DNA of 53,899 nucleotides from contig QHYJ01000040.1 of the NCBI GenBank assembly GCA_003223255.1, positions 1 to 53,899 on the forward strand. Direction: 5' to 3'. Below the pieces are notes generated by a model, which saw only the letters and a list, made by a program, of their open reading frames with translations, did not search any database and had not been told where the DNA came from. Shown one piece after another: positions 1 through 53,899 of the stretch. The DNA is from Acidobacteriota bacterium (GTDB lineage: Bacteria > Acidobacteriota > Terriglobia > Acidiferrales > UBA7541). The translations under genes and the position numbers were made by a program. Each line of letters starts with the position of its first letter. Within the stretch, counting starts at the first letter, position 1.

Positions 1-437
1 TCGGGATTCACCTTAGGTACGAGATACCCATAGCGCTGCAGCAGGCGTGTTGCCAGAACGCGAGCACGCAAACTCGACCGGAGGCGTTCGGCTATGGAAA
101 CATCCGTCAGATCCGACTCCTCAAGAATTTGCCCGCTGACCCCAGCTTCTTGAGCAAGGATGCGTTTGAACTCCACCATGAGGCCAGCCTCTTTGTTCAG
201 GACCTCGAGGATCTGTTCGGCAGAGGCTGCCACACGGTCAAGATTGTCGGAGATAATGTCCGGCGGGCGCGCGGGCACTCGAGTTGGCTCTGAGCCGGAC
301 CCTTGCGTCGCCCTCTGCTGAGATTGTTGCTGCGGCATTGCCGCCGGTACTGCGAGACTACCAGCTAAAAACATCGCGGCGGCTTGCCGTGACGCCCAGC
401 TAATGCTTGCGCGGCCTTTGATGTTGCTACTTCTCAT
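1..437 (-). CDS. N-terminal part of a probable polysaccharide-export (SLBB-type) protein, cut by window edge
   Basis: The frame is open from ATG at 437 down to base 1 (145 codons) and continues outside the window. A purine-rich ribosome site GGGGGAG lies four bases before the ATG, which fixes the start. Residues 1-38 resemble an export signal ending near AVPAAMPQ; a Gln/Pro-rich linker follows, then an acidic helical region that includes EQILEVLNKEAGLMVEFKR and RVLATRLLQRYGYLVPKVNP. From memory, that kind of N-terminal region (ending in a YGYLxPxxNP motif) precedes the SLBB/polysaccharide-export domain of acidobacterial capsule export proteins. The diagnostic SLBB domain itself is not in view, so the family call is inference. 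Its promoter region is shared with the regulator gene just upstream. Confidence 0.5.
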   Translation of the reverse strand, partial: MRSSNIKGRASISWASRQAAAMFLAGSLAVPAAMPQQQSQQRATQGSGSEPTRVPARPPDIISDNLDRVAASAEQILEVLNKEAGLMVEFKRILAQEAGVSGQILEESDLTDVSIAERLRSSLRARVLATRLLQRYGYLVPKVNP

Positions 438-647
438 TAGCTCCCCCCATGTGCATGCCTTCTCGCAGCTAAATCGTTGGCCAGGCAATTCCTTTCAACT
501 GAGATCTCGGGATATGTTGCACTCATCATCGCCACTTTCTCTGGTGACGCAAGCGACAGCGGGCGACAATTCTCCGGTGTCGTACTTTGTCGCTCCGCTG
601 TAGCCGTTCTCTTTACAAGGCATTTCGTGCCCGCCCGGCTGCGATGG

Positions 648-1025
648 TCAATGTGTGTTGTTGACGGCGAATCTACTTCGCAAAGCGCCAAGTACTCCCT
701 CCTCGGAAGCCTCAATGCTGCTCGAATGAATATCGAGCGAGGCCCAGTAATAGACGACATAATTCTTTGCAGGCGCCACGGCGATCACGCGTACTTCGGG
801 ATGCTCCCGAAGCAAAACATCGCAAATCAGCGGCCTTTCTTCCGGATGGTCGAGAGCGATGACCACGAAATTCGGGTGCGTTCTATTCACGCTCTCGGAA
901 ATCTCAGACTCTTCCGCGACTTCACCGACAATTTCTATGTCGGGCTGGTCGGCAAAGGTCGAGAGAATGGTTTCGCGCATAAGGCGCGGGCGATTCGCCA
1001 CGAGGACCCGGATGGACTTTTCCAT
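648..1025 (-). CDS. Stand-alone atypical receiver-domain protein (no DNA-binding domain, no phospho-acceptor Asp)
   Basis: The protein is 125 aa when started at the ATG at 1025, preceded by AGGGAG seven bases upstream; a longer frame to 1112 lacks such a site. It aligns by pattern with the NarL/FixJ-type receiver fold: IRVLVANRPRLMRETI (strand 1), PDIEIVGEVAE, HPNFVVIALDHPEERP (strand 3) and HPEVRVIAVAP (strand 4). The acidic pair after strand 1 is replaced by AN, the residue at the phospho-Asp place appears to be Ala (the only Asp is two residues later), and the conserved Lys region reads LDIHSSSIEAS. There is no output domain. It should therefore not work by ordinary phosphorelay and may act by protein-protein contact. 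It lies head-to-head with another Asp-less regulator at 1610. Confidence 0.7.
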   Translation of the reverse strand: MEKSIRVLVANRPRLMRETILSTFADQPDIEIVGEVAEESEISESVNRTHPNFVVIALDHPEERPLICDVLLREHPEVRVIAVAPAKNYVVYYWASLDIHSSSIEASEEGVLGALRSRFAVNNTH

Positions 1026-1609
1026 GGGCACGCTCCCTGCGGGATGAGTATTCTGGCTCCGGTCGACGAACGTAAGAATCAAAATTGCTCTAAACGCAGG
1101 ACCTAATTCCATGGAATTCAGGGACTTGCGGGGTTTTGGTACGTACCAACTTTGACCCAGCTTGACCTGAGAAATGACCCATCGACATAACTGTCGGGCA
1201 AAGGCGACACCGGCAAGAGGATTCTTTCGTTTGTTCCCAGAGGCAACTTTGCTTTGACTTAGGGAATCGATGCCATCATAGGTTTGGAAGGTTTGGAAAC
1301 AACTTGCTTTTATGTTATCGGATTAATATACTCTCCGTCCAAAAGATTTCATATTTTGCAACGGAAACATATCCTCTATATATGTGTAGTACCTGTCAAA
1401 GTAACAGTCGTCGGTGCAACGAGAGTTTTTATATTTTCTGGCACTGTTGATTCGACTGCCCTAGACCGGGGGGGCTTGACAAGTGGACGGAGTCACTTTA
1501 CCGTGTTTGCGTAATTTTGGCGGCTGGCATGCTGTCCGTCCATTGCGCGCTGTCGCCTTATCATTATCTGTCCTCGGCGAGCTCGTTACCACGAGGCGTG
1601 TGGACCCCA
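1026..1609. other. 584-bp divergent intergenic region, AT-rich core
   Basis: This stretch separates two divergently transcribed regulator genes. About 1280-1450 is clearly more A+T-rich than its surroundings, with runs such as TATATATGTG, as expected of a regulatory region. Open frames inside it look non-coding. One sigma70-like promoter on the plus strand is listed separately. Confidence 0.5.
1476..1504 (+). promoter_or_regulatory. Sigma70-like promoter candidate for the LuxR-type regulator
   Basis: TTGACA (1476-1481) is a perfect -35 box, followed after exactly 17 bases by TACCGT (1499-1504), a weak -10. It lies about 105 bases before the chosen start of the downstream regulator. This is a pattern match only. 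Confidence 0.35.
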
Positions 1610-2287
1610 ATGAATGACACTATCGCCCATGAGCCCATACGGGTGTTTCTGTTGATCGAGAATCGCCTGCTGCGCGAAGCGTTGGATCGGCTTTTTCGCA
1701 AGCGCTCCGATCTGGCGGTCGTTGGACAAAGCGGCCAGACAGATTTGACCATTCAGGACCTCCAGGATTCGAAATGCGATGTGCTGGTGGTAGCGTCTTT
1801 CCAAGCACATTGGCTTCCCGCAGACTTCACACTCGAGTACCTGGGGCAGCTTGGCCTCAAAGTTGTCCTGATCGGCATGGATCCTGATGAGAAGCAATTT
1901 ATGGCGGCAGTGCGCGCCGGCGTGACTGGCTATTTGTTGAAAGATGCCTCGGCTTCTGATGTCGTAAACGCTGTGCGCGCTGTCTTTCGGGATGAGGCCG
2001 TTTGCCCGTCTCAGCTTTGTAGCACTCTGTTCCGGTTCGTCGCTCAAACAGCTGAGGAGATGCCTTCCGAAAACCTGGCTTCAAGACCCGAACTCACTCT
2101 GCGACAGCAGCAATTGGTCGCTCTGGTTGCCAAGGGTCTTACAAATAAAGAGATCGCGTCGCAACTGAACTTGTCGGAATATACGGTGAGGAACCACATT
2201 CATCGAATTCTGAAGCAGGTGGACGCCGAGAGCCGCAGTGAAGCCGTTCAAGTGATCCGCGCAAGCGGATATTCAATTAACCCATAA
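1610..2287 (+). CDS. LuxR/NarL-type response regulator with degenerate receiver
   Basis: The 225-aa protein has two domains. Residues ~9-125 form a receiver-like domain (IRVFLLIENRLLREAL, CDVLVVASFQAH, VKAVRAGVTGYLLKDAS-like segment) in which the acidic pair is replaced by IE and the phospho-Asp position by Ala, while the Lys of LLKD is kept. Residues ~158-220 form a LuxR-type helix-turn-helix (LTLRQQQLVALVAKG, NKEIASQLNLSEYTVRNHI). It should bind DNA as a transcription factor, but without phosphorylation-dependent switching. The ATG at 1610 matches the usual start of the family; an upstream in-frame start at 1517 would add 31 residues unlike a receiver. No strong ribosome site is visible. 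Its divergent neighbour at 648-1025 is a second Asp-less receiver, and the two may interact. Confidence 0.85.
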   Translation: MNDTIAHEPIRVFLLIENRLLREALDRLFRKRSDLAVVGQSGQTDLTIQDLQDSKCDVLVVASFQAHWLPADFTLEYLGQLGLKVVLIGMDPDEKQFMAAVRAGVTGYLLKDASASDVVNAVRAVFRDEAVCPSQLCSTLFRFVAQTAEEMPSENLASRPELTLRQQQLVALVAKGLTNKEIASQLNLSEYTVRNHIHRILKQVDAESRSEAVQVIRASGYSINP

Positions 2288-2537
2288 CTTTCCTGGACGT
2301 CCCGCTGGCATCGGTGACGAAATTCGCTCGCACGACAAGTGCGTTATCGATTGATGTAGATGTCGACTTCTCATAATTCTTTCCATGCATCCCGGCATCA
2401 AGAGATTTTGCTGAGTCCGCCGCCGTCGACGCCGTCGAGACTTTTGTTGTGAAAGTGGCACGAGAAGGGTTAAGATTCGCAACCAAGAATTTGAATAACG
2501 GCTGTGCAGGTATTTTGTAGCCGAGATTCACGGGAAA

Positions 2538-3275
2538 ATGAGCGTCGGAAAGTTGATCTTGCTCATGCTGGTATGTCTAAGCCACCCGGCGTTGTCTCTG
2601 GGTCAGGATGGCGAGAGTCAACCCTCGGATACCTCGAATGGAATTTTGAGGGCGTCGAGACCGCCTGATCTCAACAGCAGTATCTATTACAAAAACAAGC
2701 TCGAATTCTCCTTGGAAACAGGATGGCTTCCTATCAACATCCCGTTTATCTTTGACTGCTTTGTGGGCGACCAATACAACGTGACCGGGCTTAACTACAC
2801 TCTGGTTCCCACGCTTGCTTCCTTGCGATGGCAAATGGGCAACGTCGGAGGGCCTTGGATTCTCCGTGGCAATTTTGATCTTACGTTCAGCGGAGCATTC
2901 ACTTGGATTCCGCGCGGACCCGAAACGCACTATCAGGCTTTTGACGTGGGGATTCGACGAAATTTTGTCCGGCACAACGGGAGAACCGCACCCTATTTCG
3001 ACGTACGCCTGGGTGTGGGACGGATTGACGCTAAGGGCCCCCTGGGAGTGCCGTATGCGCAGGGGCAAGACTTGACGTTTACCTTCATGATGGGCAGCGG
3101 AGTGCGGTACAACTTCAATTCTCGGTACGCGATCTCGGTTGGACTTAATTATATGCACGTATCGAATCTGTATTTGTCGGAACCGAGGTTCTACAACTAT
3201 GGGATTAATGTGTACGGGCCCATGTTTGGGCTCGATGTACGATTAGGAAAGCCTAAAGGTTCCTCCACTCGATGA
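2538..3275 (+). CDS. Acyloxyacyl hydrolase / PagL-like outer-membrane lipid A deacylase
   Basis: The 245-aa protein starts with a signal peptide (cleavage expected near LSLGQ-D). The rest alternates polar and hydrophobic residues with many aromatic strand ends (LEFSLETGW, WILRGNFDLTFSG, YFDVRLGVGRI, VRYNFNSRYAISVGLNY), typical of a small outer-membrane beta barrel. Near the C-terminus, YMHVSNLYLSEP followed by NYGINVYGPMFGLDVRL resembles the His-Ser catalytic strand (HxSN) of the PagL/acyloxyacyl hydrolase family, which removes the 3-O acyl chain of lipid A. The family is known; activity here is inferred. It is probably transcribed alone: 250 bases separate it from the regulator upstream. Confidence 0.7.
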   Translation: MSVGKLILLMLVCLSHPALSLGQDGESQPSDTSNGILRASRPPDLNSSIYYKNKLEFSLETGWLPINIPFIFDCFVGDQYNVTGLNYTLVPTLASLRWQMGNVGGPWILRGNFDLTFSGAFTWIPRGPETHYQAFDVGIRRNFVRHNGRTAPYFDVRLGVGRIDAKGPLGVPYAQGQDLTFTFMMGSGVRYNFNSRYAISVGLNYMHVSNLYLSEPRFYNYGINVYGPMFGLDVRLGKPKGSSTR

Positions 3276-3588
3276 CACGTGGATATGGAGCCAGGGTTGC
3301 GAAGGCTGTGACCTGCGGCTGCGCGTCGGAGCAGGAAAGTAAAACATTGGCGCGGCCAGTGTCGTCAGAGATCACTGCAATCGGCCTTACTCTATGGCGC
3401 GGCGTAGACCGCGGAGTAAAGTAACCGCAACGATCGTGTTCAGGGGCGCGCGGGTGCTTTCGATGATTCTGTGCACCTCATCACCGGTGAGTGGATAGTC
3501 GATGCCCGGCAGTCCGGCCGGATAATTTCACCCTTAGTCTCGGTAAGACCAATCGGCGCGGAATTCAGCCTACAAAGGAGGGACGGGC
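3276..3588. other. Intergenic region without recognisable gene
   Basis: About 313 bases between the deacylase-like gene and the TPR gene. I see no protein-like frame, RNA gene or clear terminator. A strong ribosome site AAAGGAGG sits at its very end (3575-3582) and serves the next gene. Confidence 0.4.
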
Positions 3589-5186
3589 TTGTTGCACGCT
3601 TGGATCATTGGCGCTTGCGCGCTGTTGCTGGGGGCTGGCAGCGCCTTCGCTCAGGAGCGCGGGCACGCCTCGGCTGAGAAATTAGGCGATGCGCACTTTT
3701 CCACGTCGTGCAACAGAGCGGCGCAAAAAGAGTTCGACCGGGCGGTGGCGCTGCTGCATTCCTTCCAGTTCAGCAGGGCAATGCAGGGATTCGACGCAGC
3801 GCTGAACAACGATGCAACCTGCGGAATCGCGTATTGGGGCATCGCACTCAGTCAGTGGAGTAACCCCTTCGCCGCCGGAATAAAAGACACGAGCCAATCG
3901 GCAAAACTACCAGCGCGAAGACAGAACGCGAGCGGGCATACATTGCTGCCGTGGGCATGCTGTATGACGACTTCGATAAGACACCGCAGCGTGCCCGCTT
4001 ACTCGCGTATCGCGACGCGATGTCTGCGCTCGCGGCAAAATACCCGACGGACAACGAAGCACAGATCTTCTACGCGCTGGCGATCGCGGCCTCCGAGGAT
4101 CCCGCGGACAAAACCTACGCAGGGCGGGTGGAAGCGGGGGCGATTCTGGAGAAACTCTTCAAGGAGGAGCCGAATCATCCAGGACTTGCGCACTACATTA
4201 TTCATACCTACGACGTTCCTCCCCTGGCCCCACGCGCGCTGGACGCGGCACGGCGTTATTCCGAGATTGCGCCGGGTGCACCACACGCTCTGCACATGCC
4301 TTCGCACACGTTCACCCGCACGGGCTATTGGCAGGATTCCGTCAGCAGCAACATAGCGGCAGCTGCGAGCGCGAAACGCGAGGGCCAGATCGCGGAAGAA
4401 CTCCACGCCAGTGACTACCTGACCTATGCCTACCTGCAAACGGCTCGGGACCAGGCAGCGCGCAGCGTATTGTACTCCCTGCCGGAGATTGCAGCCCGGT
4501 TCGATCCGAACGCTGTGGTCAGCGGCGCGGCTGGACCCTCGGCGGGGTATTTTGCGTTGGCGGCAATCCCGGCGCGCTACGCGCTGGAACGTGGGGATTG
4601 GAAGCAGGCGGCCCAACTCACTCCGCGCGAGTCGCCCTTTCCCTACACCGAGGCGATAACCTGGTTCGCGCGCGGTTACGGTTCAGCCCGAGTGGGACAC
4701 GTTCCGGCGGCGTACGAGGCGGCGGCGTCTCTGAAGCAGATTGCAGAGATATTGGTGAAATCTGGCGAAAGCTACTGGGCTCTGCAGGTGCACATCCAAG
4801 AGCTTGCGGTGCGTGCATGGGCCCTGATGGCAGAAGGGAAAAAGAAAAAAGCGCTGTTCGAGATGGACTCAGCGGCAGTGCTGGAAGATGGAACGGAAAA
4901 GAGCGCGGTAACACCGGGATCGCTAGCCCCGGCGCGCGAGCTGCTGGGCGAGATGTTGCTCGCGGCAAGTCAGCCGGCCGGGGCGCTTCTGCAATTTGAA
5001 GCGACTCTGAAAAAGGAGCCGAGGCGCTTCCGAGCGCTCTATGGAGCGGGACACGCTGCACAACTCAGCGGAAACGAGGAAGCGAGTCAGAGATATTTTC
5101 GACAATTACTGAAGGTTTGCCAACGTGCCGACAAGCCAGAACGAGCCGAGCTTCTAGAAGCGGAAAGGGCCGTTTCGCAGAAATAG
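3589..5186 (+). pseudogene. Secreted TPR-repeat protein, frameshifted near 3890
   Basis: The frame begins with TTG at 3589, six bases after AAAGGAGG, and encodes a signal peptide (cleavage near SAFAQ-E), then a region with FSTSCNRAAQKEFDRAVALL and AYWGIALSQWSNPFAAGIK, typical of acidobacterial secreted TPR proteins. After about 3885 this frame turns into arginine-rich nonsense, while the family-like sequence resumes in another frame as AKTERERAYIAAVGMLYDDF and runs well-formed to a stop at 5186 (TPR units such as EAQIFYALAIAASEDPADK). Family members usually have roughly 20 residues between the two parts, so a short deletion plus frameshift is likely. As given, the intact product cannot be made; sequencing or assembly error is the main alternative. 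Confidence 0.75.
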
Positions 5187-5704
5187 CTTTGAGCTTCACC
5201 TAAAGAAAGAGGCCTGCAGCCGGAAATGTGGTGATCCACGCGAATGTTCTTAAGGCCCGAGCAACTCGGACAGATGTTTTTGACCGCGCTGTTGCGTCCA
5301 CAGGCTTCGGTTGCTGGCCTTCAGTACTCGAGGTGGGCGATGACGAAAGTGTTTGTGTGCGATGGGGCGATGGGGTGTAGGAAGAAATTCTCTGTAGGGG
5401 GACCGGCCAGCTGCGCCCGGATTCGAGCTTTTCTCTCACCTTACCAGGGTTAGCTACGTGTTCTTTATTTCATTATCGGCTACGCGTACGCCCTCGGTCG
5501 CCCCGCCTTCCACAAATCCCTGAAAGTTTAGGGAAGTGCCTTCGTTGCAGAAGTGGATATTGCCTTCCTGCACTGCCTCGATGCCTCTGATCGTGGTGTA
5601 TTGGGCTAGTACTCGGACTTTGCAAACGTGATTCCGACGATTGGGTCCGCGACGGACCTTGACGATGGGCCGGGGTGTGAGTAGGATATGTTTGAGTGAT
5701 ATAT
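5187..5704. other. 518-bp region between TPR gene and padR; possible coding remnant
   Basis: No complete gene is visible. On the minus strand from about 5625 to the TAG at 5456-5454 there is a stop-free stretch of ~57 codons with fairly protein-like composition (for example TTIRGIEAVQEGNIHFCNEG), but it has no good start and I do not recognise it. The last 40 bases before padR contain TGATATATATG, an AT palindrome of the kind PadR regulators often bind, so this may be an autoregulatory operator. Confidence 0.25.
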
Positions 5705-6049
5705 ATGCGAGTAAAAGGGTTTGCGCGGGAGTTGAAGAAGGGGAGCGCGGAGCTGCTGATTTTGTCGCTGCTGGAGCAGCGGGCGCGGCACGGGTATGAG
5801 ATCAGCAAGCTGATCGAGCAGCGCTCGGAGGGCGTGCTGCAGTTCAATGTGGCGTCGTTTTATCCGCTGCTGTACCGGCTGGAAGAGCGGGGATTTATCG
5901 AGGGGCGCTGGGTGGAAAAGGCGGGGCAGCGGAGAAGGCGGTATTACCGGGTGACGGCAGAGGGGCGGGCGGTGTTGAAGGAGCACCGCAGCGCGTGGGC
6001 GAATTTCGTGGGAGCGGTAAACCGGATTACGGGGGAGGAACATGCCTGA
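5705..6049 (+). CDS. PadR-family transcriptional regulator
   Basis: A 114-aa protein from ATG 5705 (a GTG at 5696 would add three residues). It shows the whole PadR winged-helix signature: KGSAELLILSLLEQRARHGYEISKLIEQ, then VASFYPLLYRLEERGFIEGRW and RRYYRVTAEGRAVLKEH. PadR proteins are usually repressors of adjacent transport genes. Its stop codon overlaps the start of the downstream permease by eight bases (6042-6049), so the two are translationally coupled, the standard arrangement for acidobacterial permease operons. A role in sensing a substrate of that permease is inference. Confidence 0.92.
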   Translation: MRVKGFARELKKGSAELLILSLLEQRARHGYEISKLIEQRSEGVLQFNVASFYPLLYRLEERGFIEGRWVEKAGQRRRRYYRVTAEGRAVLKEHRSAWANFVGAVNRITGEEHA

Positions 6050-8798
6050 ATGGAAGCGCGAGATACGGGAAGCGCTGGCGGGCGCGAAGCTGGAGACAGA
6101 TGCAGCGCGCGAGGAAGCCGTGGTGGAGGAGTTGGAGCAGGATTTGGCGGAGCGGTATGAGGAGTTGGTGAGGAATGGGGCCGCGGAACAGGACGCGCGC
6201 CGGATGTTGAGCGAGGAATTACGAGATGCGCGATTTCTGGCGGGATTGCGGCCGCCGCTCGAGAGGCGGCAGGAGCCGGCGGTGCCGGGGCTGGGCCGGC
6301 AGGAACGATTTTTAGCCGGGTTGAGCCGCGACGTGCGGCTGGGCGCGCGGCTACTGCGGAAGAATCCAGTGTTTGCGCTGGTAGCAATTCTGTCGCTCAC
6401 ACTGGGAATCGGGGCGAACACAGCGATTTTTGAGTTGCTCGATGCGGTGCTGCTGCGGACGCTGCCGGTGGCGGCGCCAGAGCAGTTGGCGGAGGTTCGT
6501 GTGAATCACGCGGGCCGGATTGGAAGCACGGTGGCACGGCAGCAGGACTTTTCTAGCGCGCAATGGAAGGAAGTAGAAACGCAGCAGCAAGGATTTTCGG
6601 AGATTGCCGCGTGGAGCACGCAAGGTTTCAACCTGGGGCGGGGCGGCGAAGCGCGCTACGCGAAAGGGTTGTGGGTGAGCGGGGATTTTTTTCAGGTGCT
6701 GCGACTGCAGCCAGAGTTAGGCCGGCTGCTCACGAAGAGCGATGACTACAAGGGATGCGGCGTAGAGGGCGCGGTGATCAGCGATGGATTTTGGCAGCGG
6801 GAATTTGGCGGGCGTGCGGATGCGATCGGGAAGACGCTTTCGCTGAATGGCCAGCCGTTCCAGGTTATTGGCGTGACGCCGGCAAGTTTTTCGGGGTTGG
6901 AGGCGGGATTCAATTTCGATGTGGCGGTACCACTCTGCAGCGAGCCGACGGTGCAGGGAGATCAGTCGTGGACCGCAGGCGCGACAACGTGGTGGCTGGC
7001 AGTGATTGGGAGATTGAAGCCGGGATGGACGGCGGAACGAGCGGCGGTGCAGTTGAACGCGGTGGCGCCGGGGATTTTCGCAGCGACGCTGCCTGCGGAG
7101 TACGACGCGGCGGCGCGAGAGAAGTATTTGAAATTTACCTTTCGCGTTTTGCCAGCGGGGACCGGAGTTTCAGAACTTAGAGCGAGCTACGCGGCTCCGC
7201 TTTTTGTGTTGCTGGGAATTTCGGGATTGGTGCTGCTGATTGCGTGCGCGAACCTGGCGAACCTGATGCTGGCGCGAGCGAGCGCGCGAGAGCGGGAAAT
7301 GGCGCTGCGGGTAACGTTAGGAGCATCGCGAGGGCGGTTAATCCAACAAATGTTGGTGGAGAGCTTGCTGCTTTCAGCGATCGGCGCGGCCGGAGGTGCG
7401 GTGCTGGCGCAGGCGCTGAGCAGATTGCTGATCGGTTTCATCAGCAGCGAAGACAATCCGATTTTTCTCCCGCTGTCGGCAGACTGGCGGGTACTGTTGT
7501 TCACGACGGCGCTTGGGGTACTTACGTGTTTGCTGTGCGGGATTGCTCCTGCGTTGCAAGCAGCAAGATCGGACCCGGGATATGCGATGAAAGGAGGCGG
7601 GCGGGGAAGCACCGCGGGGCGACGAGGGCTAGCGTTGAGGCGCGGATTGGTGGTTTCGCAGGTGGCGCTTTCGCTGGTGCTGCTGGTGGCGGCGCTGCTG
7701 TTCGTGCAAACGTTCCGAAATTTGGTGTCGGTGAACGCGGGACTGCAGCAAGACGGCGTGCTGGTGGCGGATTTCGACTTTTCGCCCTTGAAGATGCCGG
7801 TGGGGCGGCGGCCAGAATATAAGCGGGAGTTGCTGGCGAGGGTGAGAGCGGTTCCTGGCGTGGATGATGCGGCTGAAGCGATCAACGTTCCGATGACGGG
7901 CAACTCGTGGAACCGCTTCATTGATATTCCGGAGAAGGGCGTTCATAGAAGGATCATAGACTTCAACACGGTGAGCGATCAGTTCTTCCGGACGTTGGAG
8001 GTGCCGCTGCTGGCGGGACGTGATTTCGAGGAATCGGATACACCGAATTCGCCGCGCGTCGCGATTGTGAATGAACGCTTCGCGCAGGAGATTCTTGGGG
8101 GAAGCAATCCCATCGGAGTGACGTTTCGCGTAACGCGCGGGAAGCCGGAGGAGAGGGTGTATCAGATTGTCGGACTCGTGGGGAACACGAAGTATCGCGA
8201 CGTGCGGGAAGATTTTCAGCCGATTATTTTTCTGGCGGAGAGCCAGGACGCGGAGCCGGACCCGGATTCGACATTTGTGGTTCGTTCCGGGGAGAGCGCG
8301 GCGTCACTGATTGGGGCGCTGAAAGAAATGGCGGAGAGGACGAGTCCGGAAATTGTGTTGAACTTCGGCGTGCTGCGAACGTCGGTGCTGCGAGGATTGG
8401 CGCGAGAGAGGCTCATGGCGACGCTTTCCGGGTTTTATGGCGGTTTGGCGGCAACGCTGGCGATGGTGGGGCTGTACGGGATTGTTTCGTTCATGGTGGT
8501 TCGGCGAAGAAATGAGATCGGGATTCGGATGGCGATGGGAGCGGGAAGGACGAGGATTTTGCGCATGATTCTGCGGGAAGGGATGGTGTTGTTGGGGGCA
8601 GGGCTAGTAATTGGAGTGATTTTGGTGCTGGCTGCGGGGAATGCGGCGCGGGCGATGTTGTTTGGAGTGAAGGCGAATGATGCGGCGAGTCTGGGGCTGG
8701 GGGTGGGAGCGCTGGCGGTGGCGGCGGTGTGCGCGAGTCTGATTCCCGCGGCGCGCGCGACGGGAGTGCAACCGGTGGAGGTTTTGCGGGAAGATTGA
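6042..8798 (+). CDS. ADOP-type ABC transporter permease (MacB/FtsX-like, two permease halves)
   Basis: The 918-aa protein begins with a charged ~85-residue cytosolic region with a PadR-partner-like helical segment (EEAVVEELEQDLAERYEEL), then a membrane segment (NPVFALVAILSLTLGIGANTAIF), a long periplasmic MacB-like domain, an FtsX domain with three helices around residues 385-500 (FVLLGISGLVLLIACANLANL; ASAREREMALRVTLGASR), a second periplasmic domain, and a second FtsX domain at the C-terminus (AMVGLYGIVSFMVVRRRNEI; MAMGAGRTRIL). This is the acidobacterial duplicated orphan permease architecture; no ATPase gene is adjacent. The stop codon TGA (8796-8798) lies inside the TTGAC end of an IS-like sequence, so the last residues (VLRED) may have been altered by insertion. 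Confidence 0.9.
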   Translation: MPEWKREIREALAGAKLETDAAREEAVVEELEQDLAERYEELVRNGAAEQDARRMLSEELRDARFLAGLRPPLERRQEPAVPGLGRQERFLAGLSRDVRLGARLLRKNPVFALVAILSLTLGIGANTAIFELLDAVLLRTLPVAAPEQLAEVRVNHAGRIGSTVARQQDFSSAQWKEVETQQQGFSEIAAWSTQGFNLGRGGEARYAKGLWVSGDFFQVLRLQPELGRLLTKSDDYKGCGVEGAVISDGFWQREFGGRADAIGKTLSLNGQPFQVIGVTPASFSGLEAGFNFDVAVPLCSEPTVQGDQSWTAGATTWWLAVIGRLKPGWTAERAAVQLNAVAPGIFAATLPAEYDAAAREKYLKFTFRVLPAGTGVSELRASYAAPLFVLLGISGLVLLIACANLANLMLARASAREREMALRVTLGASRGRLIQQMLVESLLLSAIGAAGGAVLAQALSRLLIGFISSEDNPIFLPLSADWRVLLFTTALGVLTCLLCGIAPALQAARSDPGYAMKGGGRGSTAGRRGLALRRGLVVSQVALSLVLLVAALLFVQTFRNLVSVNAGLQQDGVLVADFDFSPLKMPVGRRPEYKRELLARVRAVPGVDDAAEAINVPMTGNSWNRFIDIPEKGVHRRIIDFNTVSDQFFRTLEVPLLAGRDFEESDTPNSPRVAIVNERFAQEILGGSNPIGVTFRVTRGKPEERVYQIVGLVGNTKYRDVREDFQPIIFLAESQDAEPDPDSTFVVRSGESAASLIGALKEMAERTSPEIVLNFGVLRTSVLRGLARERLMATLSGFYGGLAATLAMVGLYGIVSFMVVRRRNEIGIRMAMGAGRTRILRMILREGMVLLGAGLVIGVILVLAAGNAARAMLFGVKANDAASLGLGVGALAVAAVCASLIPAARATGVQPVEVLRED

Positions 8799-9060
8799 CG
8801 ACTCCCCACGCCTAAACGGCGGGGGATTCTTCGGAGCTACTATGCGACCTTACTGCGTCTCCACAGGCTCAAACCGAGCGTCCCTCGGCGAAGAGCAGCT
8901 TAACTTTCGGCGAGCGAACCTTTGGAATTTGCCTCTTACGTCTTTTCTCGCGGCTCGGCACCGTCGCACCTTGCCAGTGCTCGTGTGCCGAGCGCAATTA
9001 GGAACATCTGGGTACCTGGGCTTGTTGGCTTTAGGGTGGGGATATAAGGCCCCGTAGACC
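8795..9060 (-). ncRNA. Omega-RNA-like right end of an IS200/IS605-type element without its tnpB
   Basis: Read on the minus strand, this segment ends with a GC-rich hairpin (CCCCGCC-GTTTA-GGCGTGGGG, 8804-8826) and then GTCGTCAA, the layout of the right end/omega-RNA 3' end of TnpB-encoding elements. Just before it comes GTGGAGACGCAGTAAGG, which resembles a segment I recall from omega-RNAs of cyanobacterial IS605-like elements. No tnpB lies upstream on this strand, because the intact tnpB next door points the other way. The 5' limit is uncertain. The guide-equivalent sequence directly after the end would be the 3' end of the permease gene. Confidence 0.35.
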
Positions 9061-9064
9061 GGCA

Positions 9065-9108
9065 AGGTTCTTTAAGGTTCTTTATGATAGGTTCTTTTTA
9101 GGTTCTTT
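9065..9108. repeat. Four direct copies of AGGTTCTTT
   Basis: AGGTTCTTT occurs at 9065-9073, 9075-9083, 9089-9097 and 9100-9108, spaced by 1, 5 and 2 bases. The whole block is framed by GGCAA (9061) and TTGCC (9107-9111), an inverted pair. It lies between the orphan omega-RNA-like sequence and the tnpB element. Confidence 0.7.
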
Positions 9109-9241
9109 GCCAAAGCTTGACAGACAAAGGGAGTTGAAATAACGTAGACGAAGAAAAAGCGAACACGAAGCTTTAACCTTATTGTGGCTACGTAACGCCA
9201 ACAGAACAAACGAAGAAACCGCTGGACCAGAGAGTACAAGA

Positions 9242-9424
9242 ATGACGACCCCAGTAGAAGGAACCAAGACGATTGAGTACGCGGAAGCGGAGCAGCTTCA
9301 GAGAGTTCCCGACAACGGCGCTCCAATTCACAGTTGGGGGGTAGCGGGTCGGGTAGCGCACAACGAGGTGGACATGATTGTCCTCTCCGTCCCGAGGCAC
9401 CAACTGCGAGGAAGAGTATCTTAA
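9242..9424 (+). pseudogene. Gene fragment cut by the tnpB element (possibly an RtcB N-terminus)
   Basis: From ATG 9242 an ORF reads MTTPVEGTKTIEYAEAEQLQ and continues RVPDNGAPIHSWG before losing coherence near 9345, where the left end of the tnpB element appears to begin. AGAGAG lies upstream of the ATG. The segment GAPIHSW suggests the N-terminal region of RtcB-type RNA ligases (xPIKxW), but the match is short and I hold it loosely. The rest of such a gene is absent on the other side of the element, so there has been deletion as well as insertion. Confidence 0.3.
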
Positions 9425-9440
9425 TTTTTTTGGTCCAAGC

Positions 9441-10643
9441 ATGTTGCGAAAGCAAGGCTATAAATTCGAGGCGCAGCCGAACGGCGAACAACTTCGCAAC
9501 CTGCGGAGATTCGTGGGTGCCTGCCGTTTCGTCTACAACAAGGCGTTGGCGCTCAACAAAGAACGGTACGAGGAGAAGGCGAAGCGCCTGGGCTACGCTG
9601 GCCTTTGTGCTCTGTTGCCGAGGTGGAAAACCGAGTTCGCGTGGCTCTCTGATGTACCGGCGCAAGCGTTGCAGCAATCGCTGAAAGACTTGGAGCGCGC
9701 GTTCACCAACTTCTTCGAGAAGCGCGCCGAGTTCCCTGAATTTCACAAGAAGGGTCGGAAAGACTCGTTTCGTATCCCCCAAGGCTTCCAGGTTGACAAC
9801 CACAACGGGCGGATCAAACTGCCCAAAATTGGCTGGATGCGCTACCGCAAATCACGGGAAATCGCAGGCACGCCGAAGAACGTCACCGTTAGCCTGGTGC
9901 CTGGCAAAGCCTTCATCTCCATTCAGACCGAGCGGGAAGTCGCGACGCCCATGCACCCGTCCAAGTCGTCGGTTGGTTTGGATTGGGGCATCAAGAGGTT
10001 CTATACCCTGTCGAACGGCGACTATGAAGAACAATTGTCACCGCTCCGACAGTTCGCTGTGAAAGTGGCGAAGTTGCAGCGTGTTCTCAACCGCAAGAAG
10101 AAGTTCTCGAAGAACTGGAAGAAGCCCAAGTTTAAGGTCTCGAAGTTGCACAACAAAATTGCCAACATCAGAAAGGATTTTGTACACAAGTCGTCGAAGG
10201 ACCTGAGCAAAAACCACGCCGTGGTGTTCATCGAGGACTTGTCCATCCGGAACATGTCAAAGTCAGCGAGGGGCAGCCAAGAGAAGCACGGCAAGAACGT
10301 CAAGCGGAAGTCCGGCTTGAATCGTGCTGTGCTCGACGCCAGCCCGTTCGAACTGCGCCGTCAGTTGCAGTACAAACTGACGTGGCGGGGCGGGTTGCTG
10401 GTAGCCGTGCCTCCGCAAAACACCAGCCGCAGGTGTCCTGCGTGCGGTACGGTTTCTGCGGAGAATCGCAGGACGCAAGAGAAGTTCTCGTGCGTCCAGT
10501 GCGGCTTCACAGCCAACGCTGATTTCGTAGCAGCCGTAAATATCAAAGAGGCTGGATTAGCCTCGTTAGCCTGTTCGCAATCTTCGGCTGAAGTAAGGCC
10601 GTCGTGTCAGGAACCCACCGAAGGTATTCGTGCGTATGCATGA
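9441..10643 (+). CDS. tnpB: TnpB, RNA-guided endonuclease of IS200/IS605-type element
   Basis: A 400-aa protein from ATG 9441 (the frame extends back to 9378 but those residues fall in the left-end region). The N-terminal HTH-like part reads KQGYKFEAQPNGEQ and FVGACRFVYNKALALNKERYE. The RuvC nuclease residues are all present: D181 in GLDWGIKRF, E265 in FIEDLSIRNM and D361 in NADFVAAVNI. The zinc ribbon is intact (CPAC and CVQC). TnpB uses an omega-RNA from the element's 3' end to cut DNA next to a short target-adjacent motif, helping the element persist. All motifs being intact suggests an active or recently active protein. The C-terminal EPTEGIRAYA tail is encoded by sequence that also forms the omega-RNA. 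Confidence 0.92.
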   Translation: MLRKQGYKFEAQPNGEQLRNLRRFVGACRFVYNKALALNKERYEEKAKRLGYAGLCALLPRWKTEFAWLSDVPAQALQQSLKDLERAFTNFFEKRAEFPEFHKKGRKDSFRIPQGFQVDNHNGRIKLPKIGWMRYRKSREIAGTPKNVTVSLVPGKAFISIQTEREVATPMHPSKSSVGLDWGIKRFYTLSNGDYEEQLSPLRQFAVKVAKLQRVLNRKKKFSKNWKKPKFKVSKLHNKIANIRKDFVHKSSKDLSKNHAVVFIEDLSIRNMSKSARGSQEKHGKNVKRKSGLNRAVLDASPFELRRQLQYKLTWRGGLLVAVPPQNTSRRCPACGTVSAENRRTQEKFSCVQCGFTANADFVAAVNIKEAGLASLACSQSSAEVRPSCQEPTEGIRAYA

Positions 10644-10686
10644 GACCCGTAGGAATCCTCTCCCTTCAGGGAGTGGAGGATGTCAA
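10540..10686 (+). ncRNA. Probable omega-RNA of the tnpB element
   Basis: In TnpB systems the omega-RNA overlaps the 3' end of tnpB and extends to the right end; the guide begins just beyond. Here the 3' end of the ORF contains GAAGTAAGGCCGTCG and CAGGAACCCACCGAAGG, followed by the terminal hairpin (10660-10673) and TGTCAA. The guide would start at 10687 (TCAGGGCAAGAGG...), the present flanking sequence. The 5' boundary is a guess. Confidence 0.45.
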
Positions 10687-10706
10687 TCAGGGCAAGAGGT
10701 CGGCCA

Positions 10707-11762
10707 CTACTTTCGATTGAGCGGGAACAAAGTGGGCTCGGCGGGAGGCTCGTCGGCAATGTCGTCGAGCTCGGGGTAATGCTGGCGGAGCGGCTCGGGC
10801 ACTTTGACTTTCTTGTGCTTCAGGATGCTGATGAGCTGCAGCGCGTTGACCACGGCCTTGCCTTGAAAATGGTTGTTGGTGATGACGAAGCTGCGCTGCG
10901 TGTGCTCGCTGACTTTGCGAACGCGGGCGATCCACGGTTCGAGCTCTTCCTGCGAATAGAGGTAGTTGTAGCGCTCGTGAGCCGGAACGTTTTCGTCGTC
11001 GGTAAACCAAGTGTCGTAGCGGCGGCCGTGCAGGCGGACGTAGCCAACGGGCGAAGTTGCTTGCGCGGAAGGCGCGAGCGAACGGCCGATGATGGGCTGG
11101 TCGATGTTGCAAATGCCCGCGCCGTGCTCGTGCAAGAGCGCGAGCGTTTCGGGCGCGTTCCAGGTATCGTGGCGCACTTCGACGACGAGCGGATAGTCGC
11201 GAAACCGCAACAGCACGGCAGAGAGATACGCCATGGTTTCCTTGGTGCGATGGAAGGAAAAAGGGAATTGCAGGAGCACGGCGCCGAGTTTTCCGGCGGC
11301 GCGCAGCACGTCAAAACCGGCGCGCACGGCGCGCTCGTCTTCGGTGGCGGACCCGCCCGTGGTGAAAGCAACATCGTGCGTGAAACGCTGCCAGAGTTTT
11401 GCAGTGAAGACGAAATTGCGATTTCCCGAAACCAGATCGACCCACTGCTTGGCGGTTTCCGGTTTAAGCGGCTGGTAAAAGGAAGTGTTGATTTCGATGG
11501 TGTCGAAGAATTCGGAGAGATAGGCGGCTTCGTGAAAGCCGTGTGGCCGGCGCGAGGGATACACGTAGCCGCCCCAGTCCGGATACGACCATCCGGCAGG
11601 GCCGATCCGCAGGACATGCGCTGCCGCGGCGGGCACACCCTCATGGGTGGCACCGCGACGCTCGGGAATATCCAGGGCATCGGGCTTGCCGGGATGATCT
11701 TGAGCGCCAGGCATGTGGAACACGCTGGCGGGCAGCGAAGTTTTTTGTTTGCGCGGCGGCAT
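10707..11762 (-). CDS. DUF72 family protein (YecE-like TIM barrel)
   Basis: The 351-aa protein carries the DUF72 landmarks in order: HVLRIGPAGWSYPDW (about residue 50), IEINTSFYQPLKPETAKQW, FVFTAKLWQRFTHD, LGAVLLQFPFSFHRT, PLVVEVRHDTW, GYVRLHGRRYDTWFTDDE and SFVITNNHFQGKAVVNALQL. The family folds as a TIM barrel of unknown biochemical function, cytoplasmic. The first ~45 residues are poorly conserved, so an internal start is possible; no clear ribosome site is visible at 11762. The stop lies only 20 bases from the right end of the tnpB element, so insertion spared the gene but may have removed its terminator. Confidence 0.9.
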   Translation of the reverse strand: MPPRKQKTSLPASVFHMPGAQDHPGKPDALDIPERRGATHEGVPAAAAHVLRIGPAGWSYPDWGGYVYPSRRPHGFHEAAYLSEFFDTIEINTSFYQPLKPETAKQWVDLVSGNRNFVFTAKLWQRFTHDVAFTTGGSATEDERAVRAGFDVLRAAGKLGAVLLQFPFSFHRTKETMAYLSAVLLRFRDYPLVVEVRHDTWNAPETLALLHEHGAGICNIDQPIIGRSLAPSAQATSPVGYVRLHGRRYDTWFTDDENVPAHERYNYLYSQEELEPWIARVRKVSEHTQRSFVITNNHFQGKAVVNALQLISILKHKKVKVPEPLRQHYPELDDIADEPPAEPTLFPLNRK

Positions 11763-12080
11763 GGTCGCTATTTACATAGCATAGATGGGGCCCCAGTGCC
11801 GCGAGCAGAGTAGTAAGAAGAGCAGAGGGGTGTCAATGCGCCGCGGGATCCGCCGCTAGCGTCAGCCGTGTGAGGCATCACCAACTCTGCCTTTGGATTG
11901 ACCCACGAGGAACGTACTTTCCTGCCGTGGAAAAATGATGGAAAACCCGAGGGGAGGTGACGGACATGTGACGGACACCGTTGCCCCGGCCGCGACAGGC
12001 TGCTATGCTGTGTTCGATGCGGTCCCACTTGCGTAATCCCGTTCGCCTGCCTTGTTCGGAAGAGTCCTACAGGTGCAAAC
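11763..12080. other. 318-bp divergent intergenic region
   Basis: It separates the DUF72 gene (minus) from the hibernation factor (plus). No protein-like frame is present. A promoter candidate for the plus-strand gene is listed separately. Confidence 0.4.
11981..12009 (+). promoter_or_regulatory. Sigma70-like promoter candidate for the hibernation factor
   Basis: TTGCCC (11981-11986) and TATGCT (12004-12009) are separated by exactly 17 bases and lie about 70 bases before the ATG at 12081. Pattern match only. Confidence 0.4.
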
Positions 12081-12437
12081 ATGAAACTTTCCATCAATTA
12101 CAGGCATGTCGAATCGCACAAGCCGGTAGAAGTTGAAGCCGAGCGTCACGTTTCCAAACTGCAGAAACTGTTGAAGAGCTACTCGCCAGACCTAGTCCAG
12201 TTGCATGGCGGATTTTCGGTGAACCCGCGGACGCAGGACATTTCCTGCGCGCTGACGCTTTCGCTGCCGTCGGGCGTGCTGCGCGCCACCGGCGAAGGCT
12301 CCGCCGTGCGCAGCAGTTGCAAGAAGGCGTTCATCGACCTGGAAGCGCAGGTCAAGAAGCACCAAGAAAAGCTGCGCAAGGATTACGAATGGAAGCGGAA
12401 ACGCCGCCCCAGCACGCGCGAAGTTGTGGTGACGTGA
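12081..12437 (+). CDS. hpf: Ribosome hibernation promoting factor / S30AE domain protein
   Basis: A 118-aa protein, the length of short HPF/RaiA-type factors. MKLSINYRHVESHKPVEVEAERHV begins the S30AE (sigma54-modulation) beta-alpha fold, followed by ISCALTLSLPSGVLRATGEG and the second helix AVRSSCKKAFIDLEAQVKKH; a basic tail (WKRKRRPST) follows. These proteins bind the 30S decoding region and keep ribosomes idle in stationary phase or stress. AGGTG lies five bases before the ATG. It appears monocistronic, with a hairpin shortly downstream. Confidence 0.8.
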   Translation: MKLSINYRHVESHKPVEVEAERHVSKLQKLLKSYSPDLVQLHGGFSVNPRTQDISCALTLSLPSGVLRATGEGSAVRSSCKKAFIDLEAQVKKHQEKLRKDYEWKRKRRPSTREVVVT

Positions 12438-12447
12438 CGGCTCCAGT

Positions 12448-12471
12448 GAGCTTGTGGAAAAAAGCAAGCTC
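12448..12471 (+). terminator. Hairpin downstream of hpf, possible terminator
   Basis: GAGCTTG (12448-12454) and CAAGCTC (12465-12471) form a perfect 7-bp stem with a 10-base A-rich loop, starting 10 bases after the hpf stop. No U-tract follows on the plus strand, so intrinsic termination would be weak. Confidence 0.3.
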
Positions 12472-12799
12472 TAGTCTTCGCGACGCAGCGGGTCTAGAGC
12501 CGAATTCCGAACTTGCCGTTGCGGCGCGGTGCTAAGTGCAATGCCGTGTTGCTTGCAGCCGGTAGAAATAAATGTACGTGTTGAGGAAGTGACGAGCTTC
12601 CAAAAAGCGGAGCATTTCCTCAGATTATGCATTGCCTCAGGTCTTTACCCGATTTACATCGCGACAACTTCTTTCAAACTCCCGGAGCGGGTTGGCGACG
12701 GCTGGTGCGGTGGTGTCTCTCGCCACTGACGCTCCAAAGCGAGTGGTTCGAGCCGAAATGACTCCGTAACAGGTTCTTTCCTACCAATGGGCCATGGCC
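12472..12799. other. Intergenic region before the TonB-dependent receptor
   Basis: About 330 bases with no credible coding frame. I see no RNA gene. The region presumably holds the receptor promoter, but no convincing -35/-10 pair was found. Confidence 0.35.
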
Positions 12800-12820
12800 G
12801 ACCGGCGGCGGAAGCCGGTC
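12800..12820 (+). promoter_or_regulatory. Leader hairpin immediately before the receptor ribosome site
   Basis: GACCGGC (12800-12806) pairs perfectly with GCCGGTC (12814-12820) across a 7-base loop. It ends one base before the ribosome site GAGGAGGGG (12822-12830) and could affect translation initiation or mRNA stability. Confidence 0.35.
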
Positions 12821-12832
12821 TGAGGAGGGGTG

Positions 12833-15800
12833 ATGATTCGAATCACGATTCGAAACAAGGCGATGGTGTGTGTTGCGCTGCTGGCAAGTGCGTTGGCGCT
12901 TTGCTGGGGTTTGGGCGCGCCCGGAAGTCGGGCGCAGTCGGACCTGGGCAGGATTTCCGGATTTGTGAAGGACCCCTCCGGAGCAACGGTCCCGAACGCA
13001 AAAGTGACGGTGCGAAACAACGCCGCTGTGGAGCGCACGACGACCACGAACGAATCGGGATATTACGTCATCACCAACGTTCCGCCGGGGCTGTATACGA
13101 TGACGGTAGGAGCGGCGGGTTTCCAAAAATTCGAGAGTAAAGACAACAAGCTGGATCCAGCAGCGGATCTGGTGATTGATGCGTCGCTAACAGTGGGGGC
13201 GGCAACGCAAACCGTGGAAGTTACGGGATCAGCGATGCAGTTGCAAACCGAATCGGCATCGGTGCAGAAGCTGGTCACTCGGGAGCAGATTGACTCGCTG
13301 GAATTGAATGGAAGAAATCCGATTTGGCTAGCGGCCTTGGTGCCTGGGGCAAGGGGCTCGACACTGGCCAGTCTGAACTTCGGATTCACGCAGGGGCCCG
13401 CAAACTTTAATGGCTCACGCAATCCCGAGAACCTGATCACATTTGACGGGGCGCCTGCAACTCGCACGCGTTCGAACGGGACCAGTTTAGGCGCAGCCGA
13501 TGTCGATTCGACGCAGGAAGTGCAGATCCTAACGACGGATTACGCTCCGGAGTACGGGCGTACGTCGGGCGCACAAATTCGTTTTACGACAAAAACGGGC
13601 ACGAGCCAATTCCATGGAGCGGCCTACGAATATCTGCGGAATACAGCCTTCAACGCGAATACGTGGGCGCGAAATGCCAACTCCAACGGGCTTACCTCGT
13701 CCGCAGCGCCGGTCCATTACAATCAGTTTGGATTCAACGTCGGCGGGCCGGTTTACATTCCTGGAAAATTCAACACTGACAAGAGTAAGGTTTTCTTTTA
13801 TTGGGGGGAGGAGTGGCTGAAGTACAACTTCGTTGAGTCTGGCTCATCCCTCGGATCGTCGGGATCGCCTGGACTGCTGTTGGTGCCCTCCATGGCGATG
13901 CGTCAGGGCGATTTCAGCGAATTGCTTGCCGCTCCAAACCTGTACTACTCAACGCCGAAGATCATTACGGACCCGAACACGGGGACACAATTCGTCGCCT
14001 CAGCGAATTCTGCCGACCCCAACTATAGTCCCGCTTGTCCGGTTTCAAACGGCGCCTGTCCCAACGTCATTCCCGTCAACAGGCTGAGCCCGGATGGAAT
14101 CGGCATTCTCAACATGTGGCCAGTTCCCAATACGTCAGTTGGCGGTGGCAATTGGTTTGCCGCGAAGCTGCATACCTTCGACCAGCGCAAAGACACGGGA
14201 GCAGTTGACGTGAACCTCTCGGAGAAACAGCGACTCCGTTTCCGTTTCACGCACTACTACTATCTCGAGTACCAGCCCCTCGACGGGAATACGGACCGCA
14301 CGCCTAAATTCTTCAACCGCCCGAACAAGACGGGATCGCTAGACCATGTCTGGACCATCAGCCCGACCAAGGTGAACGAGGTGCTCGTGACCGCGAGCGA
14401 AGATATTGTGCACATCCCGGTTGACACAAAGAATTTTTACGACCGCACGCAAGCCTGCGCACCGTACGTAGGGACAAATATTCCTTGCGGCACCTACCAG
14501 TACATATTCCCAGTCGGCGAGAAGCTGCTGCCGAACCGCATTCCTACCGTGACGATGTCGAACTTCTCCACACTGAGTGGCGGACCATATCCGTCGCATT
14601 CGTCCGGACCGATTTACGACGCGTCCGACAGCTTCACGTGGATCAAGTCCAGCCATACGTTCAAGTTTGGCTTCGTGTTTGAGCGGGCTGGAGAAAATGA
14701 CAACGATGAGATCAACGTGCAGGCTTGCAATACGTGTACGAATAACCAGAACGGTCAGTTTTCATTTACCGACAAGCGAGCGGGGGGAACGGGGGTTGCT
14801 GTTGCCAATGCGGCGCTGGGCTTATATGACAGCTACTCGGAAATCGGACACCGGGCCTACACCATCTTTCGCGCGAACATGTACGAAAGCTTCGCGCAGG
14901 ATTCCTGGAAGTTCAGGCCGAATCTGACCATCAACTACGGTCTTCGCCACACGGTTATCGTTCCTTATCACGCGTTATGGGGAAACATGATCGTGTTTGA
15001 TCCAAGTTTCTACGATCCAGCGAAGGCGGTGACCATTGACTCCAGCACTGGTTTAATCGTCGGCACTATCGATCCGAAAACCGGTGTGGTTCTGGGAACA
15101 GGAGCGGATACGCTCAATGGCATGGTGATTCCCGGCAGCGGGTTTCCGAGTTCGGCGATAAACCACTTTCCGGAAGCCGATCCGAGCAAGTTCGACTTCA
15201 GCCGGTTGTTTCATAACGTTCCCAACCACTATTCCGACGTCCGTTGGGGGGACGTTCAGCCGCGCCTGGGTGCGGCTTATCAGCTCAACAGTAAGACGGT
15301 ACTACGGGCCGGAGCCGGGCGTTTCATTACGCGTCTGGGCGTCAGCGATTCAATTTTTTTGGGTGGGAATCCACCGTTCCAACCGAACGTCAGTGCGGCC
15401 AACGGGGTTGTGGATGCCCTGGGGCCCGGAATTGGGGGTAACACGGCTCTGGTTGTGACTACACAAAGCAAGGCGTTTAAGAATCCGGAAGCGTGGGGCT
15501 GGAATTTCACTGTCGAGCGCGAGCTGTTTTGGAAGTCGCTTCTGAGCGTGGGTTACGTGGCGCGCCGGGGTTTGCATTTGCAACGAGAGGCCGACATCAA
15601 CCAGCCTACTACGGCGGTGGTGGCGGCGAATCCGGGGGTCAATCTGAATGCCTTGCGACCTTACAAGGGTTTTGGCTCTATCCCGGGCTGTGGTTTGGCG
15701 TATCCTACACACTCTCGAAGAGCATGGATGACGGCTCGAACCAGCGCGACGTCGTCCCTGATACTTACGATGTAAGCACGTTGTGGGGACCCTCGGAATT

Positions 15801-16401
15801 CGATGCCCGTCACATCCTGGTGATTAACTACCTCTATGACCTCCCGTTCTTCAAGAATCGCTCGACAGTGCCAGGTAAGTTGCTGGGCGGGTGGCAAATC
15901 AGCGGTGTCACGCAGTTTCAGACCGGCCTACCGTGCGGCGCGGCCCATGCCAGCGACTATGCCGGCGTCGGCTTGGACTCCAACTTTGGATGCGGGGTTA
16001 ACGGCCAATACTGGGGAGTAAACGGAACGCCAAGAATCATTGGGACGTTCGGCTCCAGTGGGCAATGGTTCGCCACGAAGAACCCCGACGGGAGCTCTAT
16101 CTTCAGCGCGCCACCTGCCGGCACGTTCACGACAGAACGTGTCCGCGACCTGATCTATCAGCCTGGGTTCCAGAACTGGAACCTTGGATTGTTCAAAGCG
16201 TTCCCGATTGACGAGCAACGAGGCTTTCAGTTCCGCGCCGAGGCATTTAACTTTATCAACCACCCGAATTGGGGCGGAGGCAGCGGTGGCGGCGTGAATT
16301 TCGATCCCATGAGCTCGAACTTCGGAAAAGTGACAACCAAGGGAGGTGGAGTCGGCGGCGGCGAGCGAAATTTGCAACTGTCGCTGCGGTTCTACTTCTG
16401 A
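12833..16401 (+). pseudogene. Oar-like TonB-dependent outer-membrane receptor, frameshifted near 15680
   Basis: The start is ATG 12833, preceded by GAGGAGGGG. A signal peptide (cleavage near SRAQ-S) leads into a carboxypeptidase-regulatory-like domain (ISGFVKDPSGATVPNAKVTV, ESGYYVITNVPPGLYTM), then a plug-like region (REQIDSLELNGRNPIWLAAL) and a long barrel (YAPEYGRTSGAQIRFTTKTG; SFTWIKSSHTFKFGFVFE). The frame is coherent to GFGSI at about 15678, then breaks; family sequence resumes in another frame as WFGVSYTLSKSMDDGSN and runs to a proper C-terminal aromatic strand (LQLSLRFYF) at 16401. Homologues have some 25 extra residues at the join, so roughly 75-80 bases seem to be missing. Large receptors of this type take up carbohydrates or peptides. 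Assembly error is the alternative to real decay. Confidence 0.85.
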
Positions 16402-16638
16402 GTAGGGAATTGTTTCGCAAGTTCGAAAAAGCAAGCGCAGTTTGAACATGCGCTCCTATCCTCGATTTGGTGGCCAAGAAGGCGCAGCGTTCTTGCGCTG
16501 CGGCTAAGATAAAGCTGCGTTCCTTATACTTGCAACCAAGAGACGGCTTCAGGATCTCTGCTGCGTCCTGGGGAGACTCTGAGCTGGGGAGACTGCGAGC
16601 TTCCCAGGCACCCTTCCATCGTGTAGATTCTTCCCTTT

Positions 16639-19209
16639 ATGCGCACGATTGTTGCCGCGTTCGCGCTACTGGCCGCGAACCACTTTGGGACAGCGCCGCC
16701 AGAGGGCATTCCGCGTGATCTGGCGCGTCAACGCGCCGCCGAGATTTCAGACCTGCGTTATCACCTCCGCTTCACGCTGACGCCGCACGCTTCGTCCGTT
16801 TCCGGGCATGAGGAACTTCAGTTTCACGCCGGTTCTTCGCAGGCGATGCTGCTCGACTTCCGGGAAGGAACCGCGACCAACCTGATTGTCAACGGCGTAG
16901 CGTTTCCACCAACCATCGGCAACGGCCACATCGAGTTGCCGGCAAGCGCGATTCACGCGGGTGAGAACGTCCTAAGTGTAGATTTCACTGCTCCGGTAGC
17001 TGCGGCGGGAAAAGCTATCACGCGCTTTGAAGACAAAGACGACAACACCGAGTACCTCTACACGCTCTTTGTTCCCATGGATGCGGAGATGGCTTTTCCT
17101 TGCTTCGACCAGCCGGATTTGAAAGGGCGCTTTCATCTCGAAGTGACTGCTCCGGAAAGCTGGACAGTGGTCTCCAATACGGCCATGGAATCCCAATCGC
17201 AGGCTGGTTCCGGCCAGCGCCTTACCGTTTTCGAAGAAACCCGGCCCGTCAGCACTTATCTCTTCGCTTTTGCCGCGGGCCCCTTCCGCAAAGTGCATGA
17301 AACGCCGGGCCTGCCCGGACTGTATGTGCGCCAGTCAAAGTTCCAAAAGGCTGGAGAAGAAGCGTCACAAGTGCAGCAAATCGCGGCGCAAGGGATCGCT
17401 TATCTTTCCAGCTTTTTTGCTCAGCCTTTCCCGTTTCCCAAATATGACATGGTGCTGATTCCCGGCTTTGCGTATGGAGGCATGGAACACGCCGGAGCAA
17501 CTTTTCTGCGCGAGGAATCGGTTCTCTTTCGCGTGGCGCCGACGCACAGCGACCACCTCAATCGCGACATTCTTGTGCTCCATGAGCTGACGCACCAATG
17601 GTTTGGCGATTTCACCACCATGCGCTGGTTTGACGACCTCTGGCTCAAAGAGGGCTTCGCGCAGTACATGGCATATCAGGCGCTAGCCTCGATCAGGCCC
17701 GGCGAAAACATCTGGAAGCGTTTCTACCAGTCCATCAAACCCGCCGCTTATGCCATCGACTCCACAAGAGGCGCGACGCCGATCTATCAGGACATTGCCA
17801 ACTTGAAAGACGCGAAATCTGCATACGGGGCGATCGTCTACTCCAAAGCTCCGGGAGTCATCAAGCAGCTCGCATTTGTGCTGGGTGAAGAAAAGTTTCG
17901 CGACGGCCTACGCGTTTATCTGCAGGAGCATACGTATGCGAATGCGGAGTGGAGCGACCTGGTGAGGGCGTTCGAGCATGTTTCGGAAAAGCCGCTTCAA
18001 GATTGGGCAGCGATGTGGATTCGTCACCGCGGCATGCCGCAAGTCGATGTGGCCTGGTCCTGCGACCGCCAAAACCACATTGACCACTTTTCGTTGACGC
18101 AACAGGATGTTCTCAGCGAAGGCGGTGTTTGGCCGGTGGCGATGGAAATTTTGCTTGCGTATGCCGACCGCGCTCCAGTTCCTTTGCGCGCCGAACTTAA
18201 CACGCCAAGGGCCGAGTTGCAGGAAGCGATGGCGAAGCCCTGTCCGCAATTTATATTTCTCAACGATCAGGATTACGCCTACGGCCGTTTTCTGCTCGAC
18301 GACCGCAGCCGCAAGGCTGTCTTCGGGCAACTTGGCGGAATCTCTGATGTGTTCGAGAGGACTTTGCTTTGGGGATCGCTGTGGGATTCTGTTCGTGAAG
18401 CGGAACTTGCTCCGCGCGAGTTCGTGGAACTTGCGCTGCGCCTGCTGCCTCAGGAGGCGGACGAACAATTGACTCAGAATCTGATCGGCCACGTCACCAC
18501 CGCCTTGCACCGTTACGTCAATCCGAAGGTGAGGGCGGAAATTGTTCCCAGAGCGGAGACGTTGGTCTCTGACCGCATGCTGCATTCGTCCAGTCAGGAT
18601 TTGCGCATCATTTGGTTTCGCGGACTTCGCGCCGTTGCCGAGACCGCCCAGGGACGCGCGCAACTGAAAGACCTTCTCACGGGAAAGCTGGCCGTTCCTG
18701 GTGTAGAGCTTCGTCCGTTGGACCGTTGGACCATCGTCACGGCGCTCATTGCTTTGAATGATCCAGACGCCGAGGCCTTCTTCGCGGCGGAACAGAAGCG
18801 CGACACCACCGGCGACGGCCAGAAGTACGCCTACGCGGCCCAGGCTGCCAGCCCGGAGAGCACCTCCAAGCAACGCTATTTCAGGGAATATCTGCGCATT
18901 TCTGCTCGTCCGGAAGATTGGATCGAGCAGAGTCTGGGACCGTTCAATTCCTGGAATCAGTCCGAGCTCACGCTGCCTTATTTAAAGCTTGCGCTTGAAG
19001 CTCTGCCGCAGATCAAGCGCGAACGGAAAATCTTTTTTCTACTTGGCTGGCTCAACGCGTTTATTGGCGGCCAGCAATCCGCCGAAGCCCAGGCCCAGGT
19101 TCACGAATTCCTGCGTAGGGCGGCGCTGGACAAAGATCTTCGGCTAAAGATTTTGGAAGTGTCCGATGAACTGGATCGCACGGTGAAGGTCCGCCAGCGC
19201 TATCCGTAG
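16639..19209 (+). CDS. M1-family zinc aminopeptidase, secreted
   Basis: The 856-aa protein starts at ATG 16639 with a short hydrophobic segment (RTIVAAFALLAANHFG) that is probably a signal peptide. The catalytic core is complete: G280-G281-M282-E283-H284 in place of the GAMEN exopeptidase motif, H315-E-L-T-H319 as HExxH, and E338 in WLKEGFAQY as the third zinc ligand at the standard spacing of 18 residues. The N-terminal beta-saddle domain (FDQPDLKGRFHLEVTAPESW) and an alpha-helical C-terminal half complete the family layout. It should trim N-terminal residues from peptides in the periplasm or outside the cell. It follows the receptor gene by 237 bases on the same strand. Confidence 0.93.
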   Translation: MRTIVAAFALLAANHFGTAPPEGIPRDLARQRAAEISDLRYHLRFTLTPHASSVSGHEELQFHAGSSQAMLLDFREGTATNLIVNGVAFPPTIGNGHIELPASAIHAGENVLSVDFTAPVAAAGKAITRFEDKDDNTEYLYTLFVPMDAEMAFPCFDQPDLKGRFHLEVTAPESWTVVSNTAMESQSQAGSGQRLTVFEETRPVSTYLFAFAAGPFRKVHETPGLPGLYVRQSKFQKAGEEASQVQQIAAQGIAYLSSFFAQPFPFPKYDMVLIPGFAYGGMEHAGATFLREESVLFRVAPTHSDHLNRDILVLHELTHQWFGDFTTMRWFDDLWLKEGFAQYMAYQALASIRPGENIWKRFYQSIKPAAYAIDSTRGATPIYQDIANLKDAKSAYGAIVYSKAPGVIKQLAFVLGEEKFRDGLRVYLQEHTYANAEWSDLVRAFEHVSEKPLQDWAAMWIRHRGMPQVDVAWSCDRQNHIDHFSLTQQDVLSEGGVWPVAMEILLAYADRAPVPLRAELNTPRAELQEAMAKPCPQFIFLNDQDYAYGRFLLDDRSRKAVFGQLGGISDVFERTLLWGSLWDSVREAELAPREFVELALRLLPQEADEQLTQNLIGHVTTALHRYVNPKVRAEIVPRAETLVSDRMLHSSSQDLRIIWFRGLRAVAETAQGRAQLKDLLTGKLAVPGVELRPLDRWTIVTALIALNDPDAEAFFAAEQKRDTTGDGQKYAYAAQAASPESTSKQRYFREYLRISARPEDWIEQSLGPFNSWNQSELTLPYLKLALEALPQIKRERKIFFLLGWLNAFIGGQQSAEAQAQVHEFLRRAALDKDLRLKILEVSDELDRTVKVRQRYP

Positions 19210-19322
19210 CTTTGCCCTTGGATCAGCCCACCTGGTCCGCTACTAACGTCGTTGATTCCCCTCCTGTCCCCGGGTCGACCCGCATTATTCCTCTGGAGTC
19301 GAAGTCGTGTCCAGCCCGAGGC

Positions 19323-19785
19323 TCAGCCACCTGGCTTCGTTTTGTAAAGCGGGTTCCGGGGCTTGGTCAGCGGTGCCCTCGGGCGCGGAACCCTGTTGCC
19401 CTTTCGCTTTGCGCCCGTCTGCAGGCTTTCCAACTCTCGCAAGGCTTCCAAGAACTGGCGGTTTATCGCAGTCTGGTAGCGCGCCAGCATACTGGTAATG
19501 TCAAGGAAGAAGTTGCGGTGATTTTCACAGAGGGTCTGCTCGCGTTCCACAAGGCCCCGGTATCGCGCATACTCCGTCACGAATTTCTCGATCATTAGCT
19601 CCGCCATCGCGTTTGCCGGCTGAGAGACGGAATACAAATCCGCGCGGAGGGCCTCGATCTGCTCCCACTCTGCCCTGCGCGCCTGAAATGCGGCGCGCGG
19701 TCAAACCGTGCTTGACGGCGTTGAACTTGCTCTTATCCTCGCCTTCTTGTGTTCGGGGGCCGGAGTGTTTTCGCCTCGTTGACAC
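19323..19785 (-). pseudogene. Small conserved acidobacterial hypothetical protein, one-base frameshift
   Basis: From GTG 19785 the first frame reads MSTRRKHSGPRTQEGEDKSK and then FNAVKHGLTARR, a recognisable start of a family of short proteins found in many copies in Acidobacteria and Planctomycetes. Between about 19690 and 19665 the frame slips by one base: the alternative frame reads AEWEQIEALRADLYSVSQPA and continues (MIEKFVTEYARYRGLVEREQ; FLDITSMLARYQTAINRQF) to a basic C-terminus ending at 19323. A single indel therefore separates the two parts. Function is unknown. Confidence 0.7.
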
Positions 19786-19818
19786 AAATTTGGCGTTCCG
19801 CTAGCCTCGCTTTTCGGA

Positions 19819-21078
19819 ATGTTTTCGGACGGTCCAATTCTTATTCGTATTCGATGCGCTGCGGCAATAGCCGCACTCCAGTTCCTGTCTGGTTTTACCG
19901 GCGTGCCCACCATTGCGCAAGAGAGCCGCGTTGAAACGAACATGCGCCTCGGCGCCGAGGCCATGCGCCGTGGCAAGGCGGACGAAGCCGAAAAATACTT
20001 CCGCGAAGTCACCGAGTTGGCGCCGCAGCTGGCGGACGGCTACTTGGACATGGGCTTGGCCCAGCTGAAGCAAGGCAAGCTCGCCGAGGCCGTCGCATCG
20101 CTGCAAGTGGCGCTGCAAAGAAATCCCAAGGCTAGCGGCGCGCAAATGTTCCTTGGCATTGCCTACTATCAAATGAACCATTTCGAGCAAGCTCGCGATG
20201 CCCTGCAGCAGGAGATTGCAGTGAATCCCGAGAATCCCGAAGCGCTTATGTGGCTTGGGATCACCGAATTGGCGGCGGGAAACCCGGGAGAGGCCGTGGT
20301 CCCGCTGGACAAGGCGGCGGAGCTTTCTCCAAAGGACATCAACATTCTCGACTACCGCGGCCGCGCTCATCTCCTGGTCTCGAAGGATAGTTATGCACGA
20401 ATGTATGCGCTGGATCCGAACTCCTGGCGCATGCACCGGTTAAGCGCGCAAATCTACTCCGAATCCAATCAACACAAAGAGGCGATTCGTGAGTACGAAG
20501 CTGCCATCAAGCTCGCGCCAAAGCAAGCGGACCTTTACGAAGAGCTGGGCGACCAGTACCGCAAAGACGGCTCCCTGGACCTGTCCGTGGCCGCATACAA
20601 AAATGAGTTGCAGCTGACTCCGCGTAACGCCATCGCCTTGTACGACCTGGGCAGCGTTCTCGTTGACCAAGGAAAGGCCCAGGATGGAGTTCCGCTTCTG
20701 AAAGAGGCCGTCAAAGTCTTTGGCAAGCCGAGCGTCGCCGATTATTACCTTGGACGCGGCTTAGCGGACCTGGGTTTGTACTCGGAGGCCGCCGATCATC
20801 TGGAAAGAGCGGCGGCGTCTGCGCCGGACGGTGAAGTTGTGCGGCGCGCCTATTACAAGCTGTCGCAGGTTTATCACAAGTTGCAGCGTCCCGCGGACGC
20901 GCGCAATGCGCTTGCGCGCTATCAGAAGTTACAGGAGCAGAAAGACAAACAAGGAGGCCAACAACTGGAGGATTGGAAAAAGATGAACGCCGGCGCCGCT
21001 GCGGCAGCGGCGGGTCTTTCGCAAGACAACCCCTCTGCGCCACGCAAACCTTCCGCGCCTGAGAAACCGGAGAAATAA
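19819..21078 (+). CDS. Exported TPR-repeat protein
   Basis: The 419-aa protein begins with a signal-like segment (cleavage near PTIAQ-E), followed by about nine TPR units from residue 40 to 375, for example ADEAEKYFREVTELAPQLAD, HFEQARDALQQEIAVNPENP, HKEAIREYEAAIKLAPKQAD and LDLSVAAYKNELQLTPRNAI. A Gln/Lys-rich helix and an Ala/Pro-rich low-complexity tail (APRKPSAPEKPEK) end it. TPR superhelices are protein-binding scaffolds; the partner is unknown. The gene converges on the minus-strand TPR gene, with only 22 bases between the stops. No good ribosome site was found at 19819. Confidence 0.85.
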   Translation: MFSDGPILIRIRCAAAIAALQFLSGFTGVPTIAQESRVETNMRLGAEAMRRGKADEAEKYFREVTELAPQLADGYLDMGLAQLKQGKLAEAVASLQVALQRNPKASGAQMFLGIAYYQMNHFEQARDALQQEIAVNPENPEALMWLGITELAAGNPGEAVVPLDKAAELSPKDINILDYRGRAHLLVSKDSYARMYALDPNSWRMHRLSAQIYSESNQHKEAIREYEAAIKLAPKQADLYEELGDQYRKDGSLDLSVAAYKNELQLTPRNAIALYDLGSVLVDQGKAQDGVPLLKEAVKVFGKPSVADYYLGRGLADLGLYSEAADHLERAAASAPDGEVVRRAYYKLSQVYHKLQRPADARNALARYQKLQEQKDKQGGQQLEDWKKMNAGAAAAAAGLSQDNPSAPRKPSAPEKPEK

Positions 21079-21100
21079 TTTGTACGCGCGCGACGGCCGG

Positions 21101-22045
21101 TCAATGCGACGGAGCATCGGAGAGCATATACCCGCGGTGCCCTTGATTCTCCTTTTCAGCAAGGCTTTTCGCCAGCGCAAGTTCCTTCTCTGACTCCTCT
21201 CGTCGGCCCAGTCGCGCAAGTGCCATCGAAAAGTAAAGATGCGCGGAAGAATATTCCGGCGCGTTCTCCACCGCCGATTTAAGCCACTTTTCTGCCACCG
21301 CGTAATCTTTCTGGCGGTACGCGATCATGCCCATTCCCGTCAAAGCCCCGCCGTGTTTGGGATTACGCTCGAGCACTTTCTGGAATAGGGCCGCGGCCTG
21401 TTCGTTCCGCAGTGCGTCCAACTCGACGCTCCCTAATTCGTAATAAGACTCCGTTTGCTGCGGCTGCAATTTGATGGAGCGCTGAAGTTCCGCTCGCGCT
21501 TCCTCGTTGCGCGCAATCATGTGCAGCAGCTTGCCCAGACCATAATGCGCCGATGCATCTCCTGGCTTCAGCTTGAGGTATTCGCGCAGGTGCGCTTCGG
21601 CTTGCGGCATCTTCTGTTCGTCCAGTTCGACGTGGCCCAAAGCATAAATGGTCTTTGCATCTCTCGGGCGAGCTGCCAGCGCCTGGTTCAGCGCTTCCTC
21701 CGCGTCCTTATAAAGATGCATTCCATCGGCCTGCACCCCGAAATCGAAGAGCAGCTCCGGATCATCGGGAACATATTTACGCGCCCGCACCAGATAAACC
21801 ATCGCGCCATCATTATCTCCTGCGCGTTTCGCCTCGAGTGCGGCGGCGATCGCCGATTTCACTTCTCCAACGCGCGCTTCCGCATTGTGCGGGTCCGTCC
21901 GCAAAACGGCCTCAAAGGATTTCATCGCTTCCTCATGAGCGGCAGATTCCTTGGCGGATTGATTGGGGGCCTTCTGCGCGCGCCAAGGTGTCAACGTGGC
22001 TTGGCTAGCGATGACCAAAGTCATAAAGTTGCGCCAGCGCCTCAT
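21101..22045 (-). CDS. TPR-repeat protein downstream of a TonB-dependent receptor
   Basis: The 314-aa protein contains TPR units from about residue 35 onward (AAHEEAMKSFEAVLRTDPHN, YKDAEEALNQALAARPRDAK, PQAEAHLREYLKLKPGDASA, YAVAEKWLKSAVENAPEYSS). The N-terminus (FMTLVIASQATLTP) may be a weak signal or anchor; the real start could lie at an internal Met. It begins 92 bases after the stop of the receptor gene on the same strand, so it probably belongs to the same transcript (GH51, receptor, TPR). A scaffold or lipoprotein-like accessory role in uptake is inference. Confidence 0.8.
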   Translation of the reverse strand: MRRWRNFMTLVIASQATLTPWRAQKAPNQSAKESAAHEEAMKSFEAVLRTDPHNAEARVGEVKSAIAAALEAKRAGDNDGAMVYLVRARKYVPDDPELLFDFGVQADGMHLYKDAEEALNQALAARPRDAKTIYALGHVELDEQKMPQAEAHLREYLKLKPGDASAHYGLGKLLHMIARNEEARAELQRSIKLQPQQTESYYELGSVELDALRNEQAAALFQKVLERNPKHGGALTGMGMIAYRQKDYAVAEKWLKSAVENAPEYSSAHLYFSMALARLGRREESEKELALAKSLAEKENQGHRGYMLSDAPSH

Positions 22046-22137
22046 AAGGATGGAGAAGCAGCAGGAATGACTTTACCTCAGTCACCCCTGATGTCAGCTT
22101 TACCGCAGTTGGGCTCAGCTTTCCAGCCCGTTTTCGT

Positions 22138-25100
22138 TTAGAACGTGAATCGTCCGAGGATTTGCACGTTGCGCGGAGTGTCGATCGTGTAGGTAGGACG
22201 CCCAAAATTCGTGCCGTCATTTGGCGCCGTATCGGGAATGCCAAACACGTGGCGATTGAAGGCGTTCAGGAGCTCAAACCGCAGCGAAAACGTCAGGCGC
22301 TCACGGATCGGCACACTCTTCGTGAAGCTGAAGTCCTCATTGTAATAAGCCCAGTTGCGTATTTCTCCAGTCACGCGAGGGATATTGCCAAACACAAAAG
22401 GACCGCCGTTGCGGATTGCGTCTACGTTCAGATCCGTGAATGCGTTTCGGTTGAACATGACGTCCCCATTGCCCAAATTGAGGTGGCCGCTGGCGTACGC
22501 CGCGCTCTTGAGGCTTTGTCCCGCCACACGAGTGAAGTAGATACAGTTATCCCACCCGGGAATGCCAATCGCGCAGCCGAAGGAAATGGGTTCGCCCGAC
22601 ATATAGCGCTGCACTGCTCCTATGTCCCAGCCGCCCAGCACCCGGCTTAGCAGGCCATTGTTGAGCCGCTTCCTTCCGGAACCGAAGGGCAGTTGGTAGA
22701 TCCAACTAAGAACGAACGTTTGGGGGATGTCTTGAATGCTCAGCGCCTTCTCGTGATGCAAGTTCGAGGGGTCCTGCTCTTGACCGACTCCGCCATTGAT
22801 GAACGGAAGCGCGCTGTCGGCGTCCGTCAGGGTTTTTTCCCAGGTGTACGACGCCTGAAGATTCAAGCCGCTCCGGAAGCGCCGGTTCAGTGAAACCAGC
22901 AGCGCCTCATAGCTTGACATGCCCACATTCTGAAGACAGCAGTCCGTAGCGATGAAGCCATACTGCGGGAACGGGCGAAGCGCCTGCTCCACGTGGACAT
23001 TGGGACCCCACAATGTTGTAAAACCTGGAAACGGAGGCGTAACCCCGGCCGTATTGTTGGTAACAAGCTTTGTGAGTTGGTCGCCAAGTGAAAAATCGCT
23101 TTTCGGTATGTTGTTGATATTCTGAACGCCGGAGCGCAGGTTTTGCACGTGGTTGCCGAGATATCCCACGCTCAAGATGAGATCGCTCGCCAGTTCGTGC
23201 TGCACCTGCAAGGTCCATTCATCGACCATCGCTGGGCGGCCTTGATCTTTCCCGATGTACGAGCCTCCCACAAATGTGCCGTTAAAGATGCCAGGATCAA
23301 GATCCGGGGGCGGTGCGAATGCCGGGAAGCCGCTGTCGAGGTTGAAAGAAGGCGAAAAATTATCCGGACTTGGTTCCGACGGATTGGCCACGTAGCCCGT
23401 GTTCATGGCCCCTCCAAAATCCGCATACTGGAGCGGCCCGTAGAAGATGGCGAACCCGCCGCGGACAACGGTTTTGCCATGCAGTCTTTCCGGCGAATAC
23501 GCAAAGCCAATCCGCGGCGCGACATCTTTCCGCCAGGTGTCTGCCCAGGCCGTGTTGCAAATGTCGCAGTGCGAGCCAAAAACCAGGGCCCCGGGAATGC
23601 CGAACTGGGGGTCTATTGCTGTCAGGCTGAAGTTGGAAGTCTGGTCACGCGCTTCGCGCCGTGGCACGTCCACGTCGTAACGGATGCCCAGGTTCAGCGT
23701 CAAAGTGTGCGTGACTTTGAAGTCGTCTTGGGCGAAACCGGCCACATAATGCGAAGTCCAGCGCGGCTGCGACGTCACGATTCGCTGCCCGGCGCCGCAC
23801 GGGTCACCTAGTAAAAAGCTCGCGAAGCCATTGCCGCCCAGGGCCGTTTCTGTGGGGTCCGACGTTGTCTGCGCGCGGCAAAAGTTAAACGTCGGGCTGT
23901 TTCCGTTGATCGGCGAGTACTGCTGCCATCGGTAATCAAAGCCAAACTTCATGCTGTGTTTGCCGTGTTCCCAAGCTACGCTCTCGTAGAAGCGCAAGCC
24001 GTTATCCACGTTGTCGTCGTTCTGCGGCGGGTTTCCCAGGTTGTCAATCTGTTCTCCCACGGTGATCTGCGGAAAGTTCAGGGAATTTACGTTGCCAATG
24101 CCCAGCTTCTGCGACCAATTGACTCCCGCGAAAATAGCCTGAGCATAGTTTTTACTATTACTGCGGTTGGACCCAATGACCAGGTGATTGAGCAGCGTGG
24201 GGGTGAAAAAATAGTCCCAACCCAGGCGGAAAAAATGTGTCGTAAAATCCTGTTTCCAAGTCCTCGGATCAACCGGGTCTGGAAGGATGGGATTTCCCCC
24301 CGAAGTCCGACTGTTCTCGCGGGAGTTATAAGAGCCGAAGAATTTGCTTTTTTCCGAAAAGCTGTGGTCGATGCGGATGGTGGTCGCTGTGTTGGTTATG
24401 GGGATGGTGCTCGAAAACAAGAAATTGCTGAACTGAGCTGTCTTGTCGGTTGGCTCTGGCCAGAAGGGAAGCAAGTTCTTGGCGACAGCGCGGAAACGAC
24501 TGGGATCGATCTTGTTGCCCGGAAACTGCGTTCGGCAGAGAACGCCATTCACGATTCTCGTGGTAGCAGGATCGAAGATTTCTCCTTGATAGACCGGCGT
24601 GCCGTCGCAAGGATTTGTGCCAATGCGATTGCCCGTATTGAAAATGGCAGGCGATGAAAAATCCCCGTTGCGCATAGCGTCCGTAGGGACAGTGGACGGG
24701 TTTGTGGCTCCCAACTTATAGCCAAGCTGCTCCCAGGAAAAAAAGAAAAACGTCTTATCATGGCCGTTGTAAACCCTGGGAATCCAGACCGGTCCTCCAA
24801 GCGTTCCACCGTAATCGTTCTTCTTATCGACAGGCCGCGCATTTGTGGCCGCGCATGCTGCATTGCCCGCCGCGCACTGCGAACCGTTGAAATTGTTGAA
24901 CCAGGTGTTCGCGTCCAGATCTTCATTGCGGAAGATTTCGTAGGCGGTACCGTGAAAAGTGTTGGTTCCCGACTTTGTGACGAAGTTTTCGATGCCGCCC
25001 GTGGTTCGGCCGTATTCCGCGGCTGGCAGCGCGTCGGTAATCTTGAACTCTTGGATCGCTTCCACCGAAGGAGCTTCTTCGTCGAACGAAGACCCATTTT

Positions 25101-25719
25101 CACTGCGCGTCTGGCTTGCTCCGTCGATCAGCACTTCATTGGCAAAATTCTGGCCTCCCGCGATTTTCGAAATAAAAATCCCATTGTTGCTATTGGCCGT
25201 GCCGGGGCCCGTTGTTCCCGGCAGCAAAAACTCAAAGGCCTCCACCGCGCGCAAGGCCCCAACGCCTCCCAGGGGAAGGGGCAATTCGATGACTTGCCTG
25301 CTGGATACGACTCCCCCCACATCGGACGACTCAGCCTCCACATGAGGGGCTCCGGCATTTACCGTGACGCTCTCCGTTTGCGTCCCTACTTGCAGCGTAA
25401 TATTCAGCGCGCTGACGTTTTGGATTTGCACCACCACCCCGGTCAGCACCGCGCTCTTGAATCCCGGAGCCGTTGCCGTGACGTCGTACGTGCCCAGCGG
25501 CAGCTCTGGGAACCGGTACACGCCCGCGCTCGTCGACACGGTTGTCGTGGCCACACCCGTGTCGTGGTTCTTCGCTGTAACGGTGGCTCCCGCGATGACC
25601 GCTCCACTGGGGTCGGTGACCGTTCCCGCGAGCACGCCGCGTACCGACTGCGCCGTGAGAACCACGGGCACACATAGAAAAACACACAGGAAGGAGAGTA
25701 ATCGATAAACCAGTCGCAT
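22138..25719 (-). CDS. Oar-like TonB-dependent outer-membrane receptor
   Basis: The 1193-aa protein is read from ATG 25719, which has GGAG seven bases upstream and is followed by a clear signal peptide (RLVYRLLSFLCVFLCVPVVL, cleavage near LTAQ-S); the frame runs back to 25878 but those residues precede a proper signal. Next come the carboxypeptidase-regulatory-like domain (RGVLAGTVTDPSGAVIAGAT; YRFPELPLGTYDVTA), a plug-like region (SSRQVIELPLPLGG; VLIDGASQTRSENGSSF) and a long barrel that ends in the aromatic strand NVQILGRFTF. Unlike the receptor at 12.8 kb it is intact. It sits 186 bases downstream of the GH51 gene, so import of arabinose-containing oligosaccharides is a reasonable but unproven guess. 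Confidence 0.93.
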   Translation of the reverse strand: MRLVYRLLSFLCVFLCVPVVLTAQSVRGVLAGTVTDPSGAVIAGATVTAKNHDTGVATTTVSTSAGVYRFPELPLGTYDVTATAPGFKSAVLTGVVVQIQNVSALNITLQVGTQTESVTVNAGAPHVEAESSDVGGVVSSRQVIELPLPLGGVGALRAVEAFEFLLPGTTGPGTANSNNGIFISKIAGGQNFANEVLIDGASQTRSENGSSFDEEAPSVEAIQEFKITDALPAAEYGRTTGGIENFVTKSGTNTFHGTAYEIFRNEDLDANTWFNNFNGSQCAAGNAACAATNARPVDKKNDYGGTLGGPVWIPRVYNGHDKTFFFFSWEQLGYKLGATNPSTVPTDAMRNGDFSSPAIFNTGNRIGTNPCDGTPVYQGEIFDPATTRIVNGVLCRTQFPGNKIDPSRFRAVAKNLLPFWPEPTDKTAQFSNFLFSSTIPITNTATTIRIDHSFSEKSKFFGSYNSRENSRTSGGNPILPDPVDPRTWKQDFTTHFFRLGWDYFFTPTLLNHLVIGSNRSNSKNYAQAIFAGVNWSQKLGIGNVNSLNFPQITVGEQIDNLGNPPQNDDNVDNGLRFYESVAWEHGKHSMKFGFDYRWQQYSPINGNSPTFNFCRAQTTSDPTETALGGNGFASFLLGDPCGAGQRIVTSQPRWTSHYVAGFAQDDFKVTHTLTLNLGIRYDVDVPRREARDQTSNFSLTAIDPQFGIPGALVFGSHCDICNTAWADTWRKDVAPRIGFAYSPERLHGKTVVRGGFAIFYGPLQYADFGGAMNTGYVANPSEPSPDNFSPSFNLDSGFPAFAPPPDLDPGIFNGTFVGGSYIGKDQGRPAMVDEWTLQVQHELASDLILSVGYLGNHVQNLRSGVQNINNIPKSDFSLGDQLTKLVTNNTAGVTPPFPGFTTLWGPNVHVEQALRPFPQYGFIATDCCLQNVGMSSYEALLVSLNRRFRSGLNLQASYTWEKTLTDADSALPFINGGVGQEQDPSNLHHEKALSIQDIPQTFVLSWIYQLPFGSGRKRLNNGLLSRVLGGWDIGAVQRYMSGEPISFGCAIGIPGWDNCIYFTRVAGQSLKSAAYASGHLNLGNGDVMFNRNAFTDLNVDAIRNGGPFVFGNIPRVTGEIRNWAYYNEDFSFTKSVPIRERLTFSLRFELLNAFNRHVFGIPDTAPNDGTNFGRPTYTIDTPRNVQILGRFTF

Positions 25720-25905
25720 TTTTCCACTCCAGGCCAGAAGGAAGTGGCCCTCGGTTTTGCTCAGCCAGGCTTGCGGAACATCACCCAATACTTGCGACAC
25801 GCAGGAGGCACGGGCATCCGACGGGGCCGCCGCACGGACGCAGAGCGATATTGAAAGCGCTGCCACTCCGACGGTCAATCCGGTGATTACCGGATAGCGC
25901 TGTGC

Positions 25906-27996
25906 CTAATGACCTTCTGCAAAAACCGTGGTGGCGGGTTCCACCCAAGAAGGGAATTGGCTTTTCTTGCGAACCTCGATGACCGTGACACTCTCGTGCC
26001 GGAACGTGTAGTCCAGCTTCGCGCCTTGCAGTTTCACCTGGCTGGTGAGAGGAATTACTTTCTCGGGATGCACGTCGTCGTTCTGGTCATCAATCCTCGA
26101 AGCAAACAGAGTTTGCACCGAGCCATCCGCAGCAGGCGCAAATCCCGCTATAGAAACGTGCGCGTTGATATCTAACGTCAGGTGACGGTTCACGCAAAAC
26201 AGTGTCAGCCTGTCACCTGTGTCGTTTCGAGCCGCCACGACATCCAAATACGGAACCTCAGGAATAGCGGCCAGCCGCACCGAACCTTGCTGTATATCGT
26301 ATTTCTCCACCTGCGTTCGCGTTTCCACCGTCTGGCTGGCATCTGTATTCGAATACATGCGAAATACCCAGTATGCAGGCGCGCCGAATACGCGGCCGCG
26401 CTTTTTCCAAATTCCGCCAAACTCCATAATTCCCGTCATGTCCGCGATCGGCACGATATCCGCCACGCGCATCAGCATATTCAAAAATCCGCCGGTCGAG
26501 ATCGCGCCTCCCATATTGTCGTAGCGCGGCACGTTGCCTCCGCTGGCCCAGAAGAGCCACTCCGTGAACGCCGTTTTCACCCGGTCGCGCGCTTGGGAAT
26601 CTTGCTGGATTTGCTCATGCATCTCGCGTAGCTTCCGCTCCAATCCCACCGGCAGCGCGAAGTCTGCCTGCGCGATGAAATCCGCGGACGGATTCGGATG
26701 CGCCAGCTTGTCGTCCGTGACCACGAAGTGCGTCGAAAGGTAATCAAAGGCCTCCGCATGCGTTAGCTGCGCCTGGTTCCAATCGTGATAGAAGTCCTCG
26801 TCGCCACCCGTGGCGATCAAGCGTGAACTTAGATCCACCTTGCGAACCGCCTCACTGAACGCCTTCGTTCGCTCGGCCACTCTCTGCGGCGTCGGGTAGC
26901 CCACCTGAAACGTTCCCCACAACTCGTTACCCAGTTCCCAAAGCAATCCTCCGGAGTGATTGTCCCAATGTTCGTCCACATACTTCACCCATCCCGCCGC
27001 TTCCTCGGTTGTTCCGCTTCCCAGGTTGAGTGCAATCTGCGGCCGAGCGCCAATCAATTCGCAGAAGCGCAAAAATTCATCCGTCCCAAACGTGTTGTAT
27101 TCCGGCGTGCCCCACGAGATATTCAGCATGCTCACGCGCTTGTCGCGCGGCCCGATTCCGTCCTTCCAGTGATAAGCCGAGGTAAAATTCCCGCCGAACC
27201 GCAGCAGCGGCGACTTCATCGCTTTGGCCATGGCGATAATTTCCGGGTCCAGGCCAGCAACGTTGTCTGCCGGCATCAACGACGCCTCATCCACCAGCAC
27301 GCGAGTCTCATTGGCCACCGCAATCACAAAATCTGCCGGTTCCCGCACCGCGATCTTGCCCGCTTCCACGTCCAGAAAGAATTCGTAGCGCTTCCAATCG
27401 TTTCCGGAAAGCACAATCGCGCTCCTCGCAAACACATTTTCCGCATGATCGCGCTGCCGTATGGACACCTGGATCTTGCGCGGGCCGCTTTCGTATTTCG
27501 CGTACAAGCTTCCGGTGTAGTGCAGCGTTCGGTGGACGGGAAGATAGATTTTCTGCCGTACCCCCACATCCTGTTCCGGCAAGCCCATGAGAAAAAGCGA
27601 GCGGTAAGAATTGGCGGCGTCATTCCAGCGAGGCTCGTAGCGATTCCCTTGCTTGGCATCGAGCGGCTCCCACGGAAGCGGAAGGCCCAGCTCCGAGGCC
27701 CTCGCCAATGGGAGCTCGTCGCCAATCATCTTCTGGATGGTCCGGGCGCTCCAAAGATTGTCTTCGAAACTGGGATTCTCGAGAAGTTCGGCCCACAACC
27801 CGCCATAGATTGAATTGCCAATCGGCTCGAGAAAGGTCCCAAAAATCGTTCGCGGAATTTTGTAGCTCGAGGGGCTGGAAGCATCGATTGAGATGGTGGC
27901 TTCGGGGGCTACATCTCGTGGTGACCGCTGCGTGCGGAAGATCCAGGCAGCTGATAGGCAGAACGAGAAACAGAGCCAAGCGAATGTATTTCTCAT
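25906..27996 (-). CDS. GH51-type alpha-L-arabinofuranosidase-like glycoside hydrolase, exported
   Basis: The 696-aa protein starts at ATG 27996 with a signal peptide (RNTFAWLCFSFCLSAAWIF). The GH51 pattern follows: IFGTFLEPIGNSIYGGLWAE and NPSFE at the N-terminal barrel start, a carbohydrate-binding-like insertion (residues ~130-240), LLRFGGNFTSAYHWKDGIGP, then WELGNELWG carrying the acid/base Glu in the GNE motif, and FTEWLFWASG carrying the probable nucleophile Glu. A beta-sandwich C-terminal domain follows (VARNDTGDRLTLFCVNR). GH51 enzymes remove arabinofuranosyl side chains from arabinan or arabinoxylan. The alternative TTG at 28002 adds two residues. It probably heads an operon with the receptor and TPR genes. 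Confidence 0.85.
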   Translation of the reverse strand: MRNTFAWLCFSFCLSAAWIFRTQRSPRDVAPEATISIDASSPSSYKIPRTIFGTFLEPIGNSIYGGLWAELLENPSFEDNLWSARTIQKMIGDELPLARASELGLPLPWEPLDAKQGNRYEPRWNDAANSYRSLFLMGLPEQDVGVRQKIYLPVHRTLHYTGSLYAKYESGPRKIQVSIRQRDHAENVFARSAIVLSGNDWKRYEFFLDVEAGKIAVREPADFVIAVANETRVLVDEASLMPADNVAGLDPEIIAMAKAMKSPLLRFGGNFTSAYHWKDGIGPRDKRVSMLNISWGTPEYNTFGTDEFLRFCELIGARPQIALNLGSGTTEEAAGWVKYVDEHWDNHSGGLLWELGNELWGTFQVGYPTPQRVAERTKAFSEAVRKVDLSSRLIATGGDEDFYHDWNQAQLTHAEAFDYLSTHFVVTDDKLAHPNPSADFIAQADFALPVGLERKLREMHEQIQQDSQARDRVKTAFTEWLFWASGGNVPRYDNMGGAISTGGFLNMLMRVADIVPIADMTGIMEFGGIWKKRGRVFGAPAYWVFRMYSNTDASQTVETRTQVEKYDIQQGSVRLAAIPEVPYLDVVAARNDTGDRLTLFCVNRHLTLDINAHVSIAGFAPAADGSVQTLFASRIDDQNDDVHPEKVIPLTSQVKLQGAKLDYTFRHESVTVIEVRKKSQFPSWVEPATTVFAEGH

Positions 27997-28296
27997 ATTC
28001 AAAAACCCAGGATCCTTGTGCTCAGAGAAATTCTTGAGGCCACCTCACAACACATCCCAGGAGGCAGACCGCTTCATCCTCTTACTACAGATCCCCAGGT
28101 GGAAGAACTACAGAGTCGAATTCGTGCCCTATTTCTTGAAGCGGGGCGAGAAGCCGGAGCGCGCGAAAAGTTCATCCTGGGTCCAGCTCTGAGCCCCGCA
28201 ATCCCTAAGGCGAGCAGGCGAGCAACGATGATGTTCCAAAACTCTACGGATTGTGTAAACAGGTGTAGGGAGGCCCCAAAGAGAAGAACTCTGGAG
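27997..28296. other. Intergenic region upstream of the GH51 gene
   Basis: About 300 bases between the end of the Nudix gene and the GH51 start. Frames here are not protein-like. It should contain the promoter of the GH51-receptor-TPR unit, but I could not single one out. Confidence 0.35.
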
Positions 28297-28785
28297 CTAC
28301 CGGGAGCGGGCGGACTTCCTTGGTTCCGACGAGGAGAATCGAGCCAGGAGTCGCTCAAGAAACTCGCTCTGTCCCTTGTGGATACGGACCCGAGCTTCCT
28401 CAAGGCGAAACCAATTTGCGCGGTCAACTTCAGGGAACTCTTGCGTTTGACCGGATTTCGGTGGCCATTCCATGGAGAACGTATTGCTTCGAATTGTCGT
28501 TGAGCAATCGCCTTCGAGAGCCCAAGCGGTTACAACCTTTCCGCCCGGCTGGGTAACTTTGCCCAAGGGTATGAACTCCCCTTCGGGCTTAATCCCTGTT
28601 TCTTCTTCGAATTCACGCTTCGCGGCAGCCAGCTCGTCCTCCCCATCCAGGTATTCGCCCTTGGGGATCGACCAAGCTCCGATCTCCTTCTTCTGCCAGA
28701 ATGGTCCGCCGGGGTGAACCAGAAACACCTCTAGGTGCTGGCCACGCCGCCTGAACATCAATATACCGGCACTCCATCGTCGCAT
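28297..28785 (-). CDS. Nudix hydrolase
   Basis: The 162-aa protein starts at ATG 28785 (RRWSAGILMFRRRGQHLEVF). The Nudix box is complete: GEYLDGEDELAAAKREFEEE followed by TGI fits GX5EX7REUXEEXGU, so the metal-binding Glu residues are all present. SIPKGEYLDGEDE and WALEGDC are typical of the NTP-pyrophosphatase/Ap4A-type subgroup with a C-terminal EVDRANWFRLEEAR segment. It hydrolyses a nucleoside diphosphate linked to another group; the substrate is not evident. Its first 173 bases overlap, in another frame, the 3' end of the DUF4136-like gene, so the two genes have been brought together abnormally. Confidence 0.9.
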   Translation of the reverse strand: MRRWSAGILMFRRRGQHLEVFLVHPGGPFWQKKEIGAWSIPKGEYLDGEDELAAAKREFEEETGIKPEGEFIPLGKVTQPGGKVVTAWALEGDCSTTIRSNTFSMEWPPKSGQTQEFPEVDRANWFRLEEARVRIHKGQSEFLERLLARFSSSEPRKSARSR

Positions 28786-29302
28786 GACCGGTCCCTTCTA
28801 CAACGAAATCTGACGGTGCGGCAGAATATATTACCTGGATTACCTTCTTAGATTCCGCGTCCGTAATGTGGAGCACGATCTCGCCATTCACCTTCAGCCA
28901 TGTGGCCGGCGCAAGTGCTGGTCCATTCCCTAACCCATAGGCTGGAGTTCGCTCCGTAGGACTGAGGGGCGTGGAATTTGCTCGTTCCGGACTTCCCGCA
29001 AGGAGATCCATGTTTCCGCCTCCATCGTAGTGGATGTAGAAGTCCGGATGGTCTTTCGTTTCCTCAAAGTTCTTTGCGGCCAGCGCTTCGTTCACGGTCT
29101 TCACGATCTTGAGGTCCGTGAGCTCATTGGTATCGGGGTGCTGGCGAGTCATGAGTCGATTCTCGCGCCAGGCGTAGCGCTTGTGCTCGGAGAAGCTGAA
29201 ATGACTGCCGCAATCAGCAGGACCGTTGGCCGTTCCGCGTACGCTGGAGACGTTCGGGTCGAGCCAGTGTGCGGTCAAGGCTGCGCTTGTGGCATCAGAC
29301 AA
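28613..29302 (-). CDS. DUF4136-like protein with an out-of-frame 3' end inside the Nudix gene
   Basis: Central residues resemble DUF4136 lipoproteins: FSEHKRYAWRENRL, LKIVKTVNEALAAKNFEE, HPDFYIHYDGGG and VNGEIVLHITDAESKKVI (the strand before the usual WRG motif). The expected C-terminal part (WRGxA...NKAVAKMFKKYP) is missing; from about residue 175 the frame runs into the Nudix gene and yields arginine/glycine-rich nonsense to the stop at 28613. The start is also unclear: TTG 29302 is used here, and no lipobox is found, though the same frame extends upstream with a hydrophobic stretch (VILGLCLPTIRIL) lacking a normal start codon. It is probably a truncated gene. It is divergent from the membrane gene at 29398. 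Confidence 0.5.
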   Translation of the reverse strand: MSDATSAALTAHWLDPNVSSVRGTANGPADCGSHFSFSEHKRYAWRENRLMTRQHPDTNELTDLKIVKTVNEALAAKNFEETKDHPDFYIHYDGGGNMDLLAGSPERANSTPLSPTERTPAYGLGNGPALAPATWLKVNGEIVLHITDAESKKVIQVIYSAAPSDFVVEGTGHATMECRYIDVQAAWPAPRGVSGSPRRTILAEEGDRSLVDPQGRIPGWGGRAGCREA

Positions 29303-29397
29303 GATTCGAATGGTTGGAAGGCAAAGACCGAGGATAACTGCTTGGCCACAACCCGAGGGGTATTCTATAGCGCGCAGCCTTCTTACGGGGCTATCCG

Positions 29398-31161
29398 ATG
29401 GAATCCTTCACTGGCTTTGTGTCCCAACACATCCCTTGGTTCTGGGGTGTTCTGGCGTGGTCTCTGGCAATTCTTGGACTGATCGTGATTGCCGCAATTC
29501 CTGCTTATTTCCTCCTCTATCCGATAACCACAAATGTGCGGCGAGGAGTTGCATCCTACCTGTCTCGATTAGTCTCGAGGCAGTCGGCGGCACGCGAACG
29601 TCGGCGGCGGGCAGTGGAAGGGCTAATTGAGGACTTCAAGGACAATGCCGGGATTACTTACGTGTCCGAACGCCTCACGCGCGTTGAGGCAGCACTGGCC
29701 TCGTTTTCCGAGATCACCAAGAAGCTAAAACCCCAGCTCTCCCGAGTTTCTGATCTACAGCGCGCTTTTGACCGAGTCGGCAATAAGCTGACAGAATCTG
29801 CGTTGAAAGTAGCTCCTGCTTTTCCGAACCTGCCAACGGCCGATCAACTACCTGCACAGCACGGAAGCCTCCGAACCGCAAAGGCCCGCCTGTTCGTATC
29901 GAGCATGATTCTGATCGCCTTGATCTCGGTCAATACAGGAATGCTGGGTCAGATTCTGCGAGATTTGGGATTCATCCCCCATGACCTCACTTATTTTGGC
30001 ATTCCGCTGTACCTCGTTTTCGCCTTCATGCTTACGCTGGTCGAGGCTGGTTTGGGATATGTGCACACGGCCGGCCGGCCGACGCCGGACGAGGCTTCAC
30101 GCTTTGCGCTGTGGCCGCTCATTGCCGCGTGTTTCGCTGTAGTGATGGCCTGCGTGGAAGGCTTCTTTTATTCCCAGGTTGCTCCTAGCAGAAACTCATT
30201 ATTCTTCCTTTGGGGGGCCACTCTTGTACTTGTGCTTTTCGGCCTCGGAGCAATCTGGTCGGCATCGCTCGAGCGAATCGCGAAGTCTGCGGATCACTTG
30301 CCCGCGCTCACACGACGCCTGTGGCGATATCGCGAAAGATTTGATGCTGCCTGCGCGCGTGCAGGAAAAGATGCAGGCCGCCTGAGCGATGAAGTTGCGG
30401 CTATCCGGCAAGACCTCCAAGCCGCAGCCCAAGAAACAACGTCGCTCGTCGCTTCGGTGGCGGAACTGAGAGAGGGAGCAACCTCAGTGGATCCTGAGGA
30501 TGCTGCGGCACCCAGACAGCTAACGACGGCCGAAGCCCATCACTTTGCCTCTTTGTCTGGGATGTGGTCCCTGTTGACTTTGCTGAGTCTGCTCATCGTT
30601 ATAGCGAGCGGACTTTATGCGTTCTTTCCTTACATTGGAATAAGGGCAGCATGGCTCGTCTCCGTTGGCTTAGCTGCCTGTTTTTTGATCCTGGGATTGT
30701 TGCTGCCTCGGGGCGAACTGATTCTCGATGGAACGCGAACGCGACGGCTCATTGTTTCGGGGTCGCCCTGGAAGGGAAAAACCGCCGTCACCTTAGCTGT
30801 GATTGTTCTCACCGGTTTTGGCATACTCCTCTGGCGGATTGGAGTGGCTCGCTACCAGGCTGCCTTCTGCATTCTCATGCTTGTCCTTTGTGGTGCCCTG
30901 AGTGCCGCTGCGAGCCAGGCAAGTGCGACGGGCAAGGGCCTGCGCATATGGCTCCGTCTCTGTGTTGGCGTGCTCTTCGCTATGGTTGAGGAAGTCTTAC
31001 GACTGAGTGTAAGGATTTTTCTTGCGGTCGCCTTTTGTTTAGAGGTGGTGGCTCTCGCACTTGCCGCGCCGGCATTCCGGCTGCGCGGCCGCGAAGTGCC
31101 GTCGCTCCATGCAGTTGATGAGAGCAAGCGTCCGACGTTTTCGGTGCTTAGTGCATCTTAA
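29398..31161 (+). CDS. Polytopic membrane protein with two cytosolic/periplasmic coiled coils, unknown function
   Basis: A 587-aa protein that I do not recognise. It has an N-terminal membrane segment (VLAWSLAILGLIVIAAIPAY), a long charged helical region (residues ~45-140, including ERLTRVEAALASFSEITKKL), four membrane segments between about 165 and 290 (RLFVSSMILIALISVNTGML; GIPLYLVFAFMLTLVEAGLG; PLIAACFAVVMACVEGFF; FFLWGATLVLVLFGLGAIWS), a second coiled-coil region (~295-370, RLSDEVAAIRQDLQAAAQET), and about five more membrane segments to the C-terminus. The layout repeats: helix bundle, coiled coil, helix bundle. ATG 29398 has only a weak GGGG upstream. It is followed after 16 bases by the tandem-vWA lipoprotein gene, with which it surely forms a transcription unit. 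A scaffold or signalling role at the membrane is inference. Confidence 0.8.
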   Translation: MESFTGFVSQHIPWFWGVLAWSLAILGLIVIAAIPAYFLLYPITTNVRRGVASYLSRLVSRQSAARERRRRAVEGLIEDFKDNAGITYVSERLTRVEAALASFSEITKKLKPQLSRVSDLQRAFDRVGNKLTESALKVAPAFPNLPTADQLPAQHGSLRTAKARLFVSSMILIALISVNTGMLGQILRDLGFIPHDLTYFGIPLYLVFAFMLTLVEAGLGYVHTAGRPTPDEASRFALWPLIAACFAVVMACVEGFFYSQVAPSRNSLFFLWGATLVLVLFGLGAIWSASLERIAKSADHLPALTRRLWRYRERFDAACARAGKDAGRLSDEVAAIRQDLQAAAQETTSLVASVAELREGATSVDPEDAAAPRQLTTAEAHHFASLSGMWSLLTLLSLLIVIASGLYAFFPYIGIRAAWLVSVGLAACFLILGLLLPRGELILDGTRTRRLIVSGSPWKGKTAVTLAVIVLTGFGILLWRIGVARYQAAFCILMLVLCGALSAAASQASATGKGLRIWLRLCVGVLFAMVEEVLRLSVRIFLAVAFCLEVVALALAAPAFRLRGREVPSLHAVDESKRPTFSVLSAS

Positions 31162-31177
31162 TTCGTTCAATGCATTC

Positions 31178-32503
31178 ATGTTCTTTGTCACGTCCAAATC
31201 GCGCGTTGTACTGCTACTCGCGGTCGCAGTCGCTTTAGGAGGTTGCTCGGTCGATAAATCGGAATCCGCCGGTACCTCGGTGGTCGTGCTAGTGGACTTC
31301 AGCAAGAGCTTTGCGCCTCTCGTAAGTGATGAGCGAGCCCTGGAGGAACTGGCGGCCGCAACATCAGAACTCGCACAACGGGAATGGCAGCCCCCCGTAG
31401 AAATTCTGTGGTCGCGTATTCAGACTGCTAGTTTGATTTCAGGTCCGCTGTGTGGTCCTTTCCAGTTCCAGCAATCCCTTATTAAACGCGACAACGATCA
31501 TTCCTCTCAGATCGCGGACAAATTGCAGGCGTGTACGAAAGCCGTAGTGCGGGCTTCCACGGCTGGTTCCGAGAGGTCTGCGTATACGGATATTTCAGGA
31601 GCAGTGGCCCTGGCGGCAGACCAAGGGCAAAGCGTGCTCGGTCCGAAATACATAGTTATCGTCTCGGATTTCATAGAGGAGTTGCCACGAGGGAAGCGGC
31701 CAATCCGATTACAACTGAACGGCGAACGAGTTCTTCTGCTCCACCGGCTGGGACGGGAAAGGACGCCGCTAACCCTGGTTGACCATCTTGCGCGAATCGA
31801 GCGCTGGAGCGAAGCGCTGCGAGAAGCTGGAGCGGCATCGGTGGTAGCCCTTCCGTTGAGCTCTGTCACGCGGCAACGCATCGTGCGCGCTCTAGGAAGT
31901 GGAACTAAAGCAGGCACTGACGTCGTGGTGCTTCAAAACATGCCGGACACAGCGCGACCGGAGGTGCTCAAAACCATTGCAGCCACGTTGAACAAGGCTG
32001 CACGCGATTGGCAGCCCCCCGTCACCGTGACTTGGGCCGACTTGCGGGACGAATCTGCCATTCCGTTACAGAGGCCTCCGCTCGAATTTACTCCACGGTT
32101 GGTCAAGGCCCCGGATTCCTCAGGTCAGGATTTTCCCACGCTATTGAATGAATGTGCCGAGGGTATGCAGGGATTCTCGCCAGGAGCTAGGCTCGGAGAC
32201 GTGGCAGGTTCGTTGAGCTTTTATTCTTCGGCTGGAGTGCTCGATGCGGACCACGTCTTCCTGATTGTCTCCAGTTTCTCGAATTTGCCCAAAGACCGGC
32301 GCGACTTACCCCTGAACCTCAAAGGCGTAAGGGTCGCCATGCTGCCTGCCCCCAATCGCGCGGACGCTTCTGACGAAGACGCATACTTGGCGCGAGTTAC
32401 TCAGTGGGAGACCTGGCTTAAACAACAGCACGCGAACGTCTGTCGTATTCCCTTCAATGGCGTAACCACGGATTCGCTGATTGAATGCTTCCATGGATCC
32501 TAG
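31178..32503 (+). CDS. Lipoprotein with two tandem vWA-like halves, unknown function
   Basis: The 441-aa protein from ATG 31178 has a lipoprotein signal (RVVLLLAVAVALGGC, Cys23 as the lipidated residue). Residues ~33-235 form a vWA-like domain: VVVLVDFSKSF gives the MIDAS motif DxSxS (D40, S42, S44), YTDISGAVALAA the conserved Thr/Asp loop and YIVIVSDFIEE the third loop. Residues ~245-441 repeat the same order with weaker conservation: VVVLQNMPDT has lost the MIDAS, RDWQPPVTVTW mirrors REWQPPVEILW, HVFLIVSSFSNLP mirrors YIVIVSDFIEELP, and GVRVAMLPAP mirrors GERVLLLHR. It is thus an internal duplication with one metal-binding and one degenerate copy. The upstream membrane protein is the likely partner. 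I know no characterised system with this pair. Confidence 0.8.
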   Translation: MFFVTSKSRVVLLLAVAVALGGCSVDKSESAGTSVVVLVDFSKSFAPLVSDERALEELAAATSELAQREWQPPVEILWSRIQTASLISGPLCGPFQFQQSLIKRDNDHSSQIADKLQACTKAVVRASTAGSERSAYTDISGAVALAADQGQSVLGPKYIVIVSDFIEELPRGKRPIRLQLNGERVLLLHRLGRERTPLTLVDHLARIERWSEALREAGAASVVALPLSSVTRQRIVRALGSGTKAGTDVVVLQNMPDTARPEVLKTIAATLNKAARDWQPPVTVTWADLRDESAIPLQRPPLEFTPRLVKAPDSSGQDFPTLLNECAEGMQGFSPGARLGDVAGSLSFYSSAGVLDADHVFLIVSSFSNLPKDRRDLPLNLKGVRVAMLPAPNRADASDEDAYLARVTQWETWLKQQHANVCRIPFNGVTTDSLIECFHGS

Positions 32504-32572
32504 ACCGGGCTTGGTCTTAGCCCTGCCGAGCATGCCGGGCGGCGCAAGTGATTCCCGCAAGACCGGCTATAA

Positions 32573-33271
32573 GATTTTCGATCGCAACCAGGAAAGCGGA
32601 GTGCGGGGGCTGACAAACCAGAGCAGCTCGGCGATCAGGACGGCCTTTCCTCGGCTGCGTGGATCCGAAAACAACCCGGACTTAGCGCTATCCCGGTATT
32701 CGCAGTGACGGCGCACGCCATGGTCACCGAACAACAAAGCTTCCTCGAAGCCGGGTGTAATGCATGCATCTCGAAGCCAATTAATTTCGAAATCTTTCGC
32801 GAAGAGTTGGAACGCTGGCGAAAACGCCAAGGCGCTAAGGCTGAATCCCTAGACTTGTTAGGATCCGTCGAACCTGCGATGCTTCTCGTCTGGAGGAATC
32901 GTAGGGTGCGTGCACAGGTCCTTGTTGTAGACGATCATGCACCTTCGTCTGAACTCATCTCCGAGATCTTGAGGTCCGCCGGCTTCGAAGCAATCTCACT
33001 AACCAGCAGCGCCGAAGCCGCCGAGCGCCTGACCAAAGAAAAGTACCACGCTGTCTTTCTGGACATGCCCATGCCGCCGCCGGATGGCCTCGAACTCGCC
33101 CGCCAGGTCCGCTCCTCTCGCATCAACGCATCAACGGTCATCATCATGATCACAGGAGAGCAGGAACGGACACTGCTGATGCTGATGAGGCGTGCCTTTG
33201 AAGTGATCACTCCGTCGCCTTTCAGGCGACGGAGTGATCACGTGGAGATACTCCAGGCAACGTGGTGCTGA
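32573..33271 (+). pseudogene. Remnant of a two-receiver response regulator, truncated at both ends
   Basis: The open frame (32573-33271) starts after a TAA without a proper start. First comes the C-terminal half of a receiver: QDGLSSAAWIRKQPGLSAIP, then FAVTAHAM and AGCNACISKPI with the conserved Thr and Lys, lacking its Asp-containing N-terminal half. After a linker comes a second receiver: QVLVVDDHAPSSELISEILR, FLDMPMPPPDGLELARQV with the phospho-Asp, and IIMITGEQER. This one loses its end exactly at a 39-bp perfect palindrome (33203-33241); the expected Lys region is missing. It looks like a hybrid-kinase tail decayed at the 5' side and disrupted at the 3' side by the palindromic repeat. 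Confidence 0.7.
33203..33241. repeat. 39-bp perfect palindrome; 30-bp part repeated (inverted) at 53771-53800
   Basis: The arms GTGATCACTCCGTCGCC (33203-33219) and GGCGACGGAGTGATCAC (33225-33241) pair over 17 bp around a TTTCA loop. Bases 33212-33241 are identical to the reverse complement of 53771-53800. It interrupts the C-terminus of a receiver gene. It may be a REP-type or MITE-derived element. Confidence 0.85.
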
Positions 33272-33458
33272 TCTTAGCTCCTTTGCTCTGCAAAGTGCCA
33301 TTTACATTTTCGAGTGTGAATTGCGGGAATATAGTTTTCCGAGTGCCCGTCATCCGGCCGCGATCGGTTGCAAGCCAAAAACTTGTTCCCTTCTTACCCT
33401 AACTAAGGTCGATGCATTGCGTGGGTTTGATCCGATATCTCAGCCGGCCCTAATTCTT

Positions 33459-35201
33459 CTAAGGCAGGCCGACGCGGCGTAGCAGGTCTTGGAAACGCGA
33501 ATCTGATCGCAGGGGGTCAAATCTTGGGTCCATCTTCAGGTAGGTGAGAAGCGTGGAACGCTCCTCAAAAGCCGCTTCCAAGTCTCTAATTGCTTGATCT
33601 TTGTAGCCAAGGCCGAGTTCCACTAAGGCGACTTGGTACGATGAAACATAGCGCTTCTTCGAGCGGGCCTTCAATTCGAGCAGGATTTTCTGCGCCTCGC
33701 TCGGTCGGCCTGCCAGACCAAATACGTGACCGAGCGAAGCGATGGTGTTCGCACCTCTCCCGGAGAGATCGATCGTTTTTTGAAACTGAGCGATCGCGTC
33801 TTCATATTTTCCTTCCTGTTCATAACACAGGCCCATGCCCCAGTGGGGCACAAAAAAATGCGAATCAAGCTCACTGATCTTTTGCAGTTCCTGAATAGCC
33901 TCGTCATAGCGGCGTGCGAAGTACGAAATTACTCCCGCGTTGGCCTGCACGAGCAGAGAGAGAGGATCGAGTTCTTGTGCGCGCTTGAGTTCGGCGCGAG
34001 CCTCGGTCAACCTGCCCAGAGACGCCAAGAATCTGCTATAGGCGTGATGTGCGTCTGCATGATTGGGATTGAGGTCAAGCGTGCGCTTGAATTCTTGCTC
34101 GGCGCCCTCCCAGTCCCAATCGTAATAAGTTTTCACGTAGGCCATCGAAGCATGCGCTTCCGCCAGAGTTGCATCGAGCTGCAGGGCTTTCATTGCGGCA
34201 GCCTTTGCCTTAGGGAAGGCTTCTCCCGGACGGGTCTCCGAATAAAAGGGAAGCAGGGCGTAAGAGTCCGCGAGCCCAGCGTACGCGGGCGCGTACTGCG
34301 GATCCTTCTCGATGGCTTGCAGAAAGTATTCAAAGGCCAGCTTCAGTCCATCCTCTGTGCCTTCATCCCGCGAATAGCGGCCCTTCAAATAAAGCTCGTA
34401 AGCTTCAGGGTTTAGCGGGCTTGCTCCGTGAGGCGGCGCAGACGAGAATTTCCCTCGGATCTGCACGGCAATCGCGCGCGCCACATCGGCCTGCAAAGCC
34501 AATACGTCGCGCAGGTCACGGTCATAGGTTTCGGCCCACGCGTGCCGATCAGTCGATACCTCAATCAACTATGCCGTAATCCGCACTCTGTTCCCGGAGC
34601 GCAATACCGCGCCTTCTACGATTGCATCAACCTTAAGCTCTCGCGCAATCTCCGGAATGGATTTCTTCGTGCTCTTGTACTGTGCGGTTGAGGTCCGTGA
34701 AATGACACGAAGGACACTGAGTTTCCCGAGGTCAGTGGTCAGAGCTTCGGTCAGCCCATCCGCGAGATAGTCCTGGCCAGTGTCTTGAGACAGATTCGCA
34801 AGCGGCAGCACTGCAATCGACTGGACGTGCGTGAGAGCACTCCTGTCCCGGAGCCACTTGCGTGCGTAAATCCCAGCACCGAGTACCAACACTATCGCCG
34901 TTGCCGCCGCCGGCCAGAAGAACCTCCGCCTTCGGTTTCTAGCTGCTAGCGCTTGTTGGGGTGCCTCTAGGTGCTTACAGCCGTTGTCCCACCATGCGTC
35001 GAGCTCGGATTTATAGGCGAAGATGGCGGCGCGTGATTTGTGCTGGTGACGGTGGACAGGCAGGCCCTGCTGTTCTTCCCATCGCCGGACCGTGCGCGCG
35101 TCACGCTTGAGGTAGGCAGCGATTTCCTTCCAGGAGTCCAAACGGTCCGAAACGTGGGGTTCCGAAGGCTCTTCCCGATTGTGTGAACCGGAACCTGGCA
35201 T
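33459..35201 (-). pseudogene. HTH-TM-FlgO-TPR regulator with an in-frame amber codon
   Basis: Read from ATG 35201, the protein has a MerR-like winged helix-turn-helix (DRLDSWKEIAAYLKRDARTV; WEEQQGLPVHRHQ), a membrane segment (FFWPAAATAIVLVLGAGIYA), a FlgO/TolB-N-like domain (QSIAVLPLANLSQDTGQDYL; ELKVDAIVEGAVLRSGNRVR), then a string of TPRs (KLAFEYFLQAIEKDPQYAPA; GAEQEFKRTLDLNPNHADAH). At 34571-34569 the frame has TAG where the family has Gln (VRITA-Q-LIEVSTDRHAWAE), one C-to-T change, with perfect homology on both sides and no frame change. The protein is split there. Proteins of this type are presumed membrane-bound regulators related to CadC. A longer start at 35276 (TTG) is possible. Confidence 0.85.
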
Positions 35202-35391
35202 AGGCCGATTCGGGAGATAGGGCGAAATCCTGCCCGAATTTGGGCAGATTGTACTCCAACGTAGTAGTCCCCGCAACGAAAGCGACGCGCACGAGCGGAC
35301 GTTAGCGGGCAGCCCGCTCTTGCCTGTTGCGTACTGCCTGCCTCAGCTTTAGTTTCAGAGCCGCACGAAATAAGTGCACAGGAGGTGTCCA

Positions 35392-35937
35392 ATGAAAGTT
35401 CGAAAGTCTTACCTGGTTGTTATGGCTGGTCTGGTGATCGTTGCCCTCGCCGTCGCCCTTCCGGCAAGAAAGGCGTCGGCAAATGGTGACGAGAGCCAGT
35501 TTATCGCGGCAAGCTCCCTTCTTGCTGGTCTGGCGCCAGGCGCCGCGTTCCCATTTATTGACACTACCCCACATGGCATTGCCCAGGCCCACATCGCCAT
35601 TACTGATTCCACGAGCGACTGCCATGCCGCCGCTGCTGCCCCTGACAATATCAAAATCCTGGTTGGACAAGCAGGTGTAGCGCTGGTGTCCGTAATGGAC
35701 AAGACCACGAACACCGGCATCACCACCACGCAGGGTCAGTGCGTCTTTCACGTGACCATAAACGCTGGGCACGCCGGAGTGCCGAGCACTGTAACCGACA
35801 TCGTTGTTCTGAACGGCGGCTCGTCAGCTCTTACGGGCATCAACACCGTCACGGCCTCGGCGACCGTGAGGGTTGGAGAGGTTACTGCCAACTGGCATCA
35901 ACACGGCCACGATGTCGGCGTGGGCAATTCGAACTGA
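35392..35937 (+). CDS. Small secreted protein of unknown function
   Basis: The 181-aa protein begins at ATG 35392 with an excellent ribosome site, AGGAGGTG, four bases upstream. A classical signal peptide (KSYLVVMAGLVIVALAVALP, cleavage near KASA-N) is followed by a Gly/Thr/Val-rich, beta-strand-like sequence (AHIAITDSTSDCHAAAAAP; FHVTINAGHAGVPSTVTDIV) with two Cys residues that could form a disulfide, and a His-containing tail (NWHQHGHDVGVGN). I do not recognise the family. An immunoglobulin-like or adhesin-like fold is possible but speculative. It is divergent from the amber-interrupted regulator. Confidence 0.75.
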   Translation: MKVRKSYLVVMAGLVIVALAVALPARKASANGDESQFIAASSLLAGLAPGAAFPFIDTTPHGIAQAHIAITDSTSDCHAAAAAPDNIKILVGQAGVALVSVMDKTTNTGITTTQGQCVFHVTINAGHAGVPSTVTDIVVLNGGSSALTGINTVTASATVRVGEVTANWHQHGHDVGVGNSN

Positions 35938-36184
35938 TCGAGCAAGAACAGGACGCGCGCGCGGGCTACGAGCCGCAGGGTGAGCCCTAACAGGCGGCTG
36001 GAAAAGATGTTCCGGAACGAAGTTCTCTTCGTATAGTCCGCGACACAATCGCCATACTGACGGGGCGGATCACATCTTCGGCAAGTAGCTAGCCAGACTC
36101 CCGCCAGAGCTGCGCATGTCGACGGGTACTTAGGATAGACCTCAATTGTTGCCTGCCCAACTTCAACAGCTTCATCGTAGCGCT

Positions 36185-36814
36185 GTTCCATGCTGGTGGA
36201 GGAGGAAGGCGGAAGAGTGAAGGCCGGGTGAGGACCCATGGTGTCATTGATGCGAATTGCGGACCAGCGCCCGGCGAGTTCAGTAGCGGCTGGGACGCCA
36301 GGCGCCGAGCGCTGCGGGAGTATCCTCAATGCCGAGTACGCCGGCGAACGGAGGCGGAGGTGGAGCGTTGCCATCGGCGAGACGCCAGGCCCAAATCGCA
36401 TCGGCAACGGTCTGGCCCCAAGCGATGCCGGCATTGACCGATGTCGCTCCTTCGTGTTGCGCGAGAGCAGCGAGGGAGGAGGCACGATGCGCGGTCAAGT
36501 TTGCCGCTTGCGCAGGATAGAGGTCGAGCAAGATCGAATAAGCGGCTTGGACGGCGGCGGCGCTGCGAAGCCGAATGAGGAGCGTTCGGCTTCACGTAGA
36601 GGGGCCGGTAACGTGGTTCGATGCCATTGACGGCGTCGTAGACGGCGCTAGAAACGAGTGCGACAACACGGCTGGTGGCGAGGGGATTGGTGCCAGCAGC
36701 GAGGACGGTGTCGTTCATGATGCCAATCCATTCAAGGACAGGATCGGGAGGCGGTGTTGCGACGGTGCTGACAGCACCGAAGAACAGAGACGCCAGTTTA
36801 CACGAAGCGACCAC
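36185..36814 (-). pseudogene. Vanadium-dependent haloperoxidase (PAP2 superfamily) remnant, several frameshifts
   Basis: Three frames together give an N-terminal haloperoxidase pattern: DPVLEWIGIMNDTVLAAGTN and SSAVYDAVNGIEPRYRPLYV in one frame (from GTG 36814 to about 36560), LLDLYPAQAANLTAHRASSL and GIAWGQTVADAIWAWRLADG in a second (36531 to 36280), then WVLTRPSLFRLPPPP in a third near 36240-36190. The catalytic C-terminal half with the vanadate-binding His/Arg residues is absent. The minus strand as far as ~36070 may hold further degraded sequence. The gene is clearly dead in this form. Confidence 0.7.
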
Positions 36815-36853
36815 GGAGATCCGGAACTCTCAGAAGAATGAAAGGTGAGATGC

Positions 36854-37415
36854 ATGGGTAAGCTGATCTACTCGATGCTTATGTCCCTGGACGGTTACGT
36901 GGAAGACGAGCACGGGCGCTTCGGCTGGGGCGCCCCCGAAGACGAGGAGGTGCATTCCTACATCAGCCAGCTCGCGTCGTCCGTCGGCACCTACCTCTAC
37001 GGGCGGAGGAGGTACGAGACGATGGTCTACCGGGAGACCGCGCACACGGTTCCCAACCAGCCGCAGTTCGTGCTCGACTGGGCGCGGCAGTGGCAGACTG
37101 CCGAGAAGATCGTCTACTCCAGAACCCTCGCCGAGCCGCGCAGCGTGCGGACGCGGATCGAGCGCGAGTTCGATCCCGACGTAGTGCGACGGCTCAAGGC
37201 CGACGTCCGCCACGACATCACTGTTGATGGACCCGAGCTCGCCACGCATGCGTTAAGGGCTGGTCTTGTCGACGAGCTTCAAATGATCGTCTGCCTGTGG
37301 TCGTCGGCGCCGGAAAACGGTTCTTCCCGGATCGTGTGCGGTTGAAGCCGGAGTTGGTCAACGAGCGCCGGTTCCGCACGGCGTGGTTGTTCTGCGGTAC
37401 GCCGTCTGCGGCTGA
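36854..37415 (+). pseudogene. DHFR/RibD-C family protein with two one-base deletions
   Basis: From ATG 36854 (AAGGTGAG upstream) the frame encodes MGKLIYSMLMSLDGYVEDEH and SVGTYLYGRRRYETM, the hallmarks of the RibD C-terminal/dihydrofolate-reductase-like family, to HALRAGLVDELQMIVC. There a base is missing (the expected PVVVGAGKRFFPDRVRLKPE lies one frame over), and a second base is missing at about 37380 (expected RTGVVVLRYAVCG, stop 37413-37415). Codon third positions are very G+C-rich (for example runs of GTC/CTC/GCC), unlike the neighbours, and the sequence reminds me of actinobacterial members, so transfer is plausible. As given, only a truncated 163-residue product (stop at 37345) would be made. 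Confidence 0.75.
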
Positions 37416-37798
37416 TCGATACGAAGCGGGTGGACCGTCAGGGCCTTCAGGTTTGTGGGCAGAGAGGAAGTAAAAGGGCGAGCTAGAAACCCCACCTGAA
37501 TTCACAGTCGGCAAGCTCCGAAATTCAGGCGCTTACGCAAAGGGAGCTGCGCGAGCTACCTATATTAGTTTGTCGCTCGCCATGCGCCTTCAATTTCCGG
37601 TTGCCCGTGATCCAGGCACAGTCGCCGGGCGTGACAAGGTAGACGACCTCCGGTTTACTGATTGCCTAGCCAGGGATTTCAAGCCATCGCGGCGTCCTCG
37701 CCCCCCGGTCTCTCGAATGCGCATTTCATCGATCGAGCATAATCCAGCAGCATAATCGTGAGCAGTCACATAAGTAGGCAGTTTCAGGTGGTTCCCGA
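37416..37798. other. 383-bp intergenic region, nothing recognised
   Basis: This lies between the frameshifted DHFR-like gene and the DUF885 gene, which ends here from the other strand. Short frames are not protein-like, and no RNA gene or clear terminator was seen. Confidence 0.35.
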
Positions 37799-39628
37799 TT
37801 AGCGAGTGCTGCCGTTGACGGAGTGTACGTTGGTCGCAGAGGGAGCGGAGAGCAACTTTTGCTTGGCGACCCATTCGTGGATGCGCTTCTCAAGGACCTC
37901 TAAGGGCAGGGCCCCTCCGTCGAGGACCTCGTCGTGGAAGTCGCGGATACTGAACTTGTCGCCGAGCTGATCTTTGGCGTATTGGCGAAGCTTGAGAATC
38001 TCTAGCTGCCCGAGTTTGTAAGCCAGTGCCTGGCCAGGCCACGCGATGTATCGGTCTACTTCACTCTGAACATTAGGCTCATCCATGGCGGTGTACCGAT
38101 GGAAGTAGGCCACCATCTGATCGCGGGACCAGTGCTTTTCGTGTACACCGGTATCGATGACTAGGCGGACAGCTCGCCACATTTCGTTTTCCAGCCTCCC
38201 ATAGTCGCTATAGGGATCCTGATAGTGACCAATTTCTTTGCCCAACCGCTCTGCGTAAAGGGCCCAGCCCTCGACGAAAGCAGTGTAATCTTCATATTTT
38301 CGGAATGAAGGCAGACCAACGAGTTCCTGAGCGATCGAGAGCTGGAGATGATGTCCGGGAATTCCCTCGTGATAGGCGATCGCCTCAACATTCAGCACGA
38401 GACGGTGCTCGGGATCCCACTCATTAACGTTGATGTGCCCTGGGCGCGAACCATCCGCAGTGCCGTCGGTATAGTCAGCGGGGACGGCCTCCTTGGAACG
38501 CGAAGCTGCCATCGGAATTACGGTCAGATTATTCTTGGGAAGACGACCGAAGAGCTTGGGCAGCTCCGGCTCCATTTCGCGCACGTAGTTCGTGTACAAG
38601 TCGAGCAGCTGCTGGCCGGATGTGGCATAGAATCGACGCTCCTTCTTGATGTGGTTGTTGAAGCTGGCTAGGTCTTTGAATCCGACCTTGCGCGCGACGG
38701 CAAGCATTTCGGCTTCGATCTCGTCCACTTGCTTGAGCCCGATCTCGCGAATTTGTTCTGGTGTCAGGTCAGTAGTCGTCATGTGGCGGATTGCGAGGCG
38801 ATACCGCGATGCTCCGTCGGGAAGTGACCATATGCCGGGTTCGATGCGACCCTTCGAGACGTATTCATCACGGACGAACGCGGTGAACCGCGCATAAGCG
38901 GGTAAGACAGAATCCTTAATCGCGGAAAGGCCGGCCTCGCGCAGGCGCTTCTGATCGGATTCGGAGATGCTATTGGGAAAAGTGGAAAAGGGCTGAGCGG
39001 CGGGAGACTTCCCTGGTTCCTGGGAGGCCATGGCCTGGCACTGATCTAGGACTTTCTTCAGCAGGAAACGGGGCGGAATCAATTTATCGTTCGTGCCTTT
39101 ACGCATCTGGACGATCGTCTGATCCAGGAGACGGGGCATTTGCGTCAGGCGGGAAATATAGTCCTCATAGTCTTTGACCGACTGGAAAGAAAGCACGTTG
39201 ACAAGCTCCGGTAACAAAAGCTGGATACCGTTCTGCTGGTCCACCGGCATTTCCCAGGGTTTGAAGCTAGCTTCTTCTAGTTGCAGCTTTAGGTCTCGCA
39301 CAATCAAAGCTTTGTTGAGCCCCTCCTGCTCGGGAAAGCCGGAAGTATCGATGGCTTCGAAGCGAGTGAGGAATTTCTGAGTTTCCTGCAGATCCCTGTC
39401 GATGGCTTCCTGAGAGAAGTCGTCGAGTTTGTCGTTCCAGCGCTTGTCTCCCAAGAAAGAAGCGAAGAGCGGACTGGTGCGCAGTCTATATTCCCACTGC
39501 TCGGCCAGTAGATCGTTGAGTGCCTTGCGTCGCGATTCAAGAGGGGACGGTGATTGCACCGCGGCTACGACGGAACAGAATGAACCGAGAAGCAAAGCAA
39601 CGCAGGTACGGAGTTTAAGAAGGTGCAT
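37799..39628 (-). CDS. DUF885 family protein, putative secreted metallopeptidase
   Basis: The 609-aa protein starts at ATG 39628 with GAGGAG six bases upstream and has a signal peptide (RTCVALLLGSFCSVVAAVQ). Family landmarks are present: WEYRLRTSPLFASFLGDKRW near the N-terminus, PGIWSLPDGASRYRLAIRHM, YHEGIPGHHLQLSIAQ (the HExxxHH-like probable zinc site), FVEGWALYAERLGKEIG, LVIDTGVHEKHWSRDQM, and YIAWPGQALAYKLGQLEILK. These motifs link DUF885 to M32/gluzincin-like peptidases; the substrate is unknown. A transposase remnant begins just 10 bases upstream, so the native promoter may have been displaced. Confidence 0.9.
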   Translation of the reverse strand: MHLLKLRTCVALLLGSFCSVVAAVQSPSPLESRRKALNDLLAEQWEYRLRTSPLFASFLGDKRWNDKLDDFSQEAIDRDLQETQKFLTRFEAIDTSGFPEQEGLNKALIVRDLKLQLEEASFKPWEMPVDQQNGIQLLLPELVNVLSFQSVKDYEDYISRLTQMPRLLDQTIVQMRKGTNDKLIPPRFLLKKVLDQCQAMASQEPGKSPAAQPFSTFPNSISESDQKRLREAGLSAIKDSVLPAYARFTAFVRDEYVSKGRIEPGIWSLPDGASRYRLAIRHMTTTDLTPEQIREIGLKQVDEIEAEMLAVARKVGFKDLASFNNHIKKERRFYATSGQQLLDLYTNYVREMEPELPKLFGRLPKNNLTVIPMAASRSKEAVPADYTDGTADGSRPGHINVNEWDPEHRLVLNVEAIAYHEGIPGHHLQLSIAQELVGLPSFRKYEDYTAFVEGWALYAERLGKEIGHYQDPYSDYGRLENEMWRAVRLVIDTGVHEKHWSRDQMVAYFHRYTAMDEPNVQSEVDRYIAWPGQALAYKLGQLEILKLRQYAKDQLGDKFSIRDFHDEVLDGGALPLEVLEKRIHEWVAKQKLLSAPSATNVHSVNGSTR

Positions 39629-39637
39629 TGAGGCTCC

Positions 39638-39868
39638 TCAAGGAACAAATTCTTTGTGCAAGTGACACTGATGGTTAGTCCGTCTTCTCTGCTGGAAAGC
39701 CGCCGCTCCGTTCACGAAGAACTCCTTCTGCCAGCGGCAGAACACCGTCGGCTGGAGCCCCAGTTCGTCACACAGATCCGCGATCGGCACTCCTTCCAGC
39801 AAAGGCCTCCTCAGAATGGCGACCTTCTCTTCCGGCGTGTAGTGCTTCTTTACGCGTTCGCTCCGTTA
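39638..39868 (-). pseudogene. IS3-type transposase OrfA fragment
   Basis: On the minus strand from about 39853, VKKHYTPEEKVAILRRPLLE followed by GVPIADLCDELGLQPTVF and CRWQKEFFVNGAAAFQ is a typical N-terminal HTH of an IS3/IS2-type OrfA (transposase_8 domain). The frame then leaves the family pattern and stops at 39638. Upstream, TRLEMEKAFIR in another frame may be its displaced start. No OrfB, terminal repeats or target duplication are visible. It is a relic sitting immediately before the DUF885 gene. Confidence 0.65.
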
Positions 39869-39963
39869 TCCTAACGGATGAAGGCTTTCTCCATTTCCAG
39901 CCGAGTCAGGACACCCATCACTACCATAGCCCACCGATGAGGATGCTACATTCCCGTAACCAC

Positions 39964-40503
39964 CTAATGTACTGACGGTTTTCCCCCGCAAAGTTGAATC
40001 GCCTGCTTGAAGGCTTTCGCGAAACGTCTGGCGTTATCTCCGTTATCAAAGCCAAGTTCAACCCACGAGTGTTTGTTCTTTTCTTCGGCCTTGCCACCCG
40101 GCTGAGTAAAAGATTCCGTGACGCTTTTTTCGCTCTTCGTTGTTTCTGCGACTACGGCATTCTCGAAGGGATTGTCTTTCACCAAAGCTACGCTATTGGG
40201 GTCAAGGTCTTTCAGCGAAAAGTGGTAGGTGTGGGTGCCGACATCTTTATAATTCAAGGTAACGGACCACGTTATCGTGGCGAGACAACCATGACTATCG
40301 AAAGTGGTCACGTCATGGCGCGGCTCGCAGTTGGGGGTACCCAGCTTACATAATCCCTTGTCCGTATTTCTCTGCCCAGTGAACTGGCTTCCGTTATCCG
40401 CCACAAAATTGTGCATCCACGCCAAAGTATCTTCCAAACTAGCGGGTTGTTGGGCATAAGCGGTCACGGTCACCATGACCAGGAGGACCGGCGTTTTTCG
40501 CAT
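39964..40503 (-). CDS. Small secreted protein of unknown function
   Basis: The 179-aa protein from ATG 40503 starts with a signal peptide (RKTPVLLVMVTVTAYAQQ, cleavage near AYA-Q). The mature part begins SLEDTLAWMHNFVADNG, contains four Cys residues (KLGTPNCEP, DSHGCLATITW, IQLCGG) and a beta-rich middle (YHFSLKDLDPNSVAL), and ends in a helix NARRFAKAFKQAIQLCGG. The LEDTLxW(M)...FA.A..HA.xLC architecture occurs in acidobacterial secreted hypotheticals; no function is known to me. Confidence 0.75.
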   Translation of the reverse strand: MRKTPVLLVMVTVTAYAQQPASLEDTLAWMHNFVADNGSQFTGQRNTDKGLCKLGTPNCEPRHDVTTFDSHGCLATITWSVTLNYKDVGTHTYHFSLKDLDPNSVALVKDNPFENAVVAETTKSEKSVTESFTQPGGKAEEKNKHSWVELGFDNGDNARRFAKAFKQAIQLCGGKPSVH

Positions 40504-41187
40504 GGAATCAACTCCGATGCAGGCAAGCCTATCGTGTGAAGGCTGCGGCTTTCAATCGCTACTTTTCGGAGGGTCGCGGAGAACCCGCCTGGGGCGCCCC
40601 ACGGATTCATGGCGAGCTGCTCCTCCCCAACCAAATACGCCTTCTTTTCCGGCTAACGCGTTCCATGTTACTTAGCCTAGTTTGTTTTGTAATTTCTGAT
40701 TCGAGGCATCGGGCCGTAACCGTAGGAGTGGCGGCAGGGGCAGCGCTTTGTGCCCTTCGTCTTCTGTCGCTCCTCCCCGAATGCGCCGTTCCAAATGTAA
40801 CTGAAGGAGCTCGCATTTGAAGGCCAGTTTCCCAACTGAATCCCACCCACGGCGGGTTCACTCGAGAATTTACCGCTTCATTACCGCTGATTTGCGCTTT
40901 AGCAAGGTACAGTTTCGAAACTTTCGTTATACTAGGCGGGAAAACGGAGGAAATCAGGGTCACCCTCGCCGCAGCGAAGCAGCCCAACTGGCGTTTTGCC
41001 AGTGCAGCAGTCTACAAGACAGTCGCTAGCATCTAGGCGATGCCGCGCGTTTCATACGTCAAGATTCCGTTACGGGTTTGATTAACTGAGGGCAGAAACA
41101 GTCAAAAGACCTTATTGCTGCCCCCTGGCAGCCGCTGCCTGAAGAACCTTCGGCGTGCGACGCTTGTGGCTGGTCAGGAAGGTAGAA
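40504..41187. other. 684-bp region without recognisable gene
   Basis: Frames on both strands up to ~126 codons (minus 40987-40607) are rich in Arg/Ser and do not resemble proteins. No tRNA-like cloverleaf, terminator or repeat was recognised. The region presumably contains promoters for the two divergent flanking genes. Confidence 0.35.
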
Positions 41188-43917
41188 TTGCAACGCTTCT
41201 TTCGCCATCTAACGGCGGTCACGTCGCTTTTAGCAGTTCTCGGAGCGGCCCCCCTCAACCCGCAGGACTCGGCCGCTGAGATCTACCGCTCTGCAGTTCG
41301 ACCAGCCGCCCTTATATCTTCGGTAACGCCCAGTGATGTCACCCGGGCAACGCTCGAGAACGGAATGAGAGTGGTGGTCGTCCGCGACCCGCTGGCCCCG
41401 GTTGTAACCGTGGAGCAGAACTACCTCGTCGGAGGCAACGAAACACCGGAAGGATTTCCGGGAATGGCGCACGCCCAGGAACACATGGCGTTTCGAGGCT
41501 GTGCCGGGCTGACTGCGGATCAGATCGCGGCGATTTTTGCGCAGTTGGGCGGATTCGAAAACGCCGACACCCAGCAGAACATCACCCAATACTTTTCGAC
41601 AGTTCCTGCGGCGGACCTTGACATTGCGCTTCGTGTCGACTCTGCGTGCATGCAGAGCATTGACGACTCAGAGCAGGAGTGGGCCCAGGAGAAGGGCGCG
41701 ATCGAGCAGGAAGTAGCGCGCGACCTTTCCAGTCCGGCCTATAAATTCCTCACGCGATTAAACGAGGATATGTTTCCCGGCACGGTTTACGCGCACGACG
41801 CGCTGGGGACGAAGGAATCCTTCGATGTGACCACCGGAGAGATGCTTAGGCAGTTCTACCGGCGCTGGTACGGACCGAACAACGCGATCCTGGTGATTGC
41901 CGGTGATGTGCAGCCCGAGCAAGTCCTGAGAAAAGTCAAAGAGCTTTACGGTGGCATTCCCCGGAAGCAACTGCCGCCGCGCCCCGAAATCAAATTGGCT
42001 CCGGTGAAGTCCGAAAGTTTCACACTGGAAAGTAATCTCCCCTATTCGCTGGCCTTCATCGCCTATCGCGTACCTGGCACGGACAGCGCAGACTTCGCGG
42101 CCACCAGGATCCTTGCCGATGTGCTCGCGAGTGAGCGCGGGAAACTGTATGAAATGGTGCCGCAGGGAAAAGCTCTGCAAATCGATTTCGACCTCGAAGA
42201 GACGTATCCGAAGGCAAGCGTGGCGGTCAGTGTTGCGGTGCTGCCCGCGGGTCGTGACGCAGCCTCGGCAGTGGGAGAAATGCGCAAGACTCTTGACGGC
42301 TATGCAACCAACGGACTGCCAGGGGACCTTGTCGAAGCTGCTAAGCGACGCCTGATCGCCAAGGCCCAGTTTCGCCGCAATTCCATTCCAGGGCTGGCTG
42401 AAGCGTGGTCCGATGCTCTCGCCGCCAGGGGGCTGTATTCGCCGGATGACGACGTCGACAGGGTGAAACTCGTCGAACTGCAAGACGTGAACCGCATAGC
42501 AAAGGAGTTCCTGACCGACGCAAACTCCATTACCGCGGCGCTAAAATCCGTGCCCGGAGGCGAGGCGGTTTCTGCAAAGGGGTTCGGAGAAACCGAGCAG
42601 CTGACTTCTCGACCGACCAAGCCAGTGAAGTTGCCCGAATGGGCTTCATCACGGCTCATGGCACTGGAACTGCCGCCGACAGTTCCCCAGCCAGTGGAAA
42701 CGGTACTGCGCAACGGCATTCGTCTCATCGTGCGGCAAGTGACGATAACTCCGACGATCACCGTGCGAGGTAGTGTGCGGCACAACAGCGAAACGGAAGT
42801 GCCACGGGGCAAAGACGGTGTCTCGGAGGTGCTCGACGAGCTCTTCTCCTACGGAACAAAGACACTGGACCGCATTGCTTTCCACAAAGCGCTAGACGAA
42901 ATTGCTGCCGACGAGTCAGCCGGATACGACTTCTCCCTCGAGGTAGGGAAGGAGGACTTCTTGCGCGGCATGCAACTCCTGGCCGACAACGAAATGAACC
43001 CTGCGTTGCCAGCTGAGGCCTTCAACATCACTCAGCGGCAATTGGCGCAGTTCATCGCTGGTCGCAGCAAGAGCCCGGGCTATCGAACGGAACGCGCGCT
43101 CGCCACCGCTCTTCTGCCGCAAAACGATCCCGGCCTCCGCGAGGAGACGCCGCAAACCGTGACTTCGCTAACGCTCGATGATGTTAAGAACTATTACGCC
43201 AAAACCTTCCGCCCTGACCTGACGACCATTGTCGTGACTGGAGACACTACGCTGGACGAAGCACGAGCGGTCGTCGAGAAATGGTTCGGGTCTTGGGAGG
43301 CAATGGGTGCTCTACCGGACATAGAGTTGCCCGCTGTGCGCCCAAACAAACCAACGGCAGCGACGGTCCTGGACCCAACCCAACTACAAGATTCCGTGAG
43401 CCTTTCTGAAATGGTTCGCATCAACCGGTTCGATCCTGACTACTACCCTCTCCAGCTTGGCAATCACGTCCTGGGCGGAGGTTTTTATGCGACGCGGCTC
43501 TATCATGATCTAAGGCAGACCACTGGGTATGTCTACAACGTGGATGTTGAACTGGATGACGGGAAGACTCGCGCCGTTTACACCGTGACCTACGCCTGTG
43601 ATCCAAAGAACACAGCGAGGGCATACGGGCTGGTTCAGCGAGATCTCCTCGCCATGCAGAAGGACAACGTCACTGCGGGCGAGCTGCAGCAGGCCAAGGC
43701 TCTGCTGCTGCGCAAGATTCCGTTGGCTGAATCGAGCCAGGAAAGCGTTGCAAATGGCCTCCTTGGGCGTGCTCAAATCGGCCTGCCGCTCGACGAGTCC
43801 CAGCGCGCGGCGAAACTATACTTCGACATGACCGCAGACCAAGTGCGGGCCGCATTCGCAAAGTGGATTCGTCCGGATGGCTTTGTGCAGATTGTCCGCG
43901 GACCAGCCGCATACTAA
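41188..43917 (+). CDS. M16-family zinc peptidase with two domain copies (insulinase/pitrilysin type)
   Basis: Started at TTG 41188 (AGGAAGG five bases upstream) the protein has 909 residues; the frame also extends to GTG 41155. A signal peptide (HLTAVTSLLAVLGAAP) precedes the first M16 domain, which has the inverted zinc motif H95-A-Q-E98-H99 (HxxEH) and E175 at the expected distance in GAIEQEVARD, so it should be catalytic. The second copy, from about residue 500 (ETVLRNGIRLIVRQVTITPT), lacks HxxEH, as usual for the inactive partner domain; both end in the typical FRPDLTTIVVTGD-like strands. It acts in the periplasm on peptides. It seems to be monocistronic. Confidence 0.93.
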   Translation: MQRFFRHLTAVTSLLAVLGAAPLNPQDSAAEIYRSAVRPAALISSVTPSDVTRATLENGMRVVVVRDPLAPVVTVEQNYLVGGNETPEGFPGMAHAQEHMAFRGCAGLTADQIAAIFAQLGGFENADTQQNITQYFSTVPAADLDIALRVDSACMQSIDDSEQEWAQEKGAIEQEVARDLSSPAYKFLTRLNEDMFPGTVYAHDALGTKESFDVTTGEMLRQFYRRWYGPNNAILVIAGDVQPEQVLRKVKELYGGIPRKQLPPRPEIKLAPVKSESFTLESNLPYSLAFIAYRVPGTDSADFAATRILADVLASERGKLYEMVPQGKALQIDFDLEETYPKASVAVSVAVLPAGRDAASAVGEMRKTLDGYATNGLPGDLVEAAKRRLIAKAQFRRNSIPGLAEAWSDALAARGLYSPDDDVDRVKLVELQDVNRIAKEFLTDANSITAALKSVPGGEAVSAKGFGETEQLTSRPTKPVKLPEWASSRLMALELPPTVPQPVETVLRNGIRLIVRQVTITPTITVRGSVRHNSETEVPRGKDGVSEVLDELFSYGTKTLDRIAFHKALDEIAADESAGYDFSLEVGKEDFLRGMQLLADNEMNPALPAEAFNITQRQLAQFIAGRSKSPGYRTERALATALLPQNDPGLREETPQTVTSLTLDDVKNYYAKTFRPDLTTIVVTGDTTLDEARAVVEKWFGSWEAMGALPDIELPAVRPNKPTAATVLDPTQLQDSVSLSEMVRINRFDPDYYPLQLGNHVLGGGFYATRLYHDLRQTTGYVYNVDVELDDGKTRAVYTVTYACDPKNTARAYGLVQRDLLAMQKDNVTAGELQQAKALLLRKIPLAESSQESVANGLLGRAQIGLPLDESQRAAKLYFDMTADQVRAAFAKWIRPDGFVQIVRGPAAY

Positions 43918-43942
43918 CCGTTGGACGCTTCTCGAGCTGGGC

Positions 43943-44130
43943 CTAAGCGATCAGCTGCAGATATTGCGTTCCGTTGGCCACGGCATCGGTAACGAGGTTC
44001 TGGCCGAACGTGGCCAGTTTCCCGCCATGGCCTCCGGCCAGCGCCAAGAGATAGCTGTCCGTCACGTCGTGTGCACGGTCAGGTTAGAAGTGCGCCGGAT
44101 CGATGAGTGCGATCAGCACGTTGCGAAGCC
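43943..44130 (-). pseudogene. vapC: VapC-type PIN-domain toxin remnant with internal deletion and stop
   Basis: On the minus strand a single frame reads RNVLIALIDPAHF, then TAA (44086-44084), then PDRAHDVTDSYLLALAGGHG and GKLATFGQNLVTDAVANGTQ to a stop at 43945-43943. These are the start (xNVLIALxDP) and end (VTDxYLLALA...GKLATF) of a VapC-like PIN ribonuclease with the middle ~70-80 residues deleted. No antitoxin gene is recognisable next to it. It is far too short to be made or active. Confidence 0.65.
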
Positions 44131-44347
44131 TTTACCACTCACTCGCCTTCCGATGAGAAATATATAAGACGAATAACAAGCGAACATCATGGTCGCGCTC
44201 TCTCGAAGCAAGGAAAACTCGAAGTTGCTCTGTTCTTCGGCGTCCTCTTTCCTCCGGATCGAATTCACAACGCTCATCGACAGCCAGACGTGTATCATAA
44301 GCGTAGTTATCCGGAAAGCTGCCAACCATTCCCGTAGGGACCTCCAT

Positions 44348-45046
44348 ATGAGTCTTTTGCGCCGACTTGCCAGCCACTTTGTGGGCAATCCGCCCGAGGG
44401 GGCGCTGCCCAACCCGATTGACCTACTCAATTCGATGCCTGACGCAGTGTTGATTGTCAACCGCGAAGGAAAGATCGCCGCGGTCAATTCCCAAACAGAG
44501 ATCCTATTCGGGTACAGTCGTCAGGAATTGATCGGGCAAACTGTCGAGCTTCTGATTCCTTCCCGTTTCAGCCGCGCGCACTTGAAGCATCGCGAATCGT
44601 TCTTTGCCGACCCGCGCGTGCGTCCTATGGGGCGCGACTTGGAGCTTTTCGGAAGACGGAAAAATCAAACTGAGTTTTCCGCAGAGATTAGTCTAAGCCC
44701 ATTGCGGACTGCTCAAGGACTCTACGTCACATGCGCCATTCGCGACGTGACGGAACGCAAGCGTTCTGAAGAACGAGTCAAAGAATTGAACGCGGAACTC
44801 GCTGAAGCGCTGCGGCGGGCCGAACTTCTCGGAACCACCAGCACGCTGGCGACAACTATGGCGCGCGAGATTGAAACGGCCTTGGATGCCCTGGTGAGGC
44901 TGCTCTGCCAGTTGGAGCGCAGTGCCTCAGACGACGAAATGAAAGAGCTGGTCGGCAAGGCAAAGGAAGAAATTTCTTGCATTACCCGCATCACCAGCAA
45001 CGCCTTAGCACTGCAGCAACAACATAACGCTTGGCGAAAGGCCTGA
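44348..45046 (+). CDS. PAS-domain protein with degenerate histidine-kinase dimerisation region
   Basis: The 232-aa protein starts at ATG 44348 (AGGGA eight bases upstream). Residues ~25-145 form a PAS domain: [40 protein letters not shown], and [20 protein letters not shown] with the usual PAC end. Residues ~165-232 resemble a HisKA dimerisation helix pair, [20 protein letters not shown], where the phospho-acceptor His of the HEINNPL motif is Arg. There is no ATPase domain; the protein ends soon after. Either this is a truncated kinase or a stand-alone PAS sensor that pairs with another kinase. It converges with the kinase gene, 40 bases between stops. Confidence 0.8.
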
Positions 45047-45085
45047 TGCCGAGAACGAGGAACTCGCTGATTCTTACCTCGCAGG

Positions 45086-47805
45086 TCACGAAGAGGAATC
45101 TCTGATAAGCACCACATCGGAGTCCGTGTGTCCGCGGAGCACGCAAAGCTTCCTACCGTCGGGAGACCACCGGAAATTCAGAATCTGCTCCGAGTCAAAG
45201 GCAGTGATTCGCTTGCCATTGGAACCGTTCAGCGGCTGCACCCAAACGTTATCTACTCCATTCTCCCGGATGGGATACGCCACTGCCGTTCCGTCCGGCG
45301 TGAAACTCAATCCTCCCGTCGACATTCGCTCGTCGGCATCGATCAGCTCCGGGCGCCCGGCCTTCGCCGTGAGGTCGAGAAGGGCGATCTTGTATTGAGG
45401 GTAGGGATCCTCCTGAGTTGGCACAGTGGCCACAACGAAGGCCATCCGCTTCCCATCTCGCGAAGGACTGAGCGTCATCCCTACTGGCAAGGTCTTGGGA
45501 ACCGCGCTTCCCGGAAGCACCTCTGGTTTTCCAGAGCCGTCCAGCGGAACTCGCCAAATTTGCCGTAAGACCTCATCCCAATAGAAAACCCATTTTTGGT
45601 CCATCGAGCAAATTGGGGCGCGATCGGCCTTCCCGTCGGACAACTTTGTGGGACTTGTGCCGTCCGCATTCGCCCGCCAGATATTCGTCGAATTGGTGCT
45701 TCCGTGGAATGCCCAGGAAAACACCAGGTAACGATTGCCACAGCCTGACAAGTCCGCAATCGCCGCGTTGGCATCTCCAACCAGCTGCGTCGGCGCGTTT
45801 CGCTCGCTGCCAATGCGCATCAGGCTGCTAAAGTCAGTGAAAGCGAGATCCCCATCGGCGGTCCAATCGAACGAATAAACTGACTGTCCCGGCGGAAGCA
45901 GTGCGGTTGCATCGCCGGGCTGGCTGCCTCCCGCCGATAGAAGGTAGAGATTCTGCATCGTTTTGGTTTGCACCGTTGCCAGCGTCCTTCCGTCAGCAGA
46001 CACTGTCAACGTGGCATAGCTGTTGGTATCCCGCGTTAGGGGCTCGAATTGCTCTCCTCCCTCAGGGATGACGGCGATCTGCGACCGCAGAAAATATTCC
46101 GACCCTCTTTGCGAATACAGAGCCAAGATTCCGCGCCGCTCTGGCAGCCATTTGAAGTCCAGCGTTAACCGGTCATCGAACGTTGCCAGACGCTCCAGAT
46201 TCCCGCTCTTGACCTCAAGTGCGCCTATGCCCCCTAACGACTTGTCGGGCTTAAACAATCGGAAAGCGATGTGCTTCCCATCCGGAGACCAGGCCACAAA
46301 CGAAGGTGCCTCAGAAGCCGGGGCTGCAACGTACAGAACCTTCTCGTCGCTACCGTTCGCATTGGTGGTCATCAACTCGTACTTGCCCAGCTCCGGACTG
46401 TTCATCCGCGCGAAGGCAATGCGTCGCCCGTCGGGAGAGAACGTAATGTCGCTGTCAATACCGCGAACCACAGTGATCGGCGTCCCGCCCAGCACCGGCG
46501 TACGATACAGATCAAAATTCGTGTTCGTCGAGTCTACCGCCTTGATGAAATAAAGATAATTGCCGTCCGGGGAAAACGTGAGGCTCTTGTAGGAAGATGG
46601 CGCCGGTGGAATTACTTGTGCGTCGCTGTTTGTTGGCAGGTTGCGCAGCCACAAGCTCTGCAGGCCCTTGGTGTTGACCACCGTTAATACGTATCTCGCG
46701 TCGGGAGAAATGGCCGTCAGCGTTGCCTTCCCAGACGTGGTCACCTGCGTGATCGTGAACCTCTGGAAACTGGAGGGCCGCACGCGGTGCACGAGCGAGT
46801 ACACTCCGAACCCCGCTGCCACCAATACCAGCAGGGCCGCCGCGGCAATTCCCGTAGCTCTTACCTTATGATGCTTTACCGCTTCGATCACCGCAGAACT
46901 GTCTGACTGATGGATCGCCGCTGGCCCCGCCGGCAACGGTTCAATCGCGGAAGCCCTCGCTACCGCTTCTGCCGAGTGCCCTGAATCGGTCTCGCGCTTT
47001 AACCGCTTCAGGTCCGCGCGCATTTCCGACGCCACCTGGTAACGTAATTCGCGGTCCTTTTCCAGGGCTTTGAAGATGATTTGTTCAGAATCGCGTCAAA
47101 AACCGTCGCGGAAGTATCTCCCCGAAAGGGCATCGCTCCCGTGGCCATCTGGTACAACACGGCTCCGAAAGAGAAAAGATCGGTTCGCGCGTCCAGCTGC
47201 TTTCCCTTGGCTTGTTCCGGCGACATGTACGCTACGGTGCCCAGCGCCGCGCCCGGACCGGTTAAGTGGTCAGCGCTAGAGGCCTCCGTGGCCTCAAACG
47301 CTACGCCCGCCGGCTGCGCCACCCGGAAGGTGACCGGCATCAGCTTGGCCAGCCCGAAGTCTAGGATCTTTGCGTGCCCTTTCTTAGTTACGAATATATT
47401 CGCCGGCTTGATGTCGCGGTGAATGATCCCTTCGCTGTGCGCGGCATCCAGGGCATCGGCGATTTCACTGCCCAGGGTGAGCAGCGTTTCATTGTCCAGG
47501 CCCCGGTCGCCAATTAGGTGTTTCAATGTCACCCCATCGAGGTACTCCATGGCGATGAAGCCCAGGTTATCTTCTTCTCCGATATCATAAATCGTACAAA
47601 TGTTGGGATGGTTCAGGGACGACGCCGCCTGGGCCTCTCGTTGGAAGCGAAGCATCGCCTGGTGATCAGAACATAACTCCGTCGGCAGGAATTTAAGCGC
47701 GACAAAGCGACGGAGGCGGGTGTCCTCTGCTTTGTAGACGACGCCCATCCCGCCGCCACCCAGCTTCTCAACGATTGTGAAGTGGGAGAAAGTTCGACCG
47801 ATCAT
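45086..47805 (-). pseudogene. Membrane Ser/Thr protein kinase with TolB/WD40-like propeller, frameshifted near 47080
   Basis: Started at ATG 47805 ([20 protein letters not shown]), the kinase domain is complete: glycine loop, VALKFL lysine, [10 protein letters not shown] catalytic loop, DFGLAKL and an APE-like YMSPEQAKG. At AILN (about 47086) the frame breaks; family sequence resumes as [20 protein letters not shown] one frame over, so some 55-60 bases (the usual proline-rich linker) seem lost. The second part has a membrane helix (ATGIAAAALLVLVAAGFGVY) and about ten propeller-like strands (SLTFSPDGNYLYFIKA, SFVAWSPDGKHIAFRL, ILNFRWSPDGRKLCVLRG). Such receptors sense extracytoplasmic signals through the propeller. 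As given it is split into kinase and propeller halves. Confidence 0.85.
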
Positions 47806-48171
47806 TGGCCACATCTTAAGGAGTACCACGTGGCGAAGTCAACGGAGAGCTGCCTTGGAGCCTTGGAGGCCATCCCAGGCCAGGCCCGCCGCCCGTAAAC
47901 AGGGTCAATACCAGTTAGCAGTTACCGCTCGCGCTCAGTCCACTCCCAAACAGTAGTTTGCCATTTCTGATTTTCGTTGCAGCTTTTCGAGGAGTACGAT
48001 AGCTTCCCACTCGGTTGTCCCCGGTCTAGAAACGTTTAGCGTCGCCACTAATCCAGGCGAAGTCAAACCCGGCCCTGCTTCGTCATGTTGGCTCGGTCCT
48101 TGTAACTAAGGCCTTGTGCCATTGGCGGGGTGGAAGCCAGTGGCTTCACAAGCCCAAGGAAAGGACCAACA
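47806..48171. other. 366-bp divergent intergenic region with a leader hairpin
   Basis: It separates the kinase (minus) from the porin-like gene (plus). No coding frame is credible. Near the end GAAGCC-AGT-GGCTTC (48133-48147) forms a perfect 6-bp hairpin shortly before the ribosome site AAGGAAAGGA (48156-48165), a possible leader structure. Confidence 0.4.
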
Positions 48172-49563
48172 ATGTGCATCCCAAAATCGAAAGTACGAGT
48201 AGAAATGAACTGTTCCGCGGTCGGTGAATTGGGAAAGCTGCGTACGGGCGTGCGCGGTCGAACGCTTGCAGGGCTTGCAGTGTTCCTTTTCCTGGCTGTG
48301 ATTGCGACCCCGCTACTTCGCGCGCAGCAAACCGACGCCCCTTCCAATGCAAAAAAGGAGCCTGAGGAGGCGCTCTTGAAGCGCGTTGTTCAGTTGGAGG
48401 CCAGGCTCAAAGAAGTAGAGGCCGCCCTGGCCAAAGCGCAGCCGGGAGCCGCCGTTGCCGCAACCGCTCCCGCCCCGCACTCCGCTGCTGACCCGCCGCC
48501 TGTTGCTGCGTCGGCCCCGCAAGAAGCGGCACCCGCTCCCCAGCCCCAGGCCGAGCAGACCGGGCAAGAACCAATGGACTTGAACAGGACTCTGTTGCAC
48601 ATCAGAGGGTACAGTGACGTCGACCTCCGTGGAAGCACTCTAAAGGGTGATCCCACGTCCACCACCGCTTTCGGTCTTGGTCAAGTCAACCTGTTTGTGA
48701 CTTCCGACGTATCAGATAAGTTCAAGTTCCTCAGCGAGGTCGTCTTCGAAGCTGGGAGCGACAACGTCTTCGGCGTGGATATCGAGCGGATGCTGCTTAC
48801 CTACTCCTTCAACGACTATCTCAACGTTTCGGTCGGCCGCTACCACACCGCGATCGGCTATTACAATACGGCCTATCACCACAGCACTTGGTTTCAAACT
48901 GCCACCGGTCGCCCCTTTCTTTTTGCCTTTGAGGACCAAGGCGGCATCCTGCCCATCCACAACCTAGGCGCGTCTATAACCGGCAAAGTTCCCTCTGGAA
49001 GTCTGGGCCTGCATTACGTCGCTGAACTTGGCAACGGTCGCGCGTACAGAGCCAGCGAACCCGTGCAAAACGCGGTCGATGAAAACACACACAAAGCCCT
49101 AAACTTTGCTGTCTTCGCCCGGCCTGAAAGAATCCGTGGTTTGCAGGTAGGATTCTCCGCTTACCGCGATCTCCTGACTCCCGCAGCGGTTCCAGCCATT
49201 GACGAAACCATTTTTGCTGCTCACGCCGTGTACACCGGCCTGGACTTCGAGTGGCTGAACGAAGCGCTCCTCATTCGTCACTCGCCCCAGGGCACGCCCC
49301 AGGTGTTCAACACCCCGGGTTTTTATTCCCAAATTTCCCGGCGTTATCGTTCCTACCGGCCATACTTTCGCTATCAGTATCTCAACGCCCCGGCGAGCGA
49401 GCCCATCTTCTCGCCCAGTGTGGGATTACGGCACGGTCCTTCTTTCGGGTTGCGCTATGATATGAGTGAGTTTGTGGCGGTGAAGATGCAATATGACTAC
49501 ACGATGTTGCGTGGCGATCGCGCCTTTCACACCTTAGCCCTCCAGACCGGCTTTACGTTCTAG
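48172..49563 (+). CDS. Outer-membrane porin-like protein with coiled-coil N-terminus
   Basis: The 463-aa protein starts at ATG 48172, six bases after AAGGAAAGGA. A long basic N-terminus leads to a signal/membrane segment (LAGLAVFLFLAVIATPLLRA, cleavage near RAQ-Q), then a coiled coil (LLKRVVQLEARLKEVEAALA) and an Ala/Pro/Gln-rich linker (~105-145). From residue ~150, alternating strands (LLHIRGYSDVDLRGSTLKGD, VNLFVTSDVSDKFKFLSEVV, LLTYSFNDYLNVSVGRYHTA, VAVKMQYDYTMLRGDRAFHT) and the terminal aromatic LALQTGFTF indicate a beta barrel. It forms an operon with a phosphate-binding-like protein four bases downstream, which suggests oxyanion uptake; this is inferred from context. Confidence 0.8.
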   Translation: MCIPKSKVRVEMNCSAVGELGKLRTGVRGRTLAGLAVFLFLAVIATPLLRAQQTDAPSNAKKEPEEALLKRVVQLEARLKEVEAALAKAQPGAAVAATAPAPHSAADPPPVAASAPQEAAPAPQPQAEQTGQEPMDLNRTLLHIRGYSDVDLRGSTLKGDPTSTTAFGLGQVNLFVTSDVSDKFKFLSEVVFEAGSDNVFGVDIERMLLTYSFNDYLNVSVGRYHTAIGYYNTAYHHSTWFQTATGRPFLFAFEDQGGILPIHNLGASITGKVPSGSLGLHYVAELGNGRAYRASEPVQNAVDENTHKALNFAVFARPERIRGLQVGFSAYRDLLTPAAVPAIDETIFAAHAVYTGLDFEWLNEALLIRHSPQGTPQVFNTPGFYSQISRRYRSYRPYFRYQYLNAPASEPIFSPSVGLRHGPSFGLRYDMSEFVAVKMQYDYTMLRGDRAFHTLALQTGFTF

Positions 49564-49567
49564 AGGT

Positions 49568-50098
49568 GTGACCACGTCGCCCCGCTTGGTCGTTTTCTGT
49601 TTTTTCTTTGTCACCGTCATCTTGTTTTCAGCCGGTCTGTCCGCCGGACTCGATGCGCAAAGCCGAGCTCCTGCCGATGATTCACTCGCCATCGTCGTCA
49701 ATCGCGGCAATCCCGTCGAGAACCTGTCCTTCTCCGAGCTACGCAAGATTTTCTTGGGAGAGCAAACCCATTGGTCCAACGGCCGCCGCATCACCGTCGT
49801 TATGCTTGAGCCCGGCAACGCGGAGCGCCAGGCTGTGCTTGTGCAGATTTACAAGATGGGCGAAAAAGACTTCATCAATTATTTCCTGCATGGCATGTTC
49901 ACGGGCGAAATCCATGCTGCGCCCAGACCTCTTCCGAGTTCCGAAGAAGTGCTCAAGTTTGTCCTGAACGTTCCCGGCGCCATCGGATACGTGAAAGCCC
50001 CAAACGTGAATGATTCGGTGAAGGTCGTCCGCGTCGAGAGCCGCTTGCCGAGCGAAAAGGACTACCTGCTTCGCCTGCATGGGAAGCCTCCCAAATAA
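49568..50098 (+). CDS. Small PstS-like periplasmic binding protein
   Basis: A 176-aa protein from GTG 49568, beginning four bases after the upstream stop. Signal peptide LVVFCFFFVTVILFSAGLSA, then DSLAIVVNRGNPVENLSFSE and LRKIFLGEQTHWSNGRRITV, the pattern of small phosphate-ABC-type substrate-binding proteins (PBP-like domain), and FVLNVPGAIGYVKAPNVND with the typical PGAIGYV segment. It has only about half the length of true PstS, so it probably represents the compact single-lobe subfamily. No ABC transporter genes are next to it; the upstream porin-like gene is the only partner visible. Ligand binding is inferred. Confidence 0.8.
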   Translation: MTTSPRLVVFCFFFVTVILFSAGLSAGLDAQSRAPADDSLAIVVNRGNPVENLSFSELRKIFLGEQTHWSNGRRITVVMLEPGNAERQAVLVQIYKMGEKDFINYFLHGMFTGEIHAAPRPLPSSEEVLKFVLNVPGAIGYVKAPNVNDSVKVVRVESRLPSEKDYLLRLHGKPPK

Positions 50099-50165
50099 GG
50101 TCCGCAGGCTGGCTCGCTAGCGTGTGGCCGCGTGTCACCGCGACGGGAGGGAGCCCCTCCCTCAG

Positions 50166-50780
50166 CTAGGATTTAGCAACGCGCAGCCCCAAGACTCGGA
50201 GGAGAGTCTGTTGGAGCTTCAAGAGCTCTCGCTGGCGCTCATGCTCTTGCTTGGTGCGGTCAATGAGCGCATCTTTCAAGAGCATCAAATTGCGCCGAAA
50301 CTCCATTTGAGCCAGAACCAAGCGACTGAGGGCCTTCAGCGCGGCCTGTTGACCGGAGTCCAACTCCCGTGGAGTCCGGTCAAGCACGCAGATGGTACCC
50401 AGTGCATAGCCGTCTTCGTTGATTAGGGGAGCCCCCGCGTAAAAGCGGATCTTCGGTTCTGACGTTACCAGCGGATTATTTTGAAATCTCTCGTCGTTCA
50501 GTGTATCCGGGACGACAAAAACATCAGGTTGCCGGATGGCGGTAGCACAAAAGGCGATTTCACGAGGCGTTTCCGAAATGGACATCCCCATTTTCGATTT
50601 AAACCATTGCCGGTCTTCGTCAACAAGAGAGATCATCGCAATCGGCGTGCTAAAAACGAAAGAGGCCAACAAGACTAAGTCTTCGAAGGCTTGTTCCGGC
50701 TCTGTGTCTAGGATGGCGTATTTCTGGAGAGCTGCGACTCGAGCCCTTTCGTTATTGATCGGCACGGGAGTTGCCATCAT
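50166..50780 (-). CDS. GAF-domain signalling protein
   Basis: The 204-aa protein from ATG 50780 (a second ATG follows at once; GGGGA upstream) begins NNERARVAALQKYAILDTEP and EQAFEDLVLLASFVFSTPIA, then SLVDEDRQWFKSKMGMSISE and PREIAFCATAIRQPDVFVVP, the characteristic GAF module found in sensor kinases and diguanylate cyclases, ending with GYALGTICVLDRTPRELDSG. A long C-terminal coiled coil (residues ~165-204, RTKQEHERQRELLKLQQTLL) normally links this module to an output domain, but here the protein ends. It may be a free-standing sensor or a truncated kinase. The ligand is unknown. Confidence 0.85.
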   Translation of the reverse strand: MMATPVPINNERARVAALQKYAILDTEPEQAFEDLVLLASFVFSTPIAMISLVDEDRQWFKSKMGMSISETPREIAFCATAIRQPDVFVVPDTLNDERFQNNPLVTSEPKIRFYAGAPLINEDGYALGTICVLDRTPRELDSGQQAALKALSRLVLAQMEFRRNLMLLKDALIDRTKQEHERQRELLKLQQTLLRVLGLRVAKS

Positions 50781-51059
50781 GGATTCCCCAGGTGGACGGT
50801 GGGTTTTATCTCTTGTGGGCCGCTGCACGGATAACCTACACCTTTTTACCGGTTATACGCAAAGCCATTTCTGCTTTCGTAAAACCTGACGATGGCTATG
50901 CAGTAACCGAATACGCCTCGGGCCTCCTATCACGAAGCTGAGAGAGTGACGTTAATCGGCACTGGCACCGCTTGTCCTTTCCGCGTCCGCTCGGTACGTT
51001 CACAATGTTCGCGATGTTCGCCGAAACGTATGAATAGAACGCTCGACCTTCTTCCGAAA

Positions 51060-51350
51060 TCAGTGGTTTTTTGCGTCCGTATAGATATCCACACCGACGA
51101 GCGTAAGTATCAGCGCGAGAAAAATAAACCGGATGGGCACAGTATCGTCGGGACGCTGGATCCCGACCGACAATTGCCAAGACTGATACATACCATCCAC
51201 TACTCGATAAAACAGGAACGTGATTGACGGCACGGCCAGCGCGAGACCAATGAATTTTCTTATCTTGACTTCGTTGTCCAAAACGGTTGTTGTCACGGCG
51301 TATTTAGCCGCCCAAAAGAGATCGATTATTTTTTCTATGAACGTATCCAT
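51060..51350 (-). CDS. Small two-helix membrane protein, hypothetical
   Basis: A 96-aa frame from ATG 51350 with a charged N-terminal helix (TFIEKIIDLFWAAKYAVTTT) and two hydrophobic segments (KFIGLALAVPSITFLFYRVV and IRFIFLALILTLVGVDIYT). The composition is protein-like and the hydrophobic segments are well shaped, but there is no good ribosome site and I know no family. It lies in a 760-bp stretch that otherwise has no gene. Confidence 0.5.
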   Translation of the reverse strand: MDTFIEKIIDLFWAAKYAVTTTVLDNEVKIRKFIGLALAVPSITFLFYRVVDGMYQSWQLSVGIQRPDDTVPIRFIFLALILTLVGVDIYTDAKNH

Positions 51351-51587
51351 TGTCGCCGGCAGTGCACCGTACTGTGGTGCACACCAAATCGGAGCCTAAC
51401 ACGTTCACTATAAAAGATGCTGGAATAATCGTGTTCCCCGTTCCTTCTGCCCAATTCATCTAGCAGGTGTTCCATGACCCACAACGGTTGCGTTCGTAGA
51501 TTACCCCCCCCATGCACTCCTAGCGCGTACCTAGCATGGATGAACAGGATGAACAGTTTCTCGGCTACACTATTTCTCGCGGAATAG

Positions 51588-52460
51588 ATGAAGATGCAAT
51601 TCTCTCGGAACCCACCCAAGCATCTCCGCAAGCGGCTATCCATGTTTTTGCTCTACATTCTTGTAGCCTATGTGCTCCTGTTGGTCGTCACTCGTCTCCT
51701 CGAGCATCGCGTGATTTTCTTCCCCGACTACCCGGGCCGCCTCGAAGGCGACTGGCATCCACGCACGCTTGCCCCCGAAGACGTCTGGCTTACAGCTTCC
51801 GACGGCACCAGGCTCCACGCTTGGTGGATTCCCAATGTAAACGCAAAATTCACTTTCCTCGCGTTCCACGGGAACGCCTCCAACATTGCTAACCGTGCCC
51901 CTGCCTACGAATTTCTCCGCGATACGCCTGCCAACGTCCTTGCATTGGAGTATCGCGGCTACGGCCACAGTGAAGGTAAACCTAGCGAAACTGGCCTCTA
52001 CCTCGACGCCGAAGCCGCTTATCAATACCTCGTCAGCACAAAAGGCCTCGACCCTAAGTCCATCCTCTCTTTTGGCCAATCTCTAGGCACAGCGGTAGCT
52101 GCGCATCTCGCCGCTCACCGCGTAGTCGGCGGCCTCATCCTTGAAGCCCCATTTCCCTCCGCATCTCGCGTAGCCAGTAAGATTTTTTGGTTCCTCCCTG
52201 GGCTAACCCTCCTCGTTCACTCACAGTTCGACACGCAATCGGAACTGAAACAAATCACCGCTCCAATTCTGGTCGTGCATTGCACACAGGACTCTGTCTT
52301 GCCTTTCCAATTCGGCCTGGAGGTCTACGACGCCGCTCGCTCCCCCAAACACTTTCTGCGGATTAATGGCGACTGCCACGAGGAATCCTCGCTCATCGCG
52401 CCCGCCCAATACCGTTCCGCCCTCAAAGAATTCATTGTGTCCTTAGACCTGCCAGAATGA
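51588..52460 (+). CDS. Membrane-anchored alpha/beta hydrolase (BEM46/ABHD13-like)
   Basis: The 290-aa protein has an N-terminal anchor (MFLLYILVAYVLLLVVTRLL) and an alpha/beta hydrolase fold: LTASDGTRLHAWWIPN, FLAFHGNASNIANRAPAYEF with the oxyanion HGN motif, ALEYRGYGHSEGKPSE, the nucleophile elbow GQSLG, LVVHCTQDSVLPFQ with the acid Asp, and GDCHEES with the catalytic His. This is the BEM46/ABHD13-type serine hydrolase pattern, probably an esterase or thioesterase at the membrane. ATG 51588 has only a weak ribosome site; ATG 51594 is an alternative. A terminator-like hairpin follows. Confidence 0.9.
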   Translation: MKMQFSRNPPKHLRKRLSMFLLYILVAYVLLLVVTRLLEHRVIFFPDYPGRLEGDWHPRTLAPEDVWLTASDGTRLHAWWIPNVNAKFTFLAFHGNASNIANRAPAYEFLRDTPANVLALEYRGYGHSEGKPSETGLYLDAEAAYQYLVSTKGLDPKSILSFGQSLGTAVAAHLAAHRVVGGLILEAPFPSASRVASKIFWFLPGLTLLVHSQFDTQSELKQITAPILVVHCTQDSVLPFQFGLEVYDAARSPKHFLRINGDCHEESSLIAPAQYRSALKEFIVSLDLPE

Positions 52461-52476
52461 GTGTTTGAGAGCTTTC

Positions 52477-52500
52477 CGGCGATAACGCCGCTGCTCTTTT
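52477..52500 (+). terminator. Terminator-like hairpin after the alpha/beta hydrolase gene
   Basis: CGGCG (52477-52481) and CGCCG (52486-52490) pair around an ATAA loop, followed by CTGCTCTTTT. It is 17 bases after the stop. The stem is short, so this is a modest candidate. Confidence 0.35.
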
Positions 52501-52597
52501 CAGGAAGGGAAGGAGGTCAATCTCAGTCTGCTCGGCCAGCGCCGGGGAGCTAATTTGTTATAGTCTGCTTGTTGCTGGCCCTCGGGGAGGCTACGAC

Positions 52598-53050
52598 ATG
52601 AAATACCTCACGTTGTTTTTTCTCTTGGTTTTACCAGCAGTCGCAAGCGCCCAGACCGTGAATGGAAATATCGACGCTGCCTTCGCTGTTGGCAAGTGGA
52701 AGGAATCCCGCGAAGGGGTGAGCCTATTCTGTGTTCGTGTCACGACTCAAGAGGATGTGTTAAAACGCGACAGCAGCGGGGCATGTTTCTTGACGGAAGC
52801 GCACGCCAGTGCAAAAGACTCTGTCACCATATCCACGAATACGTTCGCCGTCACCGATTGGGACGAACATGCGCTGACAGCAGTCACCGAATTCTATAAA
52901 GACAAGAATGGAGACCAAACCAGCGAATCCATCCCGGGCGCAGTCAAGTTTGTTATTCGTTTAATTCTAAACTTCGAGACCCATCAGATGGCAAAGATTG
53001 TCGAGGCGAGTAATGAGAGCAGCCATGGATATCATCTGGTGGATCAGTAA
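52598..53050 (+). CDS. Small secreted protein of unknown function
   Basis: The 150-aa protein starts at ATG 52598 with GGGGAGG about seven bases upstream. A clear signal peptide (KYLTLFFLLVLPAVASAQ, cleavage near ASA-Q) precedes NGNIDAAFAVGKWKESREGV, two Cys residues (SLFCVRVTTQED, SGACFLTEAH) likely to form a disulfide, and alternating strand-like sequence (SVTISTNTFAVTDWDEHALT). No family recognised. It is probably transcribed alone. Confidence 0.75.
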   Translation: MKYLTLFFLLVLPAVASAQTVNGNIDAAFAVGKWKESREGVSLFCVRVTTQEDVLKRDSSGACFLTEAHASAKDSVTISTNTFAVTDWDEHALTAVTEFYKDKNGDQTSESIPGAVKFVIRLILNFETHQMAKIVEASNESSHGYHLVDQ

Positions 53051-53160
53051 GCGTGGCGGTTCAAGTCCGTTTATGAGAACAGAAAAGAGCGGGAACATCG
53101 TGGTCTCCGCCCTTCGCGCGCGCACCAATTTTGTCACGGATATGGTGACCTGCTCTGGGT

Positions 53161-53817
53161 TCATCGCTGGCCCCTCGAGCCCAAGGATCCGGCGCCGACC
53201 CGGAGCCACAGCGGGTGTCCGCCAAGTTTGTCGTTCTGACCGACGTCGATGTCAATGAAGATTCCGTTGACCGAAATCGACGGGTAAAGCTGAAGCAGTT
53301 GGTATCCGCGAGTGGGGATGTCGGGCACATCGCTCGGCGACCTCCAGTAGTGCTCGAAGGGCAATTCGTAAAGCTGCTGGCCGGTCAATCCGGCCGCTGA
53401 CCCAACGTACACGCCTGGAACATACCCCGCTGCGTTGACCGCTTGGTGCCATGCCTTGCAGTAGTCCATCACCTCCTGCACCGGGGCACTCGGGTTCACA
53501 CCTTCAAGATCGCACCAAACGTTGACCCCCGCCGGAAAGCCGACGCTTTGCGCATTTGCGCCGGCGCTTTGTCCGTATCGTTCTCCAAGGCTCTGGTTAG
53601 GAGACCATCCGCGGTCCCGCGTGTGCTGAACCGGCATTAAGGCAAGCCCCGAGTTCAGAATGTCTGCCGCTTCCTGATCGCTCAGGTCTTCGGGAGGCGG
53701 TTCTCCCCACGACAGATATCTGAGGCAAAACTTGTAACCTAGTTGATAAAACTGAGCCAGAACGGAGGAGGTGATCACTCCGTCGCCTGAAAGGCGACGG
53801 CTTCTCGCGGCACGCAT
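53161..53817 (-). CDS. DUF1906 (glycoside-hydrolase-like, Rv2525c-type) protein
   Basis: The 218-aa protein reads as a DUF1906 domain: FYQLGYKFCLRYLSWGEPPP, LSDQEAADILNSGLALMPVQ, GANAQSVGFPAGVNVWCDLE, MDYCKAWHQAVNAAGYVPGV, YVGSAAGLTGQQLYELPFEH and the C-terminal QNDKLGGHPLWLRV. The fold is a TIM barrel related to GH25 lysozymes; activity is uncertain. ATG 53817 is the listed start, but the domain begins at about residue 13 exactly where a 30-bp palindromic repeat (53771-53800) lies, so the original N-terminus may have been replaced. No signal peptide is present in the current reading. Confidence 0.85.
   Translation of the reverse strand: MRAARSRRLSGDGVITSSVLAQFYQLGYKFCLRYLSWGEPPPEDLSDQEAADILNSGLALMPVQHTRDRGWSPNQSLGERYGQSAGANAQSVGFPAGVNVWCDLEGVNPSAPVQEVMDYCKAWHQAVNAAGYVPGVYVGSAAGLTGQQLYELPFEHYWRSPSDVPDIPTRGYQLLQLYPSISVNGIFIDIDVGQNDKLGGHPLWLRVGAGSLGSRGQR
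53771..53800. repeat. Second, inverted copy of the 30-bp palindromic repeat
   Basis: GTGATCACTCCGTCGCC-TGAAA-GGCGACGG: the reverse complement is identical over 30 bases to 33212-33241. The right arm is cut short here (8 of 17 bp). It overlaps the first codons of the DUF1906 gene. On the minus strand an upstream frame entering from the window edge reads through it and ends at the TGA inside the repeat. Confidence 0.85.
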
Positions 53818-53899
53818 GAGGCGACATCCTCTACGTTATGCCGCGAACGCCCGATCCGGGCGCGTTGCAGTATGACTTGCGCGCTGACCACGTCACGAG

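Follow-up and report, generated by a model that had tools for sequence, protein, structure and literature searches.

A membrane protein gene paired with a tandem vWA-like lipoprotein gene in an acidobacterium, and its possible kinship with a four-gene envelope cassette

Two adjacent genes of an acidobacterium raise the question of what a large membrane protein and a lipoprotein with two vWA-like halves might do together, neither of them fitting any Pfam, NCBIfam or PADLOC family. The genes are located in a stretch of 53,899 nucleotides (contig QHYJ01000040.1, assembly GCA_003223255.1; hereafter the window) and encode the membrane protein MP and the predicted lipoprotein LP (Table 1).

Table 1. 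Positions of the features of the MP-LP locus in the window
Feature	Position	Strand	Basis
Upstream block, possible regulatory region	29298..29371	+	conserved together with both genes, blastn
MP, polytopic membrane protein, 587 aa	29398..31161	+	sequence, hydropathy; no convincing family match
Junction of 14-residue MP deletion, after S267	30198..30199	+	alignment
LP, predicted lipoprotein of 441 aa with two vWA-like halves homologous to each other	31178..32503	+	sequence, alignments
LP signal segment, ending in lipobox-type LGGC; C23 at 31244-31246	31178..31246	+	sequence
LP half 1, residues 30-244, full metal-site pattern	31265..31909	+	alignments, profile comparisons
DFSKS (D40-x-S42-x-S44), MIDAS-type motif of LP half 1	31295..31309	+	invariant in 3/3 aligned sequences
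LP half 2, residues 245-441, without the metal-site residues but with purifying selection kept	31910..32500	+	alignments, dN/dS

The gene pair and its conservation

Sixteen bases separate the MP stop codon from the ATG of LP, and the coordinates given by the initial annotation are correct. The open reading frame listing offers TTG 31061 as an LP start, but the alignment of the orthologous proteins begins at about 31178, which makes that start unlikely. Among four genomes belonging to one genus, homology is limited to the two genes and about 75 upstream bases, and the flanks mostly differ and are functionally unrelated. The upstream block matches locus L015 at 80% and L016 at 78% identity, and L017 at 91% over 29328-29371 (blastn); a promoter consensus looked for in 29298-29371 was absent. 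Adjacency of the two genes had been set as a test beforehand, and MP was found beside LP in all four genomes of the genus in which LP orthologues were found. MP and LP constitute a real two-gene unit. The pair is rare, being present in 4 of the 36 genus members searched. Counts of 4/61 for each protein were obtained after dropping two chance matches (5/61 each with them), namely a 115-residue MP match with five stops in G033 (E 8e-4) and a 70-residue LP match in G027 (E 3.5e-4); both loci hold unrelated genes, and the G027 frame is presumably a transcription-repair factor. No relative of MP was detectable beyond its own genus or in plasmids, and none of LP in plasmids or viral contigs. Across 6 pairs of MP sequences dN/dS was 0.14-0.21; LP gave 0.18-0.20 (3 pairs), with 0.16-0.25 in half 1 and 0.13-0.16 in half 2: in intact copies both genes and both halves are under purifying selection.

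Kyte-Doolittle hydropathy gives MP about ten membrane segments (residues 11-47, 160-188, 196-224, 233-262, 265-295, 382-418, 412-444, 460-486, 480-510 and 522-562), in agreement with the polytopic protein first proposed. The final segment is possibly two. Charged, partly coil-like stretches span residues 48-159 and 296-381. Two coiled-coil regions had been annotated, for which support is partial: a crude heptad filter flags residues 328-359 alone. Library matches at 86-140, 286-356 and 272-360 are of the coil type and unconvincing; the phrog_726 match (PHROG, E 5e-6, residues 272-360) falls mostly inside the coil stretch. No signal of an internal repeat was obtained for MP, and the AlphaFold model of its orthologue in L016, built from 4 near-identical sequences, is too poor for reading a fold (pLDDT 37.3).

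LP has a single N-terminal hydrophobic segment, ending in LGGC23, which we take to be a lipobox. Its description as two related halves, one with a full metal site and one that has lost it, was upheld throughout. Comparison of the half-1 and half-2 alignments with hhalign gave 99% (E 6.2e-18, 194 columns), which puts the duplication far above chance. The MIDAS residues of half 1 (DxSxS, Thr loop and Asp loop) are all present as D40-F-S42-K-S44, T137-D138 and S163-D164-F165, and are invariant in the three sequences aligned. At the matching places half 2 carries Q253-N254-M255, G340-D341 and S365-S366-F367, with all three metal-site elements lost.

A relative of LP beside motor-type genes

A tandem relative of LP is encoded in another acidobacterium (G253; 29% identity, E 2.6e-36), where the LP-like gene is directly followed by a MotA/ZorA-like coiled-coil gene and then by a MotB-like gene. 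The contig ends inside the LP-like gene, and the neighbourhood is readable downstream only. Of the tandem LP genes, only this one adjoins a tolQ/motA-like gene, weakly so by family score, and its LP-like protein has no relative in plasmids. Relatives of the G253 motor-type gene belong to a four-gene cassette carried by alphaproteobacterial plasmids, such as pR132502 of Rhizobium leguminosarum WSM1325, and by a further acidobacterial genus (g93). In this cassette gene1 encodes a membrane protein with 4 TM, gene2 a protein with a single vWA-like domain, a D-x-T/S-D motif and a membrane anchor, gene3 a MotA/ZorA-like coiled-coil protein, and gene4 a MotB/OmpA-like protein whose membrane helix carries an acidic residue. 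The MotA-like status of gene3 is drawn from sub-threshold matches (best Pfam E 0.021, 4/10 members), and its ZorA matches are coil-driven. The cassette probably encodes an ion-driven trans-envelope machine.

When LP half 1 was compared with the gene2 profile, the match reached 39%, above 202/202 background proteins, and a global alignment kept 185 columns in register (E 6e-5); the reversed control reached 1.7%. Against the same profile, 6/202 background proteins score as high as LP half 2 and 8/202 as high as the G253 protein alone, and a search of the window with the gene2 HMM (hmmsearch, E 0.1) returned nothing. The match of half 1 to gene2 is moderate, and the two may be kin. A vWA fold of LP, for which Pfam gave no direct match, is putative and would follow from a chain leading from half 1 to the gene2 family and from there to canonical vWA. 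As regards the second step, gene2 matches a canonical vWA profile of five sequences at 56% (E 1.2e-4), and only the profile's own seed vWA protein scores higher. The direct comparison of the half-1 profile with the canonical one gives 4.5%, a score that among 202 background proteins only the seed surpasses; 6/202 lie above the single half 1 and 16/202 above the combined halves. The AlphaFold model of LP (pLDDT 38.8, from 3 near-identical sequences) is too poor for fold reading and has alternating helices and strands only, and no relevant entry emerged from PDB sequence searches with the profiles of LP, gene2 and gene3.

The resemblance of the window's pair to the cassette is partial. The G253 tandem protein occupies the place of gene2 before gene3 and gene4, and gene2, like LP half 1, is a vWA-like envelope protein. 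However, gene2 has one domain, D-x-T/S-D and a membrane anchor, whereas LP is tandem, with DxSxS and a lipobox. Cassette profiles revealed no relatives of gene3 or gene4 in the window or in L015-L017, where gene1 was also absent; gene3 was not found in the window's own genome (best E 0.08), nor gene1 in G253 or in the four genomes carrying the pair. Kinship of MP with gene1 or gene3 was considered and is not supported, no homology being detectable, though the central part of MP shares the gene1 layout of a charged stretch, four membrane segments and a second charged stretch. With MP showing no such kinship and gene1 undetected in G253 and the pair genomes, only one member of the pair, LP, can be tied to the cassette.

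Proposed explanation and its alternatives

We tentatively prefer, at somewhat less than even confidence, the explanation that MP and LP work together as a single complex of the envelope, a motor-less and rebuilt offshoot of a cassette-type envelope machine in which LP is a doubled gene2-like subunit. A lipid anchor would keep LP outside the inner membrane, where half 1 may bind a divalent metal and would take hold of a partner, either a protein or the wall, by one of its acidic side chains. The metal-less half 2 could give shape, dimerise or dock on MP, which would cross the inner membrane and relay the state of LP to its charged cytoplasmic helices. By descent LP may be a doubled version of the cassette's vWA-like subunit, and the pair is read as motor-less in the window's lineage because its neighbourhood lacks motor-type genes and a search of the genome for a MotA-like relative of the gene3 kind found none. 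A wider reading is more doubtful. According to it, Alphaproteobacteria and Acidobacteriota would share an undescribed class of vWA-containing ion-driven trans-envelope machines (gene1 to gene4), often located close to the gene of a nuclease that looks exported and with a possible action on incoming DNA, and MP-LP would be a two-gene derivative without the motor, the duplicated vWA lipoprotein and the ten-segment membrane protein replacing the rest.

MP and LP might instead simply serve at the surface as a sensor or for adhesion, or work apart, LP as an adhesin and MP as a transporter. Neither would then be kin to motors, and the likeness of half 1 to gene2 would have arisen by convergence within vWA-like folds. 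Such a pair would agree with an MP that matches no cassette protein, an LP-gene2 match of just 39% and the absence of motor genes nearby. We consider it unlikely, since the tandem relative in G253 directly precedes motor-type genes, half 1 exceeds every background protein against gene2, and MP and LP stay together while their flanks change.

Conversely, the pair may still be motor-driven, an ExbB/TolQ/MotA-type motor being encoded elsewhere or the glutamates of MP carrying ions, with LP transducing the force. The motor-type neighbours in G253 favour this, and vWA force transducers have been proposed for TolQ-like 5:2 motors; a membrane helix with an SHLS motif or proton-binding Asp anchors them, and their genes adjoin a tolQ-like gene (PMC12204202). 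The likeness, an envelope vWA-type protein tied by gene order to a MotA/TolQ-like protein, extends to the G253 relative only; LP differs in having a lipobox rather than the transducers' membrane helix, no SHLS and no tolQ/motA-like neighbour. Five glutamates of MP (E216, E254, E531, E532 and E549) lie within hydrophobic segments and are invariant in 4/4 sequences, but these are 87-89% identical and their invariance says little. With the gene3 and gene4 searches described above also against it, this possibility is judged quite unlikely.

It is improbable that the pair is decaying, left over by descent from a larger machine and by now dispensable. The AA92 copy of LP is split by a 77-base gap, the window's MP is short of 14 residues relative to 3/3 orthologues, in the loop preceding the fifth membrane segment, and few genus members carry the pair. 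However, the gap may be an assembly error, and in intact copies dN/dS stays within 0.13-0.25 for each gene and each LP half.

The remaining candidates are very improbable. The aerotolerance and chaperone (Bat/MoxR-type) systems, with which the pair had initially been compared for having a vWA-like protein adjoining a membrane protein, did not prove a good parallel, as no MoxR-type AAA+ gene is present in the flanking proteins scanned (7 from the window, 5 from L015-L017), MP and LP have no Pfam or NCBIfam match to those families, and the G253 relative, with its MotA-like and MotB-like genes immediately downstream, suggests a link to energised machines spanning the envelope instead. An equally poor prospect is the membrane-remodelling vWA/FtsZ-like-1/OmpA operon, which likewise pairs vWA, OmpA-family and membrane proteins (PMC2875224), but no FtsZ-like, GTPase or kinase gene occurs in the same scanned proteins, and the neighbours of LP relatives are MotA/MotB-like. 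No MotA-type match was obtained in that set either.

Zorya, an anti-phage system, offers a likeness in outline to the cassette: gene3 combines a membrane part with a long cytoplasmic coil, as ZorA does, and gene4 a membrane helix with a peptidoglycan-binding-type domain, as ZorB does, while vWA is mentioned zero times in the text of the paper (PMC11890865). In contrast, the window pair has neither a ZorA-like nor a ZorB-like gene, and PADLOC returned no Zorya match for MP and LP. The initial annotation knew of no system with this pairing, and none was found in the libraries or papers searched; relatives do exist, however, in the form of the G253 tandem protein beside MotA/MotB-like genes.

The search for relatives of LP led to an unannotated four-gene cassette of two phyla, often near a thermonuclease-type gene and recorded only as 'hypothetical' (mostly) or 'OmpA family'. 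If the motor-less offshoot explanation is true, related vWA-type subunits would exist with a motor set (G253 and the plasmid cassettes) and without one (MP-LP), and their comparison would show what the motor contributes. The pair would then make it possible to test how vWA domains function alongside energised complexes of the inner membrane.

Features and distribution of the gene pair

The polytopic membrane protein (MP) and the predicted two-half vWA-like lipoprotein (LP) are encoded by adjoining genes on the same strand with a gap of 16 bases, as the initial annotation had claimed. No convincing match was found for either protein in Pfam, NCBIfam or PADLOC, nor for LP among PDB sequences, and the single PHROG match of MP falls in a mostly coil-like stretch. 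Hydropathy bears out about 10 membrane segments in MP, in a layout of 1 + 4 + 5 with charged stretches between the groups (48-159 and 296-381), while the coiled coil that had also been proposed is supported only in part. LP starts with a signal segment ending in LGGC, followed by the two halves. Compared to 3/3 orthologues, the MP of the window misses 14 residues at 30198/30199, and the loop before the fifth membrane segment is gone.

Coordinates and properties of the features analyzed (coordinates without prefix are those of the window)
Feature	Coordinates	Strand	Length	Description
MP	29398-31161	+	587 aa	polytopic membrane protein
LP	31178-32503	+	441 aa	two-half vWA-like lipoprotein
gene1			~480 aa	four membrane segments flanked by charged stretches
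gene2			~280 aa	one membrane anchor, vWA-like
gene3				MotA-like with coil
gene4				MotB-like; OmpA-type domain in some
Thermonuclease-type gene	L021:9265-9957; L025:7956-8699; L028:2813-3478; L046:4111-4788; others

Both proteins were present in four of the 61 genomes searched (G000, which is the window's own, G018, G019 and G025), all of the same genus; the set comprised the window's genome and 60 relatives, 36 belonging to the genus, and one chance match was dropped per protein. In a class draw LP was found in 4/399 genomes, the identical four, and in a phylum draw MP was found in 1/396, the window's own. In one scan of a genome collection, LP matched at three loci, in soil MAGs labelled Acidobacteria gp2 AA90, AA93 and AA92. 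At the pair loci, similarity to the window extends over about 29371-32513, with a short additional block at 29298-29371, and in most cases ends at those edges; AA92 additionally shares an upstream Nudix stretch (28336-28802) and two more stretches with the window, and AA90 two short stretches elsewhere. The flanking proteins scanned bear no relation to one another. The conservation pattern is what two cooperating genes would be predicted to leave, with no third neighbour required.

Some features of the surroundings were also recorded. The stretch 39929-40568, one of the two further stretches shared with AA92 and 10 kb downstream of the pair, matches L017:737-1378 with 87% identity, just upstream of MP in AA92, and represents a local rearrangement around the pair. 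Two minus-strand genes in 22138-28002 are ordinary sugar-utilisation neighbours: one is alpha-L-arabinofuranosidase-like, and the gene next to it encodes a beta-barrel protein of the outer membrane that contains a carboxypeptidase-like regulatory domain.

Duplication and probable metal site of LP

Profile comparison of LP half 1 (30-244) and half 2 (245-441), using alignments that took in a distant relative from another acidobacterium (G253), gave 99% and E 6.2e-18 over 194 columns. The internal repeat proposed in the initial annotation is real, judged from these profiles, and the loss of the metal site in its second half was likewise confirmed: D40-x-S42-x-S44, T137 and D164 are all present in half 1, while half 2 has 0/3 of these elements (DxSxS, Thr and Asp). 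In three pairs dN/dS was 0.13-0.16 for half 2 versus 0.16-0.25 for half 1. Half 2, at least as constrained without the metal-site residues, has thus been retained for something other than that site. In the LP of AA92, 77 bases are absent exactly between the halves and the frame is split (L017:4150-4200; same contig as G018:C96), which may reflect decay or misassembly, or else a half 1 that is separable.

Possible kinship with a cassette of motor-type genes

Searching the 396 genomes of the phylum draw with the LP profile added one genome, G253 (E 2.6e-36); in its class 1/38 genomes matched, namely G253 itself. The G253 protein is a tandem with 29% identity to LP, its start lost at a contig end; Thr and Asp loops are readable in both halves, and the first motif of the second half is D-x-K-x-H, not DxSxS. 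Directly 3' lies a protein whose ~4 membrane segments are accompanied by a long tail rich in coil, followed by a protein with a membrane helix at its start. The coil protein matched PADLOC ZorA models (E 1.3e-7, mainly the tail), and its membrane part matched Pfam MotA_ExbB below threshold (E 0.021), a match found in 4/10 members of its family at any E up to 10.

A tblastn search placed relatives of the coil protein on plasmids from Rhizobium, Sinorhizobium, Microvirga, Paracoccus and Tistrella, 20 records in all. The ten neighbourhoods examined (nine annotated, one without annotation) contain a four-gene cassette, gene1 to gene4, in which gene2 encodes a single vWA-like protein, gene3 the MotA/ZorA-like coil protein and gene4 a MotB/OmpA-like protein. 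This is conserved and unannotated, on alphaproteobacterial plasmids and in one acidobacterial genus, g93 (L021-L030 and L046-L051; e.g., L025:3547-7955). Relatives of gene1 and gene2 occupy an identical set of 24 plasmid records, and the gene3 membrane part detected 13/396 phylum genomes, G253 and 12 of g93. Genes 1 to 3 were recognised in 6/6 g93 regions and 10/10 plasmid loci, with profiles built from nine of those ten, and the N-terminal membrane helix of gene4 carries T-x-A-E in 13/13 loci where gene4 was read. A thermonuclease-type gene lies within the examined stretch at 6/10 plasmid and 5/6 g93 loci, and none was found in the window, at L015-L017 (pair loci in other genus genomes) or on the 5-kb G253 contig. 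Four of its sequences show, by eye, a signal-like N-terminal segment, and its product is a possible nuclease partner of the cassette machine.

The E-values linking LP, gene2 and vWA come from single comparisons with shallow profiles; ranks among 202 background proteins were relied on instead. The gene2 profile (16 sequences) scored 39% against LP half 1 (E 3e-4), with 0/202 as high; neither half 2 (score reached by 6/202) nor the G253 protein by itself (8/202) stands out. A global alignment keeps the combined halves and gene2 in register across 185 columns, at 36% and E 6e-5, versus 1.7% for the reversed profile. Against a canonical vWA profile, a shallow one of five sequences, gene2 reached 56% (E 1.2e-4) and the LP half-1 profile 4.5%, in each case with only the seed protein above; single-sequence half 1 was equalled by 6/202 and the combined halves by 16/202. 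Plain hmmsearch with the gene2 model gave no match in the window, and MP showed no link to gene1 or gene3 comparable to that between half 1 and gene2. At E 1, gene1 was not found in G253 or the four pair genomes, a g93 genome serving as positive control, and no gene3 relative was found in the genome of the window, where the best match (E 0.08) lies in the coil.

Known systems and proposed working

In one report, vWA proteins have been proposed as transducers of TolQ-like motors, with a membrane-helix anchor and a gene beside the motor (PMC12204202). LP has neither such an anchor nor an adjoining motor gene, and thus is not classed with the transducers as described there. Zorya (PMC11890865) resembles the four-gene cassette in outline, but not the MP-LP pair. 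In contrast to the vWA/FtsZ-like/OmpA operons described in PMC2875224, no FtsZ-like gene occurs among the scanned flanking proteins of the pair. No paper was recognised as describing pair or cassette, within a literature coverage without most subscription papers and bioRxiv.

We infer the localisation, the ligand and the output. Most likely, LP would be lipid-anchored in the envelope, its second half shaping the protein or docking on MP. LP would bind a partner via the metal site of half 1, and MP would relay the state of LP to the cytoplasm. One of the two main rivals is that the pair uses a motor in trans; the other is that it serves simply in sensing or adhesion and has no motor in its ancestry, against which stands the rank of half 1 with gene2. 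The kinship of LP suggests that it may descend from a motor-bearing machine.
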